Position numbers and translations under genes: made by a program. The notes under the pieces are model-generated. The model searched no databases. It saw nothing but the letters and a program-made list of their open reading frames with translations, and had not been told where the DNA came from. A stretch of 64,000 nt of DNA from Candidatus Saccharimonadota bacterium (GTDB lineage: Bacteria; Patescibacteriota; Saccharimonadia; Saccharimonadales; Saccharimonadaceae), in NCBI GenBank assembly GCA_017404935.1, contig JAFRBI010000007.1, positions 1 through 64,000 of the forward strand, read 5' to 3'. Positions 1-64,000 of this stretch are shown here, piece after piece. The number at the start of each line of letters is the position of its first letter. The first letter of the stretch is position 1.

Positions 1-1
1 T

Positions 2-988
2 ACAGTAGGGACTAATAATGCTACTGGCTATAAAACTATTATGACAAGCAGTAGTGGAAATACTGATCTAGTAGAAACTACAGACAATACTCTAACCATC
101 CCAACCCTAGCTTCTGGAAGTTATTCTTCACCATCAGACTTCCCAGCTAACCATTGGGGTTATAAGAAAGATTCAGGAAGCTATATACCATTTGCTATTA
201 ATACTACCATTCTAGAAAGTGATACCTATGCTAATGATGATACTACTACACTTTCCTTTGGCACTAAAATAGATTATCTACAAGCTTCTGGAACTTATAA
301 GACTACATTAGTGTTTACTACTACGGTGAACCCGTTGGTAACTTATATCCAAGATTTTACTACAACTATGTGTCAAGAAAAAGCTTCAAGTGCTGATTAT
401 GCTGTAGTAGACAAAAGAGACGGGCAAGAATATACGGTAAGATATATCAATGGTAATTGCTGGATGACACAAAATCTTCGCTATGTTGGCGATACTGGTA
501 GCACCTCTGGCTCTATGATAATGAAAGCTACCACCTCTAATATTAGTGTAGATGCAACTATAGCTTACGCAGATTTCACAGCAGGAGATTCTTATACGAC
601 TGCCGAACTCACTACTGGCGTAGATAATAATAGCGACCCAACTGTTTGGTATAACTATGTTGCAGCTAGTGCTGCGACAATCACTGGGGCATCTAACACA
701 GCCACTCAAGTCTATGATATTTGTCCAACTGGATGGAGGTTACCGAACAATAATGAACAGTCTGCAACTATTAGTTACAAGGCACAGTTTAATCCCGTTT
801 CTGGTGGGGTGTATAATAACGGTAATTTCAACAGACTTAATAATGGATTTTGGTGGGCCTCTACTATATACACCACATATGGCGCTGGACGCTATGGCCT
901 TTTCTATGATAGTAATAATTTGTCTTCCACCTACTGTAGCCCTTACTATGTTTGTGGTGGGTACGTCCGCTGCATCGCCAAATATTGA
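2..988 (+). CDS. FISUMP-domain surface protein, 3' part (5' end outside window)
   Basis: The frame is open from base 2, so the start lies upstream of the window. Residues near the beginning (ATGYKT) resemble the N-terminal repeat domain of the two other FISUMP proteins here. The C-terminal half carries the Fibrobacter-succinogenes-major (FISUMP) pattern: a DxRDGQEYTV strand, NCWMTQNLR, a YNYVAAS segment, DICPTGWRLP, a WWAS turn and the terminal RCIAKY. This domain is common in secreted proteins of Saccharibacteria and Bacteroidetes; its fold is probably C-type-lectin-like. It has the same ending as the DGR target at 48238-50274, but its last 200 bases do not match the template repeat, so it is a paralogue, not a present target. 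No sortase signal is seen. Confidence 0.8.
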   Translation, partial: TVGTNNATGYKTIMTSSSGNTDLVETTDNTLTIPTLASGSYSSPSDFPANHWGYKKDSGSYIPFAINTTILESDTYANDDTTTLSFGTKIDYLQASGTYKTTLVFTTTVNPLVTYIQDFTTTMCQEKASSADYAVVDKRDGQEYTVRYINGNCWMTQNLRYVGDTGSTSGSMIMKATTSNISVDATIAYADFTAGDSYTTAELTTGVDNNSDPTVWYNYVAASAATITGASNTATQVYDICPTGWRLPNNNEQSATISYKAQFNPVSGGVYNNGNFNRLNNGFWWASTIYTTYGAGRYGLFYDSNNLSSTYCSPYYVCGGYVRCIAKY

Positions 989-1323
989 TTTCTATTCCGC
1001 CTAGGCTTACTTTTACCAGAAGCACCAATCTAAAAATTACAGAGACAAAAACACTTATGCCAAATTCAGAGAGGGCAGGGGGTTGCTTTTTGAAACAGAG
1101 TGTAATAGAAGATAAGTCGGGTTGGCTTTGGGATTTAGCGGGCGGGGGTGCACAAGCTCTAACTGCGAGGGCTCACTAAACGGTCTTCCTAGCGGATTAA
1201 AGATGCCCTGGAAGGGACAACATGGCAGTACAGATAGCACTGATTGTTGTAAACCTACACAAGAAAAAAGGCGACAAACCAAAGAAAAAAGATTAGGCTA
1301 TAAAGCCTAATCACCAATCCATA
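989..1323. other. Intergenic stretch without a recognisable protein gene; possible structured RNA
   Basis: About 335 bases separate the FISUMP gene from the terminator at 1324-1360. Short frames exist here but have no ribosome binding site, no domain and low-complexity ends. The GC content is higher than in the flanks (around 1120-1240), and a perfect 8-bp stem with a 6-base loop lies at 1293-1314. This could be a stable non-coding RNA read on the plus strand. I compared it by eye with tmRNA, RNase P RNA, SRP RNA and 6S RNA and could not place it in any. Confidence 0.3.
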
Positions 1324-1360
1324 GAACATTTGCTTGCTAGGAGCAATGTTCATTTTTATT
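1324..1360 (+). terminator. Rho-independent terminator
   Basis: The arms GAACATT..GCT and AGC..AATGTTC form a stem and are followed by ATTTTTATT. It would end any transcript coming from the FISUMP gene or the stretch behind it, and separates it from the convergent gene at 1401-2144. Confidence 0.6.
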
Positions 1361-1400
1361 ATACCGCAAGCGCAATAGGCTGTCAAGATAAGCCTAGCTT

Positions 1401-2144
1401 TTACCCTTCGTAATTCGCAATACCTTCAAGAATCTTGTCCATCTCAATGCCCATTGCTACGCCAATGGCAACAGCACAGGCCATGTAAGATACAGCAGTT
1501 TCGCCTGGAATAAAGGTGGCAGCAGTCACAATTTCAGAATGGATAGAAAGTGTAGCTTCGGTGCCTTTGGCATAAAGCTTGGAATTGAGGATTTTTACCC
1601 CAGTGCCAGTCATACCAAAGTCCATAGTCTTTTTTACGCCCTTATAATCAGAAAATGCATCGTAATTTAAATCGTCGTGGTTTAAAACCACAATTGAAGG
1701 CTTCATATCAAAGAGAGTTTTTTCGGTTTCTACGTATTCTTCTGGTGTCATATCTTCAAGCCCAGCAGTAACGAAGTTAGTCATAGCAGCCACTTCTACT
1801 GGCAGCCCATAAAACACATTATCACGAAGCCCTTCAGCCGGAACTGTAACGATCACATAATTTGCCCCAGCTTTCCACGCATCAGAGAGAAACTTGTGTA
1901 GCATTCCCATTTTGAACGGCTGATCAGATGCCAAAACTGCCACTTGCTCACCAGTAGCTTTCAAAATCTCATGCACATAGTGCGCCACGGTAGTTTTACC
2001 AGTAGTCCCCGTGATGGCAATCAATTTCATATCTTTGATTGGGTTACCATAGTAAGACTTAAGAAGCCTTGCTTTAATCTTTTGTTTTCTTAAGCCCACG
2101 CCACCTTTTTTATTTTTAGCCTTGGTTACACTCTCTTTATTCAT
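1401..2144 (-). CDS. Mur ligase-like protein, central ATPase domain only
   Basis: The 247-residue product has the P-loop GTTGKTT at residues 46-52 and further matches to the central ATP-binding domain of MurE-type ligases (VPAEGLR, NHDD, and a final EGIANYEG). Full ligases are about 450-500 residues. Here both the N-terminal UDP-binding domain and the C-terminal amino-acid domain, which normally follows the EGIxxYEG region, are missing. It may act on a small amino acid or cell-wall precursor, or be a remnant kept for another role. A TAGAAT box ends six bases before the ATG, so the mRNA is probably leaderless. The P-loop makes the family assignment firm; the substrate is unknown. Confidence 0.75.
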   Translation of the reverse strand: MNKESVTKAKNKKGGVGLRKQKIKARLLKSYYGNPIKDMKLIAITGTTGKTTVAHYVHEILKATGEQVAVLASDQPFKMGMLHKFLSDAWKAGANYVIVTVPAEGLRDNVFYGLPVEVAAMTNFVTAGLEDMTPEEYVETEKTLFDMKPSIVVLNHDDLNYDAFSDYKGVKKTMDFGMTGTGVKILNSKLYAKGTEATLSIHSEIVTAATFIPGETAVSYMACAVAIGVAMGIEMDKILEGIANYEG

Positions 2145-2214
2145 ACTTTTATTCTATCACCAAACCTTAAAAAAACAAAACATAAGGGGAAAAATATGAT
2201 AAAATGAATCTACA

Positions 2215-2802
2215 ATGGAACATCACGATCATCACGACCACCACAATCAGTCTGCGAAAAGCATTTTGATTGCGCTGATCATGAACTTGTTATTTTCTGC
2301 ACTCGAACTAATCGGCGGGCTTCTCACCAATTCCGCCGCCATCACCTCTGATTCCCTGCACTCCTTTGCCGACGCTGTTTCTACCGGCATAGCCTATCTT
2401 TTTGAACGCAAAAAAAGCAAAAAATATTCCATCATCGGTGGTTTTATAGTCTCTGGCTTTTTGGTGGTTGGCTCTATCCATCTTATTATCGAAGCAATTG
2501 AGCGTATTCAGGAACCTGCTGAAGTTAGCTATGAAGGTATGATTCTCTTTGCCGTGCTCGGCGTGATTTTCAATTTCATCGCTGCTTTTGCTACCAGAGA
2601 AGGCAAATCTTTCAACCAAAAAACCGTCAACCTCCACATGCTAGAAGACACTTTTTCGTGGCTCGCAGTCTTGATTGGCGCCATCGTGATGAAGCTTACC
2701 GGTTTTCACCTTATTGACCCAATTCTCTCTATTACAATCGCCCTTTACATTCTTTACCGAGCATTTATAAACTGCTATAATGTAGTTATAAATAAGGAGT
2801 AA
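2215..2802 (+). CDS. Cation diffusion facilitator (CDF) transporter, short form
   Basis: The 195-residue protein starts with a histidine-rich tail (HHDHHDHHN), followed by about five or six membrane helices. The paired metal-site motifs of the family are visible: SDSLHSFAD in helix II and HMLEDTFSW in helix V. CDF proteins export Zn, Fe, Mn or Co in exchange for protons. The usual cytoplasmic C-terminal regulatory domain (about 90 residues) is absent, as in some minimal CDFs. A TAAAAT box ends nine bases before the ATG and there is no Shine-Dalgarno site. The next gene starts two bases after the stop, so 2215-4238 probably forms one operon. Confidence 0.85.
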   Translation: MEHHDHHDHHNQSAKSILIALIMNLLFSALELIGGLLTNSAAITSDSLHSFADAVSTGIAYLFERKKSKKYSIIGGFIVSGFLVVGSIHLIIEAIERIQEPAEVSYEGMILFAVLGVIFNFIAAFATREGKSFNQKTVNLHMLEDTFSWLAVLIGAIVMKLTGFHLIDPILSITIALYILYRAFINCYNVVINKE

Positions 2803-2803
2803 T

Positions 2804-3490
2804 ATGAAAAAATTTTCAGCAATTATGTGGGGGTTAGTGCTGATCGCCATTGGCGTTATCCTCGGTGGCAACGCTCTCGGCTGGTTCAACATTAACATAT
2901 TCTTTAAGGGGTGGTGGACGCTATTTATTATCGTCCCGTGCTTTATTAGCCTTATCACTCACCCAAAAGAGTGGCTTGGCGACCTCATCGGCATCCTAAT
3001 CGGCGTTTCGCTTTTGCTCGCCTGCCTAGATGTTATCAGCTTTAGTAGCCTCTGGAAATTACTAGTTCCAGGCATTATCATCTTGATCGGGCTTTCTATC
3101 ATTATTAAAAACCTTTTCAGCCAAAAATTTGATAAAGCTGTTTCTAAACTCAATGAAAAATTCGATAAAGACGACGAATCTGGCGCAGTCTTTGGCGGCA
3201 CCAACATCAACATGGCCGGCAAGGAATTTAAAGGCAAAAATTTAAGTGCCGTTTTTGGCGCTATTAAGCTAGATTTAAGAGAGGCCAAAATCAAAGAAGA
3301 CATTATTATCAACGCTACTGCAGTCTTTGGCGGCATCGATATTCTTGTCCCAGACAACGTTGTAGTAGAAACCAAATCCAATTCCTTCTTCGGTGGCGTT
3401 TCCAACAAGAAAAAATCCACACCAAAAGGCAAGGCTCCAACCATTTATGTTAACGGTATGGCTCTCTTTGGTGGCATCGAGGTAAAATAA
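2804..3490 (+). CDS. LiaF-like membrane protein
   Basis: The 228-residue protein has four hydrophobic helices in its first 110 residues, then a cytoplasmic-type beta-rich domain with repeated (V/L)FGG turns (GAVFGG, AVFGAI, AVFGGIDI, SFFGGV, ALFGGIEV). This arrangement matches the LiaF/DUF2154-type cell-envelope stress sensors of Gram-positive bacteria, where the domain holds back a LiaRS two-component system. No histidine kinase or response regulator is nearby. The start is preceded by AAGGAG with suitable spacing. It is cotranscribed with the DUF4097-like gene, a frequent partner. Confidence 0.7.
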   Translation: MKKFSAIMWGLVLIAIGVILGGNALGWFNINIFFKGWWTLFIIVPCFISLITHPKEWLGDLIGILIGVSLLLACLDVISFSSLWKLLVPGIIILIGLSIIIKNLFSQKFDKAVSKLNEKFDKDDESGAVFGGTNINMAGKEFKGKNLSAVFGAIKLDLREAKIKEDIIINATAVFGGIDILVPDNVVVETKSNSFFGGVSNKKKSTPKGKAPTIYVNGMALFGGIEVK

Positions 3491-3491
3491 C

Positions 3492-4238
3492 ATGTCCGAA
3501 GCTCAAAAAATCATCAAATACTTAGCGATTGCTTTTGCTATTTTTCTAATCGTCACCATCTTTTCGGGCATTGCCGGAGGCATTTATGGCCTCTTCACTC
3601 TTGGCGATGGTTTTATCAGCAACCAAAATATCGAAGAAAAATGCAAAAATACCGAAGAATATTGTCTTCAAATCAATTTGGCAGCCTCAAACCTCACCAT
3701 CAAAACCGGCGAGAGTTTAAAGGTAGATACCAAAAACGACAAAATCGAAACCACTATCGATGGTAACAAACTCATTATCACCGAAAAGGGTCGCCATCTC
3801 TTTGATAGCTACGATGATCGCGACGTTATTCTCTACCTTCCAGAGAGCTCTATTTACGACCAAATGTATATCAGTGGTGGCACTGGCAACATCAAAATTG
3901 AGACGCTTAAGACCAAAAACCTAGAAATGTCGCTTGGTGTTGGTGGTAGCGAAATCGCCGTTCTGGAAGCTGAAAAAGCCAATATCTCTACCGGTATCGG
4001 CGACACCAGAATCGATAGCTTAGAGGTAGAAGATGCTAAAATTTCTGCTGGCATTGGCAAGACCACGGTAGGCCTCAAATCCAAAGCCGAAGATTACAGC
4101 ATCGAAGTTTCTAAGGGTATCGGTAGCATTACCTTAAATGGCTCTTCCGTTTCAGATGACGACACCATCGGTAGTGGCGCTAGAAAGCTAGACATTTCTG
4201 GCGGTATCGGTTCTATCGAAATCACCACGGCACAATAA
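3492..4238 (+). CDS. Membrane-anchored DUF4097-like beta-helix protein
   Basis: A single N-terminal membrane helix (residues 11-35) is followed by a beta-solenoid domain with about seven regular turns (for example NIKIETLKTKNLEM, ISTGIGDTRIDSLEV, ISAGIGKTTV). This is the pattern of the DUF4097 'putative adhesin' family, which often pairs with LiaF- or PspC-like proteins in envelope stress operons. The gene starts one base after the LiaF-like gene. The glycine-aspartate turns give evenly spaced rungs of about 20 residues. The role is inferred only from the family. Confidence 0.7.
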   Translation: MSEAQKIIKYLAIAFAIFLIVTIFSGIAGGIYGLFTLGDGFISNQNIEEKCKNTEEYCLQINLAASNLTIKTGESLKVDTKNDKIETTIDGNKLIITEKGRHLFDSYDDRDVILYLPESSIYDQMYISGGTGNIKIETLKTKNLEMSLGVGGSEIAVLEAEKANISTGIGDTRIDSLEVEDAKISAGIGKTTVGLKSKAEDYSIEVSKGIGSITLNGSSVSDDDTIGSGARKLDISGGIGSIEITTAQ

Positions 4239-4245
4239 AAGCCAT

Positions 4246-4273
4246 GAAAAAACCGCCGTTACCGGCGGTTTTT
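4246..4273. terminator. Bidirectional terminator
   Basis: An 8-bp GC-rich stem (AACCGCCG/CGGCGGTT) is flanked by A5 and T5 runs, so it works on both strands between the convergent genes. The last codons of the minus-strand gene (4259-4759) lie inside the hairpin. Confidence 0.85.
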
Positions 4274-4759
4274 GGTTCCGTAAAGTTCCTTGCGAATCTT
4301 GGCGATTCGCTTGTTGTTGTCGGAAATTTTTTTCCTCGCGAAGTCTGGCTTCGTCTGGAAAAAGATCGACAAACAGATGGTTAGAAACGCAATCGACATC
4401 GCTATGATAAGCGCATCTACCCCCAGCCCTACTAAGAAGACTGCTATAGACACGAATATCATTAAAGCAAAGAGCCCTAAAGTAATCTTAGCGCCCAGAT
4501 CGTAGGCTTTCTCGCTGGCCAAAGTTTCTTCGGCCTTTTTGATACGGGCATTACATTCGGCAATCTTCTTGCCGGCCAGCTCGCTCTGGAGCTCTTTTTT
4601 CTTAGCCTCCATCTCGCGCTTAGCCTTAGCCGCAGCTTGTTTTTCTCTCATCTGCGACACTCTCGTATCCTGCTGTTCTTTCTTCCTCTGAGCCTCCTTA
4701 GCAGCCAATGCCGCCTTATATTCCTCAGTCGGCTCATCGTGAATTTGTTTCTTCTGCAT
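4259..4759 (-). CDS. Hypothetical coiled-coil membrane protein
   Basis: The 166-residue protein has a charged Lys/Glu/Gln-rich helical region (residues about 15-85, likely coiled coil) followed by two membrane helices (about 92-135) and a basic tail. There is no recognised domain. The start follows GGGGGAG by five bases. It is the second gene behind the 125-residue membrane protein at 4795-5172 and shares its promoter. The two may form a membrane complex, but nothing in the sequence tells the function. Confidence 0.65.
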   Translation of the reverse strand: MQKKQIHDEPTEEYKAALAAKEAQRKKEQQDTRVSQMREKQAAAKAKREMEAKKKELQSELAGKKIAECNARIKKAEETLASEKAYDLGAKITLGLFALMIFVSIAVFLVGLGVDALIIAMSIAFLTICLSIFFQTKPDFARKKISDNNKRIAKIRKELYGTKNRR

Positions 4760-4794
4760 TCGTACTCCCCCTTTCTGTAAACGTACTATAAGTA

Positions 4795-5172
4795 TTAACT
4801 ATTCCAACAAGGTTTGCATTCATCGAGCATCCGGTCTATTTTTCTAATCTTGATTTCAACTTTGATCTTTTTGATCAGCGCCCAACCAAGCATAGGGACC
4901 AGTATCCCGATAGCGTAAAGGGGTAAATACATTACCAACCCAGCCATTATGAGTGAGGTGTTAGCCAGAAGCTTATCGCTCATTGGCGGGTAACCAAAGC
5001 TTAGTACTCTTAAGAAAAGAAACCAAGCCCCAAGGCCTAGCGAAATCATAATCTTTACAGCAACTGCATCGGCCGAAAGATATTTTGCGCTTTCCTCTGC
5101 TAACTTGTCTTTCTTTCTGAATAGATTTCCTCTTACCAAAATTCTCTGCATCTCTGTTAAATTCTGTTCCAT
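4795..5172 (-). CDS. Hypothetical small membrane protein
   Basis: The product of about 125 residues has two or three hydrophobic helices between a basic N-terminal region and a short C-terminal tail with two cysteines (ECKPCWNS). The second ATG is chosen because it lies eight bases behind AAAGGAG; the first ATG is too close. A minus-strand TATAAT box at 5244-5249 can serve this gene and the following one. No family is recognised. Confidence 0.6.
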   Translation of the reverse strand: MEQNLTEMQRILVRGNLFRKKDKLAEESAKYLSADAVAVKIMISLGLGAWFLFLRVLSFGYPPMSDKLLANTSLIMAGLVMYLPLYAIGILVPMLGWALIKKIKVEIKIRKIDRMLDECKPCWNS

Positions 5173-5292
5173 ATTCATTCTCCTTTCAAACTGCCAAAAT
5201 CTATCCCCTCTCCCTGTTAGAATGTTAAACTACTTATGCCTTTATTATAGCACAAAATGCTAAAAAAGTCAATGTTATGCTATACTGAAAAT

Positions 5293-6405
5293 ATGAAAAA
5301 GACCAAGATTATTTTGCTCACCACCTCTGGTGTGGCTCTAATTGCGGCCTTTACCTTTGCCCTGCTTTTGGTGTTAAATCGCCCTACAGAAACCACCGCA
5401 AATCAAGAAGAAACCCCTGTAAATCTCCCCGAAGAACCAGAGCCAAAAGAACCAAGAACCTACACCATCTCCTTTACCGGTGATATTTCCCTGGCAGACA
5501 ACTGGCATATCGCCCCTAAATATGATGAACGTGGCGGCATCACCGGTATTCTTGGCGATACCATGTTAGAAACTATGAGAAACAGCGATTTTCTGGTGGT
5601 AAATTCTGAATTCACCGTTTCAAACAGGGGTACAGCGCTCCCTGGTAAGATGTATACTTTCCGCGCTAAACCAGAGCGATTAAACATCTATCACGAGATG
5701 GGCGTAGATCTCGCCGATCTTGCCAATAACCACGTTTACGACTATGGTAAAGACGCCTTTTTAGATATGCTAGACGCCTTTGATACCTATCAAATTCCCC
5801 ATATCGGCGCCGGGCGAAGTCTAGAAGAAGCCAAAAAACCGTATTTTGTAACTATCGGCGATTTTAAATTTGCCTTTGTGGCTGCGACTAGAGCCGAAAA
5901 AAACGTGATGACCCCAGAGGCCACTGAGACAAACCCTGGCACTTTTTGGTGCTACGACCCCACCGAGATGATTGAATTAATCAAAAGTCTAAAAGACCAA
6001 GTAGATTTTGTTATCCCTGTTATTCACTTTGGTCGCGAGAATTCTCATGATTTAGAAAAAGCCCAAGTAGATAGCGCCAGAGCTTATATCGATGCCGGCG
6101 CTGCGATGGTGGTCGGCCATCACGCCCACAATTTACAAGGTGTAGAAATTTATAACGGCAAGCCTATCATCTATAATCTTGGCAACTTCCTCTTTAATAA
6201 TCTCGATACCGACACTGCCCTTTTCCAGGTTAAAATGGATCAAGACGGCAATATGGAGTATTACATCCTGCCGGCTCTTCAGACCAATTATCAGACAATT
6301 CTTCTAGATGATGGCGCCAAAAAACAACAGATTATCGATGACATCAACTCTTGGAGTATCAACGCCCATCTAGACACATCCGGTAAAATCACCCCAAATG
6401 TATAA
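5293..6405 (+). CDS. CapA/PgsA-type metallophosphatase-like protein
   Basis: The protein has an N-terminal signal anchor (residues 6-28) and a Pro/Glu-rich linker, then a domain with the CapA landmarks: FTGDISLAD near the start, DLANNHVYDYG, FVAATR, VIPVIHFGRE and VVGHHAHNLQG followed by IIYNLGNFLF. These are metal-ligand motifs of the poly-gamma-glutamate CapA/PgsA family (calcineurin-like fold). It acts outside the membrane, possibly on a capsule or envelope polymer; no capB or capC is nearby. The start at 5293 is preferred over 5257 because a TATACT box at 5281-5286 ends six bases before it, giving a leaderless mRNA. Confidence 0.85.
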   Translation: MKKTKIILLTTSGVALIAAFTFALLLVLNRPTETTANQEETPVNLPEEPEPKEPRTYTISFTGDISLADNWHIAPKYDERGGITGILGDTMLETMRNSDFLVVNSEFTVSNRGTALPGKMYTFRAKPERLNIYHEMGVDLADLANNHVYDYGKDAFLDMLDAFDTYQIPHIGAGRSLEEAKKPYFVTIGDFKFAFVAATRAEKNVMTPEATETNPGTFWCYDPTEMIELIKSLKDQVDFVIPVIHFGRENSHDLEKAQVDSARAYIDAGAAMVVGHHAHNLQGVEIYNGKPIIYNLGNFLFNNLDTDTALFQVKMDQDGNMEYYILPALQTNYQTILLDDGAKKQQIIDDINSWSINAHLDTSGKITPNV

Positions 6406-6483
6406 CGCTTATGCTCGCAAAAACCCTTGAGAAGTGCTATAATTGCCGGGTAAGCTTACATTTCATGAAGGGAGGTGGCCACT

Positions 6484-6741
6484 ATGCCAATGAAAGCGCG
6501 TATGACCGCGAAAGACTGGTTAAACAGCCTTAATCGCGAGGATTTAGAAAAAGTTTGCAGCTTAAAAAATAACCCGGCATTTATGGAATTTTTAACAAAA
6601 TCTGATGCCAGCACACTGATGTGTGCCCACTACGCTTCAGAGTGCCTGACCGCAGGAGTTCCTGTTGAATACACCAGCACACCTGAGGCCCTGCATTTTT
6701 TAACGGTTGCTATCGCAAACTATCTCAAAGGCAACGCCTAA
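6484..6741 (+). CDS. Small hypothetical protein
   Basis: The 85-residue product has no recognised domain. It is mildly helical and has two Cys (MCAHYASEC). The ATG at 6484 follows a good Shine-Dalgarno site (GGGAGG) by about six bases; an upstream GTG overlaps this site and is unlikely to be used. A TATAAT box lies at 6439-6444. Unlike most genes here it has a normal leader. Confidence 0.55.
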   Translation: MPMKARMTAKDWLNSLNREDLEKVCSLKNNPAFMEFLTKSDASTLMCAHYASECLTAGVPVEYTSTPEALHFLTVAIANYLKGNA

Positions 6742-6768
6742 GCTTGTACATTTCAAAAAAACATTTAA

Positions 6769-6795
6769 GACCGCCCCTTATAGGGGCGGTTCTTC
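6769..6795 (+). terminator. Terminator hairpin
   Basis: The arms ACCGCCCC and GGGGCGGT enclose TTATA and are followed by TCTTC. The T run is weak. It separates the small gene from vanY. Confidence 0.6.
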
Positions 6796-6825
6796 ACACT
6801 CAAATTCCGAAAGGAGGCACCTTAA

Positions 6826-7476
6826 ATGAAAAAGATATTGTTGGCGTTTTTATGCGCTACCCTGTTTTTAACTGGTTGTTCGGTGGCTGTCAACGTGAAC
6901 CTTCCCAAGAAGGATAACCCCTATTTAGTCTTGGTAAACAAACAGCACAAGCTCCCGGGCGATTGGCTAGATCGGATTACTCTGGTTACCAGCCACGACC
7001 CCTGGGGCGGTGAGGTTCTTATCGAAGAAACCACCCTGAAGCAATTTGAAAAGTTGCAGGCGGCGCTTTTGGACCGCGGGATAGATATCTATCTGGACAG
7101 CGTTTATCGCTCGGTGGACAACCAAGTCGCGCTCTGGAACTACTTTGAGCAAGAGTACGGCGAAGATTATTGCAAACAGTATGTCGCCGTCCCTGGTTAT
7201 TCAGAGCACCACACCGGCTTGGCCGTAGATATTTGCATCACCGTAGATGGCGAATACAACAACGACAATGACGTGATGCTCGCCCAGACAGACCTCTTTA
7301 ACGAAATCCACACGCTGATGCCGCAATTTGGTTTCATCTTGCGCTACCCCAAGGGCAAAGAAGACATCAGCGGCTACTCTTACGAACCGTGGCATTTTCG
7401 CTATGTCGGTCCTAAGGTCGCCCAAGAGATTACCGAAAAAGGCCTCACCCTAGAGGAGTATCTAAACCAGAAGTAA
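6826..7476 (+). CDS. D-alanyl-D-alanine carboxypeptidase, VanY/M15 family lipoprotein
   Basis: The first 19 residues form a lipoprotein signal with lipobox LTGC. The catalytic domain shows the M15 zinc-peptidase landmarks: SVYRS, the zinc site SEHHTGLAVDI (His and Asp) and EPWHFRYV (catalytic Glu and third His). It trims the terminal D-Ala of peptidoglycan stem peptides outside the cell. The length (216) fits the family. The start follows AAAGGAGG. It is monocistronic, with terminators on both sides. Confidence 0.92.
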   Translation: MKKILLAFLCATLFLTGCSVAVNVNLPKKDNPYLVLVNKQHKLPGDWLDRITLVTSHDPWGGEVLIEETTLKQFEKLQAALLDRGIDIYLDSVYRSVDNQVALWNYFEQEYGEDYCKQYVAVPGYSEHHTGLAVDICITVDGEYNNDNDVMLAQTDLFNEIHTLMPQFGFILRYPKGKEDISGYSYEPWHFRYVGPKVAQEITEKGLTLEEYLNQK

Positions 7477-7477
7477 T

Positions 7478-7506
7478 AAAAAGCCCGGTAGCTCCGGGCT
7501 TTTTCA
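7478..7506 (+). terminator. Rho-independent terminator
   Basis: AAAAAGCCCGG, a short loop, then CCGGGCTTTTTC directly behind vanY. The symmetric A and T runs also allow it to end the convergent toxin-antitoxin mRNA. Confidence 0.85.
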
Positions 7507-7514
7507 TGCTAAAA

Positions 7515-7922
7515 TTACGCCAACACCTTAGCTTGCGGCAATTGCTGCGCCAATTTTTTATCAAAGGTAAATAGCGGCTCGTGGTGTTTGATCTCGGCAT
7601 AACATGCCAGGCAACAATCATAAAATGACAATTTAGGATGCTCCAAATAAAGTGGAAAAGCTAGTGACGTCAAGGTATTATTATAACTTATACAGCCATC
7701 AAAACGCATAAGAGACATCGCCAGTCTTTCTACCGCATCGGCTCGCTCCAGAAGATAAAAATTCTCCAACGCATATAAAATCTCCGCTATTGCCAAATCC
7801 TCAAGATAATGCACAGTCCTCGGTGTATATAAAAGCTCCAACACCTTTTCACGTTGCCCGGGCACATCGTTCATGATTAGTCTAAGCATCAAATTTGTAT
7901 CTAGAGAATCAGATACTGCCAT
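7515..7922 (-). CDS. PIN-domain toxin (VapC-like)
   Basis: The ATG at 7922 overlaps the end of the antitoxin gene by 14 bases. The 135-residue product begins AVSDSLDTNLMLRLIMND, with the first acidic residue of the PIN ribonuclease site in LDTN, then a conserved Glu in the AIAEILYAL helix and the C-terminal acidic pair in SFYDCCLACYA and FTFDKKLA. PIN toxins cut RNA (tRNA, rRNA or mRNA) until bound by their antitoxin. A longer frame upstream is only the antitoxin region read in another frame. Length and layout fit vapBC operons. Confidence 0.82.
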   Translation of the reverse strand: MAVSDSLDTNLMLRLIMNDVPGQREKVLELLYTPRTVHYLEDLAIAEILYALENFYLLERADAVERLAMSLMRFDGCISYNNTLTSLAFPLYLEHPKLSFYDCCLACYAEIKHHEPLFTFDKKLAQQLPQAKVLA

Positions 7923-8205
7923 ATTTTTCCTCCATATACTTCTGCCCAGCCATACTTTTTGCCCATTCGTCCCGCATTTCGCTGACGGTCTTCCCCGCAT
8001 TTTTCTTGATTGCGGCTTTGGTTTTTTCGCTGTTGTTTGCATCCATTCTAGCAAAAAATTCTTCATCACTTGTTCGCCGCGCTATTCTAGCGGAATTTTT
8101 GTCAAAATTAATAAAAACTCTATCCCCCAACTTCAACCCCAACGCCTTCCTAGCGTCTTTGTTTAAGAGAATCATTCCGTTTTGGTTAATTGTGGTTGTG
8201 TACAT
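7909..8205 (-). CDS. AbrB/SpoVT-type antitoxin (VapB-like)
   Basis: Residues 1-45 form a swapped-hairpin DNA-binding domain (TTTINQNGMILLNKDARKALGLKLGDRVFI is split here by the typical INKxxRKxLGLKxGD spacing). The C-terminal part is charged and would wrap around the toxin. The ATG at 8205 follows GGAG. The gene is first in the operon, as usual, and the promoter upstream is covered by four direct repeats (8216-8284) that are likely its binding sites, so the pair should repress itself. Confidence 0.82.
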   Translation of the reverse strand: MYTTTINQNGMILLNKDARKALGLKLGDRVFINFDKNSARIARRTSDEEFFARMDANNSEKTKAAIKKNAGKTVSEMRDEWAKSMAGQKYMEEKYGSI

Positions 8206-8215
8206 ATTTGCTCCT

Positions 8216-8284
8216 TACCATTGATTATATTAAAAACCATTGGAAATGTCAACAACCATTGGAAAATAAAAAAACCATTGGAAA
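8216..8284 (-). promoter_or_regulatory. Toxin-antitoxin promoter with four 19-bp-spaced operator repeats
   Basis: On the minus strand TTGACA (8247-8252) and TATAAT (8224-8229) are separated by 17 bp, a perfect consensus. Four copies of ACCATTG(G/A), starting at 8216, 8235, 8254 and 8273, have exactly 19-bp periodicity. One covers the -10 region, one the spacer, and two lie upstream. Binding of the AbrB-like antitoxin here would block RNA polymerase. Confidence 0.75.
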
Positions 8285-8308
8285 AAGCCCGAGATTTCGG
8301 GCTTTTTA
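8285..8308. terminator. Bidirectional terminator
   Basis: AAAAAGCCCGA and TCGGGCTTTTT form a symmetric stem between the toxin-antitoxin promoter and the small minus-strand frame. Confidence 0.75.
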
Positions 8309-8315
8309 TAATGTG

Positions 8316-8501
8316 CTAGGGGTTTTTAGATTTTTTGAGAGCAAATTTATAGATACTTTTTGTAGATAAAAGGGCCTCATCTACCATATCGTACCCATAA
8401 TGGTTCGCAATATTCTCAATTCGCCACTCGTTATCATGTTCTAAACCCCAGCCCACTTTCAAGTTTCTAAGCGTATTATACCACCAATTCAAGTTCCCCA
8501 A
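8316..8501 (-). CDS. Doubtful small protein (61 aa)
   Basis: The frame begins with TTG and has no ribosome binding site. A TATAAT box lies inside its first codons, so if it is expressed the true start may be further in (for example the TTG before KVGWGLEHD). It has a plausible soluble composition and a terminator behind it. No family is recognised. Confidence 0.25.
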   Translation of the reverse strand: MGNLNWWYNTLRNLKVGWGLEHDNEWRIENIANHYGYDMVDEALLSTKSIYKFALKKSKNP

Positions 8502-8586
8502 AAACGCTTATAGTATCTTGACATTTTTCATAAGGTATGATATAATATAAAGATTAGGGGGCGTATTTTAAGAAAGGGGTGAAAGT

Positions 8587-9165
8587 ATGTATCTAAACGG
8601 ATATACACTAGAGAATGTGATTTCAAGTTCTCTTCCAACCAAGCTATCTCGTTATACTGGTGTGGGGTTCTGCTATGAGTTTGCCGCATTAATGATGATT
8701 ACCCTGAAGGGTGATCATACAGCAAGGCTGGTCCAAGGATTTGTCACAGCACTAATTGATGGCAAACTTGAACGCTTTGCACATGCTTGGACAGAATATA
8801 CATCAAACGGTGATACAAAGGTTATAGATCTATACACAGCATTAAATGCTATGGACAAGACCAAATATTATAGAGAAAGAGAAGTTGAAGTAAAATTTAT
8901 ATCTAGTTATGAGTCTTTCTGGGAGACTCCAACGGCTCAAGTCCTCTATAGATGTATGCAGTCTAAAGATGTATCGTATATTTGGCCAATACTCGCAAAT
9001 TTCAGACCTATCGACCAACCATTCGGATTCCACACTCGATATCTTCCCAATCCCGACAAAATGGATCTCTTTGGGAAAGAAATGCCAGAGTGTTGGGTCA
9101 TCGGAAAAAACAATGAGCGGATTTTTATCCGCCAAGAGTTATTTGACCTAATAGTCGCCCCCTAA
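8587..9165 (+). CDS. Hypothetical protein with a transglutaminase-like Cys-His-Asp pattern
   Basis: The 192-residue protein shows GVGFCYEFAALM, AHAWTEY and VIDLY in that order and at spacings like the catalytic Cys, His and Asp of transglutaminase-like peptidases. This is a motif reading, not a firm family match. The promoter is a perfect consensus: TTGACA at 8518-8523, 17 bp, TATAAT at 8541-8546. A Shine-Dalgarno site (GAAAGGGGTG) precedes the ATG. There is no signal peptide, so it should be cytoplasmic. It is monocistronic with a terminator at about 9169-9194. Confidence 0.6.
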   Translation: MYLNGYTLENVISSSLPTKLSRYTGVGFCYEFAALMMITLKGDHTARLVQGFVTALIDGKLERFAHAWTEYTSNGDTKVIDLYTALNAMDKTKYYREREVEVKFISSYESFWETPTAQVLYRCMQSKDVSYIWPILANFRPIDQPFGFHTRYLPNPDKMDLFGKEMPECWVIGKNNERIFIRQELFDLIVAP

Positions 9166-9206
9166 TAATTAGCCCCTATTTAAGGGGCTTTTTTCTGCAA
9201 CAAAAA

Positions 9207-9294
9207 TGGCGGAGATGAAAGGATTCGAACCTTCGAGACATTTCTGCCCACACGATTTCGAGTCGTGCGCCTTCAACCACTCGGCCACATCTCC
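9207..9294 (-). tRNA. tRNA-Ser (anticodon CGA)
   Basis: On the minus strand the acceptor GGAGATG pairs with CATCTCC, followed by discriminator G and an encoded CCA. The anticodon stem CACGA/TCGTG holds the loop CTCGAAA (CGA, reads UCG). The long variable arm of class II tRNAs is present. Unlike the three other tRNAs in the window it has no repeated 3' end behind it. Confidence 0.95.
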
Positions 9295-9348
9295 GCCTCT
9301 TATTTTACCATAAAATGTGCTATAATGAAATCAACTAAGGAGTAAAAT

Positions 9349-10317
9349 ATGGACAACAAATCAATTTACAAAAAAACCATTGGTTTTTCCCTGTGGCGTG
9401 TCCTCTGGGATTTTCTAGCTTGCGTAGCTTTCTTTGGTATGGCTGCAGCTGGTTTTATCATCGCTGATAAGGCTACCAACTATGGCCTCGTTGGTCTCGG
9501 TATTGGGGCTATTCTTGGCGCGGTTGCCGCTTGGCTGATTTTACACTTCGTTGGCTACACCTACAAAGCTGGCCAAATTGCTATGATGACCAAGGGTGTT
9601 GTAGAAGGTAAACTCCCAGAAAACACCATCAAAGAAGGTAGAAAAATCGTCAAAGAACGCTTTTCCACCGTTACTGCTTACTATTTTGTCACTGGTGCTA
9701 TCAAGGGTATTTTCAATCAGATCGGCACCGGCATCACTGCCATTGGCCAAGCCGTCGGTGGCGATACCGGTGGTTCCATCGGCAGCACCATCTCTGCGGT
9801 TATTAACACCATCATCGCCTATCTTTGCGATTGTTGTCTTGGCTGGGTCTTTTACAAAAAAGACGAATCTGCCACTAAGGCCACTCTAGAAGGCGCTGCC
9901 ATCTTCTTCAAACACGGCAAAACCTTACTCAAAAACCTCGGTCGCATCTTTGGCATCAGCCTAATTTCCTTCCTCGTAATTGGTGGCATCTTCTTTGGCA
10001 TTACCTACCTTATTCTTCAAGCCTTCCCAGATGCAATGGCCGCCTTACAAGGCGAAATCGCCCAACTCTTTACCGAAAACGGCGAAGCCGTCCCAGAGGT
10101 TTTCCAGAGCGTACTTACCCTCAACCTCACCTGTTCTGCCATTTCAGGCATCATCTTCTGGTCCATGATTCACTCCACCTTTATTCGCCCATTCATCTTG
10201 GCCGGCGTTCTTAGAAACTTTATCGAATCTGGCAAAGCCGAAAAAATTTCCGAAGGCGATCTCAAAGAACTAGACCAAAAATCTAAGAAATTCGCCAAGC
10301 TTCACGCCGAAGGTTAA
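9349..10317 (+). CDS. Hypothetical polytopic membrane protein
   Basis: The 322-residue protein has about six hydrophobic segments in two blocks (residues 15-75 and 200-290) with a Gly-rich segment (GTGITAIGQAVGGDTGG) between them. No domain is recognised. The start follows TAAGGAG, and a TATAAT box lies at 9321-9326. The DUF6512-like gene follows after nine bases, so both are likely one unit with folC. Confidence 0.6.
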   Translation: MDNKSIYKKTIGFSLWRVLWDFLACVAFFGMAAAGFIIADKATNYGLVGLGIGAILGAVAAWLILHFVGYTYKAGQIAMMTKGVVEGKLPENTIKEGRKIVKERFSTVTAYYFVTGAIKGIFNQIGTGITAIGQAVGGDTGGSIGSTISAVINTIIAYLCDCCLGWVFYKKDESATKATLEGAAIFFKHGKTLLKNLGRIFGISLISFLVIGGIFFGITYLILQAFPDAMAALQGEIAQLFTENGEAVPEVFQSVLTLNLTCSAISGIIFWSMIHSTFIRPFILAGVLRNFIESGKAEKISEGDLKELDQKSKKFAKLHAEG

Positions 10318-10326
10318 GGGGTAGAT

Positions 10327-10881
10327 ATGGATCAAATATTGTTCACCTGGATCAGCATTGTTGTTATCTTCTCTGTTGGCTGCCTTGCCCATTTTCTCTA
10401 CGACATCCTCAAAGGCCCAAAGGCACTCGGGATTTTTGTCGCTATCAACGAATCTACCTGGGAACATATCAAAATTGCCATCACCCCTACCTTATTATGG
10501 GGTCTCGTAGACGGCTACATTTATGGTGAAAACCCCAATTATTTCACCGCCAAATTGGCAAGTCTCCTTATTATCACCTTTTTTATTCCGTTCGTTTTTT
10601 ACTCTTACACTAGAATTTCCAAAAAGCCAATTCTCCCTATAGATATTCTCACTTTTGTCACGGCTATTATTTTGTCTCAATTCGCCTTTTACGGTATTGT
10701 CAATCTAGAAGCTTTCCCTCACCCAATTATTTATCTCTCGGCGCTCGGAGTATTTTGCTTCTTTGGTTCTTATATGACGCTCACTCTCCTTCCCTTAAAA
10801 GGCCCGATTTTCAAAGACCCTATCACCGGTAAATACGGTTTTAGAGCTCATCGTAATTTTTTCAAAAAAGGCAAAAAATAA
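10327..10881 (+). CDS. DUF6512-like membrane protein
   Basis: The 184-residue protein has five membrane helices and the segment AINESTWEHIKIAITP after the second helix, which resembles the conserved N-E-S-x-W-E-H-x-K block of DUF6512 proteins. Its function is unknown. It sits six bases before folC. Confidence 0.6.
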   Translation: MDQILFTWISIVVIFSVGCLAHFLYDILKGPKALGIFVAINESTWEHIKIAITPTLLWGLVDGYIYGENPNYFTAKLASLLIITFFIPFVFYSYTRISKKPILPIDILTFVTAIILSQFAFYGIVNLEAFPHPIIYLSALGVFCFFGSYMTLTLLPLKGPIFKDPITGKYGFRAHRNFFKKGKK

Positions 10882-10887
10882 CCGATT

Positions 10888-11973
10888 ATGAATCCCGAAA
10901 ATCTTAAACTCACGGCCACTTTGTGTGAAAAATTCGGCCATCCCGAAAGATTTTGCCCCTGTTTCCACGTTGCCGGGTCCAAGGGCAAAGGCACCATCGC
11001 AGCCGGCATCGCTGCTATTTTAAGAGAAAAAGGTTTTAAAACCGGCGTGTATTCTTCGCCACATGTCTATGATATTTATGAGCGTTTTTCCACCGGTGAC
11101 GGGCCATTCAAGCCAGAAATTTACGAAAAAGCTAAGAGAGAATTAAAATCTAAAGTCAAAGAAAAACTTCCTTGGCCGGTAGAAATGACACTTTTTGCAA
11201 TGTTAGTTTTTAGAGAAGCCAAAGTAGATTATGCTGTTTACGAAGTAGGTCTGGGTGGCCGCCTTGACCCCACCAACGTGATCAGCCCACTTGTCATCGC
11301 TATGGGCCCAGTAGAATTGGAGCACACGCAAATTCTCGGCGACACTCTTACCAAAATCGCCACCGAAAAAGCCGGCATTTTTAAACCAAATGTCCCTGTA
11401 ATTTCTGCCCCACAGCCATCCGAAGTAAAAGCCGTTTTTGGGAAAATAGAATATCTAGAAGATGACGAATATCAGGTAGAAGACGCCAAAATCGCCGCAA
11501 GATGTGTCAAAACGGTTTTTAAAGATTTAGACGAAGAAGCTGCCATTTCCACCGCTTTAAGTGTTCGCCTCCCTGGCCGCTACGAAAAAATCGAAAACTA
11601 CCACGGCCTTCCGTATCTTTTAATGGACGGCGCCCACACCGAAAACAGCATCAAAAAAGTCCTAGCCCGCATGAAAAAAGACGGAGTAAAAGGCAACCTC
11701 ATCTTCGCTTGTGCCGCCGGAAAAAACGTCGAAAAAATGGCAAAAGCAATTATTGATTCTGGGCTATTTAGTGCTATTTATCTCACTCGCCCCGGCGATT
11801 TCAAGAAATCTGACTTGCCTCGCACCGAAAAAGCCTTTAAAGATGCCTCTGTTAAAATCTACGCAAATTCAGATTATAAAGCCCTTATCAAAAAGGCTCT
11901 AGACGATTCCAAAGCCCAAAAACTTCCGTGCATCACACTTGGCTCTTTATATTTACCAGAACATATGGTATAA
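10888..11973 (+). CDS. folC: Folylpolyglutamate synthase / dihydrofolate synthase-like ligase
   Basis: The protein (361 residues, somewhat short) has the FolC P-loop VAGSKGKGT, the SSPH(V) motif, VYEVGLGGRLDPTNVI, ELEHTQILGDTLTKIATEKAGIF and the C-terminal LPGRYEKI and DGAHTENS blocks. FolC adds glutamate to folates with ATP. Patescibacteria usually lack folate synthesis, so it probably acts on folate taken from a host or neighbour. It follows the DUF6512-like gene by six bases. Confidence 0.88.
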   Translation: MNPENLKLTATLCEKFGHPERFCPCFHVAGSKGKGTIAAGIAAILREKGFKTGVYSSPHVYDIYERFSTGDGPFKPEIYEKAKRELKSKVKEKLPWPVEMTLFAMLVFREAKVDYAVYEVGLGGRLDPTNVISPLVIAMGPVELEHTQILGDTLTKIATEKAGIFKPNVPVISAPQPSEVKAVFGKIEYLEDDEYQVEDAKIAARCVKTVFKDLDEEAAISTALSVRLPGRYEKIENYHGLPYLLMDGAHTENSIKKVLARMKKDGVKGNLIFACAAGKNVEKMAKAIIDSGLFSAIYLTRPGDFKKSDLPRTEKAFKDASVKIYANSDYKALIKKALDDSKAQKLPCITLGSLYLPEHMV

Positions 11974-12014
11974 TAGTAGCGTCACCTTTTTGGTGATGCT
12001 CATTTAATTTCTAG

Positions 12015-12034
12015 GTGGATGTTTAAACATCCAC
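12015..12034. terminator. Perfect 20-bp palindrome before tRNA-Arg
   Basis: GTGGATGTTT and its exact reverse complement abut with no loop between folC and the tRNA. It could end the folC mRNA weakly or guide 5' processing of the tRNA precursor. There is no T run. Confidence 0.35.
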
Positions 12035-12038
12035 ATTT

Positions 12039-12115
12039 GCACCCGTAGCTCAGCTGGATAGAGCGTTTGCTTGCGGAGCAAAAGGTCGCACGTTCAAATC
12101 GTGTCGGGTGTACCA
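12039..12115 (+). tRNA. tRNA-Arg (anticodon GCG)
   Basis: The acceptor GCACCCG pairs with CGGGTGT (one G-U pair), followed by A and encoded CCA. The anticodon stem TTTGC/GCAAA encloses TTGCGGA, giving anticodon GCG. Most bacteria read CGY with ICG (an ACG gene plus TadA), so a GCG tRNA-Arg is unusual. The last 18 bases and the following hairpin are repeated 79 bp downstream. Confidence 0.92.
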
Positions 12116-12210
12116 AAATCAGAAAACGAGAGCTTGCTCTCGGTTTTTTGATTTTGGTGCGCCCGACTAGATCCCTATCGTGTCGGGTGTACCAAAATCA
12201 GAAAACGAGA
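12098..12210 (+). repeat. Direct repeat of the tRNA-Arg 3' end with hairpins
   Basis: A 34-bp sequence at 12098-12131, made of the last 18 bases of the tRNA gene plus 16 flanking bases, recurs exactly at 12177-12210. Between them a hairpin (stem CGAGAG/CTCTCG) extends outward so that ACCAAAATCA pairs with TGATTTTGGT and tRNA bases GTCGGG pair with CCCGAC at 12162-12167. The second copy runs into a terminator (GAGACTTTAGTCTC plus T6). Confidence 0.85.
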
Positions 12211-12241
12211 CTTTAGTCTCATTTTTTGTTATAATAAAACC

Positions 12242-12733
12242 ATGGATTGGGATAAAGCAACAGATATCATGGTCGCCACGGCCATCGCCACTGCTATCAT
12301 CTTTTTTGTGATGGGTGTTACACAGTGGTTTAAACGTAAATCTTTCAAAAAAATCGACAAGCCACTCCTCGCTTTGACTGTGCCATACGCCCTAGTCGCT
12401 ATCACTTACGTTGTTTTTGATTACATCTTTGTCTTAAATACTCGCCCAGACGGTTCCGGCGAAGCCAGCTTCCCTTCCACCCACACTCTGATCACCACCA
12501 CCTTTTTCCTTTGCGTTGCCATCGCCATCCCTTATTACATCAAGCAAAAATCTATCATCGCTCTCTTAGATGTCATTATGCTCGCCTTTATCATTCTCGT
12601 TCCGGTCGGCCGCGTGCTCGCCAACAAACATTGGGTTTCAGACTGTATCGGCGCACTAATTTTCTCTGTTATTTTTGCCGGCATTTACTTTATTTTAGTT
12701 AAAAAACTAACGAAAGGAGCCAAAAATGAGTAG
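12242..12733 (+). CDS. PAP2-family membrane phosphatase
   Basis: The 163-residue protein has five membrane helices and the phosphatase signature: TRPDGSGEASFPSTH (motif 2 with PSTH in place of PSGH) and GRVLANKHWVSD (motif 3). Such enzymes dephosphorylate undecaprenyl pyrophosphate or other lipid phosphates at the membrane. TATAAT at 12230-12235 ends six bases before the ATG, so the mRNA is leaderless. It overlaps the HIT gene by eight bases. Confidence 0.85.
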   Translation: MDWDKATDIMVATAIATAIIFFVMGVTQWFKRKSFKKIDKPLLALTVPYALVAITYVVFDYIFVLNTRPDGSGEASFPSTHTLITTTFFLCVAIAIPYYIKQKSIIALLDVIMLAFIILVPVGRVLANKHWVSDCIGALIFSVIFAGIYFILVKKLTKGAKNE

Positions 12734-13100
12734 CATTTTCTCTAAAATTATCGCAGGCGAAATCCCTTGTTACAAAATTTATGAAGACGACAAGACCTTT
12801 GCCTTTTTAGACATTCATCCAGAAACCATGGGTCACACCCTTGTAATTCCTAAAAAAGAAGTCGATAAAATTTACGAACTAGAAGATGAAGATTACGACG
12901 CTCTGATGAAAACCGTCAAAAAACTCTCCCGCCATATGGAAAAAATTCTCGGTTCTCGCATCCTCTGGAAAGTGGTTGGCACCGACGTCCCTCACGCCCA
13001 CGTCCACCTGATGCCACTAGACGAAAATTGGCGGTACGGCAAAACTTTAGAACCTACCGAAGACGAATTTATAGAAATCCAAAAAAAGCTAGCAATATAA
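12726..13100 (+). CDS. HIT-family nucleotide hydrolase
   Basis: The protein begins SIFSKIIAGEIPCYKIYEDD and ends in the histidine triad HAHVHLMP, typical of HinT-like purine nucleoside phosphoramidases. It is 124 residues long, close to the usual 110-140. The start lies behind AAAGGAG inside the end of the PAP2 gene, suggesting translational coupling. Confidence 0.92.
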   Translation: MSSIFSKIIAGEIPCYKIYEDDKTFAFLDIHPETMGHTLVIPKKEVDKIYELEDEDYDALMKTVKKLSRHMEKILGSRILWKVVGTDVPHAHVHLMPLDENWRYGKTLEPTEDEFIEIQKKLAI

Positions 13101-13105
13101 AAAGC

Positions 13106-13138
13106 CCAGGAAAAACGCCCCATTAGGGGCGTTTTCAA
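13106..13138 (+). terminator. Rho-independent terminator
   Basis: AAAAACGCCCC, TTA, GGGGCGTTTTC behind the HIT gene; symmetric enough to act on both strands. Confidence 0.8.
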
Positions 13139-13142
13139 AGGT

Positions 13143-13171
13143 CGATATTCAGTTGTACGATATTCAGTTGT
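13143..13171. repeat. Short tandem repeat at a gene end
   Basis: CGATATTCAGTTGT occurs at 13143-13156 and 13158-13171. The second copy touches the stop codon of the minus-strand gene, whose final residues RARARA come from a GC-rich alternating purine/pyrimidine run. Confidence 0.5.
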
Positions 13172-13467
13172 TATGCGCGTGCGCGCGCCCGCTTGAATGA
13201 AGCGTTAAGTCTAGCAGAATAGTTACTGTGCCAGAGCAAAACCTCCTGAGAGCTTGCCAAAATGGCAATACGATAATGCTCCGTTTCTTCCCCCAGTACC
13301 GCACTAGAACAAACGAGTTTGGGCGTCTTGCCTTCATCAAACAGCATATGCAATTTTCCCGTCGCCTCGTCATAGCGCCATCTGTATGGCGCCTCCAGAT
13401 TCTCGTAGTCAGAATTTCCCCATTCTTCATCTACGAATTGGTTGCCAGTAACTCTGTTGTCGTCCAT
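13171..13467 (-). CDS. Hypothetical protein
   Basis: The 98-residue product starts at the ATG at 13467, six bases behind AAAGGAGG; the upstream in-frame ATG lacks such a site. It is acidic at the N-terminus and basic at the C-terminus (RARARA), with a WRYDEATGKLHMLFD segment. No domain is recognised. Confidence 0.55.
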   Translation of the reverse strand: MDDNRVTGNQFVDEEWGNSDYENLEAPYRWRYDEATGKLHMLFDEGKTPKLVCSSAVLGEETEHYRIAILASSQEVLLWHSNYSARLNASFKRARARA

Positions 13468-13616
13468 TTTACGACCTCCTTTATATACTACGAGGGCTTT
13501 CACCTCACCAGCACTATCTTTCTATTTTATCACACTTATGTTAATTTGTCAATACCTTTAGCCTATGGTATAATTGAGCGAGTTGGTGGGAGTATATTAA
13601 AAGTGAGGTGATTATT

Positions 13617-14351
13617 TTGAGCAATGCGCAAATTTTATGGAATAACTGGAGTAAATACGACGATTTGGACAGCATTTTGAGGCAAGGTTTTCTGGCCGCC
13701 AGAATTTACGGTTTTGGCAATGAGGCCATCCCTATGATTGAGAAATATCACGCCGAAACTACCTTAGTTCATTCTGGGCGCACCGCTATGCTCTTCTCTG
13801 ATATGATGGATCTGTGGCCAGCTTATTTCAAAGATGTGGACAAATATACGGCTTTGAAGGTGGCATTAAACCACGACATCGGTGAACTTTCGGTCGGCGA
13901 TGTGGTAGATGACGGTCGCATAGAGCACGAAGAAAAGAAAAATCCGGAGTGGAACGCGGTTCAAAACCATTATTTCTCTCATTCTGAGCAGATTTATTTA
14001 AACTGCAAAGGTATCCACCGCGAGTTTGAAGATGCCAGCACCTTCTTGGGCCAGAGTATCAAGTTGGCCGATAAGTTGGACTTTATTGCTGAGCTCATCA
14101 AGCTAAACAGCGATGGCTACATCACAACCAATCGTAAATATTTTACCAAAGGCGATTTGGCATTGTGCAGAGAAATCAAACACTATGATCTGATAGATGG
14201 CTGCTCAAACCATTTACGCCGTCTGATGCACAAGCACGATTTTGATCAGAGATTGGTGCAAATCGCAGTGCAGTTTTTGACCTGCGGGCTTGCTACCCTT
14301 GGCCGCCCCTTCTTTGAATGGTGGCAACCCGACGAATTCGGCTGGTACTAA
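13617..14351 (+). CDS. HD-domain metal-dependent hydrolase
   Basis: The 244-residue protein has the HD pattern: H in VHSGRTAMLFSDM, the paired NHDIGELSVGD, and D in LADKLDFI. It resembles YfbR/HDDC2-like 5'-nucleotidases or phosphohydrolases. The TTG at 13617 is chosen because GAGGTG ends six bases before it. A TATAAT box at 13569-13574 gives a leader of about 40 bases. A terminator follows at about 14365-14390. Confidence 0.75.
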   Translation: MSNAQILWNNWSKYDDLDSILRQGFLAARIYGFGNEAIPMIEKYHAETTLVHSGRTAMLFSDMMDLWPAYFKDVDKYTALKVALNHDIGELSVGDVVDDGRIEHEEKKNPEWNAVQNHYFSHSEQIYLNCKGIHREFEDASTFLGQSIKLADKLDFIAELIKLNSDGYITTNRKYFTKGDLALCREIKHYDLIDGCSNHLRRLMHKHDFDQRLVQIAVQFLTCGLATLGRPFFEWWQPDEFGWY

Positions 14352-14423
14352 CCTCACCAACACCAAAGCCCCCTTAAAGGGGGCTTTTTCATTCCCTTAA
14401 AAAGTGGTATAATTGTGATAATT

Positions 14424-17258
14424 ATGAAATTTGCATCAAGCTACGAACCAAACCAATACGAATCTGATATTTATGCCGCGTGGGAAGCTGCCGGCGTTTT
14501 CAAGCCTACCATCCCCACCATCCCTGTAGATGACAACGGTGATGGAGTTGACGACAGGTTTGAAGCAGGTGCTTTCGAGACCGTCTTGCGAAGACGCGAG
14601 CAAGAAGAGCGCAGCGCCGCCCATGACGATGGGCCGGCGCAAGCGCGTCGAGAAAGCACTGCTTCAAACCTATGCTACAGCATTGTCATGCCACCACCAA
14701 ATGCCAATGGCAACCTTCATATTGGTCACGGTCTTACCGTAGCTTTGGAAGATTCTCTTACCCGTTATTACAGGCTAAAAGGCGCTTCTACCTGGTATAT
14801 TCCTGGCGCCGACCACGCCGGTTTTGAAACCTGGGTAGTTTACGAAAAAAACCTCGAAAAATCCGGTCACACCCGTTTTGAATATTCGCGCGACGAACTT
14901 TACTCAAGAGTTTGGGACTTCGTCCAGATGCAGCGTGGCAATATGGAACTCCAACTCCGCGCTCTTGGCGCCTCTTGTTCTTGGGATGATCTCACCTTTA
15001 CCCTAGATGAAAATGTGATTGACCGCGTTTACACCACCTTTGAAAAAATGTGGAACGACGGTATGATTTACAGGGGCGAAAAGCTCGTAAATTACTGCCC
15101 TAAGCACCAAACTGCCTTCGCCGATATCGAAGTAGATCACAAAGACGAAAAAGGTACCCTCTGGGAACTCGCCTATGACGACATTATCGTATCTACCACT
15201 CGTCCAGAAACTCTCTTTGGCGATACCGCTGTAGCGGTCAATCCAGAAGACGAGCGCTACAAAGATATGATTGGTAAAACCGTTCATCTTCCTCTAACTG
15301 ATAGAGAAATTCCTGTGATTGCCGACGAGCACGCCGACCCAGAATATGGCACTGGCGCCGTTAAAATCACCCCAGCTCACGACTTTGACGATTTTGAGGT
15401 TGGAAACAGGCATAATCTTGAGCGCATTCAGGTAATTTCCGAAGACGGCCATATGATTAACGTCCCAGAAAAATATTTAGGTCTTACCACTGAAGAATGT
15501 AGAAAACAAGTCCTAAAAGACCTAAAAGACCAAGGCATTTTAAAGGGCGAGAAAAAGATTGTTCACTCTGTGGCACACTGTTACAAATGTGATACCGTCC
15601 TTGAGCCAATGCTTAAAGAGCAATGGTTTGTAGATGTCGAAAAACTAGCCAAAATGGCAATAGAACATCTTGAAAACGACGAAATCAAGTTTTACCCAGA
15701 CAACAAAAAGCGTGTGGTGATTAACTATCTCAAAAATCTCAAAGATTGGAACATTTCCCGTCAGATTCCTTGGGGTATCGCTATTCCGATGTTTAAAAAA
15801 GTTACCGAGGAAGCTACCGACGAGCCAGATTGGATTTTTGACCGCCGCACCAATCTTACCGAAATTGAAAAATCTGGTACCAGATACGTTCGCGACGAAG
15901 ACACCTTTGACACCTGGTTCTCAAGTTCTCACTGGCCAATCGTTTGTACCGATTGGTCCGAAGAAAACCCAACCCCGTATTACCCACTTAACGTGATGGA
16001 GACTGCTGGCGATATTCTCTTTGCTTGGGTCGCCCGCATGATTATGATGGGGGTTTATGTCACCGGTGAAGTGCCGTTTAAAGAGGTGTATTTGCACGGG
16101 CTTGTGCTAGATGAGCATGGTCAAAAAATGAGCAAATCTAAGGGCAACGTGATTAACCCAATGGATCTTGTAGAAAAATACGGTTCTGATGCTTTCCGTC
16201 TCGGTATTCTCCGCGGTCGTTCTGCTGGCATGAACCAAGCCTTCTCTGAAAATAGTGTCATCGCCGGCCGCAACCTCTGTAACAAACTCTGGAATATCTC
16301 CCGTCTCGTCCAAAGTATTGTTGATGAAGAGTTTGAGAATAGTGCTACTCGAGGGCTTCCGGAGGCTACGGCCGAGGATGAGGGCGCGAGCCCCGTAACG
16401 CTCGCCCCTTGGGACGCGAATTGCCGAAGGCAAACGGGCGCGAGCGACCCGTCCCGAGAGAGCACTATCTCAAACTCCCTATACACTACCGACAACATGG
16501 GTGAAGACTGGATTTGCCGCGAAATAAACGAGTGCACCAAACAGATTGAACAAGATATGAAAGACTACCGTTTCGCCGAAGCCGTCGAGACTTTGTATCA
16601 GACTATTTGGGATAAATATGCCGACTGGTTCCTAGAAAGCCAAAAGATCTACCGAAACGCCGCACTTCTTAAAGCTACTCTTGAACATCTTTTGATTATT
16701 CTTCACCCATTTGCCCCATTTGTAACAGAGACAATTTGGCAGAACTTAAGCTGGACCGAAGGCTTTATCATCACTCAGAAATGGCCTTCTAGGCTAAATT
16801 ACGACCCTATCACGGCCGAGCAGTTCGAAAGTATACTCACTATAGTGTCTGAAGTCAGAGGCACCTTGCAGGCCCTTCCAGGCACCAATAACGCCAATAA
16901 ATACGCGCTGATGTATGATAATGACAGCCTTGTAGAAGACAATTTGCTTTTGATCAAGGCTCTTACTAAGGTTCCAGACATCAATGCTCTAGATGGTAAA
17001 CCACGTGGCCTCAGATTAGCACTAGCTAACCACGAGCTCTACCTAGATGTCCCAGAACAGGTTGTAGCAGAATATAAAGATGCTCTCACCGAAAAGATTC
17101 TCTCTGTTGGTCGCGAGCTAGATGCTCTCAATGCTCGGATGATGAACCCCAATTATGTAGAGAAAGCCCCCGAGCACCTAGTCAAAGAAACTAAAGACCA
17201 GATCAAAGAAAAAGAAGCTCTGATCGATCGCCTCAAAACCCAGCAAGAACTAATCTAA
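14424..17258 (+). CDS. valS: Valyl-tRNA synthetase with two in-frame palindromic inserts
   Basis: Class I synthetase for valine. Visible are the HIGH motif (NGNLHIGH), the KMSKS motif (GQKMSKSKGN), the editing domain between them, the anticodon-binding region and a C-terminal coiled arm. The protein is about 944 residues. Residues 45-83 and 636-685 are insertions made of repetitive palindromic elements (14557-14670 and 16329-16477). The first lies just before the catalytic IVMPPPNANG strand, the second at the junction to the anticodon-binding domain. TATAAT at 14408-14413 lies ten bases before the ATG; no Shine-Dalgarno site. The reading frame stays open through both inserts. Confidence 0.95.
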   Translation: MKFASSYEPNQYESDIYAAWEAAGVFKPTIPTIPVDDNGDGVDDRFEAGAFETVLRRREQEERSAAHDDGPAQARRESTASNLCYSIVMPPPNANGNLHIGHGLTVALEDSLTRYYRLKGASTWYIPGADHAGFETWVVYEKNLEKSGHTRFEYSRDELYSRVWDFVQMQRGNMELQLRALGASCSWDDLTFTLDENVIDRVYTTFEKMWNDGMIYRGEKLVNYCPKHQTAFADIEVDHKDEKGTLWELAYDDIIVSTTRPETLFGDTAVAVNPEDERYKDMIGKTVHLPLTDREIPVIADEHADPEYGTGAVKITPAHDFDDFEVGNRHNLERIQVISEDGHMINVPEKYLGLTTEECRKQVLKDLKDQGILKGEKKIVHSVAHCYKCDTVLEPMLKEQWFVDVEKLAKMAIEHLENDEIKFYPDNKKRVVINYLKNLKDWNISRQIPWGIAIPMFKKVTEEATDEPDWIFDRRTNLTEIEKSGTRYVRDEDTFDTWFSSSHWPIVCTDWSEENPTPYYPLNVMETAGDILFAWVARMIMMGVYVTGEVPFKEVYLHGLVLDEHGQKMSKSKGNVINPMDLVEKYGSDAFRLGILRGRSAGMNQAFSENSVIAGRNLCNKLWNISRLVQSIVDEEFENSATRGLPEATAEDEGASPVTLAPWDANCRRQTGASDPSRESTISNSLYTTDNMGEDWICREINECTKQIEQDMKDYRFAEAVETLYQTIWDKYADWFLESQKIYRNAALLKATLEHLLIILHPFAPFVTETIWQNLSWTEGFIITQKWPSRLNYDPITAEQFESILTIVSEVRGTLQALPGTNNANKYALMYDNDSLVEDNLLLIKALTKVPDINALDGKPRGLRLALANHELYLDVPEQVVAEYKDALTEKILSVGRELDALNARMMNPNYVEKAPEHLVKETKDQIKEKEALIDRLKTQQELI
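14557..14670 (+). repeat. In-frame palindromic element, family 2 (valS copy 1)
   Basis: Inverted arms at 14557-14576 and 14652-14670 match with one single-base gap. The core shares with the polA element the segments TCTTGCG, GAGCAAGAAGAGCG, a CCC..GAYGGGCCGG hairpin and GTCGAGAAA. It is translated as ETVLRRREQEERSAAHD and onward, in the same frame as in polA. Confidence 0.85.
16329..16477 (+). repeat. In-frame palindromic element, family 3 (valS copy 2)
   Basis: Arms at 16329-16346 and 16461-16477 are complementary apart from one base. The core shares a long stretch with the ileS element, including CTCGCCCCTTGGGACGCGAA, and is translated in the same frame as VTLAPWDANCRRQTG. Confidence 0.85.
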
Positions 17259-17869
17259 CTCTTTTGTTTGGGATTTTTATAATACGGGTATTTCGAAAAT
17301 ATATTAAAATCGGTATAACCAAGTACTCTGAGTTTATTTTCAATCTCGGCAAGACCTTTTGCCCCAAGACCACGAATCTGCGAGAGTTCTCTCCTGTTAG
17401 TGTTTAAGATATCATCAACCGTTTCGATACTTTTAGAAGGCCCTCTAGGGTGCTCACCATTAGCAATTTGTTGACTGTGCCAGCCTAAAGCACTAAGCAC
17501 ACGAGCGCTCAAGCCTAGTTGCTCAAGTCTCAAATTACCAGCAGAAAAAGCTTCTTGCCCATTGTCCCTTATCCCTTTTCCGGCCCACTCTGAATTCTCA
17601 AGCTCTTCCTGTCGAGCTTTTTCAAGCTCTTTCTGCCGCTCATCATCTATGGGATCTATCGAATCGGGTGCAATTTTATCTAAGTGAGCAGCCTCAGATA
17701 CTCTATCTTCTTGCAACTCAGGCTCCTCTAGTAAAATGTCATCAGGGCAATCTAGTGACCTATTTATGTCATTAAGCTCGGCCATAATATTTGCCCCCCT
17801 TTTTCTGTTTTGTTCTCTTCTTGCCACCTCATCTAGTTCTGGGTTTGTGGATAATTTTTCTCCGCCCAT
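17255..17869 (-). CDS. Helix-hairpin-helix protein resembling the RpoA C-terminal domain
   Basis: The N-terminal 110 residues are acidic and probably unstructured. The C-terminal part (ILNTNRRELSQIRGLGAKGLAEIENKL) carries a helix-hairpin-helix with the I-R-G-L-G-x-K-G-L-x-E-I-E pattern of the RNA polymerase alpha C-terminal domain, which binds UP-element DNA. It may be a separate DNA-binding protein. The start follows AAAGGAGG. It converges with valS, sharing four bases at the ends. Confidence 0.6.
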   Translation of the reverse strand: MGGEKLSTNPELDEVARREQNRKRGANIMAELNDINRSLDCPDDILLEEPELQEDRVSEAAHLDKIAPDSIDPIDDERQKELEKARQEELENSEWAGKGIRDNGQEAFSAGNLRLEQLGLSARVLSALGWHSQQIANGEHPRGPSKSIETVDDILNTNRRELSQIRGLGAKGLAEIENKLRVLGYTDFNIFSKYPYYKNPKQKS

Positions 17870-18073
17870 TTTGCCTCCTTTGCCGCACCTAAATCACAAG
17901 AAAAATGCGACTATTTACGTTAGTCGCGAAACTATAGTTTGTTCAAATTTGACCAAACTTGGCGTAAATAGCCGCATCAATCGGTCAAATTTGAAAATAA
18001 AATAAACAAACTACAGTTCCGCACTTCCATTATAGCACGCTTTTTCAACTTTGTGTCAAAACCCTATTTTGCA

Positions 18074-18211
18074 CTACTGCTTTTTTACGAAAATTGCTTC
18101 GCCGTCTGTTGAAAGCAACACTTTATCGCCCGGTGACAGTTGCAACTCCGCCCTTACCCATTTAGGTATGGTAATTCTTCCGTTTGTTGTTACTGTTATA
18201 GTGTTTTTCAT
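18074..18211 (-). CDS. Short AbrB/SpoVT-like DNA-binding protein (45 aa)
   Basis: Below the length of usual gene calls. The product MKNTITVTTNGRITIPKWVR continues with AELQLSPGDKVLLSTDGEAI, a complete swapped-hairpin AbrB half (V-T-x-N-G-R-I-T-I-P, L-x-P-G-D-K-V). It starts 20 bases behind the CopG-like gene, so both are probably one unit. No toxin gene follows within 200 bases, so it may be an orphan antitoxin or a regulator. Confidence 0.75.
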   Translation of the reverse strand: MKNTITVTTNGRITIPKWVRAELQLSPGDKVLLSTDGEAIFVKKQ

Positions 18212-18231
18212 TTTTTCCTTTCTTTAAATTT

Positions 18232-18447
18232 TTATCGCCAGGATAAGTGTAATTTGCGATTTTTAGATGCGCAGTCTGAAAGATAAAGATTAATCAAAGT
18301 CTGATATGGCAAGCCAGATTTTTCCGACTCCGCCTTAAAATAGTCAATTGTATCGTTATCAATGTTAATAGTCACCTGCTTTTTGAGCCGGTTCGTATAA
18401 GGATTTTTCCTTGGATTTAATTTTGCTATGTCGTATTCTTCCCTCAT
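18232..18447 (-). CDS. CopG/BrnA-like ribbon-helix-helix protein
   Basis: The 71-residue product has the ribbon-helix-helix pattern KQVTINIDNDTIDYFKAESE followed by GLPYQTLINLYL, as in BrnA-type antitoxins. No BrnT-like toxin is adjacent. A TATAAT-like AT-rich run (18480-18510) lies upstream. Together with the AbrB-like gene it may be the remainder of two toxin-antitoxin loci or a regulator pair. Confidence 0.7.
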   Translation of the reverse strand: MREEYDIAKLNPRKNPYTNRLKKQVTINIDNDTIDYFKAESEKSGLPYQTLINLYLSDCASKNRKLHLSWR

Positions 18448-18541
18448 CTCGCAGCCTCATCCCATTCAAATTTAATAGATTTCATAATTATATTATAATT
18501 ATACAATAATTATTTGTCAATAGTCACCGATTTCGTCGATG

Positions 18542-18751
18542 CTATTTCTTCGCATTAAACTTATCAAGATCAAACAGCGGTTGCTTCCCCGCGTCCATAA
18601 TTTCTCGTGCCTTTTTTAGCAACTTTTCCACACCTTTTTCAGATGAAGAAGAGCCCACGTGCACAGTTTTTATCACCTTATTTCCCTCTTTATAACAAAT
18701 CTGCACTCCAGTCGCCCCCGAAGTTGTCTTAAATTTCCGAATATAAGCCAT
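18542..18751 (-). pseudogene. IS1634-type transposase N-terminal fragment
   Basis: The 69 residues (MAYIRKFKTTSGATGVQICY at the start, then an IGSS-like turn as VHVGSSS and LLKKAREIM) closely resemble the first 70 residues of IS1634-family transposases. The DDE catalytic domain is absent: the frame stops at once. TATAAT (18758-18763, minus strand) ends six bases before the ATG, so the fragment may still be expressed as a small protein. No terminal inverted repeats are evident. Confidence 0.65.
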
Positions 18752-18770
18752 ACTCCAATTATACCACCAA

Positions 18771-18800
18771 TAAAAAAGGCCCCAGTAAAACTGGGACCTT
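18771..18800 (-). terminator. Rho-independent terminator (minus strand)
   Basis: Read on the minus strand, AAGGTCCCAG, TTTTA, CTGGGGCCTTTTTTATT lies directly behind the membrane protein gene at 18808-19239. Confidence 0.8.
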
Positions 18801-18807
18801 GGCTTGA

Positions 18808-19239
18808 TCATCTCCTTCCTCTGGACTTGGCCACAAGATACACACAAATTGAAAACGGCACAAATATTGCGGTGATGTCATACCAATCAGGAAAAATTTC
18901 CAACACCAACGATTTGGACACTATAAAAGCTACAATCATCAGCCCAAGCTGGGCAAAATGTTTGGCCGATCTTCTTAGTTCCCTAGGGGTTATTTCCAGT
19001 TCCCCAATCTCTTGCCAATGCTTCTTGCAATGTTTCATTTTAAGATGAGCCGCCATAAAAGAAAGCAGCCCAAACACAAAAAGAACTATTGTGATGATTG
19101 TCTTAGAACTGGTAATTTTAGTTATGCCAGCCACCATCAAAAATGCCATTATAGCTGCTATCACAAAAAAATTTATACCAATTTTTTTGAGGTAGCCAGG
19201 GCTGTACCCTACACTAAGCACTGTCTTAATCTGTTTCAT
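18808..19239 (-). CDS. Hypothetical membrane protein
   Basis: The 143-residue protein has four membrane helices in two pairs separated by a charged loop (KMKHCKKHWQEIGELEITPRE). The second Met is taken as start because GGAGGTGGGG lies in front of it. No domain is recognised. It is followed by its own terminator. Confidence 0.6.
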   Translation of the reverse strand: MKQIKTVLSVGYSPGYLKKIGINFFVIAAIMAFLMVAGITKITSSKTIITIVLFVFGLLSFMAAHLKMKHCKKHWQEIGELEITPRELRRSAKHFAQLGLMIVAFIVSKSLVLEIFPDWYDITAIFVPFSICVYLVAKSRGRR

Positions 19240-19313
19240 TTCCCCACCTCCGTTCAAGCCGATCTTTTAATTTGCTGCCAGCATTATGCTGGCCACCTCT
19301 ATTATTATACCAT

Positions 19314-19344
19314 AAAAAAGGCCCTAATGCAAGATTAGAGCCGT
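19314..19344 (-). terminator. Rho-independent terminator (minus strand)
   Basis: On the minus strand GGCTCTAAT, CTTGC, ATTAGGGCC and six T follow the 32-residue gene at 19386-19484. Confidence 0.7.
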
Positions 19345-19385
19345 AATTGTTAGTCGTTGGTTTGGTTAAATATTCTTGATCTCTC

Positions 19386-19484
19386 TTACATCATGATTTG
19401 TATCAACGCATACGCGATGAGCCCCTCAACCAAGATACCTACTCCAACCCATTGTAGAAGTTCGTCTCGCTTTTTTGAAGTCAT
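19386..19484 (-). CDS. Small membrane protein (32 aa)
   Basis: An ATG behind AGGAGG opens a frame MTSKKRDELLQWVGVGILVE and then GLIAYALIQIMM: a short charged head and one membrane helix. It has its own terminator, which supports a real small transcript. Function unknown. Confidence 0.55.
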   Translation of the reverse strand: MTSKKRDELLQWVGVGILVEGLIAYALIQIMM

Positions 19485-19926
19485 CTTCCCTCCTATTTAT
19501 GGCAACCAAACCAACATTTATATGTACAAGCATCCGGCGCCTCAAACGCCGAGCGCATTTTTCTAGTTTATCATAGAAATCCATAAATGTCCAGTCTCTT
19601 CTTCCCTCCGCAGCCGGGCCCGATTTTTAAACAATCAAACCACAACCTTTTCCACAGAAACCATAAGCAAAATTACTACACCAAACCTGTTATGCTAGCA
19701 ACCAAAAACCTTGGCAACCGCACTTGACATTTGAAACCGCTTGCGCTAAAATCAAAGTATCAACCTGGCAACCGCGCCAGAGTTGGGAGCATTAGATAAT
19801 AGATTTTGACAACCGACTAGGGAAAAAGCCGGAGTTTTTGCATTCATAAGCGAAATAAAACAAAACGCTTACGCCGTCAACAAAATTCACGTGCTTATTT
19901 TTGTAATTAGTATGGATATTAACAGG
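19485..19926. other. Intergenic region with a candidate small RNA
   Basis: About 440 bases without a protein gene. TTGACA (19726-19731 region) and TAAAAT, 17 bp apart, form a near-consensus plus-strand promoter around 19726-19754. The transcript would contain three related GGCAACCG/GACAACCG motifs (near 19712, 19767, 19818) and end near a CCG..CGG stem followed by TTTTT at about 19845. A small RNA of roughly 90-100 nt is possible. Positions are approximate, and no known RNA family is recognised. Confidence 0.3.
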
Positions 19927-20100
19927 GAAATATATATAAATTTATGAGCATTTTGATGAGCCCAAGAAGTTTTTGAGAATTTTAGAAAATTATCTCTTGC
20001 GAACCGTGAAGACAGCCGTGAGACAAGAGTAATTTTCGTTAAGAAATTCGAAAAAAATTCCTGGCGCGATATCAACCGCGAATAAATTTATTTATATTTC
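19927..20100. repeat. Long intergenic hairpin with AT-rich outer arms
   Basis: The outer arms 19927-19945 and 20082-20100 are complementary with one mismatch. Inner arms around 19987-20001 and 20024-20040 (GAAAATTATCTCTTG and its near-complement) continue the stem. The right arm ends five bases before the TATAAT of the next gene. The layout is like the other palindromic elements of the window: nested stem and unique outer arms. Confidence 0.6.
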
Positions 20101-20118
20101 TATGCTATAATTAGACTT

Positions 20119-21024
20119 ATGGAAATTCCGATCACGCAAAGTAAGGAATGGGAGCAGTTGCAAAAAGACCTGGGCGAAACCAGCTTTTACAGGGAAGAAA
20201 ACGATTTTTGCTATCTCGCCATTGTTAAGCCTGCGCCTCTTGGTCGCTACCTTTATTTGCCTTATGGCCCTGTTGCCGAGACTAAAGACGGTTTTAAACA
20301 TGCCTTAAAGGATTTAGAAAATCTAGCCAAAGAGCAAAACGCGATTTTCGTCCGTGTAGAACCTCTAAACCCTGATTTTGCTAAACTTTTACCAAAAAAT
20401 ATCAAGAAATCACACGATCTAAACCCTAAAGAAACTTGGGTTTTAGATTTAACCGGCAGCGATGAAGAATACAAGAGCAGGCTGCCATCTAGACTCCTCA
20501 GATATTACCGAAACCGAGAGAAAAACGGCATTACCATCGAGACCAGCCACAACCCAGATGACATCAAATATCTCTTAAATCTTCAAAAAGCCCTGGCAAA
20601 AGAGAAGAACATCAGCACTTTCTCCGAAAATTACCTCAAAACTGAGCTTAGTCAGCCATTTGCCACTCTTTATCTCTTAAAACAAGACGGCAACTTGCTT
20701 GCCGCCGGGCTCGTGTTTGACCACGGAAAAACTCGCTATAATCTTCAGGGCGCTCAAACCGACGAGGGAAGAAAAGCCCATGCTACCGGCATTTTAACCG
20801 TTCAGTTAATCGAAGACGCCCGCGAAAAAGGCTTGGAGAAATTCGATTTCTGGGGCATCGCACCGGAGGGCGCGCCAAAAGATCACCCTTGGGCTGGCTT
20901 TACCAATTTCAAGAAAACTTTTGAAGGCACAGAGGTAGATCACGCCGGCACCTACGACATTGTTTTGAACCAAGCCAAATACAAATCTTATCAACTCTTG
21001 AGAAAAATTAGGAGACTTATATGA
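20119..21024 (+). CDS. FemAB/FemX-like peptidoglycan peptidyltransferase
   Basis: The 301-residue protein has the two GNAT-like folds of the Fem family, with RVEP, LLRYYRNREKNG, and a C-terminal KFDFWGIAPEG..HPWAGFTNFKKTF block typical of aminoacyl-tRNA-dependent transferases that build the interpeptide bridge on lipid II. TATAAT at 20106-20111 ends seven bases before the ATG (leaderless). It overlaps the second Fem-like gene by four bases. Confidence 0.85.
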   Translation: MEIPITQSKEWEQLQKDLGETSFYREENDFCYLAIVKPAPLGRYLYLPYGPVAETKDGFKHALKDLENLAKEQNAIFVRVEPLNPDFAKLLPKNIKKSHDLNPKETWVLDLTGSDEEYKSRLPSRLLRYYRNREKNGITIETSHNPDDIKYLLNLQKALAKEKNISTFSENYLKTELSQPFATLYLLKQDGNLLAAGLVFDHGKTRYNLQGAQTDEGRKAHATGILTVQLIEDAREKGLEKFDFWGIAPEGAPKDHPWAGFTNFKKTFEGTEVDHAGTYDIVLNQAKYKSYQLLRKIRRLI

Positions 21025-22241
21025 CATTTGAGGAAATTTCTGCCGAAGATTTTCGGGAATTTGCGAAAAATAGCCCCTACAAATCTTTTATGCAAACCCC
21101 TGAAATCGCCAAATACAGGGAAGACAATGGTTGGACGGTTTACTATATTGCCCTCAAACATAATGAAGAAATCAAAGCCGCCACTATGCTCGTGGCCAAG
21201 CCATATTTTTTGGGCAAGTCGCTTTTTATCGCACCAGGCGGCCCACTTTTAGATTTAGAAGACCAGCCTCTCACCGAGTATTTCATCAAGTCTCTCAAAA
21301 AATACATCAAATCGCACAATGGCTACGAACTCCACATTAGCCCATATTACGAAATCATCGAGCGCGATCGCCACGGCGACCCAGTAGAGAATGGTTTTGA
21401 TCATAAGAACGCTCTCAAAAACCTCAAAAATCTCGGATTTATAGAGGTAGAAGATGCATCCCAGCCAAAGTATATGTACGCCCTAGATTTAAAAGGCAAA
21501 ACCGCCGATGAATTAATGGCAGATTTTAAGAGCAATACCCGGGGCCACATCAGAAAAGCCGAAAAAATGGGCGTCACCGTCCGCGAACTCGCCAAAAATG
21601 AACTGAACATTTTTAAGGAAATTACCGAATCCACCTCAAAACGCCGCGAATTCGAAGACAAACCTCTAAGTTACTATGAAGAGATGTATGACCTCTTCGT
21701 CCCGAGAGGCGAAGCCATGTTCCTAGTAGCGGAGGTTTCAGGGGAATTTGAAGATGGGATTTCGAAACATTGCGCAGGCTCCGACAGTCATTTTGACAAC
21801 GGTCACGGGCGAGTAGCCGGTACTGAAATACCGGGACGAGCCCGACTGACCCGTTGTAAAAATGACGATCGCGAGCCGAGCACGTTGAGAAATCCCACTT
21901 CAAATTCACTGCCGCTATCTGCTGCAATGTTCATGCTCTACGGCTCCGAAGTCGTCTATCTCTTCTCCGGTAGTGATGAAAAATACATGAAAGACTACAA
22001 CGCTCAATACGAACTCCAATGGCATATGATCAAATACGCCGCCGAGAAAAAATTCAAACGCTACAATTTTTACGGTATTCACGGCCTTCCAGATGATAAC
22101 CACCCAGACGGTGTTTACGAATTTAAGAAGGGTTTTGGTGGCCAAGTTCTAGAATATGCCGGCACCTGGGAACTCCCAATCGACCTCAAATTTTATCAAG
22201 CCAAAAAATTCCTAAAGAAGCTCAAAAACAGGGGTAAATAA
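21021..22241 (+). CDS. FemAB/FemX-like protein with an in-frame palindromic insert
   Basis: Second Fem-type transferase, 406 residues, about 55 longer than its neighbour because of an insertion at residues 241-296 (21741-21908). Family blocks: FMQTPEIAKYREDNGW, FIAPGGPLLD, FKSNTRGHIRKAEK, and the C-terminal YNFYGIHGLPDDNHPDGVYEFKKGFGG split by the family's usual spacing. The insert lies between the two halves of the second GNAT-like fold, before AAMFMLYGSEVVYLFSGS. The gene overlaps both neighbours by one to four bases, so translation is coupled. Confidence 0.85.
   Translation: MTFEEISAEDFREFAKNSPYKSFMQTPEIAKYREDNGWTVYYIALKHNEEIKAATMLVAKPYFLGKSLFIAPGGPLLDLEDQPLTEYFIKSLKKYIKSHNGYELHISPYYEIIERDRHGDPVENGFDHKNALKNLKNLGFIEVEDASQPKYMYALDLKGKTADELMADFKSNTRGHIRKAEKMGVTVRELAKNELNIFKEITESTSKRREFEDKPLSYYEEMYDLFVPRGEAMFLVAEVSGEFEDGISKHCAGSDSHFDNGHGRVAGTEIPGRARLTRCKNDDREPSTLRNPTSNSLPLSAAMFMLYGSEVVYLFSGSDEKYMKDYNAQYELQWHMIKYAAEKKFKRYNFYGIHGLPDDNHPDGVYEFKKGFGGQVLEYAGTWELPIDLKFYQAKKFLKKLKNRGK
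21741..21908 (+). repeat. In-frame palindromic element, family 4 (femX-like gene)
   Basis: Outer arms 21741-21763 and 21889-21908 are complementary with small gaps. An inner pair (GTCATTTTGACAACGG near 21787 and CCGTTGTAAAAATGAC near 21852) continues the stem. At 168 bp it is the longest in-gene element here, and its core has no second copy in the window. Confidence 0.75.
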
Positions 22242-24475
22242 TGCAAAAATTTTCCAAAAATCACCCTATTTTGCATATTATTTTAAAAAACACCTTTACC
22301 CTATTTAACCTCGTCAACCTAATTTTGGCGTTAATGGTAGCCTTTGTCGGCAGCTTCAAAAATATGCTCTTTATTTTTATTGCTATCGCCAACACTCTAA
22401 TCAGTATCATCAACGAAATCCGGGCTTACAAAATCGTCCAAAAAATGCGCCTCGTTTCCGAGCAAAAACCTACGGTAATTAGAGATGGCAAATCTATTCA
22501 AATTCCGTCCGAAGAGATTAAAAAAGGCGACATCGTAGTCTTGAGCCTCGGTGACCAAATTCTTTATGACAGCATCATGGAAGAGGGAACCTTAGAGGTT
22601 AACGAATCGTTTATTACCGGTGAGCAAGACAGTATCGAAAAGCACCAAGGCGACGAATTGATCTCAGGTAGCTTCGTGGTGGCAGGCACTGCCAAAGCTA
22701 AGGTGTTAAAAGTTGGCGAAGAAAATTCTATCACCAAGCTTGAAAAAGCCGCCCACCACCTAAAAACTGCCGATTCCAAGCTGTTCACCTTAATGAACAA
22801 AATCGTCAAATACATTTCTTACACTCTAATTCCAGTCGGTGCGCTGCTTTTGTGGTCTCGGTTTAGGACCGAGTCCGAAACTGCCACCGCCGTAACGAGC
22901 ACTGTTGCCGCTCTCATCAATATGATCCCAGAAGGGCTAATTCTTTTGACTAGCTCTGTTTTGGCGCTTGCTACCATCAGGCTCTCTAAACGTAAAGTTC
23001 TCGTCCAGGACCTCTATTCTATTGAGACTCTCGCCCGGGTAGACACTATTTGTCTAGATAAAACCGGCACCCTCACCTCTGGTAATATGGTGGTACAGGA
23101 TTTTATCTTGCCAAATGGCGATTCGTTTGAAAAGGTCAAAGCCAGTCCAACCCCGGCCGAAAAATCGCTCCTAAGGGCCCTAGGAGCCATTCTAAGCACT
23201 CAAATGGCCGAAAACGCAACCACTAGCGCTTTGAAGAAAGCTATGCCTAAAAACGCCAATTTTGGCGAAATAGAGGGCATTGTGGACGTTATACCTTTTA
23301 GTTCCGAGCGCAAATGCTCTGGCTTTAGAACCAAAAAAGAAGAATACTTAATGGGCGCTATCGAATTCATCACCGATGACAAAGAAGTGATCAAAAAGGT
23401 TAAATCTTACGCCGGCGATTACCGCGTGATTGGAGTGGTGAAGGTAGCAGTAGGCGCTACGAGTCCTGCGGAACATAAGGACTTGGCCAGAGCGGCCCGG
23501 AGCGTGTCCGAAGGACACGCAGCGCCTACTGCTACCTTCCTCGGCTGTATTCGCTTGAAAGACGAAATCCGAAAGAATGCACCTGAAATTATTAAGTATT
23601 TTTACGATAACGATATCGCGCCAAAGGTGATTTCCGGTGATGATCTCGAAACCGTGAAAAAAATCGCCGCCACCGTTGGCATCAAAGATTTAAGAGGCAT
23701 CGATCTTAGTACCGAGAAAAAGCCAAATTACGAGAACCTCGTCAAAAATTACTCTATTTTTACCCGGGTTAAACCAGAGCAAAAAAAGAGTTTAATTGAG
23801 GCCTTTAAAAAGGCTGGCGGCACCGTCGCCATGACCGGCGATGGCGTCAACGACATTCTTGCTATGAAAGAGGCTGACTGTTCTATCGCCATCGGTGAGG
23901 GCTCCGATGCCGCCCGTCGCTCCGCCAAATTAGTTTTACTCGATTCCGATTTTGACCGTGTACCAAGTATTATCGACGAAGGCCGTCAGTCCATCAACAA
24001 CCTCGAACGCTCTACGTCGCTTTTCCTCGCCAAGACGGTTTATGCCACCACTCTTGCTGTTATCTTCGTTCTAGCGCCTCTAAGCTACCCATTTAGCCCA
24101 ATCGAAATGTCGCTCCTTTCATTTGCCTGTATTGGCTTCCCAGGCCTAGCCCTCGCTCTAGAGCACAACACTGCGAGAATCAAAGACAAGTTCATTTACA
24201 ACATCAAGCACTATTCTGTGCCTACCGGTATTGCCGTAGCTATTTCTATGGTGGTGCTTTCCATCGTAGCCGAAATCAACAATTTCGATAGAAGTAAACT
24301 CACCACCCTTTCCGCCATCATCGTCTTTACCATTGACTTCTTCCTCATCTACAAAATCAGCCGCCCGCTCAACCTCTTCCGTGCCATCTTAATGGCTCTC
24401 ATTCTCGCCATTTTCCTCGGTGCACTCTTTATTCCAGCTACCCAAGAACTTTTTGAATTTACCCTCGCCTGGTAA
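22241..24475 (+). CDS. Cation-transporting P-type ATPase with an in-frame palindromic insert
   Basis: The protein (744 residues) has the actuator motif TGEQ, the helix-4 motif MIPEGL, phosphorylation site DKTGTLTSG, and hinge MTGDGVNDILAMK. PEGL and the short N-terminus point to a CtpE/Ca-Mg-type P2 ATPase of the HAD-IC superfamily; the ion is not certain. Ten membrane helices are expected. Residues 401-433 are the translated element at 23441-23538, placed in the nucleotide-binding domain between the strands YRVIGVVK and TFLGCIRLKDEIR. It starts at the last base of the Fem-like gene. Confidence 0.9.
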   Translation: MQKFSKNHPILHIILKNTFTLFNLVNLILALMVAFVGSFKNMLFIFIAIANTLISIINEIRAYKIVQKMRLVSEQKPTVIRDGKSIQIPSEEIKKGDIVVLSLGDQILYDSIMEEGTLEVNESFITGEQDSIEKHQGDELISGSFVVAGTAKAKVLKVGEENSITKLEKAAHHLKTADSKLFTLMNKIVKYISYTLIPVGALLLWSRFRTESETATAVTSTVAALINMIPEGLILLTSSVLALATIRLSKRKVLVQDLYSIETLARVDTICLDKTGTLTSGNMVVQDFILPNGDSFEKVKASPTPAEKSLLRALGAILSTQMAENATTSALKKAMPKNANFGEIEGIVDVIPFSSERKCSGFRTKKEEYLMGAIEFITDDKEVIKKVKSYAGDYRVIGVVKVAVGATSPAEHKDLARAARSVSEGHAAPTATFLGCIRLKDEIRKNAPEIIKYFYDNDIAPKVISGDDLETVKKIAATVGIKDLRGIDLSTEKKPNYENLVKNYSIFTRVKPEQKKSLIEAFKKAGGTVAMTGDGVNDILAMKEADCSIAIGEGSDAARRSAKLVLLDSDFDRVPSIIDEGRQSINNLERSTSLFLAKTVYATTLAVIFVLAPLSYPFSPIEMSLLSFACIGFPGLALALEHNTARIKDKFIYNIKHYSVPTGIAVAISMVVLSIVAEINNFDRSKLTTLSAIIVFTIDFFLIYKISRPLNLFRAILMALILAIFLGALFIPATQELFEFTLAW
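23441..23538 (+). repeat. In-frame palindromic element, family 1 (P-type ATPase)
   Basis: Perfect 18-base inverted arms (23441-23458 and 23521-23538) enclose a 62-bp core with GACTTGGCCAGAGCGGCCCG and the small stem GTGTCC/GGACAC. The same core occurs in tsaD and at 36688-36784. It is translated as DLARAARSVSEGHA in all three. Confidence 0.92.
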
Positions 24476-24560
24476 ACCCCTTATGCTTGGTCAAATAACA
24501 GTTTTGTAATACACTTAAATAAGTAGGTATTGGTATTTTAACAAGAAAGGGGGGTTAGGT

Positions 24561-25121
24561 TTGCAAAAAATTTATTTTTTGGATGGCAAAGCTATCACCA
24601 AAACTCAGATTATTCACGATGCTGAGAAGAAATCTCTAAAAACCAAGTCCAAAAACAAACGACGCTTGAGGGAAGCTTTGGTTTTCCGGTTTGTTAAGGA
24701 CTACAAAAGTTGGAGAGAGTTTATCGGTGGGTGCGAACAGATTGGCTATGCCTCCGTGCCGGACATCAATGTAAGGAGCATTGTTGAAAGAGCCCTAGAT
24801 AGTCGCGGGATTACGGAACCTTGTGTTGCCGTTTTTCGTTTGAATGGCCACTCGTTTGTTTATTCCGAAAGGGGCAAACCGGTCATTTACAACGCTAAGC
24901 TCCGAATTGAACGCGGTGGGACTTGGTGTAAAGACGAAGATGAAGAAGGCAACATTCTTGGCTGGTTTTTAGGTGGCATTGACCCCGACAGGACCGCCAA
25001 AGGAGAGTATCTCCTTACAGACAAGATTGACTTCCCGAGCGAAATGTCATATGAGTGGCAAGACTATTGTCTCAAACGCTACGGAGAAGTGTGTGACAAA
25101 TATCACATCATACCAAAATAA
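24561..25121 (+). CDS. Hypothetical protein
   Basis: The 186-residue product starts with TTG behind AGAAAGGGGGG. It has a basic N-terminal helix (KSLKTKSKNKRRLREALVFRF) and a C-terminal beta-rich part. No family is recognised. A terminator-like GGGCCGCGAAC..CCGCGGCCC stem lies at 25130-25154, just before the rlmH promoter. Confidence 0.55.
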   Translation: MQKIYFLDGKAITKTQIIHDAEKKSLKTKSKNKRRLREALVFRFVKDYKSWREFIGGCEQIGYASVPDINVRSIVERALDSRGITEPCVAVFRLNGHSFVYSERGKPVIYNAKLRIERGGTWCKDEDEEGNILGWFLGGIDPDRTAKGEYLLTDKIDFPSEMSYEWQDYCLKRYGEVCDKYHIIPK

Positions 25122-25176
25122 TACCTACCAAGGGCCGCGAACTTCCGCGGCCCATTTTTAATGGTATAATAAAAGT

Positions 25177-25608
25177 ATGATTAAGATTATTGCCGGTGGC
25201 AAAAAGCACCTTCCTTGGGCTAATGAGGCCATTGAAGAATACGAAAAACGGCTCAAAAAGCCTTATGATTTAACATGGGAATATGTTGAGGAAGAAAAGC
25301 TAAATAAAAAATTGTCAAATTGGCCATTTTCCGGCCAAGACTTCGTAATTATTTGTGACGAACGTGGCCAAAATATATCATCCGATGAATATTCAAGAAT
25401 GTTAGAAAAGGCATTTGTGGGCAGCAAAAACGTCGTAATTTTAATTGGCGGAGCCTATGGTTTCTCAGAAGAAATCAGGGAAAAGGCCGACTTTATCTGG
25501 AGTTTTTCCAAATTAGTTTTCCCACATATGTTAGCCAGAACTATTGTCGCTGAACAAACTTACCGCGCCCAAGAAATTGCCAAGGGTGGACATTATCATC
25601 ACGCTTAA
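25177..25608 (+). CDS. rlmH: 23S rRNA (pseudouridine1915-N3)-methyltransferase RlmH
   Basis: The 143-residue SPOUT protein has the knot signature VILIGGAYGFSEE, the block SFSKLVFPHMLARTIVAEQTYRA and the terminal GGHYHHA. RlmH methylates pseudouridine in helix 69 of 23S rRNA. TATAAT at 25165-25170 ends six bases before the ATG (leaderless). Confidence 0.93.
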   Translation: MIKIIAGGKKHLPWANEAIEEYEKRLKKPYDLTWEYVEEEKLNKKLSNWPFSGQDFVIICDERGQNISSDEYSRMLEKAFVGSKNVVILIGGAYGFSEEIREKADFIWSFSKLVFPHMLARTIVAEQTYRAQEIAKGGHYHHA

Positions 25609-25663
25609 ATATTCACCTCATGATATATTTTCTCTATAACTAGAAATGTGGTATAATTAAAGA

Positions 25664-26764
25664 ATGAAAATTTTAGGGATAGAAACCAGTTGTGATGAAA
25701 CTGCTGCTGCCGTCGTAGAAGATGGGGCCAAGATTTTGTCCAATGCTGTTGTGTCCCAAATTGATATCTTTGCTGAATATGGCGGAGTAATTCCAGAAGT
25801 TGCCGCCCGTTCACACTTAGAAGTAATGATGCCAGTGGTAGAAAAGGCCATGAAGGATGCGAACTGCACCTGGAACGATATTGACGCCATCGCTGTCACG
25901 CACGCACCAGGCCTGCTCGGCTCGCTTTTGATCGGCACATTAACCGCTCGCACCCTCGCAATTTTGCACGACAAACCATTGTACGCCGTCCACCACCTCA
26001 AATCCCACATCTATGCCAACTGGCTGGTAGGGATGGAAGCTGCGACGTGTTCTGCGGAACATAAGGACTTGGCCAGAGCGGCCCGGAGCGTGTCCGAAGG
26101 ACACGCTGCAGCTTCCGTCCCTACCTTTCCTGTATTAGCTTTGGTAATTTCAGGTGGCCATACTCAGATTTTGTATATGCCTTCCCACGATAAGTTTGAA
26201 ATTATCGGCACTACCAGAGATGACGCTATTGGCGAATGTTTCGATAAAGTCGCCAAAATTTTAGGTTTACCATACCCAGGTGGCCCATCTATCGCAAAAG
26301 CCGCCAAGGAAGGCGACGAAAACAAGTACAAATTCCCGCACCCAAAGATAGACGGGTTAGATTTTTCATTTTCAGGCTTAAAAACCGCAGTACTTCGAGC
26401 AGTCCAAAAGGAGCTGAATTTGCCAATTTCGCACCCTTCCCACGATCTCAAAAATTATTTAACCAAAAAACAGGTCAACGATTTTGCAGCTTCATTCCAA
26501 AAAACCGCTGTTGACATCTTATTAGAAAAGTTGTCTACGGCAAAACAACAGCACCCCGATGTCAAATCAATCGTCTTTGCCGGCGGCGTCTCCGCCAACG
26601 AAGCCCTGCGAGAAAAAGCCGAAGGCTATTTCCCACAAAAAAGTTTATCAGGGGACAACGGCGCCATGGTCGCCGCCGCCGCTTACTATGAAATTCAGGC
26701 CGGGAAAAAGCCTACTGACCCCTATAAAATGAACATCTACCCACGCATTTCCATAAACGCCTAA
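25664..26764 (+). CDS. tsaD: tRNA N6-adenosine threonylcarbamoyltransferase TsaD with an in-frame insert
   Basis: The protein carries the family's GIETSCDETAAAV start, the metal site HHLKSHIYANWL (HxxxH), ISGGHTQ, FDKVAKILGLPYPGG and FAGGVSANEALRE. TsaD completes the t6A37 modification of ANN-reading tRNAs with TsaB/C/E (not in this window). Residues 121-154 are a translated palindromic element (26026-26125) in the loop between the metal-binding helix and the strand before ISGGH. TATAAT at 25652-25657 ends six bases before the ATG. The gene is essential in most bacteria, so the insert must be tolerated or removed. Confidence 0.95.
   Translation: MKILGIETSCDETAAAVVEDGAKILSNAVVSQIDIFAEYGGVIPEVAARSHLEVMMPVVEKAMKDANCTWNDIDAIAVTHAPGLLGSLLIGTLTARTLAILHDKPLYAVHHLKSHIYANWLVGMEAATCSAEHKDLARAARSVSEGHAAASVPTFPVLALVISGGHTQILYMPSHDKFEIIGTTRDDAIGECFDKVAKILGLPYPGGPSIAKAAKEGDENKYKFPHPKIDGLDFSFSGLKTAVLRAVQKELNLPISHPSHDLKNYLTKKQVNDFAASFQKTAVDILLEKLSTAKQQHPDVKSIVFAGGVSANEALREKAEGYFPQKSLSGDNGAMVAAAAYYEIQAGKKPTDPYKMNIYPRISINA
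26026..26125 (+). repeat. In-frame palindromic element, family 1 (tsaD)
   Basis: Arms 26026-26043 and 26108-26125 are complementary with one mismatch. The core is nearly identical to that in the P-type ATPase gene over more than 45 bp, while the arms are unrelated to those of the other copies. Confidence 0.92.
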
Positions 26765-26882
26765 AATATGGTGTAAAAAATACAACAAAACAGGGGTGAA
26801 AACGCCCAAAAAAGTCGAGATTTTTTCCCCTGTTCCACCCCTTATATGGTAAAATAAGCATAAGGGGGAAAGTAGAGTAAAT

Positions 26883-29708
26883 ATGTGGAGGTACCATAAG
26901 CTAAAAATGGGCTGTGGTAAGATAACCTTCGAGTTGTTGTTGATTTTCGTGTGCCAAATTTTCCTAACAACCATTTTCGATTCCAGTCCCGCCTATGCCA
27001 GTACCCCGACCACTATCACCATAGAGGTGGCAGGTGATATTAACGTAGATGTTGTGCCAAATCAGTTTAAATCTGGATCAACCACCTTCACCGTTACTAC
27101 TGATAGCCCTAATGGTTATAAGGTGCTCATGGAAACTGGCGGCACTTCTACTGATCTAATTCCAGAAAGTGGTGGCGAAACCACTATTCCTACAATCATC
27201 CTACCAACAGGGAAAAGTTTCATTTCGGCCTCCGAGATAACTAAAGCCCACGCCTACAGTATGGACAACACCAAATTTAGACCTATACCAGCCATCGGTA
27301 ATAGCGACACTATTGTTGAAGTAAACGAAGTAAATGGAACTGTTACCAACACTCACACCATTACTATGGGGGTCAAGGTAGAAAACGACGTTCCGCCAGG
27401 GAAATACACTAATAGCCTCATTCTCACTGCCATTGCTAATACCCCAGATATCTGTGACCCAAATCTTATCTGTTACAATAAAAATGGCAGCGAGGAGGGG
27501 GCTGAAGCTACAGAGCAATCAGTTACCAGTAACACTGATGCCACTCTGTCATCTCCTAACTTCTATCGAACCGGTTATGGTTTTGCCGGTTGGAACACCA
27601 GAAGAGATGGCACCGGTGACACCTATGGGCCAAACCAGACTATTCCTGTGGGAGACGTCTCGAATGAAGGTATAATGCTCTACGCTAAATGGTTAGAGTC
27701 TGAAGATACTCTTCAAAACTGGGATGGTTGTGACGTTATGGGCATCGGTGACACGATTGCCCTTACCGACTCTAGGGACGGGAATGTTTATACCGTAGCT
27801 AAATTGGCAGACCACGCCTGTTGGATGACGGAAAACTTACGTCTAGATTTCTCTAACCCAGATGTGACAATCACCGCAGCCAACACTAACAATCCTGCCT
27901 CAGACTTTATGGTCGCGGTGAACCAACACCCAAGCTCATCTTCCAACTTCTGTACAACCAACAACGCTAGCTGTGTCAACCGTATTCTGTTTAATGCTAA
28001 CGGGGTAAATCCAAACTCGGCAGATCTGTGGTATTCGTATGGCGTCTATTACAACTGGTATACGGCTACCGCTGGTAATGGAACCTATTCAACAAACAAC
28101 CCAAGAGTTAGAGCTGATGGGGATATTTGCCCGGCTGGGTGGTCACTACCAGATGGATATAGTATCAACGGCGATTATGCCACCCTCGATATAGCACTTG
28201 GTGGTAGGGGCAGTAACGAGACTTCTAACTTGATGTCAAACAGATGGCGCAGCTATCCAAACAACTTCCTCTTCAGTGGCCAGCAAAACGGAAATTCAAT
28301 CACCAATCGTGGCGAAACAGGGAACTACCATGGTATCAGTGCATCTTCTTCTAACAATTTAATCAATATGTGGTTGCAAGCAACCAAAGTCAGTACCAAC
28401 ACAAACGGGTCGTCTAAAATCCGTGGTCAGTCTGTCCGTTGTATGATGCAAAAATATTACACCGTACACTTTGATGCTAACACTACGGCTGAAGTAGATG
28501 GAATTATGTACGATCAAAGAACTGCCGTTGGGAATAGTATCAAAATAGATTCAAACAACTTTACGATTTCGCCACAAGGTGGTCACGTCTACAAGTTTAT
28601 CAATTGGAACACTGCTGCCGACGGTAGTGGCGATAGTTATGCAGACGGAGCAACCATCACGAACTTGGGTGCTACTGCTGGTCAAACTGTTACACTTTAT
28701 GCTCAATGGGAAGTTTTGTCGCTAGTGGACGTTACGGTAGTATTCCCGCAAGGCATTACAGAGATTAGACTCAGCAATAGCGACTATGATAGCTACTATA
28801 GTGTGACCGAAAGCGGCGACGTAGTCAACTTAGTAGGAACAAAACCGTACACTATCTCAGCCGTTCTGGACTCTAGCTACGACTTTGACGGTTGGACCAC
28901 CACTGCAGGGGGCACAATTGGCTCTCCTCTTATTAGCCCAACCACTTACACTGTAACCTCCGCCGCCACCCTAACTGCCGCGGCCAGCTATAGGACCACT
29001 ACGCTCTATCTCCAAAATCTCAGCTCAGCATCCTGTTCGAATATTCCAAGGACCGTGTTCGACAACCGTGACAACGAAGCTTACACCATCGCTCGTCTAG
29101 ATGATGGCAACTGTTGGATGCTAGACGATCTCAGACTTGGTTCTACCACCTTATTAGCTTCTATTACCGATGCCAATACCAACATGCCAGAAAATTCCAG
29201 TCCTCTTATCTTGACTCAGCCAACCCGTCTCTACGATTATGAAACTCCAGAGACAGATCTAAGCCGTGTTGGCCAAAGCGTCACTAACTACGGGTCTGGT
29301 AGCGGCAAGGCCGGCGTCTACTACAACTTCTGTGCCGCCTCCGCTGGTACGGTCTGTTCCGCCAGTAGCCCGCAAAATGCCATTTACGATATCTGTCCGG
29401 TCGGCTGGAGATTAGCGACCGGTGGTTCAAGTGGCGAGCTTCAGGCTCTCTACAGAACATACGGCAGCAACGTATCAAGATTTAATACTGCCTTCTCCAC
29501 CGCCCTCTCTGGGTGGTTCGATGCCAACCAAGGGAATAACGGTACATACAAGGAGTTCGATAGCGCGGTAGTTTACTGGTCGTCTACTGCCTCAAACAAC
29601 ATTAACAAGACCTACATCCTTAAATTGACCAGAAACAGTATCGTCCAAAATACTGGTTATCTAGAAAATAACGGATTCAGCGTCCGGTGTCTGTTGAAAT
29701 CAGAGTAA
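26883..29708 (+). CDS. Large secreted FISUMP/InlB-repeat protein
   Basis: The 941-residue protein has a signal peptide ending near AYAS (residue 39), an N-terminal beta domain (TFTVTTDSPNGYKVLMETGG), an InlB-type (Listeria-Bacteroides) repeat ending in LYAKW, a first FISUMP domain (HACWMTENLRLD, DICPAGWSLPDG, RCMMQKY), a second InlB-type repeat ending in LYAQW, and a second FISUMP domain (NCWMLDDLRLG, DICPVGWRL, VYWSSTAS, RCLLKSE). It is likely a cell-surface adhesin facing the host bacterium. There is no sortase motif or C-terminal anchor. AAGGGGGAAAG precedes the start. It is a paralogue of the DGR target but lacks the VR sequence. Confidence 0.85.
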   Translation: MWRYHKLKMGCGKITFELLLIFVCQIFLTTIFDSSPAYASTPTTITIEVAGDINVDVVPNQFKSGSTTFTVTTDSPNGYKVLMETGGTSTDLIPESGGETTIPTIILPTGKSFISASEITKAHAYSMDNTKFRPIPAIGNSDTIVEVNEVNGTVTNTHTITMGVKVENDVPPGKYTNSLILTAIANTPDICDPNLICYNKNGSEEGAEATEQSVTSNTDATLSSPNFYRTGYGFAGWNTRRDGTGDTYGPNQTIPVGDVSNEGIMLYAKWLESEDTLQNWDGCDVMGIGDTIALTDSRDGNVYTVAKLADHACWMTENLRLDFSNPDVTITAANTNNPASDFMVAVNQHPSSSSNFCTTNNASCVNRILFNANGVNPNSADLWYSYGVYYNWYTATAGNGTYSTNNPRVRADGDICPAGWSLPDGYSINGDYATLDIALGGRGSNETSNLMSNRWRSYPNNFLFSGQQNGNSITNRGETGNYHGISASSSNNLINMWLQATKVSTNTNGSSKIRGQSVRCMMQKYYTVHFDANTTAEVDGIMYDQRTAVGNSIKIDSNNFTISPQGGHVYKFINWNTAADGSGDSYADGATITNLGATAGQTVTLYAQWEVLSLVDVTVVFPQGITEIRLSNSDYDSYYSVTESGDVVNLVGTKPYTISAVLDSSYDFDGWTTTAGGTIGSPLISPTTYTVTSAATLTAAASYRTTTLYLQNLSSASCSNIPRTVFDNRDNEAYTIARLDDGNCWMLDDLRLGSTTLLASITDANTNMPENSSPLILTQPTRLYDYETPETDLSRVGQSVTNYGSGSGKAGVYYNFCAASAGTVCSASSPQNAIYDICPVGWRLATGGSSGELQALYRTYGSNVSRFNTAFSTALSGWFDANQGNNGTYKEFDSAVVYWSSTASNNINKTYILKLTRNSIVQNTGYLENNGFSVRCLLKSE

Positions 29709-29733
29709 AAATGTGATAAGATAAAAACATACT

Positions 29734-29808
29734 AGGCTGTCGCCAAGTGGTAAGGCAACGTGTTTTGGTCCCGTCATTCGCAGGTTCGAATCCTGCCAGC
29801 CTAGCCAA
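29734..29808 (+). tRNA. tRNA-Gln (anticodon TTG)
   Basis: The acceptor TAGGCTG pairs with CAGCCTA, followed by G and encoded CCA. The anticodon stem ACGTG/CCCGT has one T-C mismatch and the loop TTTTGGT gives anticodon TTG. The T arm is GCAGGTTCGAATCCTGC. Its last 18 bases recur at 29869-29886. Confidence 0.93.
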
Positions 29809-29886
29809 GATGAAAAAATAGCGAGCTTGCTCGGTATTTTTTTATCTTGCGGCTGGTCTTGGATGAATATCCTGCCAGCCTAGCCA
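29791..29886 (+). repeat. Direct repeat of the tRNA-Gln 3' end with hairpin
   Basis: ATCCTGCCAGCCTAGCCA at 29791-29808 (end of the tRNA) recurs at 29869-29886, 78 bp on. Between them lies a hairpin (AAGATGAAAAAATA paired with TATTTTTTTATCTT, inner stem GCGAGC/GCTCG). Its outer part lets tRNA bases CCAGCC pair with GGCTGG at 29851-29856. Confidence 0.85.
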
Positions 29887-29991
29887 TTAGAGTTGAAAGG
29901 CGCCATCTCGGCGTTTTTTCATGCTCGCTCGGTCAATAACCGCACTTCGCATGAAGAAAACACCAATCTGGCGCCTTTCAATCTCTAATGG
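29884..29991. repeat. Long inverted repeat behind tRNA-Gln
   Basis: Arms of about 41-43 bases (29884-29924 and 29949-29991) pair over most of their length, with a central segment GGTCAATAACCGC. It begins within the repeated tRNA tail. GC-rich GGCGCC blocks and a T6 run make part of it terminator-like. Confidence 0.75.
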
Positions 29992-30165
29992 ATTATGTTT
30001 GGGCAGGATGAGAACCGTAGGTTCGGACGCCGTAGGAGCCGAGTAAATATCTCAAATTTATTTGAGATATTTTGAGGCGACGCCCGGCGTAGTGGTTTGC
30101 TTTAGCAAACCACGAATCCTGCCACTTTTTGTTCTCCTTATGCTTTCAATCCCACCCCTATTATG
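29992..30165. other. Structured intergenic region without a gene
   Basis: GGCAGGAT at 30002-30009 pairs with ATCCTGCC at 30116-30123. The latter matches the tRNA-Gln T-arm sequence GAATCCTGCCA. Inside are two perfect hairpins: AATATCTCAAAT/ATTTGAGATATT (about 30045-30073) and GTGGTTTGC/GCAAACCAC (30092-30113). No protein gene is seen. Confidence 0.6.
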
Positions 30166-30240
30166 CTATAATACCAACAATTTGGATGAAAATAGTTTCA
30201 AACTGTCACTATCCACGTAGCTTAAAAAGGAGGATGAAAA

Positions 30241-31605
30241 ATGAAAAAAGCAGTTCCAAGTGAAGGCATTTACGATGCCAGGGAACTTGGTTCCCCCACG
30301 ATGTTATTTTTAGGATTGCAGCACATGTTTGCGTTTTTTGGCGCTACCGTGTTGGTGCCGCTACTCACAGGGTTATCCGTGCAGACTACCTTATTCATGG
30401 CAGGTGCCTGCACATTGATCTTCCACTTTTTATTTACCAAACGGATGGTCCCGGCTTTTCTTGGCTCATCGTTTGCGTTTTTAGGTGGTTATGCTATGAT
30501 CAAGGCCAGCCCGGCCTATGCAGATTTACCGCTGGAAGAGCAATTGGCCTATGCCAATGGCGGCGCTATTATCGGCGCAATCGTCTGCTATACTGCATTG
30601 GCTCTGATTATCAAAGCCATCGGAGTTAAGCGGACACTCAAGTATTTGCCGCCGGTGGTTACCAGCCCGATGATTATTTGCATCGGACTGAGTTTGGCGC
30701 CTTCAGCTATTGGCAATGCCAGTCAAAACTGGTTACTTGCCATCATTGCCATTGCGGTGGTCATTATTTTCAACGTTTGGGGTAAAGGCATTTTCAATAT
30801 CGTGCCGATTTTGATGGGTGTCATTATCTCGTATGTCATAGCGGTAGTGGCTCAACTTGCTGGCGCTGGTGGCGCTTGGGCAGGTCAGATTGATTTCAGC
30901 ACTGTCGCAAACGCCAGTTGGGTTGGACTTCCGCCCATCATGTTCCCGAAGTTTGACTTTACAGCTATTATGATTATGGCGCCCATCTGTCTTGCTACGA
31001 TGATGGAGCACATTGGCGATATCAGCGCCATCAGCGCCACCACCAAGAAAAACTTTGTTGAGGAGCCCGGTCTCTGGCGCACGCTACTGGGTGATGGTTG
31101 GATGTCCGCACTCTCGCTGGCAGTCGGTGGACCGCCCAACACCACTTACGGTGAAAACACCGGTGTTTTGGCACTCTCAAAAGTTTTCGATCCCAGAGTG
31201 GTTCGTATCGGCGCAGCTTATGCAGTCATTTTTGGCTTCATGCCTAAGATTGCCGCTATCATCAATACTATGCCTACGGCCATCATTGGCGGTATTTCGT
31301 TTATGCTCTATGGTATGATCTCTGCTATCGGTGTTCGCAATATGTATGAAAACCACGTTAGCCTCGCCAAGTCGAGAAACTTAATTATTGTGAGCGTGGT
31401 CCTGGTTTGCGGACTGGGTATTTCAGAAGGTATCACCTTTGCAATCGGTGGCACAGATATTACGCTTACCGGCATGGCCATCGCCGCCATTGTCGGCATT
31501 ATCTTAAACGCAGTTTTGCCTGGTAAAGATTACGAATACGGTAAAGATCCCGAGGCCGACACCAATCAGGGCATTGCTATTGGCGCCAGACCTTCAAGAG
31601 ATTAG
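30241..31605 (+). CDS. uraA: Uracil/xanthine permease, NCS2 family
   Basis: The 454-residue protein starts with ELGSPTMLFLGLQHMFAFFG, the NCS2 signature in helix I, and has about 14 membrane segments, with TMMEHIGDI and GGPPNTTYGENTGVLALSK in the substrate region. It imports uracil or a purine with protons, sensible for an organism that depends on nucleobase salvage. Its TATAAT box (30166-30171) is about 70 bases upstream, and AAAAGGAGG precedes the ATG, so it has a regular leader. A terminator follows at 31619-31650. Confidence 0.9.
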   Translation: MKKAVPSEGIYDARELGSPTMLFLGLQHMFAFFGATVLVPLLTGLSVQTTLFMAGACTLIFHFLFTKRMVPAFLGSSFAFLGGYAMIKASPAYADLPLEEQLAYANGGAIIGAIVCYTALALIIKAIGVKRTLKYLPPVVTSPMIICIGLSLAPSAIGNASQNWLLAIIAIAVVIIFNVWGKGIFNIVPILMGVIISYVIAVVAQLAGAGGAWAGQIDFSTVANASWVGLPPIMFPKFDFTAIMIMAPICLATMMEHIGDISAISATTKKNFVEEPGLWRTLLGDGWMSALSLAVGGPPNTTYGENTGVLALSKVFDPRVVRIGAAYAVIFGFMPKIAAIINTMPTAIIGGISFMLYGMISAIGVRNMYENHVSLAKSRNLIIVSVVLVCGLGISEGITFAIGGTDITLTGMAIAAIVGIILNAVLPGKDYEYGKDPEADTNQGIAIGARPSRD

Positions 31606-31618
31606 CTATTTTTCATCC

Positions 31619-31652
31619 AAAAGGGTCACGCTTTTCGCGTGGCCCTATTTTT
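31619..31652 (+). terminator. Rho-independent terminator
   Basis: AAAAGGGTCACGC, TTTT, GCGTGGCCCTATTTTTG between uraA and the ftsK promoter. Confidence 0.8.
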
Positions 31653-31671
31653 GTGCTATAATAAAATATAT

Positions 31672-33903
31672 ATGCCAGCATCAAGACGAAGAAACACCAA
31701 AAGACCAACTACTCGTGGCAAATCTACCCGCAAAAAAGCGAGCAAAAAAGCCGCCGAGAGGGAAGTCAACACCGACTACGAGCTCCCAGGTGGTTTTTGG
31801 CATCAAATTTTCGCAGTTCTCATGATTGCCCTTTCACTTTTCTTTGTGATCACCTGGTTTGATCACGGCGGCTCATTTTTGAATGCCACTCACAAAATTA
31901 TTTTAGACGGTATTGGTATTGCTACTTACGCCATTCCAATGATTTTGGTTTACCTCGCGGTAAAAATTTTCCGTTCCGACAACAACCGCGTAGCAGTGCC
32001 AGTTTACATTTTTAGTTTACTGATGCTTCTTTGGATTTCTGGTATCGGCGCCATTTGGCAAAGCGGCGGCATCGTGGGAAATTGGCTAAACGGTTTGATG
32101 CTTCAGGTATTAGACCAAGGCTTTGTGATTGTGATTTATATCATTTTGATTTTTATCACGCTGGCTTTCATCCTTCAGCTTTCGCCACTTGCTCTCTTTA
32201 GAAACACCAAAAATATCGCCAAAAGAGAAAAGAAAACCGAAAAGTCTGAAGACGATGAAAATGACGAAAAAGGCCATCTAGAAATTAAAGTCAATTCCGG
32301 CAGCGCCGAGGTTAAGGCTCCAGCCCTCAAGGTTAAAAAAGGTGGTTTCTTAAAACGCAAAGTCCGTGAAGAAGAACCAAAAGAAGAGAAGAAAGAAGAA
32401 AAAGCTCCAACTGCACTCGTATCAATGGACGATCCAGATTGGAAAATGCCGCCAGTCGATCTTCTCACCAAAAAGCAAACTCCAGCCGATGCCGGCAACA
32501 TTCAGCAAAATGCCGTTATCATCAAAGACACCTTCTCGGAATTTGGTATTGATGTGGAAATGAAGGGCGCGAATGTTGGGCCCCGCGTCACGCAGTATAC
32601 TCTTAAGGCCCCAGGCGGCGTCAACCTTTCCAAGATTGCGGCCCGCGACAAAGAGCTCGCCTACAAATTATCCGCCAAGACCGTTCGTATCGAAGCGCCG
32701 ATTCCAGGCACTCAACTCATTGGTGTGGAAGTGCCCAACATTCGCGCCGAAGGTGTATCTCTCCGTGGTCTTATCGAATCCGACGAATGGGAACATGCCC
32801 ACGATCCACTCACCTTTGCCGTTGGCAAAAACATCTCTGGTAAACCAATTCTTTCTGACCTTACCGATATGCGGCATCTCTTGATCGCCGGTACCACTGG
32901 TTCTGGTAAATCTGTGATGACTAATACCATCATCATGTCGCTTCTTTATCGCAACTCCCCATCTGATATGCGCCTCATCATCGTCGATCCAAAGCGCGTA
33001 GAAATGGCCGTTTATAAAGACATTCCACATCTTCTCGCCCCGATTATCAATGACACTACCAAGGCACTTTCTGCCATGAAATGGGCCGCCAGCGAAATGG
33101 ACCGTCGCTATACCGTGATGGAAGAGCAAGGCGTCAAAACCATCTCCGATTACAACGAAAAAATGGCTAATCTCTCTGACGAAGAGAAAAAAGATGGCGA
33201 AAACGGCAAGATGCCATACATCGTTATCGTGATCGACGAAATGTCCGACCTTATGATGCAAGCTGGTAAAGAGCTAGAGCCTTTGATTGTCCGTATCGCT
33301 CAGCTCGGTCGTGCTGCTGGTATGCACCTCGTGCTTGCCACTCAGAAACCTATCGTTAAGGTTATTACCGGCCTTATCAAAGGTAACGTTCCATCTAGAA
33401 TCGCCTTTAGGGTATTAAGCTCTATGGATTCTCGCATCATTCTCGATACTTCCGGCGCCGAAAAACTCCTTGGTCAAGGCGATATGCTACTTTCATCCGA
33501 GCAGACTTCAAACGGCCCAGAGCGTATTCAAGGTGCTTGGACCCCAGATGCAGACATCAAAAAAGTTACTGATTTCTTGCGCGCACAACGCCCACCTCAG
33601 TATAACGAAGAAGTTATCGCTCAAGCCGTTAATATCAAAGGTGGTGGCGGTGGCGAAGGTGGCGAGTTTAGCCGTCGTTACGATCCAAACGATCCACTAG
33701 TTAGAAAGGCTGTAGAAATTTGCATTAACAACGGTAAATTCTCAACTTCGCTCTTGCAAGCCCACCTTGGCAAAGGCCACGGTTACGTCGCCGGCCTTGG
33801 CTATTGGCTCGAAAGCATCAACGTCATCGGCCCCGTCAATGGCACCAAACCTCGCGACATCCTCGTCTCATCAATGGACGAATTCGACGAGCTAGCACAG
33901 TGA
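31672..33903 (+). CDS. ftsK: DNA translocase FtsK/SpoIIIE
   Basis: After a basic tail come four membrane helices (residues about 42-180), a charged linker, and the motor domain with Walker A GTTGSGKS, Walker B VIVIDEMSDLM and LATQKP. A winged-helix gamma domain (RRYDPNDPLVRKAVEIC..) binds the KOPS-like sequences. It pumps chromosome ends through the septum during division. TATAAT at 31657-31662 lies nine bases before the ATG. The last codons (DELAQ) are duplicated 82 bp downstream as DELAQQ-stop behind a hairpin, which suggests an insertion shortened the end by one residue. Confidence 0.95.
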   Translation: MPASRRRNTKRPTTRGKSTRKKASKKAAEREVNTDYELPGGFWHQIFAVLMIALSLFFVITWFDHGGSFLNATHKIILDGIGIATYAIPMILVYLAVKIFRSDNNRVAVPVYIFSLLMLLWISGIGAIWQSGGIVGNWLNGLMLQVLDQGFVIVIYIILIFITLAFILQLSPLALFRNTKNIAKREKKTEKSEDDENDEKGHLEIKVNSGSAEVKAPALKVKKGGFLKRKVREEEPKEEKKEEKAPTALVSMDDPDWKMPPVDLLTKKQTPADAGNIQQNAVIIKDTFSEFGIDVEMKGANVGPRVTQYTLKAPGGVNLSKIAARDKELAYKLSAKTVRIEAPIPGTQLIGVEVPNIRAEGVSLRGLIESDEWEHAHDPLTFAVGKNISGKPILSDLTDMRHLLIAGTTGSGKSVMTNTIIMSLLYRNSPSDMRLIIVDPKRVEMAVYKDIPHLLAPIINDTTKALSAMKWAASEMDRRYTVMEEQGVKTISDYNEKMANLSDEEKKDGENGKMPYIVIVIDEMSDLMMQAGKELEPLIVRIAQLGRAAGMHLVLATQKPIVKVITGLIKGNVPSRIAFRVLSSMDSRIILDTSGAEKLLGQGDMLLSSEQTSNGPERIQGAWTPDADIKKVTDFLRAQRPPQYNEEVIAQAVNIKGGGGGEGGEFSRRYDPNDPLVRKAVEICINNGKFSTSLLQAHLGKGHGYVAGLGYWLESINVIGPVNGTKPRDILVSSMDEFDELAQ

Positions 33904-33988
33904 GTGAAAATCTACCGCTTGCGGTAGATTTTCCGAACGTGCGACGCTCGCATGGTGCGAAGCACCAGACGAACTAGCCCAGCAATAG
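33886..33988 (+). repeat. Duplicated ftsK 3' end with hairpin
   Basis: The last 15 coding bases (33886-33900) recur at 33968-33982 with two changes, followed by CAATAG, an apparent older ending. In between are a 12-bp stem (GAAAATCTACCGC/GCGGTAGATTTTC) and GC-rich sequence. Size and plan match the tRNA 3'-end repeats. Confidence 0.75.
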
Positions 33989-33998
33989 TTTTCTACCC

Positions 33999-34045
33999 CT
34001 TGAACTTGTAAAATTTTTGCACAAGTTCAAGATATGTGGTATAAT
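33999..34045 (+). promoter_or_regulatory. Promoter with inverted-repeat operator
   Basis: TTGCAC (34017-34022), 17 bp, TATAAT (34040-34045). Perfect 11-base arms CTTGAACTTGT (33999-34009) and ACAAGTTCAAG (34021-34031) straddle the -35 box. It is probably an operator for the RhuM-Fic protein, whose N-terminus may bind DNA. Confidence 0.7.
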
Positions 34046-34052
34046 TTAGATA

Positions 34053-35048
34053 ATGGAAAAACAAGTAGAGGTATACAAATTACAAAAAGGCGAAATTGTT
34101 TTTAATGTAGATGTAGAAGAAGAAACAATTTGGGCAACACCAGAGCAAATTGCAGAATTATTCGGAGTTACAAGAAGAAATATTGCCTTACATTTAACCA
34201 ATATTTATGATACTAATGAACTTGATAAAAAACGAACCTGGAAGAAAAACTTCCAAGTTCGAACAGAGGGCAAACGCGAGGTAACACGTGAAGTCAATCT
34301 CTACAATCTCGACGCCATCATCTCTGTAGGTTATCGTGTAAATTCCAAAAAAGCTACCGATTTCCGCATCTGGGCCACCACCGTGCTCCATAACTATCTC
34401 ACCAAAGGCGTCGCTGTAAATGAGCGAAGATTAAAAGCCCTAGATAGTAAAAAACTCAAAGAAGTCGAAGGTATGATGGGCGTTGTCAGACGCCTAATCA
34501 CTCGGCAAGCTCTAGACGCTGGCGAAGCCAACGGTGTTCTCGAGGTCATTTCCAGATATTCCACCAGCTTCAAGACTCTCGAACAATACGATGACGGTTT
34601 TATTGACCTTTCATCAGTCAATGCCAAATCTGCCAAAAAAGAGAAAAAACTCACCCCAGAATTTTGCGAAGAAGTAATAGGAGGCCTCAAAAAATCTGTG
34701 AATGGCAGCGATCTATTTGGCAAGCCTAGGAATAACGCTTTCAAAGGCTCAATCGAAAACATTTACCAAAGCTACAACGGTGAAGATCTCTACAAAACTA
34801 CTGCCGAAAAAGCCGCGCATCTTCTATATTTCGTCATCAAAGACCACCCATTTTATGATGGCAACAAGCGCATCGGCTCACTTCTATTCATCGTGTTTCT
34901 CACTATGAACGGCGAAAACCTCACCAAAAATGGCGAAACCAAAATCTCAGACCGCGCATTAACCGCACTAGCGCTTCTCATTGCCGAATCTAACCCACAG
35001 GAAAAAGACCTCATCACTTCGCTTATCAGAAAACTGCTAGAAGATTAA
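34053..35048 (+). CDS. RhuM-type protein with C-terminal Fic/DOC domain
   Basis: Residues 1-130 match the RhuM (virulence RhuM) family: TPEQIAELFGVTRRNIALHL, NFQVRTEGKREVTREV, YNLDAIISVGYRVNSKKATDFRIWA split by family spacing. Residues about 200-331 form a Fic fold with the active motif HPFYDGNKRIG. Fic enzymes transfer AMP or phosphate groups to proteins. Such fusions are usually toxin-like and occur near mobile or defence genes. Leaderless: TATAAT ends seven bases before the ATG. No separate antitoxin (inhibitory S/T-x-x-x-E-G-N) is visible; the palindromic operator suggests self-repression. Confidence 0.85.
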   Translation: MEKQVEVYKLQKGEIVFNVDVEEETIWATPEQIAELFGVTRRNIALHLTNIYDTNELDKKRTWKKNFQVRTEGKREVTREVNLYNLDAIISVGYRVNSKKATDFRIWATTVLHNYLTKGVAVNERRLKALDSKKLKEVEGMMGVVRRLITRQALDAGEANGVLEVISRYSTSFKTLEQYDDGFIDLSSVNAKSAKKEKKLTPEFCEEVIGGLKKSVNGSDLFGKPRNNAFKGSIENIYQSYNGEDLYKTTAEKAAHLLYFVIKDHPFYDGNKRIGSLLFIVFLTMNGENLTKNGETKISDRALTALALLIAESNPQEKDLITSLIRKLLED

Positions 35049-35071
35049 AAACTATGATATAATATAAAGCA

Positions 35072-36043
35072 ATGGACGAAAAAGATGATATTTTGAATGC
35101 AAAGGACTTGAGCCTAGATTTTGAAGAGCCAGGTGATGGCGATATCGAAAACGAAGAAGAGCTCACCGACGAAGACCTTGCTATCACCGCAGAGAACGTT
35201 GATGCTTTTGCAGATGATTCCGTCAGACTATATCTTAGAGAAATCGGCAAAATTCCACTTTTGACCCCAGAAGAAGAAGCCGAATTAGCTCAAAAAATTG
35301 TCAAAGGCGACAAAAAAGCCAAAGACAAAATGGTAGAGTCCAATATGAGATTGGTGGTTTCTATTGCCAAGCGCTATGGTGGTCGTGGGCTAGATTTTCT
35401 AGATTTGATTCAAGAGGGTAACACCGGGCTTTTACGCGCTGTAGAAAAATTTGATCCAAGCAAAGGCTTTAAATTCTCCACCTACGCTACTTGGTGGGTG
35501 CGCCAGGCGATTACCCGTGCTATTGCCGACCAAGCTCGCACCATTCGTATTCCAGTGCACATGGTAGAAACTATCAATAAAGTTTTAAGAACTACTCGTA
35601 AACTTACCACTGATTTAAACCGTGAGCCCACCATCGAAGAAATTGCGAACGAGCTTCATATGGAGCCAGAAAAAGTAGATTATGTAATGCGCATTAAGCA
35701 AGATATTGCATCTCTCGATGCTTCCGTTGGTCGTGATGGCGACGACGAAGATTCTGTACTTGGTGATTTCGTCGAAGACGAAGAACGCATTTCCCCAGAA
35801 GATTCTGCAGCTAACCAAATCTTAAAAGAGCAACTTTCCGAAATTATTTCCACCCTCACTGACAGGGAACAAAAGATCATTAGGCTCCGCTTTGGTATTG
35901 GTGGTGGCCGCCCACACACCCTAGAAGAAGTTGGTGCCGAATTTGATGTTACTCGTGAGCGTATTCGCCAGATCGAGGCTAAAGCTCTCTCAAAACTTCG
36001 CAAGAACAAAGACACCAAAAAATTACACGAATATTTAAGATAG
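35072..36043 (+). CDS. rpoD: RNA polymerase primary sigma factor
   Basis: The 323-residue protein has region 1.2 ([21 protein letters not shown]), region 2 ([29 protein letters not shown] in family order, with [12 protein letters not shown] binding the -10 box), region 3 ([11 protein letters not shown]) and region 4 ([30 protein letters not shown]). The very regular TATAAT boxes of the window fit a housekeeping sigma70. It is itself leaderless (TATAAT ends eight bases before the ATG). Confidence 0.95.
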
Positions 36044-36052
36044 GAGGAATAA

Positions 36053-36355
36053 ATGCAAGATTTTCTAATTAGATTCGCCGCTGAAACTGCCATCCTGCAT
36101 GATAATAATGGCAATAGTCTAGACATCCAGGGCGTGATCATGCTCGTCGTCAACATTCTTTCCATCCTTATTGGCATCGTCGGCGTAATCGGCATTGTCG
36201 TGGTGGGTATTCAATATATGACCGCCGGTGGTAACGAGGAAAAAACTCGCAAAGCCAAACGCCGCCTTTTTGAAATCGTCATTGGTCTTGCCGCCTATGC
36301 TGCTGGCTATGCGCTTCTAAGTTGGCTTCTCCCAAACTTCAACCCAGGAGGATAA
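36053..36355 (+). CDS. TrbC/VirB2-like small membrane protein
   Basis: The 100-residue protein has two long membrane helices linked by a short basic loop (GGNEEKTRKAKRRL), the layout of TrbC/VirB2-type pilins, which are common in Patescibacteria. It starts nine bases behind rpoD with a GGAGG site and ends just before the next gene's ATG. Whether it builds a pilus cannot be told; no other type IV secretion gene is nearby. Confidence 0.65.
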   Translation: MQDFLIRFAAETAILHDNNGNSLDIQGVIMLVVNILSILIGIVGVIGIVVVGIQYMTAGGNEEKTRKAKRRLFEIVIGLAAYAAGYALLSWLLPNFNPGG

Positions 36356-37348
36356 ATGCCTCGTTTAGTCCTAGTTTACAATCCAAACTCTTCTAATTAT
36401 CGTCGCGTCAAAAAAGACGTTTTAGACAAAAGGGAAGAAATTTTTAAGGGCTACGAACTTTCCGAATATACCATCAAAAAAATCGGTTTCGAGTCTAACG
36501 TCAAAAATCTCAAAAAAGAAATTAAAGATGGCGATTTATGTTTTGCTCTTGGTGGCGACGCTACTGCCGCCATCACCGCCAACGCGATTATGGAGTCCAA
36601 AAAGGACGCTACATTGGCCGTCCTCCCTTACGACAACTTCAACGATCTCGCCAGAACTCTTGGCACCATGAAACTGAGCGATTTGATAGGGGCAGGAATA
36701 GTTTCTGCGTGTTCTGCGGACTTAAGACTTGGCCGAGCGGCCCGGAGCGTGTCCGAAGGACACGCAGAAACTATTCCTGCCCCTGCTAAACTTTATCCCC
36801 TCGAGATTTATGTCGACGGCGAGTTTTGGCGTTACGCCACTTGTTATGTGACGATCGGTATGACCGCCGAAGCCGTTGAGCTTTTTGACGAACCAAAATT
36901 TAGAAAATACATGCAAAAAGGCCACAAGAGCTCTTGGCGCTCTTATCTAGCCCTCGCCAAATGGTATTTCAAAAATCGCAAGAAGAAAATCTTCCTTCCA
37001 GAATTTACCATCAACGGCAAAAAGACCGTTAAAAAAGCCTCAGATTACGCTGCCGTTAGTGGCAAATCTATGTGTCGCGTAATGAAGGGCGGCGAAGATT
37101 TTAAAAGACCAAACGTTTTTCGTTCCAAAGCTTACAAAACTATCAGTTTCCCAAGACTATTTATGTTGATGGCAAGGTCCATTTTGCATCGTACACCAGG
37201 CGATGACACCAAAGGCGACATCCTAGAATTTAAAGACAAAGCCACGGTGGAACTCCAAGCCGAAGGCGAATATCAAACTTTTGAAAATATCAAAGAAATT
37301 GAAGTGAAAAAGGGGACAAAATGCCTGAAAGTAATCACCAAGAATTAA
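36356..37348 (+). CDS. Diacylglycerol/lipid kinase-like protein with an in-frame insert
   Basis: It begins with a DAGK catalytic-domain-like fold (LVLVYNPNSS; CFALGGDATAAITANAI; LAVLPYDNFNDLARTL). The nucleotide-binding signature is usually GGDGT; here it is GGDAT, so activity is uncertain. Residues 111-143 are the translated element at 36688-36784, directly after the second ATP-site motif. The 3' end overlaps the next gene by 28 bases. Confidence 0.75.
   Translation: MPRLVLVYNPNSSNYRRVKKDVLDKREEIFKGYELSEYTIKKIGFESNVKNLKKEIKDGDLCFALGGDATAAITANAIMESKKDATLAVLPYDNFNDLARTLGTMKLSDLIGAGIVSACSADLRLGRAARSVSEGHAETIPAPAKLYPLEIYVDGEFWRYATCYVTIGMTAEAVELFDEPKFRKYMQKGHKSSWRSYLALAKWYFKNRKKKIFLPEFTINGKKTVKKASDYAAVSGKSMCRVMKGGEDFKRPNVFRSKAYKTISFPRLFMLMARSILHRTPGDDTKGDILEFKDKATVELQAEGEYQTFENIKEIEVKKGTKCLKVITKN
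36688..36784 (+). repeat. In-frame palindromic element, family 1 (lipid-kinase-like gene)
   Basis: Perfect 24-base arms (36688-36711 and 36761-36784), the longest perfect arms among the in-gene copies. The core shares GGCCGAGCGGCCCGGAGCGT-type sequence and the GTGTCC/GGACAC stem with the ATPase and tsaD copies, but has a 3-base shorter left part. Confidence 0.92.
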
Positions 37349-38130
37349 AACAAGTTATTGAATATATGAAGGCCCATTGGCCAAGCGATGTTAAACCCGA
37401 GTGGCAAGTTAGTCTAGAAGAATATCCCAAGATTCTAGAAGAAATCATCAAAGATTTTACGCCCGAAAAAACCAAAAAACATCAGCTCATCCGTATTGCC
37501 GGCCTTTCTGGCTCTGGCAAAACTTCCCAAATTCTTCCAGCTGTCGAAAAATATTGCGAGAACAATAGGTTAAACCCAGTGCTTGTAGCTGCGCGTCGTT
37601 TTGTAGAATATCACCCTCACAAAAAAGAAATAGAAAAAGAATATGGCGAGGAAAATTTACGCAAAAAAACCGACGAATTTTCTACTATTATGATGTTTCT
37701 AACCCTAAATGCTCTCACTGGGCAGGGTTTTGATATTATTCTAGACGTTACACTTCTCGCTCCAGAAATAGAAGCAATTCTTTTAAATATGCTGAAAACT
37801 AATAGCTACAATCCTATGCTTCTGATGATCGCGACCAGCCCAACTGTCACCGAGCATTTCTTAAAAGGGCGTTCTTGGCGCCACACCAAAGAAACCGAAG
37901 AAGAATTTATTCGCGCTACCAAAAACGCTATGGAATTTTATGCCAAAAACGACGGCAATCTCCACACAATTTTGTGGAGCGTTTATGATTTAAAGCCAAT
38001 TTATAACGGTCCAATCAAAGACGCTTTAAACATCTTCAACGAATATTCATCAAAAACCGAACTTCCAAAACCAGATGATGAAGAAAGAAAACAGGCTAAA
38101 ATTCAATTTCTTTCAACACTTTGTCAGTAG
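37321..38130 (+). CDS. Zeta-toxin-like P-loop protein
   Basis: The 270-residue protein has Walker A GLSGSGKT at residue about 60, a following ARRFVEYHPHKKEIEKEYGE segment and a DVTLLAP strand, resembling zeta-toxin/UDP-GlcNAc kinase-type P-loop kinases. It overlaps the upstream gene by 28 bases and the convergent kinase gene by 35 bases. No epsilon-type antitoxin is next to it, so a housekeeping kinase is also possible. Confidence 0.6.
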   Translation: MPESNHQELKQVIEYMKAHWPSDVKPEWQVSLEEYPKILEEIIKDFTPEKTKKHQLIRIAGLSGSGKTSQILPAVEKYCENNRLNPVLVAARRFVEYHPHKKEIEKEYGEENLRKKTDEFSTIMMFLTLNALTGQGFDIILDVTLLAPEIEAILLNMLKTNSYNPMLLMIATSPTVTEHFLKGRSWRHTKETEEEFIRATKNAMEFYAKNDGNLHTILWSVYDLKPIYNGPIKDALNIFNEYSSKTELPKPDDEERKQAKIQFLSTLCQ

Positions 38131-38662
38131 CTTCTTCGAGTTCTTCAATTGTGCCGTTATTAAGAACGTAATAATCTGCTGCTACAATCGGGCCACCTTT
38201 TTCTAGGTTTTCAATCTCAGAGCGATCGCGCTCGCGAATTGCTTTAGCATCAAACGCACGCCCAGGGCGAACCGCTACGCGCTCGTATCGGAGATGTTTA
38301 TCTACCACTACAGCTAGAAATGTGAGTGCCTTCGGAAACTCGTGTTTAAGAGTGCAATATTCAGTCCAGGAATAAACGCCATCAAGCACAATTCTTTTTT
38401 GCCCAGCAGCAATTAAATCTTTGGTTTCGGCAATTACTTGGCGCACCACCCAATCTTTGCCTTCTTCTTCACGAATTTGTTCACGGAATTTCTTTTCAGA
38501 TTCACCATCTTCGGTTCGCTCAATTCCACGTTTTTCCATTTCTTTATAAATCATTCCACCAAAGTAAACTTTAGGATAGCCTTTAGAAGTCAAATGATCT
38601 ACAATTACTGATTTACCACTCCCACTCATCCCCACAATTGCTAAGATTTTTACGTTGTCCAT
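38096..38662 (-). CDS. P-loop kinase, dephospho-CoA-kinase-like
   Basis: The 188-residue protein has Walker A GMSGSGKS, YFGGMIYKEM, and RIVLDGVYSWTEY, then a lid (RPGRAFDAKAIRERD). The plan resembles dephospho-CoA or nucleotide kinases annotated as AAA/adenylate-kinase-like in Patescibacteria. The minus-strand TATACT (38669-38674) ends six bases before the ATG and lies beside the left arm of the palindrome at 38672-38765. Confidence 0.7.
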   Translation of the reverse strand: MDNVKILAIVGMSGSGKSVIVDHLTSKGYPKVYFGGMIYKEMEKRGIERTEDGESEKKFREQIREEEGKDWVVRQVIAETKDLIAAGQKRIVLDGVYSWTEYCTLKHEFPKALTFLAVVVDKHLRYERVAVRPGRAFDAKAIRERDRSEIENLEKGGPIVAADYYVLNNGTIEELEEATDKVLKEIEF

Positions 38663-38671
38663 AGGATAAGT

Positions 38672-38765
38672 ATAACATAAAATACTAATCTTAGGGCATC
38701 AAGCACAAAATCTTTGATTTTGTGCGCGCAGAGGTGGAACCCCTAAGATTAGTATTTTATGTTAT
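38672..38765. repeat. Intergenic palindromic element carrying divergent promoters
   Basis: Perfect 25-base arms (38672-38696, 38741-38765) surround a core with an inner stem (GCACAAAATC/GATTTTGTGC) and GCGCAGAGGTGGA. The same core occurs at 43945-44064. Each arm overlaps the -10 box of one of the two divergent genes, so the promoter regions are mirror images. Confidence 0.9.
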
Positions 38766-38774
38766 AATGGTCCT

Positions 38775-39587
38775 ATGCGTAATTTTTTTACGACCGACGA
38801 TCCGTTAGATGAAATTATCGAAAAAACTATGCCCGATAAAAAGATCTTAAAGACCGAGCATATTTTGACGGGCTGGACCAACATTGTAATTGAAGTAACT
38901 ACCGACAAAGGTTCGTATTTTTTCCGTTTTCCAAGAAACCCATTTTGGTCTAGGATGATTATAAAAGACGCTGCCGTATGTAATTTTGTGGAAGGGAAGA
39001 CTAGTTACTACACTCCACAAATGACTTTGTATTACGACGAGAAAAAGCGTCCATATTCCGTGCACAAAAAAATCGAAGGGTACACTTTGGGTGACCGTAT
39101 TTATCACCTTTCTCACACCGCACTTACTGGCGTGGCTTACGATACCGCCAAATTTATCAAAGAACTTTCTGGAATTGATCTTCGCGGTGCGCCAAAAGAA
39201 GTACAGATGCCACTTTCCGAATTTTTGTACGAGCTAGACCACGAGCATTACAAAAAACATATCGACGCCGACCATAAATACATCAAGAAGACCGAAGAGA
39301 ATAAATTAGTTCATGGCGATTTAAATCTTGGCAATATCTTGTTAGACGAAAACGACAAAGTTATTGGTGTGATTGATTTTTGTTTTGCTGGGCTAGGCAA
39401 CCCACAAATGGACACTGCTAGAATGCTTTCTCGCCCAGTTCCAGAAGAATTTGAAAAAGAATTTTTGGCTCAATTCGTAGATACTTCCGAAGTAAAAAGA
39501 ATGAAAACTGCCTGGCAGCATATCGACGCCGGCTACGCTGAACACATCCGCACCAATTTCCCCGAAATCACGTTAAATCAGTTATAA
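38775..39587 (+). CDS. APH/choline-kinase-family phosphotransferase
   Basis: The 270-residue protein has the kinase-like catalytic loop HGDLNLGNILLD and the metal motif VIDFCFAGLGNP of the aminoglycoside phosphotransferase/choline kinase superfamily. The natural substrate may be a sugar, choline or a small metabolite; a resistance role is not implied. TATAAT at 38763-38768 ends six bases before the ATG. Confidence 0.8.
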   Translation: MRNFFTTDDPLDEIIEKTMPDKKILKTEHILTGWTNIVIEVTTDKGSYFFRFPRNPFWSRMIIKDAAVCNFVEGKTSYYTPQMTLYYDEKKRPYSVHKKIEGYTLGDRIYHLSHTALTGVAYDTAKFIKELSGIDLRGAPKEVQMPLSEFLYELDHEHYKKHIDADHKYIKKTEENKLVHGDLNLGNILLDENDKVIGVIDFCFAGLGNPQMDTARMLSRPVPEEFEKEFLAQFVDTSEVKRMKTAWQHIDAGYAEHIRTNFPEITLNQL

Positions 39588-39594
39588 TATAATT

Positions 39595-41967
39595 ATGAAC
39601 CGTTTAGTTTTGATTGATGGGAAATCAGTATTTTATCGTGGCTACTATGCGATGGGCGCTCTAAGCCTACAAGATGGCACGCCCACTGGTGGCGTTTACG
39701 GTTTTGCTGCCATCGCGATGGAAATTGTCAAAAAATTGGACCCTACCAAAGTAGTGGTGGCCTGGGACTCCAAAACTTCCACTGCCAAAAGAAAAGCCCT
39801 GTATCAAGACTATAAAGCTGGTCGCGTTAAGCCGGGCGAAGATTTTTATACCCAAATTCCACTTTTAAAGCAGCTAATAAAAGACCTCGGCTGGATTTTT
39901 GTAGAACTAGATAACTACGAAGCCGACGATATCATCGGCACCCTTTCTGAGCAAGCCGACAGGGAAGGAGACTACGAAACTTACATCATATCTTCAGACC
40001 TCGATATGCTCCAAATCGTAGACGAAAACACCCATATGTGGCGCATCTTGAAGGGTTTTTCCAATATTGAGCAAATTGACATCAAAGAGATAGAAGTAAA
40101 GTATGGCATCAAAAAATCTCAGTTCCTGGATTTAAAATCCTTAAAAGGCGATGCTTCCGATAACATCCCAGGCGTCCCCGGTATCGGCGAAAAAACTGCC
40201 GCCAAACTCTTAAACGATTATCAAACCCTAGATGGCATCTACGAGCATATAGACGACATCACCGGCTCCACCAAAGCTAAACTGGAAGCAGGCAAAGATA
40301 GCGCCTATCTCTCTAAAAAGCTCGCAAAAATTATGTTCGACGCCCCAATCAAACTAAACGACATCCCAGACTTTGTTTTTGATAGTGGGCAAGTCATCTC
40401 CGGCCTCAAAAAGCTCGAATTCAACTCACTAATCAGGAAAATAGATGGAGTTGGAAATAGTGTTTCCGAGACCATCTTGCGACAACGGGAGCAAGAAGAG
40501 CGAAGTTCCGCCCGTAACGACGGGCCGGAACGAGCGAGTCGAGAAAACACTATTCCAACTCCTTCCAACATCATTATTGGTGATGACATTAAAAGTTTAA
40601 TGCACAGCGATAAAAACGTGGCCGACAAAATCTTAAAAGGCGCCTCTTTCTGGGACTTAAACCAAGCCGAGTTTCTCTTAAACCCACTTTCTCGTGAAAA
40701 GGGCACCATGAGTTACGAAGACGAACTAAAAGAATTCCAAAAATACCCTAAATTATACAGCATTTACAGAGATTTTGACTTACCTCTAATTCCAGTCTTG
40801 TACCAGATGGAAGAAAAAGGCATGCTAATAGACCGCGAATATTTCAAAAAGCTCCACCTAGAGTACGAAAAAGAGGTCGAAAATCTTGAACAAAAAATTT
40901 ATTCAATCGCTGGCAAAATTTTTAATATTAATTCACCAATTCAGCTTTCCGAGGTGTTATTTACAGATTTAAATCTCCCAACTAAGGGAATCAAAAAGAC
41001 CACGCGTGGTTACTCAACCGGTGCAAAAGAATTAGACAAGCTAAAAAATGAGCACCCAATTATTGAAGAAATTATCAAATATCGCGAAGCCACCAAGCTT
41101 CTAAATACCTACATTATTCCAATGCCAGAATTGGCCGATAAAGAAGGCCGTATTCACACCACTTTTACCCAAGACATCACTGCCACCGGAAGATTAAGTT
41201 CTAAAGACCCAAATCTTCAAAATATCCCTGTTAGAACCGAAGAAGGCAAGCGTATCAGGACCGGCTTTATCGCGCCACAAAATAAAAAGCTCGTTTCTGC
41301 CGACTATTCTCAGTTTGAACTTCGCCTTGCTGCTATTTTGGCAAACGACCAACCTCTTATCGACGATTTTAACAGTGGCGTAGACATTCACACCAAAACC
41401 GCGTCCGAGGCCTTCAATACCCCTATGGAGCAAGTCACCAAGGCCCAGCGCCGCGCCGCCAAAGCCATCAATTTCGGCATTATTTATGGTATGAGCATCA
41501 AGGGCCTTACCGATGCCGCCAAGATGAGCTTTATCGAGGCCAAAAACTTTATGGAAAATTATCAAAAACTCCGTAGCCCGATCATGGATTACATGAAAAA
41601 GACTCTCAAAAAGGCTGAAGAACAGGGCTATGTCGAGACTTTTTACGGTCGCCGCCGCCCTACACCAGATGTAAAATCGTCCAACTTTATTATTCGCGAA
41701 GCTGCCAAGCGCGCCGCTGCCAATATGCCAATTCAGGGAACCGAAGCTGATTTAATGAAACGTGCGATGATTAACATCAGCCAAAAACTGCCAAAAACTG
41801 CCAATTTAATTATGCAAGTTCACGATTCTCTAATCGTGGAATGTGACGAAAAAGATGCCTCAAAAATTGGCGAACTCTTAAAACAAGAAATGGAAAATAT
41901 AGCTCCCGAACTCAAAATCAAATTGGCTGTAGATGTGACCATCGGCGACAATTGGGGGATGTTGTAA
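39595..41967 (+). CDS. polA: DNA polymerase I with an in-frame insert and no proofreading motifs
   Basis: Residues 1-270 are the 5'-3' flap exonuclease (VLIDGKSVFYRGYYA, YEADDIIGTL, GDASDNIPGVPGIGEKTA). The C-terminal 400 residues are the polymerase domain (DPNLQNIPVRTEEGKRIR, SADYSQFELRLAA, RRAAKAINFGIIYG, MQVHDSLIVEC). The region between is only about 100 residues and lacks the DEDD motifs of 3'-5' exonuclease. Residues 285-323 are a palindromic insert (40447-40562) at the domain junction. TATAAT at 39583-39588 ends six bases before the ATG. Confidence 0.95.
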   Translation: MNRLVLIDGKSVFYRGYYAMGALSLQDGTPTGGVYGFAAIAMEIVKKLDPTKVVVAWDSKTSTAKRKALYQDYKAGRVKPGEDFYTQIPLLKQLIKDLGWIFVELDNYEADDIIGTLSEQADREGDYETYIISSDLDMLQIVDENTHMWRILKGFSNIEQIDIKEIEVKYGIKKSQFLDLKSLKGDASDNIPGVPGIGEKTAAKLLNDYQTLDGIYEHIDDITGSTKAKLEAGKDSAYLSKKLAKIMFDAPIKLNDIPDFVFDSGQVISGLKKLEFNSLIRKIDGVGNSVSETILRQREQEERSSARNDGPERASRENTIPTPSNIIIGDDIKSLMHSDKNVADKILKGASFWDLNQAEFLLNPLSREKGTMSYEDELKEFQKYPKLYSIYRDFDLPLIPVLYQMEEKGMLIDREYFKKLHLEYEKEVENLEQKIYSIAGKIFNINSPIQLSEVLFTDLNLPTKGIKKTTRGYSTGAKELDKLKNEHPIIEEIIKYREATKLLNTYIIPMPELADKEGRIHTTFTQDITATGRLSSKDPNLQNIPVRTEEGKRIRTGFIAPQNKKLVSADYSQFELRLAAILANDQPLIDDFNSGVDIHTKTASEAFNTPMEQVTKAQRRAAKAINFGIIYGMSIKGLTDAAKMSFIEAKNFMENYQKLRSPIMDYMKKTLKKAEEQGYVETFYGRRRPTPDVKSSNFIIREAAKRAAANMPIQGTEADLMKRAMINISQKLPKTANLIMQVHDSLIVECDEKDASKIGELLKQEMENIAPELKIKLAVDVTIGDNWGML
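40447..40562 (+). repeat. In-frame palindromic element, family 2 (polA)
   Basis: Arms 40447-40467 and 40543-40562 pair with two small deviations. The core is similar to valS copy 1 and translated in the same frame (ETILRQREQEERS, NDGPE, SREN). Confidence 0.88.
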
Positions 41968-42075
41968 TTTCCACATTTAGTGTATAAAAAGTCCTTGACA
42001 CCACCATATATAGTGCTTATAATAAGAATTAGGTATACTTATAACAATAAATTTTAAGCCAAAAAGGAAAGGTCA

Positions 42076-42510
42076 ATGAAAAAAATCATTTACAAAAATC
42101 CAAACGACGCCGAAAATTTTAGCCTTGCACGTTTTAAGAAGTCGCTAGAAAAATACGGCAAAGTTTCCGACAAAGACATTAAAGCCGCTTTGAAGGAATT
42201 CGATCAATACGAAACTATGCACGTTTCTTGCTTGGTAGAGGCTGGCATCAAAGCCCTAGAAAAAACCAGCAAAAAAGCCGCCAAAGCTTACTTTGAAGAT
42301 CACGCCGAATACTTTGACGAAGGCAAATTTGAGCGCCTCCGCCGTATTACCGGCTACTTGGTAGGCACTTTGGATCGCTGGAACGATGCCAAAAAAGCCG
42401 AAGAAAAGGCTCGCGTCAAACATTCTGTCAATTCTGCCGTAGATGACGCTACTCGCTTGGTCATGCTAGAAACTCAAGCTATGAACCAAAACGTCGCATA
42501 CGCCAGATAA
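42076..42510 (+). CDS. Small protein resembling part of anaerobic ribonucleotide reductase
   Basis: The 144-residue product contains FERLRRITGYLVGTLDRWND and KKAEEKARVKH, similar to a segment close to the end of class III (NrdD-type) reductases. The glycyl-radical motif itself is not seen, and the N-terminal half (NFSLARFKKSLEKYG) is helical and unassigned. It may be a stand-alone regulator or a remnant. The promoter is perfect (TTGACA 41995-42000, 17 bp, TATAAT 42018-42023), with AAAGGAAAGG before the ATG. It is likely well expressed. The match is by memory of the motif only. Confidence 0.5.
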   Translation: MKKIIYKNPNDAENFSLARFKKSLEKYGKVSDKDIKAALKEFDQYETMHVSCLVEAGIKALEKTSKKAAKAYFEDHAEYFDEGKFERLRRITGYLVGTLDRWNDAKKAEEKARVKHSVNSAVDDATRLVMLETQAMNQNVAYAR

Positions 42511-42514
42511 AATT

Positions 42515-43372
42515 ATGCCAGAACTTCCAGAAGTAGAAACAATCAAACGTGGTCTTTCAAGTTTTATCGTCAAAGATAAAATCAAAAAGACCACGATTTT
42601 GTGTGAAAAAAGTTTTCAAGGGGAAAGCGGAGAAATAGCAGGCGCTCTAATCATTAATATTCGCCGTTTTGGCAAAGCCCTGATCATCGATTTAGACAAC
42701 AAAAACTCTCTGATGATACACCTAAGAATGACCGGCCAGCTAATTTACGATGGCAAAGAACGCTATGCTGCCGGCCATCCTAGCGAGAATTTTGTAGACA
42801 AACTTCCCAACAAGCAAACCAGGGTAATTTTTGAATTTCAAAACGGCACGCTTTATTTTAACGACCAGCGAAAATTCGGCTTCATCAAAGTTTTAGAAAC
42901 TAAAGAGGTAGAAAACGACCCATTTATTAAAAAGTTAGCCAAAGAGCCCTGGCAAATAGAGCCAGAAGAACTCTACGAAAAACTTCAAAAGCACCAAAAT
43001 TCACCAATCAAAGCAGTAATTTTAGACCAAACTGTCATCGCCGGTCTTGGCAACATCTATGCCGACGAAACTCTGTTTATGAGCCAAATTCACCCCAAAA
43101 CTAAAGCTGGCAAAATTACCAAACAACAAGCCAAAGAAATTATCAAAAATGCCAAAAAAGTGATGGAAAAATCTATCGAATCTGGTGGCTCTACCTTGAA
43201 AGATTATAAAAAAGCCGATGGAGAAAGAGGCGATTATCTCGATAAATTCGCCCAAGTCTTCAACAGACAAGGCCAAAAATGCCCAAGATGTGGTAAAATT
43301 ATAGAGAAGATTAGAGTTGCTGGCCGCGGCACCCACATTTGCCCAAACTGCCAGAAGGAGATAAATGATTAA
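42515..43372 (+). CDS. mutM: Formamidopyrimidine-DNA glycosylase
   Basis: The product starts MPELPEVETIKRGL, whose Pro2 is the catalytic nucleophile and Glu3 the proton donor. Also visible are HLRMTGQL, DQRKFGF, AGLGNIYADETLF and the C-terminal zinc finger with CPRCGK and CPNCQK. It excises 8-oxoguanine. It lies four bases behind the NrdD-like gene and overlaps the next gene by eight bases. Confidence 0.96.
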   Translation: MPELPEVETIKRGLSSFIVKDKIKKTTILCEKSFQGESGEIAGALIINIRRFGKALIIDLDNKNSLMIHLRMTGQLIYDGKERYAAGHPSENFVDKLPNKQTRVIFEFQNGTLYFNDQRKFGFIKVLETKEVENDPFIKKLAKEPWQIEPEELYEKLQKHQNSPIKAVILDQTVIAGLGNIYADETLFMSQIHPKTKAGKITKQQAKEIIKNAKKVMEKSIESGGSTLKDYKKADGERGDYLDKFAQVFNRQGQKCPRCGKIIEKIRVAGRGTHICPNCQKEIND

Positions 43373-43985
43373 GATTTTTACCGGTGATGACCGTGTAAAG
43401 GCTAGCGCCGAAATTAAAAAAACACTCGGCGAAAACTACGAAGTTATAGACGCAGCCGATTTAACGCCAAAAGACCTCCCACAGATTTTCAAAGGCACCA
43501 CTATTTTTGAGGCCCACAGAAAAATACTTTTAAGAGATTTTACCGCCAACGCCGCTATCTACCCAGAGCTCACCAAATATCTGGACACCCCACACGAGAT
43601 TATTTTACTAGAAACCAAACTAGACAAACGCCTCAACACTTACAAAGAAATCAAAGACAAACTCGAAATTAAAGAGTTTAAACTCCCGCCAAAAACCGAT
43701 TTTAGCGCCACATATAATATCTATAATATTGCCAAAAGAGATGGCAAAAAAGCCGTAGAAGAATTAAGAAAAATAGAAAAAGACGAAGACCCCATCAGAT
43801 TTACCGGGCTTCTCATTTCTCAAGCGATGAAAGAGTTTAGCCCCAAAATCTTAAAAGAACTTTCAAAACTAGATATGAATTTGAAAAGCAGTAAAATCGA
43901 CCCCTGGCTTTTAGTGGAGTCGTTTCTGTTGAGCATGGGAAAACAAAAATATAAAATCTCAGAACATCAAGCACAGAATCTATGA
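43365..43985 (+). CDS. DNA polymerase III delta subunit-like protein (HolA), short
   Basis: The 206-residue product has the start IKIFTGDDRVKASAEIKKTL, FKGTTIFEAHRKILLRDF and a helical C-terminal half resembling HolA, the clamp-loader delta subunit, which usually has about 320-340 residues. The last 12 residues and the stop codon lie inside the palindromic element at 43945-44064, so the original C-terminus may have been replaced. Confidence 0.65.
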   Translation: MIKIFTGDDRVKASAEIKKTLGENYEVIDAADLTPKDLPQIFKGTTIFEAHRKILLRDFTANAAIYPELTKYLDTPHEIILLETKLDKRLNTYKEIKDKLEIKEFKLPPKTDFSATYNIYNIAKRDGKKAVEELRKIEKDEDPIRFTGLLISQAMKEFSPKILKELSKLDMNLKSSKIDPWLLVESFLLSMGKQKYKISEHQAQNL

Positions 43986-44064
43986 TTTTGTGCGCGCAGA
44001 GGTGGAGCGTCATGATATAATTGAAGATTATCATGACGCGAAACTTCTGAGATTTTATATTTTT
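43945..44064. repeat. Palindromic element between holA-like gene and rpsT
   Basis: 20-base arms (43945-43964, 44045-44064) are complementary. The core shares CATCAAGCACA, GATTTTGTGCGCGCAGAGGT with the copy at 38672-38765 and holds a second hairpin (GCGTCATGATA/TATCATGACGC, 44008-44040). It supplies the stop codon of the upstream gene and the base next to the rpsT stop, and may act as a two-way terminator. Confidence 0.88.
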
Positions 44065-44320
44065 ATTTACCTAACTTAACTTTTTTCGCTTTAGCAAAAG
44101 CAGAAAGCTGAGCTTTGCGACGGGAAGCAGTGTTCTTCTTGAGAAGATCTTTCTTCACAGCTTTGTCGTATTCGGACTGAGCTTTAGCCAAAGTTTTAGC
44201 AGAAGGCTTCGCCTTAAAAGCTTTTACTGCAGCCTTGATATCTTTCTTGATCTCTACATTGTGCGCAGTGCGTTTTTCTGCTTGGCGAGCTGCTTTCTTT
44301 GCAGACTTGATAATCGGCAT
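44063..44320 (-). CDS. rpsT: Small ribosomal subunit protein bS20
   Basis: The basic 85-residue helical protein starts MPIIKSAKKAARQAEKRTAH, with a second long helix and RKAQLSAFAKAKKVKLGK at the end, matching bS20. A minus-strand TATAAT at 44362-44367 gives a leader of about 35 bases. Confidence 0.93.
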   Translation of the reverse strand: MPIIKSAKKAARQAEKRTAHNVEIKKDIKAAVKAFKAKPSAKTLAKAQSEYDKAVKKDLLKKNTASRRKAQLSAFAKAKKVKLGK

Positions 44321-44476
44321 TAATTTATCCTTAAAAAATTAAAAATTAATAACTTCCTATTATTATACCCCAATTACCCCAAAAAGTAAAGAGTAAAATC
44401 TACCATAAATTTACTTGAAATTTCTTCACGCTTATGTTAAGATAATTAAAGAAAACCAAAAAAGAAAGGCAAAACG

Positions 44477-46321
44477 GTGGACGACAATCAATCAACAACA
44501 ACAGATGCGGACCAGAACTTGGACCAAAATTTGGACCAAAGCGCAGAACAGGCCGCAAATGAAGCATTGGAAAATGCCAATGTCACTCAAGATTTAGATG
44601 CGATTGAATACGCCACACCTAGTGCCTATATCGACCCAGATCTTCCTGTCTACAACCCAGACCAACCAGAAGAAGAACCAGAAGAAGAGCCAGAGGAAGA
44701 AGAAGATATCTTGGAGATGACTCCAGAACAAATTGCCGAATACCTCAAACAAACTCACGAGGTAATGGCAAAAGTTGCCGAAAAAATTGCCAATTCTAGG
44801 AACATTCTTATTGCCACATCTTCAGACCCATCAGTAGATGAGCTTTCTTCCGCCATTACGCTCACTCGCTTTTTGGATCGTCTCGGCAAACATGCCATCG
44901 CCATTTACTCTGGCACAGCACCAAAAGCTTTGGAATTTTTAAACCCAGCTGAGTATTTTGAAAACAGCGCCGATGTTTTGCAAGATTTTGTTGTAAGTTT
45001 ATCAAAAGACAAAGCCGACCATCTTCGTTACAAACTAGATGGGGAAGAAGTAAAAGTTTTGATTACGCCATATAGAAGTCGCATCGTAGAGGACGATCTC
45101 AGCTTTTCATATGGCGATTACAACGTAGATTTAGTTTTGTCACTCAATGTCAATAATGGTGTAGATTTGGACCCAGCTCTCAAAGAATATGGCACCATTA
45201 TGAGCGATGCCACTGTAATTAATATAAGCACCGGCAACCCAGGCAAATTTGGCGAAATCGAATGGAACAACAAACGCGCCAGCTCCGTATCAGAAATGAT
45301 TGCCGACCTTCTGTGCAACGCTTCTGGCGATGTCAAACTAGAGCCAGAAGAAGCCACTGCACTCTTAACCGGTATTGTAGCTTCTACCGATCGTTTTGCT
45401 CACGCCAACACCTTTTCTACTACTATGCAGATTGCATCTCAACTGATTGAATTTGGCGCCAGCCCAGAAACCGTCGCCGAAAATATCACCGACGATGTAG
45501 ATAACCAGTTCTTCTCATTCTCAGACTTAAAGCCAAAAGAAGAAAAAGAAGGCGAAGATGGCGAAAGTATTTCGTTCTCATTCAAACCTACCGAAGAAAT
45601 CAAAGATAAAATAGACCCAAATGACGCCACTGCACTTCAAATTGCTCACGGCGACGAAGAACAAGAAGAGCCAAAGGCTGAAGAAAAGGAAGAAAAACCT
45701 ACTGAAGAAGAGAAACCTACTGAAGAAGAAAAACCTGCTGAAGAAGAAAAGCCAGAAGAACCAAAAGAAGAAGAAAAACCTGCCGAGGAAGAAAAACCGG
45801 CTGAAAAACCAAAGCCAGAAGAAGAGCCAGGTCTAATGGATGAGCTCAAAGCCACGGAAGCCAGCTTATCTAATGCTGGTGCCGAAACTGCTCCAGCTGC
45901 CGAGCCAGCCCCAGTTCAGCTAGACGCTCCATCACTAGATAACCCTACTGCTCCGGCTGTGGATACATCAAACCTCACCGCGCCAGCCTTAGATACCCCA
46001 GCCCCTTCAATCAACGATTTTTCATCTAACAAATACAGCCAAATGCTAGAAGATGCCCTAAATGAGCCAGCCGCCGGCGCCCCGGCAGAAGCCGCCCCAA
46101 TGGAAAGCGCACTTCCACCAGTTAACCCAGCTGCTACTAGTGCGCCAATTACACCAGAAGCTCCAGAGCTCAGCAATATGCCAGAGATTAACTATGGTCA
46201 AAATGATGGTGCAGTTTTGCCACCACCACCAACCCCACCACTAGATATGAATCAATCGATGCCACTTCCAGAAAACCCAGCCCCATCTACCCCAGATACT
46301 TTTACCATCCCAGGTGTATAA
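44477..46321 (+). CDS. DHH-phosphoesterase-like protein with degenerate active site and acidic tail
   Basis: GTG start behind GAAAGG. Residues about 105-340 have the DHH (NrnA/RecJ-like) fold pattern, but the metal ligands are lost: the first motif is SSDPSVDELSSAITL, the DHH motif itself is replaced (VINISTGNPGKFG where IDHHxxN is expected), and the later D-T-G motif reads ASTDRF. It is probably an inactive binding protein. A Glu/Pro/Lys repeat region (EEEKP units, about 390-450) and a Pro/Ala-rich tail follow. No signal peptide. Composition and layout suggest a scaffold. A terminator-like run ends before tRNA-Asp. Confidence 0.65.
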   Translation: MDDNQSTTTDADQNLDQNLDQSAEQAANEALENANVTQDLDAIEYATPSAYIDPDLPVYNPDQPEEEPEEEPEEEEDILEMTPEQIAEYLKQTHEVMAKVAEKIANSRNILIATSSDPSVDELSSAITLTRFLDRLGKHAIAIYSGTAPKALEFLNPAEYFENSADVLQDFVVSLSKDKADHLRYKLDGEEVKVLITPYRSRIVEDDLSFSYGDYNVDLVLSLNVNNGVDLDPALKEYGTIMSDATVINISTGNPGKFGEIEWNNKRASSVSEMIADLLCNASGDVKLEPEEATALLTGIVASTDRFAHANTFSTTMQIASQLIEFGASPETVAENITDDVDNQFFSFSDLKPKEEKEGEDGESISFSFKPTEEIKDKIDPNDATALQIAHGDEEQEEPKAEEKEEKPTEEEKPTEEEKPAEEEKPEEPKEEEKPAEEEKPAEKPKPEEEPGLMDELKATEASLSNAGAETAPAAEPAPVQLDAPSLDNPTAPAVDTSNLTAPALDTPAPSINDFSSNKYSQMLEDALNEPAAGAPAEAAPMESALPPVNPAATSAPITPEAPELSNMPEINYGQNDGAVLPPPPTPPLDMNQSMPLPENPAPSTPDTFTIPGV

Positions 46322-46371
46322 ATAAACCTGTTGTCAAATCACTAAAAATACTATATAATATATAGTAGGTT

Positions 46372-46448
46372 GGATTCGTAGCTCAGTTGGTTAGAGCGCT
46401 GCCCTGTCACGGCAGAGGTCGCGAGTTCGAGTCTCGTCGGATCCGCCA
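46372..46448 (+). tRNA. tRNA-Asp (anticodon GTC)
   Basis: GGATTCG pairs with CGGATCC (one T-G pair), followed by G and encoded CCA. The anticodon stem CTGCC../GGCAG holds loop CTGTCAC, giving GTC. Its last 11 bases recur 59 bp downstream. Confidence 0.95.
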
Positions 46449-46507
46449 TTTTTGCTAGCGCAAAAACGGCGTCTCCGGAGCGTCCCAAGGGGCAAACGGA
46501 TCCGCCA
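46438..46507 (+). repeat. Direct repeat of the tRNA-Asp 3' end with hairpin
   Basis: CGGATCCGCCA at 46438-46448 recurs at 46497-46507. Between them GCCATTTTTGC pairs with GCAAAAACGGC around a TAGC loop, and a GC-rich segment with GGAGCGTCCC follows. Confidence 0.8.
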
Positions 46508-46548
46508 GAGTAATAAAAATAATCCCCAAAGGGGATTTATTTTTGTTA

Positions 46549-46679
46549 CCCAGGGATAATTTACCTGATAGCGTATATTGACAAAAATACGCTATCAGGA
46601 GTATTGCGCATTTTTTATCGCCCAGGGGTAATTTACCTGATAGCGTATATTGACAAAAATACGCTATCAGGTGTATAAT
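46549..46679 (+). promoter_or_regulatory. Duplicated palindromic operator and promoter
   Basis: A sequence of about 54 bases at 46549 is repeated 72 bp later at 46621. Each copy contains perfect 13-base arms CCTGATAGCGTAT and ATACGCTATCAGG (46564-46576/46587-46599 and 46636-46648/46659-46671). In the second copy TTGACA (46650-46655) lies in the palindrome centre and TATAAT (46674-46679) follows after 18 bp. Confidence 0.8.
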
Positions 46680-46685
46680 AAGATT

Positions 46686-47654
46686 ATGAAAATCTATTTT
46701 TCGAATAATGATATGCTGATGAATTTCAACCATTTTTTGAGTCAAGTAGATTTCAAAGACAATAAGGAATTAGAAATAATAACTGCAAATAATTGGATAA
46801 GCGTCCACCCCGCAGCTTTGGTGCTCGCAGCCGCACTTGCAAAAAAAGTCGGGAAAAACCACACGATTATTGACAATTCCGCTGGAGAATCGGGGCTATA
46901 TTTAGATAGAATGGGTTTATATGATTATTCTAAAACTGAATCACCATATAAATATAACCAACACGATGAATCAGGCCGTTTTATACCGATTCGCCAAATT
47001 TTGACTCAAAGTGATCAAAGTAGGTTCGTAACCGATATCATTCCGTTACTCCATTTAGATCCAGAAAAATCTCAAATGATTAGATACGTTATCGGGGAAC
47101 TTGTTAGGAATGTGCTAGAACACTCTATGTCAAATGATGGGGCCTTTGTCGCGGCACAGTATAGACCAAAAACTAATGTATTAAGTTTTGGTGTATGCGA
47201 CACTGGAATCGGGATTAGAAAAAGTCTAGAGAAATTTCATTTTTCAGAAGATAATTTGTCAGCTATTAGGCTTGCACTCATGCCAGGTATAAGTGGTACA
47301 ACAGCAGGGTTGAATTTCACAGAGGATAATGGTGGCGCAGGGTTATTTATCGTAAAAAATTTATCCAAAATGACACGAAATTACTTTATCTTATACAGTG
47401 GGGATGCGGCGTATAAACTATTAAAATATGATAAGCGTATAAAAGGGCTTCCAAAAATAAAATCTGACCCGCTCGAGGATAAACATAGCGCATATTCAGA
47501 CCTGCCAAAGTTCGACGGAACACTTGTAGGCGTAGATATAGCACTAGACGATACGGAAACTTTCAACACGATAATGGAAGTAATTAAGGTTGGCTACAGT
47601 AAATCTATACGTGAAAGGAAAGAACGAAAATACAAGGAGATAAAATTCGTATGA
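46686..47654 (+). CDS. GHKL (histidine-kinase-like) ATPase
   Basis: The start at 46686 lies six bases behind TATAAT (leaderless). The 322-residue product has an N box (VIGELVRNVLEHS), G1 box (VCDTGIGIR) and G2-like GGAGLFIVKNL of the GHKL fold; there is no phosphoacceptor domain. The N-terminal 120 residues are of an unassigned alpha/beta type with a helix-rich end. It overlaps the STAS-like gene by four bases. The pair resembles accessory ATPase/DUF4325 pairs and also anti-sigma/anti-anti-sigma couples. Gene and operator look like a mobile, self-regulated cassette. Confidence 0.75.
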   Translation: MKIYFSNNDMLMNFNHFLSQVDFKDNKELEIITANNWISVHPAALVLAAALAKKVGKNHTIIDNSAGESGLYLDRMGLYDYSKTESPYKYNQHDESGRFIPIRQILTQSDQSRFVTDIIPLLHLDPEKSQMIRYVIGELVRNVLEHSMSNDGAFVAAQYRPKTNVLSFGVCDTGIGIRKSLEKFHFSEDNLSAIRLALMPGISGTTAGLNFTEDNGGAGLFIVKNLSKMTRNYFILYSGDAAYKLLKYDKRIKGLPKIKSDPLEDKHSAYSDLPKFDGTLVGVDIALDDTETFNTIMEVIKVGYSKSIRERKERKYKEIKFV

Positions 47655-47941
47655 AAAAAATAAAAATAAAAGAAATAGCGGGTGAATTTTGCGAAAATAA
47701 AGATATAGCTAAAAAAATACGTGAGGAATATATTCTGCCATCCTTGGCGGCTAATGAACAGGTAGAGCTAGATTTTGAGGGGGTCACTGGTGTCACTCAG
47801 TCTTTTATACATGCTGTTATTGCAGAGGCGATTAGGCAATTCCCAAATACGTTCTATGAATTGGTTATTTTTAAAAATTGCCCAGATTTAGTCAAAACGA
47901 TTATTGAAATTGTTTCAGAATATATGCAAGAAAGTGCATAA
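47651..47941 (+). CDS. STAS-like (DUF4325) protein
   Basis: The 96-residue product has the pattern of DUF4325: VELDFEGVTGVTQSFIHAVI in the centre, then LVIFKNCPDLVKTIIEIV. This is an anti-anti-sigma-like fold with a hydrophobic strand and a Ser/Thr in the VTQSF turn, a possible phosphosite. It is translationally coupled to the GHKL ATPase, the likely partner. Confidence 0.75.
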   Translation: MKKIKIKEIAGEFCENKDIAKKIREEYILPSLAANEQVELDFEGVTGVTQSFIHAVIAEAIRQFPNTFYELVIFKNCPDLVKTIIEIVSEYMQESA

Positions 47942-47980
47942 TTTTTTTGTTGCCAAAATCAAAAATGTATTATTTTTTTC

Positions 47981-48237
47981 TTGACAGCCTCAAACTACTT
48001 ATGCTACAATAAAAGTGCAATAGTTTGATATTTTTACAATAAGGGTAGGATATTTTATATCGCAACGCGTATTTTGTCTAAAGCGTAAAAATGGCACCAG
48101 GATGGCGTCAGATGCGTTTTAGGCAGTTTACTTTGCGGTATCTACCTTGTAAAAGTGTCAGACTATTGCACCCATCGTGGTGCCATTTTTAGTTAGAGAG
48201 GCTAGATAGCACCAAATACAAAAATAAAGGAGACGAA
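47981..48237 (+). promoter_or_regulatory. Promoter and structured leader RNA of the DGR target
   Basis: TTGACA (47981-47986), 18 bp, TACAAT (48005-48010); transcription should begin near 48016. The leader is about 220 nt. Its first 25 bases (48015-48039) can pair with 48147-48171, the only differences being G-U type changes. A second pair, 48087-48099 with 48178-48190 (AAAAATGGCACCA and TGGTGCCATTTTT), interlocks with it (A-B-A'-B'). The second stem ends in T5 and could be a terminator or part of a pseudoknot. AAAGGAG precedes the ATG at 48238. Confidence 0.65.
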
Positions 48238-50274
48238 ATGTCCACTAGGGTCATACAAAAAATTATTCAATTTATTCATTTAGTGCTACACCGTGGTTTT
48301 GGAAGTTTTACTTCCAACCCGTATATATTTAAAATCAATAACATTGTGCCACGGTGTAGTGGCACCTTCATCAAAAGATGCAAGAATGTTAGAATTATCG
48401 GCATTACCGCTTCAACTGCTCTCGTTTTGCTCACCCTTGCCAGTGTTTTCCCGATTACCAAGACTGCCGATGATGCCGAAGGCACAGCTGGCGTAGTAGA
48501 AGTCCCAACCCTTACTATGACTACCGGCCAAGAAAACGCCAGTGTAGATGTTACTCCAACATCAGCTACTGGTACCTTTGCCACAAGTGCCACGGCAGAT
48601 GAAGCCAAATTCACTGTTCAAACTGATAATTACACCGGGTATACCCTAACCATCAAAGCAAACGACAACGCTGGCCAACTTACTAATAGTACTACCGGCG
48701 ATACTTTAGACTCTATTGCTGCTGCTACAGACCAGAGCACCTTCACTACCGGCTCAGCAGCCACTTATAATAATAAATGGGGTTACAAGCCAAGCAAATT
48801 TAATTCTACTGTCAACACTAACTACCTTCCAGCCCCTACTACTACCGCTAGTGTCCTAGATAAAACCACCATTGCCAACCCTACCGCCAACACTTATACC
48901 ATCGCTCTTGGCGCCCGCGTAGACTACACCAAGCCAGTAGGCACCTATAGTAGCACTTACACCCTTACTGCCGTAGCCAACCCAGTAGCCTACCATATCA
49001 GCTACTACGACGGCGTGAACACTGCCGTAATCGGCAACCAACAGAGCGAAACATCTACTGCCAGTATCACTGTTAATCCTACCTATACGTCCGGCTCTGC
49101 TCCAACTAGGAGCACCTACACCTTTAAGAGCTGGTGTCTTGGCACAGTCAATAGCACTACCACTTACAATACCAGCACCAAGACTTACAGCAACCAAGCC
49201 ACCGTTTGTACCGGTACAGAATATGCCACTGGTGCTACAATGCTCTTAGACCCAACTGTAGATAATACTAATATCAAGCTCTACGCTGTTTGGACACCTA
49301 CTACCTTTGACCAAGCTTACGCTGCCGCCAGCAAAACCAAAAATGCCACCACCAACCATTACCAGATGCAAGACATCAATAGTACTATTTGTAGCGCCGT
49401 TACAGTCAACCAATACGGCACCTTAACGGACAGCCGTGACAACCAAAACTATGTCGTAGGCAAGCTAGAAGATGGCCATTGCTGGCTAGCAGACAACCTC
49501 AACTTCGATGCCTACACCAACAGAAACAGCATCACCACCGCTAATACCAATGTAGACGCTACCTCCCTTACTAGCTTTAAGAGCGGCAACCGCTCCGCCG
49601 GCGTAAGATACGCCACTGCCGGCATCGCCAGCAGTTGGACCACTACTAACAGCTACACCCAGGCTATGATTAAGCGTGATGGCTCCTGTGACAGTAGCAA
49701 AAACTCCGCTTGGCAATGCCTCAGCCCATACCAAGGCGCTAGTTACACTTATAATACCGTCATAGACAAATACGGCTCAGACCCAGGGCAAAACGGCTCT
49801 GGTACCGCTACCACCACCTACAACATCGGCCCAGGTAGCTACAAGATTGGCACCTACTACAACTATTGTGCTGCTTCTGCCGGCAACTACTGCTATGATA
49901 GTAGTGGTACTAATGTCCCACCAACCACCAGCAAAGCAGACTACGATATCTGCCCAAAGGGCTGGCGAATTCCATCGGGCGGCGCTAGCGGTGAATATCA
50001 AGCCCTAGACAACGCCCTAAAGGCCAAATACCCAAGCACCTACCGCACTAGTACTAGCCCATATAGTATGCAGTCGATGCTCTCTACGCCGGTCTCCGGG
50101 AACTACTACAGCGGTACCGCTTGGAGGCAGGGTGTCAGCGGCTACTTCTGGTCATCTAATTACTATAGCGCGACGGGTGTGTACAGCATGGCCGTCTCTG
50201 GTACAGGGGTTTACCCCCAGAATAACCACTATCGCTACAACGGCCGCTCAGTACGCTGTATTGCCCAGTATTAG
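48238..50274 (+). CDS. DGR target: variable FISUMP-domain surface protein
   Basis: The 678-residue protein has a cytoplasmic N-terminus and one membrane helix (about 54-76), a beta-rich domain (TVQTDNYTGYTLTIKANDN), an InlB-like repeat ending in LYAVW, and a C-terminal FISUMP domain (HCWLADNLNFD, YNYCAASAGNYC, DICPKGWRIPSGG, FWSSNYYSA, RSVRCIAQY). The last 62 codons are the variable repeat. Compared with the template, 13 residues differ, and every one comes from template Asn or Met codons rich in A (N to Y, S, G, A, H, R; M to V). The variable face is thus the C-terminal ligand site of a lectin-like fold. Likely a surface binder whose specificity is rewritten. Confidence 0.93.
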   Translation: MSTRVIQKIIQFIHLVLHRGFGSFTSNPYIFKINNIVPRCSGTFIKRCKNVRIIGITASTALVLLTLASVFPITKTADDAEGTAGVVEVPTLTMTTGQENASVDVTPTSATGTFATSATADEAKFTVQTDNYTGYTLTIKANDNAGQLTNSTTGDTLDSIAAATDQSTFTTGSAATYNNKWGYKPSKFNSTVNTNYLPAPTTTASVLDKTTIANPTANTYTIALGARVDYTKPVGTYSSTYTLTAVANPVAYHISYYDGVNTAVIGNQQSETSTASITVNPTYTSGSAPTRSTYTFKSWCLGTVNSTTTYNTSTKTYSNQATVCTGTEYATGATMLLDPTVDNTNIKLYAVWTPTTFDQAYAAASKTKNATTNHYQMQDINSTICSAVTVNQYGTLTDSRDNQNYVVGKLEDGHCWLADNLNFDAYTNRNSITTANTNVDATSLTSFKSGNRSAGVRYATAGIASSWTTTNSYTQAMIKRDGSCDSSKNSAWQCLSPYQGASYTYNTVIDKYGSDPGQNGSGTATTTYNIGPGSYKIGTYYNYCAASAGNYCYDSSGTNVPPTTSKADYDICPKGWRIPSGGASGEYQALDNALKAKYPSTYRTSTSPYSMQSMLSTPVSGNYYSGTAWRQGVSGYFWSSNYYSATGVYSMAVSGTGVYPQNNHYRYNGRSVRCIAQY

Positions 50275-50291
50275 AGAGTTTTTCTCTCACG
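50081..50291 (+). repeat. DGR variable repeat (VR)
   Basis: It covers the last 62 codons of the target and 17 bases beyond the stop. Over the aligned region there are 18 substitutions against the TR, all at adenines of the TR (8 A-to-G, 6 A-to-T, 4 A-to-C), giving 13 amino-acid changes and one silent change. The last 53 bases are identical to the TR and should contain the initiation of mutagenic homology. A GAGAG-T5-CTCTC hairpin lies just after the stop codon, as is usual downstream of VRs. Confidence 0.95.
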
Positions 50292-50342
50292 TCCTCTTCG
50301 GAATAGACTAAGGCAAGCCCAGCTTGCCGGGAAAGAACCACC

Positions 50343-51326
50343 ATGACAGAAAAGAATAAAAATAAGAATTCAAAGAAAACTAAGGAAGATCCACCACTTT
50401 TGGCAGCTCTCGACGCCATGGCGGAGAGAGATGCCAAAAGCCCAGGGGTAAAAAATGTTCCTAATGAAATGATGGAAATTGTGGCGCACGCCGTCCCAGT
50501 GAGAAAAAAGCTAAAAAAGGTATTTACAGATGAAGAAATCGCCAAATTTTTGGATGAAAAAATTAGTCAAGAAGCCCGTGCTAAGTTTAAAGATGAGGTC
50601 AAGCGTATCAAGCGGAGGGTGTTAGATCTGGAGGCCACCAACCGCACCCAGCTAATTTTCTACAAAAGTTCCGAAAACGGGGATTTTTATAAGGCCCTCG
50701 ATACTTCTGCACTTTACTATGCTCACCGTTTGGCTCAGTTGATGGGTAGAAAATGTAATGTCATGATAGACAAGGACAGATTCTTAAAAGCCGACTTTGT
50801 GGCCAGTATCTCTGGTGGTATCGACAAGTTTACTAAACAATACAAAGAGTTAGAAGGTTTAGAACCAGAGGTTACTCTAGACGGAATTTACATCTTTCCC
50901 TTAAAAGAGCCGATTACTGACGAAGAGTATCAAATGCTTCGTCAAACTGAAAAGACTAGACAGGAGCGAGTACATAACATTTTAAAACCCAAAAATATGT
51001 CGCCAGCGGTTTATCAGCAGATTTTAATGATTATTCGCCAACTCGCACCAAAATCCGAGAAGTTAAAGGACGAATCTATTAACTACCGAATATTTGGTAC
51101 TGAAATGCTAATGAATTTGCGCAACATTATGGCGATTTATTCAGATTATTCTAATGGAACCTATGACACTTCAGAAGCTGGCAGGATGATTCTTGCCGAA
51201 ACTGGCCGCATTAAAGCCACCCTCGTGATTCTTGGCGAAACCAGAAAATGGGGTGCGGTACCACTAGCTTCCGCCGGTAATAATATTGAGATTTTAGAAA
51301 AGGTTATTAATAAAGATCTATGCTAG
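50343..51326 (+). CDS. DGR accessory protein, apparent MutS-like/Avd-like fusion
   Basis: The 327-residue protein is basic. Residues about 97-190 (TQLIFYKSSENGDFYKALDT and onward) resemble MutS domain I (the F-x-x-x-G-D-F-Y mismatch-binding start). The C-terminal 110 residues (from SPAVYQQILMIIRQLAP) form four amphipathic helices like Avd, the barrel protein that binds RT and template RNA. MutS-like proteins and Avd are both known DGR accessory types. The gene sits between VR and RT and overlaps the RT gene by seven bases, so the two should be made together. A GGCAAGC/GCTTGCC hairpin lies before it. Confidence 0.65.
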   Translation: MTEKNKNKNSKKTKEDPPLLAALDAMAERDAKSPGVKNVPNEMMEIVAHAVPVRKKLKKVFTDEEIAKFLDEKISQEARAKFKDEVKRIKRRVLDLEATNRTQLIFYKSSENGDFYKALDTSALYYAHRLAQLMGRKCNVMIDKDRFLKADFVASISGGIDKFTKQYKELEGLEPEVTLDGIYIFPLKEPITDEEYQMLRQTEKTRQERVHNILKPKNMSPAVYQQILMIIRQLAPKSEKLKDESINYRIFGTEMLMNLRNIMAIYSDYSNGTYDTSEAGRMILAETGRIKATLVILGETRKWGAVPLASAGNNIEILEKVINKDLC

Positions 51327-52483
51327 ATTTTTTTGGCCTGATTGAAAAAGAGTCGAGTTTAGAGATGAGAGAGTGGTTAAAAGATCCCAAGAATATGTTG
51401 CTTGCTGAGCTTTTTATTGCCGAAAGGGAGGCTAGAAAAGGTGGCAAACGCAAAACCGAAGATTGCCATAAGTTTGAGGCCAACCTAATGGAAAATTTAA
51501 TAAGGTTGCGAGATGATCTGTGGAATTATTCCTATCTGCCCAGTCGCGGGGCTGTACATGTAGTCAAAGTACCAGTGGTGCGCGAGATTTTTGCTGCACC
51601 ATTTAGAGATAGAATTATTCACCACTGGATTGTTTCGCAACTATCGCCGTGGTGGGAAAAACGCTTATCTCCTAGGTCTTGTAGCTGCCGCGTGGGGATG
51701 GGCACTTCCTATGGCATTCAACTTTTAAAAGATGAGATTCGTAAGGTTTCTAGGAACTACACTAGAGAAACCGTGATTTTAAAGTTTGATATCAAGGGAT
51801 ATTTTATGCATATTCGGCGAGACATCTTATTTAAACGCGTAAAGTGGGGACTAGACCGGCAATTTGCTGGGCATCTAGATGACAAACGCTATAAGTTGCT
51901 TCGCCACGCTATTAAAGCAGTTATTTTCGATGAACCAACCAAAAATGTAATTTTGCAGGGCGAATATGAAGATTGGCGGAAAGTCCCTCTAGACAAGAGC
52001 CTGTTTGCCGCTGGGCCCTTATGCGGTATTGTGATTGGCAATCTCACTTCGCAATTTTTTTCAAACATTTACTTGGATGCCCTAGATAGGTTTATTGTTT
52101 TTGATTTGGGTTACAAACATTATGTGCGTTATGTGGATGATTTTTGTATTGTGGTCCCAAAATCCGAAAAATCTCAAGTTTTGGCCGATGCTACCAGAAT
52201 AGAAACGCTTCTAAACGGTTTAGGGCTGTTTTTGAATCCGTACAAAACCAAGGCCTTAGAAAGCTGGCAAGGCGTGCCATTTTTGGGCTATGTGGTGCGG
52301 AATAATGTGGTAATGCCAGGAAAAAGAATTGTGAAGAACTTTCACAATGCCGCCCGCAAAGTGGAAATGGGAGTAAAAGATACTGATGTCTTAGTGTCTT
52401 ATCTCGGTATGATGAAGCATTATAATGCTGGCAAAGTATGTATCGATGTATTTAATAGAGTAGGATGGGATTACTCATTTTAA
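51320..52483 (+). CDS. DGR reverse transcriptase
   Basis: The 387-residue protein has RT motifs in order: LPSRGAVHVVKVPVVREIFAAP region, RDRIIHHWI, the catalytic Asp in ILKFDIKGYFMHI, the DGR-type GNLTSQFFSNIYL (SQ in place of the QG of retroviral and group II RTs), the metal site YVRYVDDF and FLGYVVRNN. It copies TR RNA into cDNA with A misreading and feeds it into VR. It ends directly before a two-way terminator-like hairpin. Confidence 0.95.
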   Translation: MLDFFGLIEKESSLEMREWLKDPKNMLLAELFIAEREARKGGKRKTEDCHKFEANLMENLIRLRDDLWNYSYLPSRGAVHVVKVPVVREIFAAPFRDRIIHHWIVSQLSPWWEKRLSPRSCSCRVGMGTSYGIQLLKDEIRKVSRNYTRETVILKFDIKGYFMHIRRDILFKRVKWGLDRQFAGHLDDKRYKLLRHAIKAVIFDEPTKNVILQGEYEDWRKVPLDKSLFAAGPLCGIVIGNLTSQFFSNIYLDALDRFIVFDLGYKHYVRYVDDFCIVVPKSEKSQVLADATRIETLLNGLGLFLNPYKTKALESWQGVPFLGYVVRNNVVMPGKRIVKNFHNAARKVEMGVKDTDVLVSYLGMMKHYNAGKVCIDVFNRVGWDYSF

Positions 52484-52490
52484 TTTTTGG

Positions 52491-52514
52491 GGCCTATGTC
52501 TCCGCAAATAGGCC
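52491..52514. terminator. Two-way hairpin between RT gene and TR
   Basis: GGCCTAT and ATAGGCC flank a 10-base loop. It is followed by GTTTTC on the plus strand and CCCCAAAAATT-type sequence on the minus strand, so it can end both the RT mRNA and the TR RNA. Confidence 0.55.
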
Positions 52515-52546
52515 GTTTTCGAAGAAACCATCACTTTTTGAAAGGG

Positions 52547-52757
52547 CGTGAGAGAAAAACTCTCTAATACTGGGCAATACAGCGTACTGAGTTGCCGTTG
52601 TTGCGATTGTTGTTATTCTGGGGGTTAACCCCTGTACCATTGACGTTCATGTTGTACATATTCGTCGCGCTATAGTAATTAGATGACCAGAAGTTGCCGT
52701 TGACACCCTGCCTCCAAGCGGTACCGCTGTTGTAGTTCCCGGAGACTGGCGTAGAGA
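52547..52757 (-). repeat. DGR template repeat (TR)
   Basis: Read on the minus strand it matches VR over 211 bp. In it the variable codons are AAC, AAT or ATG, which when mutated at A give many residues but no stop codon. It is rich in adjacent Asn codons (PQNNNNRNNGNS). A 96-residue frame through it (52564-52854) is a by-product. Confidence 0.95.
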
Positions 52758-52992
52758 TTGAGTGGCGGCAACCTCCGCAAGATACAACAATCGTAGACGT
52801 TTTTACAGGTGTGGTTTGTTTGCACGCTTTGCTTTCATGCGGCTCTTTTGGCACCTTGGCGCCAAAAGATTATCATACTCTACCTTTCGGCAAAGTACAC
52901 ACCTTGTCCTCCCTTGTCAAAGTGCGGGACCAATAAGATAAAACCGTAATTTACAGTCTCACTAGTCCGAGGTTCTCCGTGATTTTATTATA
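52758..52992 (-). ncRNA. Leader and promoter of the DGR template RNA
   Basis: A minus-strand TATAAT at 52987-52992 would start an RNA near 52979 that runs through about 220 nt of leader into TR and stops near 52491. The leader has a strong hairpin around 52846-52871 (CTTTTGGC(G)CC paired with GGTGCCAAAAG). DGR template RNAs need flanking structure to prime reverse transcription, so this is the likely place. The -35 region (AGAGGG) is weak. Confidence 0.6.
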
Positions 52993-53035
52993 CCCCTTGC
53001 CAAACTCCACCCTCTGTGATATAATACACTACAAT

Positions 53036-53254
53036 ATGGCTATAAAAGTTACAAGAAAAGATCAGGGTGAGGCAAACGAAAATATCATTCGTCGTTTTAA
53101 TCGTAAAGTCCTTCAGGGCGGTATTATGCCTCTCAAGAAATCCCAGATGCGTTTTTCAAAGCCTATCTCTAAGCGTGAGAGAAGAGCCAAAGCTATCGTT
53201 AGAGAAGCTCGTAAAGCTGAGAAAACCGAGCGCATCAAACTCGGGTTGAGATAA
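53036..53254 (+). CDS. rpsU: Small ribosomal subunit protein bS21
   Basis: The 72-residue basic protein MAIKVTRKDQGEANENIIRR continues with FNRKVLQGGIM and a Lys/Arg tail, as in bS21. The start is placed at 53036 because TTGCCA (52997-53002), 17 bp and TATAAT (53020-53025) lead to it with a 10-base gap. Its promoter is back to back with that of the DGR template RNA. Confidence 0.88.
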   Translation: MAIKVTRKDQGEANENIIRRFNRKVLQGGIMPLKKSQMRFSKPISKRERRAKAIVREARKAEKTERIKLGLR

Positions 53255-53260
53255 ACAAGA

Positions 53261-53352
53261 CACCGACGGGTGACAGGCCTGGAGGGGGACCCCCAAAAAT
53301 GCATGTGTCATTTTTGGGGGAGGAAAAGGCCTGGCAGGACCCGTCGGGTTTT
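53261..53352 (+). terminator. Nested hairpin terminator
   Basis: The outer arms CACCGACGGGT/ACCCGTCGGGT and inner arms AGGCCTGG, then CCCCCAAAAATG/CATTTTTGGGGG-like stem make a long nested hairpin, followed by TTTTTAT. The plan (host-side outer stem, GC-rich inside) is like the palindromic elements elsewhere in the window. Confidence 0.75.
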
Positions 53353-53369
53353 TATGTTATAATAAGACT

Positions 53370-53963
53370 ATGATTATACTATTTGGTTTAGCTGGCACCG
53401 GCAAGGGCACTCAGGCAAAAGCCTTATCTGAATTTTTTGGGTGGCGTACGTTTTCGGTGGGGCAAGTTATCAGAGATACCGGCAAATATAACGACACTAC
53501 TAACGCTGGCGGTCTTATTCCAGATGACGACGTCATCAAACTAATGACCGAGCAGATTGAAAAAGCCACTGCCGAAGGTTTTAACATTATTCTAGATGGC
53601 TATCCGCGCACCGAATACCAAGCCAAATGGCTAATGGAACACATGCGAGACGACATCGAAGGTGCCATCATCTTAGAAGTTCCAAAAGAAGAATTATACG
53701 AGCGTCTAGAGCTCCGCGGCAGAGAAGACGACAAGTCAAAAGAGGCCATCGATCGCCGCTGGGACATTTTTGAACAAAATATTTACCCAATTTTAGAGCA
53801 GTTAAAACAGCACAACATCCCTGTTAAAAAAGTAGATGGCGTCGGCGCAGTAGAAGACGTCACCAATCGTTTGATCAAAACAGTTGAAGAATTAAACCCT
53901 AATGCCACCGAGCAAAAAGACGACGTCAACGGGGAAGAAATCGAAAAAAGCTACGGAGAATAA
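53370..53963 (+). CDS. adk: Adenylate kinase
   Basis: The 197-residue protein has the P-loop GLAGTGKGTQ, DGYPRTEYQ and RREDDKSKEAIDRRWDIF-type lid and substrate sites (ELRGREDD, RR). The lid is short. TATAAT at 53358-53363 ends six bases before the ATG. An acidic tail follows the core. It interconverts AMP, ADP and ATP, here possibly with salvaged nucleotides. The map gene follows one base after the stop. Confidence 0.9.
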   Translation: MIILFGLAGTGKGTQAKALSEFFGWRTFSVGQVIRDTGKYNDTTNAGGLIPDDDVIKLMTEQIEKATAEGFNIILDGYPRTEYQAKWLMEHMRDDIEGAIILEVPKEELYERLELRGREDDKSKEAIDRRWDIFEQNIYPILEQLKQHNIPVKKVDGVGAVEDVTNRLIKTVEELNPNATEQKDDVNGEEIEKSYGE

Positions 53964-53964
53964 G

Positions 53965-54741
53965 ATGCTAAATGTCACAAATTCCACACCTAAAGAATTA
54001 GAAGAAAAAATCACCGCCATGAGGGAAGGTGGCAAAATCTTAGGCACGCTCTTAAGAGACCTCAAAAATCACGTCAAACCTGGTATGACCGGCAAAGAAA
54101 TAGATGCCTGGGTCAGAAAAGAAATCGTAAAACGTGGGGCAAAGGTGGCCTACGATATGCTAGACGACGAATTTCCAGGGGCAATTTGTATTTCTGTTAA
54201 TGATGAGCTCGTTCATGGCGCGCCAAAAGATATCGAATTAGAAGAAGGCGACAAAGTTAGTTTTGACCTAGATATATATTATAAGGGTTTTTTCACCGAT
54301 TCTGCCTTTACCATGCTGGTAGGGAACAAGGGAAGCCAAGCCGTCAAAAATATGATTAAAGTTACCGAATCTTCTATGTATGAAGGTATCGAGCAGGTCA
54401 AACCCGGCGCTCACATTGGTGATATCAGCCAGGCTGTTGAAAAAGTTCTAAGAAAAGGCCATCTTGGCGTCATCGAAAATTACGTTGGTCACGGCATTGA
54501 CAAAAAGATGCACGATCGCCCAGAGGTGCCAAACTATGGCAAAAAAGGCCACGGCTACAAACTGGAAGAAGGCGATACCATCTGTATTGAGCCAATGTCT
54601 TGTCTCGGAAAGCCTGCCAATTATGTAGATAAAGATGACAACTGGACTGCCAAGATGAAAGATGGTTCTATTGCTTGCCACTGCGAGCACACGGTGCTTG
54701 TAACCAAAGACGGTTATGAAATCTTAACATTACCAGAATAA
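53965..54741 (+). CDS. map: Methionine aminopeptidase, type I
   Basis: The start at 53965 follows the adk stop by one base; the longer frame to 53902 only runs into adk. Metal-binding residues are seen in DLDIYYKGFFTDSAF (two Asp), YVGHGIDKKMHDRP (His), CIEPMS (Glu) and CHCEHTVLV (Glu). It removes the initiator Met from new proteins. 258 residues fit the family. Confidence 0.95.
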   Translation: MLNVTNSTPKELEEKITAMREGGKILGTLLRDLKNHVKPGMTGKEIDAWVRKEIVKRGAKVAYDMLDDEFPGAICISVNDELVHGAPKDIELEEGDKVSFDLDIYYKGFFTDSAFTMLVGNKGSQAVKNMIKVTESSMYEGIEQVKPGAHIGDISQAVEKVLRKGHLGVIENYVGHGIDKKMHDRPEVPNYGKKGHGYKLEEGDTICIEPMSCLGKPANYVDKDDNWTAKMKDGSIACHCEHTVLVTKDGYEILTLPE

Positions 54742-54758
54742 TGTGTTAAAATAAAATT

Positions 54759-56000
54759 ATGGAAGCAAAGTCTGATTTTGTTACAGGTCTTGATGTTGGC
54801 ACCGAAAACGTCCGTGCTGTCATCGGCACTTTGAAAGATGGCAAACTCGCTGTCTATGGTTATAACGAAGGCAAAAACGCCGGCATGCGAAAAGGCGTTC
54901 CAGCTAATCTTAACGGTCCTGCTCGCTCTATTGATATTATGCTCGGCGAAGCCGAACGTATGGGCGACTACGATGTCCGCTCTGCCTATGTTTCTATTAA
55001 TGGTTCGCAGATTTTATCTACCAAAACCGAAGGTATGATTGCTGTTGCTGCCACCACCGAGCACGAAATTGACGAAAATGACTTAGACCGCGTAGAGGAT
55101 GTCGCTGTTACTGGTCGTATTCCAGCCAACCGTGATGTTCTTGATGTAATTCCTCTGGAGTATGCTATTGATGGCCAGGCTGGCATCAAAGATCCACTCG
55201 GAATGAGTGGCGCCAGGCTAGAAATGCGCGCCAATGTGATCTCTGCGCTTACTTCAAATTGTGATAACTTAAGAAAAGCCACCGAGCACGCCGAAGTTAC
55301 CGCCTCTAGATTGGTTCCATCTGTCGTCGCTGCTGCCAAGGCTGTTCTTACCGAAAAGCAAAAAGAAAACGGCGTTGCTGTTATTGACATGGGTGCTGCC
55401 ACTACCTCTGTGGCTGTTTACGAAGAAGGCGATTTACAATATGTTGGCGTAGTGCCAGCTGGCTCTAACAATATCACTAATGACCTTGCGATTTTACTTG
55501 CTATCGACCCAGATATGGCCGAAGAAATCAAAACCCGTTTTGTCACCGGCGATTTTAACAGTGAAAAGTCCCCGGTTATCAAAATCGGTAAAGAAAAAGG
55601 CCACGAAAGAAATTTCGAAAGAAAAGAAGTAGATGTTGTTGTAAAAGCCAGATTAGAAGAAATCTTTGGCGAAATCAGAAAGAAGCTAAAAGCTGCCAAA
55701 TATGATCAGCGACTACCAGAAGGCATTGTCTTGACCGGTGGTGGCGCTAGAATGCGCGACATCGAGCTCTTTGCCAAAAAGGCTCTAGAAGCATCTGTGA
55801 GAATTGGTATTCCACAAAATCTCGCCGGCGTGTCCGAAGCCGTCGAACGTCCAGAATTTGCTGCTGCTGTAGGTTTAGCTATGATGGCTGCCGAAGACCA
55901 AGCCTACTCCATCAGCACCCCTCAAAAGTCTGCCAAAAAGTCCAAAAAAGCCAAAAAACAAGGTCCAGGTTTCTTGAAAAAAATCTTTTCCAAGTTTTAA
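54759..56000 (+). CDS. ftsA: Cell division protein FtsA
   Basis: The actin-like ATPase has GLDVGTENVRAVIG (phosphate 1), the inserted 1C domain, VAVIDMGAATTSVAVY (phosphate 2) and VLTGGGARM (adenosine motif). The tail ends in a basic amphipathic helix (GFLKKIFSKF) that anchors it to the membrane. TAAAAT at 54747-54752 ends six bases before the ATG. It lies before ftsZ with a 63-base gap. Confidence 0.95.
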   Translation: MEAKSDFVTGLDVGTENVRAVIGTLKDGKLAVYGYNEGKNAGMRKGVPANLNGPARSIDIMLGEAERMGDYDVRSAYVSINGSQILSTKTEGMIAVAATTEHEIDENDLDRVEDVAVTGRIPANRDVLDVIPLEYAIDGQAGIKDPLGMSGARLEMRANVISALTSNCDNLRKATEHAEVTASRLVPSVVAAAKAVLTEKQKENGVAVIDMGAATTSVAVYEEGDLQYVGVVPAGSNNITNDLAILLAIDPDMAEEIKTRFVTGDFNSEKSPVIKIGKEKGHERNFERKEVDVVVKARLEEIFGEIRKKLKAAKYDQRLPEGIVLTGGGARMRDIELFAKKALEASVRIGIPQNLAGVSEAVERPEFAAAVGLAMMAAEDQAYSISTPQKSAKKSKKAKKQGPGFLKKIFSKF

Positions 56001-56063
56001 CCCTTGAAAAATTTTCGTTTTAGGTGTATTATTTATCTAAATACATAAAAAGCGAGGATTATT

Positions 56064-57242
56064 ATGCCAGAAGTTAAACCTTCAGAGGTGGTGGAAAGCA
56101 AAGCAAGTATTAAAGTTGTAGGTGTTGGTGGTGCCGGTGGTTCAGCTATAGAGCGTATGAAAGAGGTGGGTCTTAACGGCGTAGAATTTGTAGCAATCAA
56201 CACAGATGCCCAGGCACTTTATCATTCTACGGCAGATGCCAAAGTTCATATTGGCAAAGGCCTAGGTGCCGGTGGCGACCCAGAAAAAGGTCGTGAAGCT
56301 GCCGAAGAGGGCAGAGAAGAAATTGGCAAAGCCCTAGATGGCGCAGATATGGTATTTATTACTATTGGTGCTGGTGGTGGTACTGGTTCTGGTGCCGGCC
56401 CAATTGTTGCCGAAGAAGCCCACAAGAGAGATATTCTTACCGTAGGCGTAGCCACCAAACCATTCACATTCGAAGGTGCTAAGCGCCGTGCCAATGCTGA
56501 TGTTGCTATTGATAAGCTCTCTCGCAATGTCGATGCACTTATCACTATTCCAAACGATAGACTCTTACAAACTATCGATCCTCGCACTCCTCTTCTTGAA
56601 ACCTTCAAAATCGCCGACGATGTTCTTCGTCAAGGCGTTCAAGGTATTTCCGAGCTCATTACTGAGCATTCTTTGATCAACCTAGACTTTGCCGATGTCA
56701 AAGCCATTATGAAAAACGCTGGCTCTGCTCTTATGGGTATCGGCCGTGCTTCTGGCGAAAATCGTGCTGTTATGGCTGCTCAGCAAGCTGTTGAATCACC
56801 ACTTATCGAAGTTAAAATCGATGGCGCACGTGGCGTTCTCTTCTCCGTGGCCGGTGGCTACGATATGTCTATGAGCGAAATCCAAGAAGCTGCCGAAGTT
56901 ATCACCGGTGCAGTTTCACCAGATGCCAACATCATCTTTGGTGCATCTATCCGCCCAGAGCTAGAAGACGAAATCATCGTTACTGTAGTTGCTACTGGTT
57001 TTGATTCTGAATATTACTCTGGTGGTGAACCAATTGCCGAAATCGAAGAAACCGAAACCGTTACCGAAGAAAAGGCCGAAAAGCCAGCTACCGAGTCCAA
57101 AGATTTCGCTACTCCAGCCAAGTCTAATATGTGGGACTCCATCAAAAACGAAGCCGAAGAAGCTCCAGCTCAGTCAGAAGACGATGAAATGGACGTTCCA
57201 CCATCCCTTCGCGAACGTTTCCGCAAGAAGAAAAAAGATTAA
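56064..57242 (+). CDS. ftsZ: Cell division protein FtsZ
   Basis: Tubulin-like GTPase: VGVGGAGGSAIERM, NTDAQAL, the signature GAGGGTGSGAGPIVAE, and the T7 loop NLDFADVKAIM. After a Glu-rich linker it ends in DVPPSLRERFRKKKKD, with a C-terminal peptide that could bind FtsA. GCGAGG precedes the start. It forms the division ring. Confidence 0.97.
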   Translation: MPEVKPSEVVESKASIKVVGVGGAGGSAIERMKEVGLNGVEFVAINTDAQALYHSTADAKVHIGKGLGAGGDPEKGREAAEEGREEIGKALDGADMVFITIGAGGGTGSGAGPIVAEEAHKRDILTVGVATKPFTFEGAKRRANADVAIDKLSRNVDALITIPNDRLLQTIDPRTPLLETFKIADDVLRQGVQGISELITEHSLINLDFADVKAIMKNAGSALMGIGRASGENRAVMAAQQAVESPLIEVKIDGARGVLFSVAGGYDMSMSEIQEAAEVITGAVSPDANIIFGASIRPELEDEIIVTVVATGFDSEYYSGGEPIAEIEETETVTEEKAEKPATESKDFATPAKSNMWDSIKNEAEEAPAQSEDDEMDVPPSLRERFRKKKKD

Positions 57243-57265
57243 TCTAAAAAGAAAGGCGTGGGCAA

Positions 57266-57715
57266 ATGGAACAATTTCGTATCGGAGATAGCAAAGTTCT
57301 AGAAAGCCGCGAAACTGTTGATGGCACGATGATTCGCCGCCGACGCGAATCATCAGATGGTCATCGCTTCACTACTTACGAGCGCATCGAACTTCCTAAT
57401 CTCACCGTGTTAAAGAGAAGTGGCAATAAAGAAATCTACGACCGCGATAAATTATTGATGGCCGTTAAGCGTAGCGTGGGTAAATTCTTTAATTCCGAAC
57501 TAGAAGTAGAAGAAGTCGTCAATCGCGCTACTGATATATTATATAGTCTTGGCACTGACCAAATCACTTCAAAGCAAATCGGCGAAGCCGTTTTGGACGT
57601 TCTCGCCGACGTCAATGAAGTTGCCTATGTCCGTTTTGCCAGCGTTTTCCGCGAATTCAAAACTCTCGAAGATTTTGAAAATATTCTAAAAGAGCAAAAA
57701 GCCAAGAGAAAATGA
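57266..57715 (+). CDS. nrdR: NrdR-like repressor without zinc-ribbon cysteines
   Basis: The 149-residue protein aligns with NrdR: KVLESRETVDGTMIRRRRES, HRFTTYERIELPNLTVLKRSG and the ATP-cone domain (YDRDKLLMAVKRSVGK, ITSKQIGEAVLDVL, VRFASVFREFKTLEDF). In ordinary NrdR the start MKCPFC and the segment RRRECxxCxxRFTT hold the four zinc cysteines. Here all four are missing (MEQFRIGDS; RRRESSDGHRF). DNA binding may use another fold or be lost. It stands 24 bases behind ftsZ. Confidence 0.88.
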   Translation: MEQFRIGDSKVLESRETVDGTMIRRRRESSDGHRFTTYERIELPNLTVLKRSGNKEIYDRDKLLMAVKRSVGKFFNSELEVEEVVNRATDILYSLGTDQITSKQIGEAVLDVLADVNEVAYVRFASVFREFKTLEDFENILKEQKAKRK

Positions 57716-57969
57716 GAGTAGTCTGCGTTTTTAAAGAAGGGTATGATTATTCTAGGACTGTCACCGATTGGCTAGAAGATTTTTATCGCCGCACCGGGGA
57801 AGAAATTGAAACCATCAACCCAGAGGAAGACCCAGGTTTTTGTGAATCTTATGATGTTACAATTTATCCTACCGTAATGGCACTCGGCCCCAACGGCGAA
57901 ACTGTTTCCACTTGGCGTGGTTTGCCACTTCCACTTTTTGACGAAGTTTCGTATTACAAAAACGCATAA
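57712..57969 (+). CDS. Thioredoxin-fold small protein without CxxC
   Basis: The 85-residue product overlaps nrdR by four bases. It has an N-terminal VVCVFKEGYDYS strand, a long helix, and a cis-Pro-like YPTVMALGPNG followed by WRGLPLP, the plan of a thioredoxin fold. The CxxC site is absent (cysteines are single). It may be a redox-inactive binder linked to NrdR. Confidence 0.55.
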   Translation: MRVVCVFKEGYDYSRTVTDWLEDFYRRTGEEIETINPEEDPGFCESYDVTIYPTVMALGPNGETVSTWRGLPLPLFDEVSYYKNA

Positions 57970-57990
57970 AGTTTATGCTATAATTAGGTT

Positions 57991-58026
57991 ATGGATTTTA
58001 AACCTACTTCTAAACGTCTAAGATAA
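57991..58026 (+). CDS. Leaderless 11-codon frame before ileS
   Basis: TATAAT at 57979-57984 ends six bases before an ATG that opens MDFKPTSKRLR-stop. The spacing is exactly that of the leaderless genes of this window. It could be a leader peptide for ileS or the residue of a lost gene; there are no Ile codons. Confidence 0.3.
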   Translation: MDFKPTSKRLR

Positions 58027-58046
58027 AATATGATATAATTATATCT

Positions 58047-61019
58047 ATGAAATATAGAGCGGGAGAAAGGCGAAAAGCCTTAGATTATGAAAAGGCTCTT
58101 ATAGATTGGTGGAAAAAGAACAAAACTTTTGAAAAATCTATTGAGAGTAGGCCAGAAGATAAATCTTACGTTTTTTATGATGGCCCACCGTTTATTACCG
58201 GTATGCCACACCACGGCACGCTTTTAAGTTCCATTGTCAAAGATGCCGTCCCGCGCTACTGGACCATGCAGGGTTATCGGGTAGAAAGACGTTGGGGATG
58301 GGATTGTCACGGCCTCCCTGCCGAAAACTTCGTAGAAAAACAGCTCGGCATCACCGACCGTCGCGAAATCGGCACCAAATGGAGTCTCGAAGATTATATT
58401 ATCAAAGCTCGTGAATCTATGGTGGCCAATTCCGAAGAATGGCGCTCTACCATCGATCGTTGTGGCCGCTGGGTAGATTTTGATCATCCTTACCGCACTA
58501 TGAACAAAGATTTTATGGAGTCCGTTTGGTGGGCTTTCAAAAAGTTATACGAAGCCGGTAAAATCTACGAAGGCCGCAAGGTTTTGATGTATGACACCAA
58601 GTTTGCTACCCCTGTATCAAAAGCCGAAGTCACTATGGACAACGACGCTTATCAGACCGTCACCGACCCATCTGCCTACGTTAAATTCAAAACCAAAGAT
58701 TTTTGCCTGCTCGCCTGGACTACCACCCCTTGGACCTTGATGGCTAATCGCGCTCTTGCCGTTTCCGACAAGCTCGAATACGGTATATATAATATAGACG
58801 GCGAAAACCTAGTTGTAGCCAAAAAGCGCGCTGAACAAATTTTTGGCTCAGCAAAACCAGAGAAGATTATAAAGGGCAAAGACCTAGAAGGTCTAGAGTA
58901 TGAATCTCTTGATGGCACCAAGTGCAAAGTTTTTGCAGCTGATTTTGTTGGTAGCGAAGAAGGCACCGGCATCGTCCATATCGCCCCAGCTTATGGTGAA
59001 GACGATTACGCACTCTATCTAAAACATCAAGATGAAATTGATTTTATAGATACTCTAGATGAAAACGGCTACTACACCGAAGAATACGCAGAAAAATTAC
59101 ACAATCTCGGCGTTCGCGACACCGACGAAAACGGTATTCAAATTTGGGCAGCCAACAAATTTATCGCCAAATGCCTCGAAGCCGCCAAAATTGTCTATAA
59201 AATTGAATACATTCAGCACGAGTATCCGTTCAACCCACGTTCCAAAGAGCGTATCATGTATCGTGCTTTTCCATCTTGGTTCTTTGACGTAGAAGGTCAA
59301 AAGGAATTGATGCTAGAAGAAAACGAAAACATCAATTGGTTCCCAGATTACCTCAAACATGGCCGTTTTGCCAAAAACATCGAAGCCGCGCCAGATTGGA
59401 ATTTAAGTCGCGACCGCTTCTGGGCCACCGCCATGCCAGTTTGGAAGGGCGACAAAGGCTCGGTCAAAGTCATCGGAAGTTACGAGGAGCTAAAAGAGCT
59501 ATCAGGTGTAGAACTTGAAGATTATCATCGCCCATGGGTAGACGAGATCGAATTCGATATCGATGGCGAGCATTTCAAGCGCATCGAAAAGGTCCTAGAC
59601 TGCTGGTTTGAATCTGGTTCTATGCCTTTTGCCCAGCTTCACTACCCATTCGAAAACAAAGAAAAATTTGAAAAGAATTACCCAGCCGATTTTATCGTAG
59701 AATACGTTGGGCAGGTTCGCGCTTGGTTCTACTATGTTCATGTGGTTAATACTGCACTCTTCGGCAAAAACGCCTACAAAAACGTTATTACTACTGGCAC
59801 CTTAGCCGGGAATGACGGTCGCAAGATGAGCAAATCTCTTGGCAACTACACCGACCCAAACGTTTTGATGGACCAATATTCTGCCGACGCCTACAGATTT
59901 TTGCTCCTAAGCTCCCCTGTAATGGCAGGCGAAGATTTTGCGATGCTAGACAAAGATGTTTCCGATGTCAATCGCAAACTCGCCATGATTTGGAACGTTT
60001 ACGACTTCTTCACCACCTACGCCGAAATCGACGGCATCGATTCGGAAGATTTGTTGGGGAATGCTTTTTCTCGGAGCATAAATGGCGACGGGCCATTTAC
60101 GGAGCGACCGAGGCCCGTGACGCTCGCCCCTTGGGACGCGAATTGCCGAAGGCAAACGGGCCCGAGGGAGCGTTCCGAGAAAGATGCATTCCCAACAAAT
60201 CTATTGGATCAATGGATTATTTCTCGCATATATGAGCTAAGAAACGAAATCACCGCCGGTATGGAAGAATACAACCTGCCAAAGGCCCTAGACAACGTTT
60301 TATTATTCATAGACGACCTTTCCAACTGGCACGTTCGCCGTTCTCGTCGTCGTTTCAAGGGAAATGACAATCAAAAAGACAAAATGGAAGCCTACGGCAC
60401 TCTATATTATATCTTAGTTTATCTAGCACATCTCTTAGCGCCATTTACGCCATTCCTCGCCGAGGAGCTTTACCAAAAAATGACGGGCGCTTCTGATTCT
60501 ATTCACCTTCAGGCTTGGCCAGAAGCCGGCGAGATTAACCAGGAAGTCCTAGACAATATGGCTCGCGCCCGCGAGATTATCACCGAAGGTCTCGCATTAA
60601 GGATGCAAAAGTCCGACACCGAAGAACAGATCAAAGTTCGCCAGCCGCTTGCATCACTTACTTACTCAGGCGACAAGCTAGATGACTTCTATGAGCAGAT
60701 TATCAGGGAAGAAGTCAATGTTAAAAAAGTTGAACAAGGCGATGCACTAAAGTTAGACAAAACCCTAACCAAGGAACTAAAAGAAGAAGGCTACGCCAGA
60801 GACCTTATTCGCGCCATCCAAAGCGCGCGCAAAAAAGCTGGGCTCAATATGGATGATCACATCAAACTATCTCTCACCGCCAAAATCCCAGAAAACTACA
60901 TAGACCTCGTCAAAACCGAAGTCTTAGCCGACGAAATCGACAACGGTAACTACGCATACGATGAAATCGCCAAAATAAACGGCGAAAACGTCACTATCTC
61001 TTTAGAGAGAACAAAATAG
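58047..61019 (+). CDS. ileS: Isoleucyl-tRNA synthetase with an in-frame insert
   Basis: Class I synthetase, 990 residues, with the HIGH-type motif PFITGMPHHGTLLSS, WGWDCHGLP, the editing domain, DGRKMSKSLGNY (KMSKS) and anticodon-binding domain (NWHVRRSRRRF). The lack of a C-terminal zinc finger fits the archaeal/eukaryotic-like IleRS type. Residues 667-719 are a palindromic insert (60047-60202) at the start of the anticodon-binding domain. TATAAT at 58034-58039 ends seven bases before the ATG. The last codons lie in another palindromic element (61006-61122). Confidence 0.95.
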   Translation: MKYRAGERRKALDYEKALIDWWKKNKTFEKSIESRPEDKSYVFYDGPPFITGMPHHGTLLSSIVKDAVPRYWTMQGYRVERRWGWDCHGLPAENFVEKQLGITDRREIGTKWSLEDYIIKARESMVANSEEWRSTIDRCGRWVDFDHPYRTMNKDFMESVWWAFKKLYEAGKIYEGRKVLMYDTKFATPVSKAEVTMDNDAYQTVTDPSAYVKFKTKDFCLLAWTTTPWTLMANRALAVSDKLEYGIYNIDGENLVVAKKRAEQIFGSAKPEKIIKGKDLEGLEYESLDGTKCKVFAADFVGSEEGTGIVHIAPAYGEDDYALYLKHQDEIDFIDTLDENGYYTEEYAEKLHNLGVRDTDENGIQIWAANKFIAKCLEAAKIVYKIEYIQHEYPFNPRSKERIMYRAFPSWFFDVEGQKELMLEENENINWFPDYLKHGRFAKNIEAAPDWNLSRDRFWATAMPVWKGDKGSVKVIGSYEELKELSGVELEDYHRPWVDEIEFDIDGEHFKRIEKVLDCWFESGSMPFAQLHYPFENKEKFEKNYPADFIVEYVGQVRAWFYYVHVVNTALFGKNAYKNVITTGTLAGNDGRKMSKSLGNYTDPNVLMDQYSADAYRFLLLSSPVMAGEDFAMLDKDVSDVNRKLAMIWNVYDFFTTYAEIDGIDSEDLLGNAFSRSINGDGPFTERPRPVTLAPWDANCRRQTGPRERSEKDAFPTNLLDQWIISRIYELRNEITAGMEEYNLPKALDNVLLFIDDLSNWHVRRSRRRFKGNDNQKDKMEAYGTLYYILVYLAHLLAPFTPFLAEELYQKMTGASDSIHLQAWPEAGEINQEVLDNMARAREIITEGLALRMQKSDTEEQIKVRQPLASLTYSGDKLDDFYEQIIREEVNVKKVEQGDALKLDKTLTKELKEEGYARDLIRAIQSARKKAGLNMDDHIKLSLTAKIPENYIDLVKTEVLADEIDNGNYAYDEIAKINGENVTISLERTK
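60047..60202 (+). repeat. In-frame palindromic element, family 3 (ileS)
   Basis: 28-base arms (60047-60074, 60175-60202) pair with small deviations. The right part of the core is nearly identical to valS copy 2 and reads in the same frame (VTLAPWDANCRRQTG). A further hairpin (AAATGGC/GCCATTT) lies in the left part. Confidence 0.88.
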
Positions 61020-61122
61020 CACTTTGAGGAGATTACGGAGCGCGGCAGCGCGAGTATAAGCGCGCGAGCCCCATGGCGATGGGAGCGAGCGACGCGGCTC
61101 CGAAAAGTGCTATTTGTTCTCT
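61006..61122. repeat. Palindromic element at the ileS 3' end
   Basis: Arms 61006-61025 and 61103-61122 are complementary with one gap. The left arm includes the final codons and stop codon of ileS. The core has GGAGCG, GCGAG, CCCATGGCGATGGG and GGAGCGAGCGACG, similar in style to families 2 and 3. No T run follows. Confidence 0.8.
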
Positions 61123-61140
61123 GTAAAAGCATAAAAGGTA

Positions 61141-61169
61141 TTGACAAATTTAACCATGTGTGCTATACT
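61141..61169 (+). promoter_or_regulatory. Strong consensus promoter
   Basis: TTGACA (61141-61146), 17 bp, TATACT (61164-61169), followed by a leader of about 75 bases rich in A and a good ribosome binding site. Confidence 0.8.
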
Positions 61170-61252
61170 GAAATTAAGTTAGGAAATAAAACAAACAAAA
61201 AACAAGCCCTAACAAACAAAAATAAAAACACAAAAAACAAAAAGGAGCAAAC

Positions 61253-61501
61253 ATGGCGGCAAACCCAAACAAAATATCAACATTTAACGTTCCCAACAGT
61301 GGCAAAGTAGAAGACTCAGACTGGAAAGACGACATCGACGTAGACTTTGCCATCTACGGAGGGAACGAAAAACAGGAAGGAGAATACGTTAATCCGGACA
61401 AAGTAATCACCAAAGAAACCAGAGAAAAAATTGACCGGATCAAAGCCAAGAAGATTGGCGTCACCACGTTAGAGATACTCAAAGATACCGTAGCCGCCTA
61501 A
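61253..61501 (+). CDS. Hypothetical acidic small protein
   Basis: The 82-residue product starts at ATG six bases behind AAAGGAG. It is hydrophilic and acidic with a helical Lys-rich C-terminus. No domain is recognised. It is the first gene behind a strong promoter and followed by a 27-residue frame. Confidence 0.65.
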   Translation: MAANPNKISTFNVPNSGKVEDSDWKDDIDVDFAIYGGNEKQEGEYVNPDKVITKETREKIDRIKAKKIGVTTLEILKDTVAA

Positions 61502-61529
61502 ACCGAATATCTCTAAAGGAAACTAAGTT

Positions 61530-61613
61530 ATGGAACTCGCACTTTATCGAATAGACCCCTTATATTACAGCATCGTATACAACATCATACTATCTGTACT
61601 ATGTGTAGTCTAA
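61530..61613 (+). CDS. Tiny membrane peptide (27 aa)
   Basis: ATG behind AAAGGAAAC opens MELALYRIDPLYYSIVYNII followed by LSVLCVV: a short head and one membrane helix. The terminator at 61686-61714 follows. It is below normal gene-call length. Confidence 0.45.
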   Translation: MELALYRIDPLYYSIVYNIILSVLCVV

Positions 61614-61685
61614 AGCCGCCAAAGCCAAAACCAAAAGAAAGGAAACCAATGTAACGACAACAGATTAAAACAAAAACTAGCCATT

Positions 61686-61714
61686 AAAAAACCGAACACC
61701 CCGTTCGGTTTTTT
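61686..61714 (+). terminator. Rho-independent terminator
   Basis: AAAAAACCGAAC, ACCCC, GTTCGGTTTTTT. Confidence 0.88.
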
Positions 61715-61789
61715 AACACCCCAAAAAACCAAAACTTGACTTTTTTATTAAGGTTATGATAATCTTATAACAAGAAAGGTACATACATT

Positions 61790-62089
61790 ATGAATAAATA
61801 TCTCGTGGACGAAGCGGTTTTGTCCGAAGCCGCTGACGCTCTATTAAAAGAGAACCCAGCTATGTCAAAAGCTGATTTGATGCAAAAATTAGATCATCAA
61901 ATCACCAAAGCCATCGTTGGTAGCCTCACCGAGGAACAAGGTGCCGAACTAGAAAAAATTCTAGACGAAGGTGCCACCGAAGATGCGATCGACGATTTCT
62001 TCGCAAAATATAATATCAATCTAGAAGAAGTCATCAAGAACGCCATCTTAGAATTCAAAAAAGATTTTGACGAAGGGGGTGCAAGATGA
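61790..62089 (+). CDS. Small acidic helical protein (DUF5663-like)
   Basis: The 99-residue product is almost wholly helical (EAADALLKENPAMSKADLMQK, LTEEQGAELEKILDEGA). It resembles DUF5663-type proteins of Patescibacteria. It overlaps the next gene by four bases; with the following two genes it forms an operon starting at a TTGACT/GATAAT promoter (about 61736-61763). Confidence 0.6.
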   Translation: MNKYLVDEAVLSEAADALLKENPAMSKADLMQKLDHQITKAIVGSLTEEQGAELEKILDEGATEDAIDDFFAKYNINLEEVIKNAILEFKKDFDEGGAR

Positions 62090-63750
62090 GTGAAGAATTA
62101 AAACTAATCGACATCACTCCAAGAGACAACGGAATGTCACCAGAGGAGGCGGAGAGAGTCCGCGCCGAAGAACAACCTCGTGGCCACGAGGCTTTTGAAG
62201 ACAATGAGAGGATGAAAGAGCTAGAAGCAAGAAGGGCCGAACTTCTAGAAAAACTTCACGCTCTTGGTGAAGACGTAGAACCAGTCACCGAAACCAAAGT
62301 AGAAGATACAGTCGAGAAAAAATCTGGTCCAGCTGCTTTGGTAGAAAAACTCAAAGAAAACAAAGCCTTCAGAATTAAAGTTGCTGGTGCTGCCGCTATT
62401 GCATTGGCTAGCGCAGGTATTCTTGTCGCTTCTATCGCCATGACTAAATCTGGCAAAACCACCGAGGCACCCGCACCAGTTGAGCCAACCCGCCCAACTG
62501 TTGAGGCGATGGTTGAAGTTCCAGATGAGGTGGAACCAACCGACGACCTAGACGCCGAAGATATTATTGAAACCACTGAATATTCTGGTGAAACTATCCA
62601 CGGCGTGAGATACGATTATCACGAATATGCTGATCGCGACAATAAGGAAGCCTATAACGCTTATGGCTATAATTATTCGGACCATTATGAAGATCGCGAG
62701 AAAGCCACGGTAGATATTTTACGTATGGCCGAAAAAGAGCCAGAGGCTCTTGCTTCTTATGCTTACAACATCTTCACGGACGAAGAGAAAACCGAGCTTG
62801 GTATTAAAGACCTAAATATGGTTCAAATCGATGATAAATTTGACCAAGACGGTGGTGGCGATTTACAAAAGAAAATCTTAGAAAAATTTGATCAGGTTTT
62901 GAACGATGGCGAAAACACTGAATTTAAGTTTTATCTAGAAAATGACACCGAGGAAACCAACTACGTTTACTTCGTAGATGAGAACGGGGACGGCGCCTTC
63001 ACGCCAGATGAACTCCACTTGGGTTACGATACCAAAAAGAGAAACAAAGCTCCACAAGTAGATATTTATCGCACACTCAAAAATGCTGATGGCTCTACCA
63101 AGACAGTTAAGATGCTTGATCTCAATATGCAATGTGGCTACCAGCCAAATTATGAGAAGGCCCCAGCAGGCGTGCAAAAAATTGATTCAACTAAACCAGT
63201 AGATCAAATTGTCAGAAGTGGCGGCGGCATTAGCCAAGTCATTCAAGGTGGCGGGCCGAGCACTCCAACCCCAACACCAACCCCAACACCAACCCCAACC
63301 CCAACTCCAACTCCAACTCCAAAGAAATGGGGCAAATCTGGCGACCCTCACACGGGCAACAATTATAAACAAACCATCGTCACCAACCCAGCCGTTCCAG
63401 ATATTAGCAATATCAATGATGGCAACCAAGGTTATGTAGATGATAATCAAGCCACACCAGGTTCTTCCAGCGAGAATAACGGCGTAGCAGATAACGGGTT
63501 CGCTGATAGCGGTATTACCGCGCCAGGCGCTAGCAATGAGGGCGAACGTTTGAGTGGTGGCGAAGATCAAAGCGACGGTCAAATGGCCGGCGAAAACGCT
63601 TACCACGATGAAGCCGCCACCGAGCAAGGTCAGCAGCAAGACAACTCCGGCAACCAAGCTCAAGAGTCAGCGCAGGAACATAACGACGTGGGCGGAGATA
63701 ATAATAGCGATTCTCAGGAAGAATCTAGAGTCGCGGAAGGGAATTTCTAA
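62086..63750 (+). CDS. Membrane-anchored protein with Thr-Pro repeat linker
   Basis: The 554-residue protein has a charged cytoplasmic N-terminus of about 100 residues, one membrane helix (about 103-122), an acidic extracellular region with a weak EF-hand-like DENGDGAFTPDEL motif, a (Thr-Pro) repeat linker (bases 63261-63318) and a Gly/Asn/Gln-rich tail. It is probably an envelope scaffold exposed outside, with the TP linker spanning the cell wall. No family is recognised for the main part. Confidence 0.65.
   Translation: MSEELKLIDITPRDNGMSPEEAERVRAEEQPRGHEAFEDNERMKELEARRAELLEKLHALGEDVEPVTETKVEDTVEKKSGPAALVEKLKENKAFRIKVAGAAAIALASAGILVASIAMTKSGKTTEAPAPVEPTRPTVEAMVEVPDEVEPTDDLDAEDIIETTEYSGETIHGVRYDYHEYADRDNKEAYNAYGYNYSDHYEDREKATVDILRMAEKEPEALASYAYNIFTDEEKTELGIKDLNMVQIDDKFDQDGGGDLQKKILEKFDQVLNDGENTEFKFYLENDTEETNYVYFVDENGDGAFTPDELHLGYDTKKRNKAPQVDIYRTLKNADGSTKTVKMLDLNMQCGYQPNYEKAPAGVQKIDSTKPVDQIVRSGGGISQVIQGGGPSTPTPTPTPTPTPTPTPTPTPKKWGKSGDPHTGNNYKQTIVTNPAVPDISNINDGNQGYVDDNQATPGSSSENNGVADNGFADSGITAPGASNEGERLSGGEDQSDGQMAGENAYHDEAATEQGQQQDNSGNQAQESAQEHNDVGGDNNSDSQEESRVAEGNF
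63261..63321 (+). repeat. Thr-Pro dipeptide repeat
   Basis: About ten ACNCCA units encode a flexible proline-rich linker; such runs can change in copy number by slippage. Confidence 0.8.
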
Positions 63751-63751
63751 A

Positions 63752-64000
63752 ATGAAAAAACTCACAAGAATATTAGCAGCAGCGTTTCTCGCGATTTTGC
63801 CATTTGCAAACATTGCGCCAGTTTCAGCTGCGGGGGAAGTAGAAACTCCTTGGGGCCCAGAGCGCAAACTCTTTACCTGGGATAACCCAGCTACCTATGC
63901 TACGTTCAACTCTATTACCGATAACCCTGGGATTGGCGATGAGCGTGACTTCGTTCGTATTCGCGAAATTAACGATCACGATACCTATGGTGATCAGGTA
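63752..64000 (+). CDS. Secreted protein, 5' part (continues beyond window)
   Basis: The ATG lies one base after the stop of the upstream gene. The first 30 residues form a clear signal peptide (MKKLTRILAAAFLAILPFAN, then VSAAG). The mature part begins EVETPWGPERKLFTWDNPA. The same start is known to me from Saccharibacteria surface proteins without assigned function. It is truncated by the window edge. Confidence 0.75.
   Translation, partial: MKKLTRILAAAFLAILPFANIAPVSAAGEVETPWGPERKLFTWDNPATYATFNSITDNPGIGDERDFVRIREINDHDTYGDQV

Follow-up and report, generated by a model that had tools for sequence, protein, structure and literature searches.

A chromosomal diversity-generating retroelement of a gut Saccharibacterium with a predicted C-type-lectin-fold surface-protein target

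Layout and proteins of the cassette

The window, the stretch of 64,000 nucleotides that was analysed, belongs to the 740,059-base genome (~0.74 Mb) of a Saccharibacterium; those of its relatives that carry a name are Candidatus Saccharibacteria, and several came from gut samples. Its forward strand carries, in order, a target gene (48238–50274, 678 aa), an accessory gene (50343–51326, 327 aa) and a reverse transcriptase (RT) gene (51320–52483, 387 aa) whose start is overlapped by the accessory frame by 7 nt. These are followed on the reverse strand by a template repeat (TR, 52543–52757), which lies antisense to the RT and 59 nt past its stop codon. The variable repeat (VR, 50081–50295, forward strand) stands at the end of the target gene and forms with the TR a 215-nt inverted pair that is 91% alike. 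A hairpin with a 7-bp stem and a 3-nt loop (GGCAAGC-CCA-GCTTGCC, 50312–50328, forward strand) is located 16 nt past the VR and is absent on the TR side. With target, accessory gene, RT, TR, VR and VR-only hairpin all present, the original prediction of a complete diversity-generating retroelement (DGR) holds, as do its placing of a VR at the end of a surface-protein gene, its matching TR and its accessory gene in between. It was silent on the orientation of the TR.

The TR has 61 adenines and 154 other bases, and 18 of the 19 differences that separate it from the VR coincide with adenines (8 A>G, 6 A>T and 4 A>C). The remaining one, a C>T, sits at the extreme 3' edge of the repeat, and in the core all 18 of 18 differences are at adenines (chance P = 2.6e-11). 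Fourteen codons differ between the repeats and produce 13 amino-acid changes at target residues 616–678, in agreement with the 13 variable residues that had been expected in the last ~60. The TR is rich in Asn (AAY) codons, and in its reading frame a stop codon cannot arise through changes at adenines. A genome-wide search for a second VR of this TR finds none, the TR's own VR being its sole close genomic copy.

The RT contains the anticipated YVDD (residues 271–274) and SQ (motif 4, within IGNLTSQ) motifs and matches a PHROG RT at 3.7e-69. Its nearest solved relative is the DGR RT of BPP-1 (8ub7), which scores 76 bits where a group II maturase scores 31. RT genes are undamaged in dozens of relatives, rather than broken in all of them, the outcome that had been named as fatal to the DGR reading. 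A close search of viral contigs for an origin of the cassette returns no RT relative.

The target protein combines an N-terminal hydrophobic segment (19-residue mean 2.17), which may persist as the membrane anchor that had been proposed, with the expected C-terminal FISUMP domain; TIGR02145 is matched at 1.2e-11, its 45.7 bits lying above the curated cut-off of 41.65, and the Pfam FISUMP model scores below its own cut-off. The domain (49312–50271, forward strand; residues 359–678; model pLDDT 73.8) models as a C-type-lectin fold. Its best structural match, and the nearest solved fold, is the C-terminal domain of Legionella Lcl (8q4e; Z only 7.0, rmsd 2.6 over 106, sequence identity 14%), after which the matches listed are almost exclusively C-type lectins; the consistency of this list carries the argument, the Z score being modest and the Foldseek E-values weak for this model as well as for that of the accessory protein. 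With its modelled alignments confined almost wholly to C-type-lectin folds, FISUMP does not stand outside the classical target fold, and the earlier view of it as an alternative to C-type-lectin targets has to be given up. The model assigns twelve of the 13 changed residues to strands, several of them at alternate positions. The start of the target coding sequence also contains an inverted repeat (48286–48361, CTACACCGTGG / CCACGGTGTAG), and a similar one, with its letters changed, is found in a paralogue on contig C5. A further target paralogue lies within the window at 27033–29696, a 951-aa open frame with two FISUMP-like stretches.

The accessory protein gives no match at a meaningful score in family searches, and a sequence search of the PDB with its alignment as the query reveals no convincing relative. 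An open reading frame at this position, 5' of the RT, is present at 57 of 57 loci read. The structure model (pLDDT 89.4) divides the protein into an N-terminal alpha/beta domain (residues ~100–186) and a C-terminal domain (~217–327) that superposes on Avd of BPP-1 (4dwl, Z 14.2, rmsd 1.7 over 102; 8ub7, the solved DGR RNP, Z 14.3). The latter domain also aligns with 2gsc and 2rld of the S23/IVP family, described as Avd relatives (PMC10053308); helical bundles may score high by chance, and it is the Avd chains and the related 2gsc and 2rld that top the match list. By its model, then, the accessory protein couples an Avd fold to an additional N-terminal domain. Five residues are invariant in 49 aligned homologues (K90, E97, N100, S122 and D143), all inside or just before the separate alpha/beta domain. 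To the eye, this domain looks like MutS domain I; profile comparison with hhalign gives E 0.005 over 69 columns at a probability of only 7%, which is not significant; Pfam MutS_I is weakly matched (E 0.04) in one of the 49 members. One recognised class of DGR accessory proteins, the MSL proteins, has been placed in Pfam MutS_I (PMC10053308), which makes the reading plausible; the kinship with MutS domain I is suggestive only. Unlike MSL proteins, the present protein has its N-terminal domain joined to an Avd fold. Helix-turn-helix families are matched by seven accessory homologues. A search for MutS domain I in 30 related genomes finds none, and such an absence of MutS could favour the retention of DGR changes.

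Related loci and selection on the variable repeat

A scripted search of fetched loci, with the criterion that at least 75% of TR/VR differences lie at adenines, provides a set of 46 loci: the window, two others in the same 740-kb genome and relatives. Template adenines are changed at 995 of 2461 positions versus 31 of 5161 for other bases (odds ratio 112), figures that describe the set and test nothing because the scan selected adenine-biased pairs. The independent tests of the adenine pattern are the window itself and the recovery of a pair at most RT loci read; eight RT loci yield none.

The template lies on the strand opposite the RT at 44 of the 46 loci and nearly always 3' of it, while the VR is on the RT strand at 35 and on the template strand at nine. 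Inverted DGR cassettes are known but uncommon (PMC6642488), and an antisense TR located 3' of the RT is, across the loci compared, an unusual and lineage-wide layout. The repeat extends over the stop codon of the RT gene at a few loci, where the RNA 3' of the template must consequently be antisense RT sequence. RNA structure in the antisense RT 3' end, considered as a 3' spacer of the TR RNA, is not supported because its mean z of ~ -0.9 is equal on both strands. No strong conserved RNA structure is found beside the TR, the region upstream of it being modest (z ~ -1.3). A conserved 5' motif at the TR, picked by eye, is weak (40% versus 22% of shuffles) and was set aside. Hairpins of the VR-downstream type recur in the set, with a frequency of 39% after VRs against 13% after TRs and 4% in shuffles, in agreement with the BPP-1 work (PMC3240598); the nearest relative has an identical stem with a different loop. 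A 5-bp hairpin in the VR tail (GAGAG-TTTTT-CTCTC) was the first candidate for a cruciform and was dropped in favour of the better VR-only hairpin at 50312.

Two further complete cassettes, each with its own template, lie outside the window in the same genome (contigs C9 and C8; loci L101 and L102), which brings its total to three. Their RTs share only 42–43% identity with the window RT. The template of the C9 cassette has a remote second VR-like copy (L160:4080-4265; genome C8:52579-52764), at which 28 of 34 differences fall on template adenines and the enclosing frame is apparently broken.

Some ~16 columns hold an Asn codon in at least 85% of the 42 templates. The variant residues recorded at 812 variable Asn codons include Tyr 246 times, Ser 98 times, Gly 79 times and Cys not once, versus an expectation for Cys of ~70 of 812 that assumes that both bases mutate independently. 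Cys arises twice from TAC codons and is thus possible, merely unseen at the variable codons. The excess of Tyr and Ser may reflect an intrinsic bias of the RT (PMC12875486), and the case for selection is carried only by the results on Cys and on silent sites. Outside AAY codons, change is commoner at silent than at non-silent adenines in both contexts: lone adenines are changed at 10 of 67 silent versus 30 of 480 non-silent positions (P 0.02) and adenines beside another A at 11 of 17 versus 14 of 86 (P 1e-4), these P values being rough, since a locus and its relatives do not supply independent sequences. The two results suggest that natural VR variants are filtered for function.

A putative leader RNA upstream of the operon

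The DNA 5' of the target gene (48005–48237) folds at -87.8 kcal/mol (z -9.5) and is predicted to open the operon transcript with a long leader hairpin (48015–48171, forward strand), a reading that draws on the fold and on arm covariation. Directly 5' of it lies a candidate sigma-70-type promoter, TTGACA-18-TACAAT (47981–48010, forward strand), recognised by consensus match alone at 11 of 12 bases and similarly placed in many leader copies of relatives. A second, competing pairing would join the apical segment 48086–48105 to 48172–48191 as an inverted repeat (48086–48191, forward strand; tail GGTGCCATTTTTA). The motif AATGGCACC, complementary to the tail, is present at the apex in 22 of 30 copies and in 0.3% of shuffles. 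The same arrangement stands 5' of the paralogue on contig C5 and in many relatives, and the strict tail pattern occurs in 24 genomes, all of the same genus, with up to 19 copies per genome and none in the reversed control.

The arms of the hairpin appear to be conserved only as base pairs. Of the 20 positions beyond the anchor, a mean of 16.0 are paired within each of 37 distinct copies, and 9.1 when one arm is exchanged for that of a different copy. In a selection of 27 copies, pairing extends to 90% of positions versus 34–44% when the arms are slid, with the arms themselves only 44% alike. The arm-swap control on 37 copies is the fairer one because the 27 were chosen for at least 13 pairs. 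No Rfam 15 family matches the leader at the gathering threshold or at E up to 1. A hydrophobic N-terminal segment is encoded by 27 of 29 open reading frames within 160 nt of a leader copy. The strict pattern is not found at the other DGR loci read, and the leader therefore belongs to the surface-gene family and not to DGRs.

The two leader pairings would be mutually exclusive, with the tail acting as a terminator. A tentative model, to which we give slightly less than an even chance, places the DGR operon in a surface-protein regulon under a previously undescribed leader RNA, in which a promoter-proximal hairpin of ~110–200 nt competes with the terminator-like tail (GGTGCCATTTTT) and refolding switches expression. 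Two neighbouring features were also recorded: a HATPase-like gene with an overlapping STAS-like DUF4325 gene directly 5' of the operon (46650–47941), and two tandem 65-nt copies, 92% alike and each with a strong inverted repeat (46540–46676).

Activity and use of the retroelement

On sequence evidence the cassette is a chromosomal DGR of a gut Saccharibacterium, a new example of a known system type in a lineage-specific layout. It shares with the BPP-1 DGR (Mtd / Avd / bRT) the RT, the Avd fold, the adenine-specific change from TR to VR, a C-type-lectin-fold target, AAY codons and the VR-downstream hairpin. Unlike BPP-1, whose target is a tail protein, it is chromosomal and has a surface-protein target, its TR is antisense and 3' of the RT, its accessory protein has an extra N-terminal domain, and its hairpin loop is CCA in place of GRNA. 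The link to the DGRs of Patescibacteria that had been drawn beforehand is supported. It can be likened to clade 2 of these elements (Roux et al. 2021, PMC8144416) by the same host group and cell-encoded state, and by these features alone. Targets of Patescibacteria DGRs are usually without a recognisable transmembrane or other conserved domain (PMC8144416), unlike the present one with its FISUMP domain and N-terminal hydrophobic segment.

In the mechanism that we envisage, the TR RNA would be transcribed from the minus strand and copied by the RT and the Avd-type accessory protein with random bases opposite adenines. At the 3' end of the target gene, the cDNA would then take the place of the VR, and ~18 Asn codons would be rewritten in a surface protein, secreted or anchored, within its C-type-lectin-fold domain. 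The parts, the adenine-specific pattern, its recurrence in 46 loci and selection on the protein can be read in the sequences themselves; RNA-templated copying, retrohoming and the accessory role are carried over from the BPP-1 model. The cassette is probably a complete and functional DGR, and the reading as a whole, a chromosomal Saccharibacterium DGR that rewrites the C-type-lectin-fold tip of a surface protein, is considered very likely.

The inverted repeat could instead be an ordinary duplication or a paralogue fragment with no template role, for which the ~12 paralogues with FISUMP in the genome might be cited. We regard this as having almost no chance of being correct, since the strict adenine bias, the stop-proof Asn codons and the RT and Avd-fold neighbours already contradict it, as does the VR being the only close genomic copy of the TR. 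A decayed DGR, in which the parts persist, retrohoming has ceased and the VR is a fixed relic, receives some support from a scan of the loci for a promoter of the TR RNA, which identifies none (the best scores are no higher than those of shuffles). It is also supported by the sole near-clonal pair compared, contigs L087 and L088 from different goat-gut samples, which differ at seven sites in 3615 bases, none of them in the VR. The strain-level variation that had been expected is thus not seen in this pair, which is one point against very fast VR turnover. (L087, JAFQGP010000146.1, is filed under a Clostridia MAG and is probably mis-binned, being 99.8% identical to L088, a Saccharibacteria contig.) Every frame of the cassette is intact, though, and the only non-adenine difference between TR and VR is at the edge, as at most of the 46 loci, so the VR must have been rewritten recently relative to background substitution. 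Decay is accordingly judged improbable, and an active DGR is preferred.

Characterised Saccharibacteria live on other bacteria, and a standing question in their biology is how they recognise hosts or move between them. Host binding would be the likeliest use of the target, the ligand on host cells being only a guess. Its variation might instead serve evasion, with a phage receptor or exposed antigen being altered, which we think unlikely but a good deal more credible than either decay or duplication. The location of the variable codons in a lectin-type fold and their content, rich in Tyr, Gly and Ser and free of Cys, suit ligand binding without being decisive.

An antisense template and an Avd domain fused to an extra domain indicate that the layout of a DGR can drift far with the adenine pattern unbroken, and the 42 in-frame natural templates with their variants form a sizeable data set on what selection retains. 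If the leader model is true, expression of the surface protein, and hence its diversification, would be RNA-switched in step with non-variable paralogues. Three hypermutation cassettes in 0.74 Mb, all on lectin-fold tips of one paralogous surface family, point to where recognition may vary in this organism, and the variable positions supply the exact residues for testing it.
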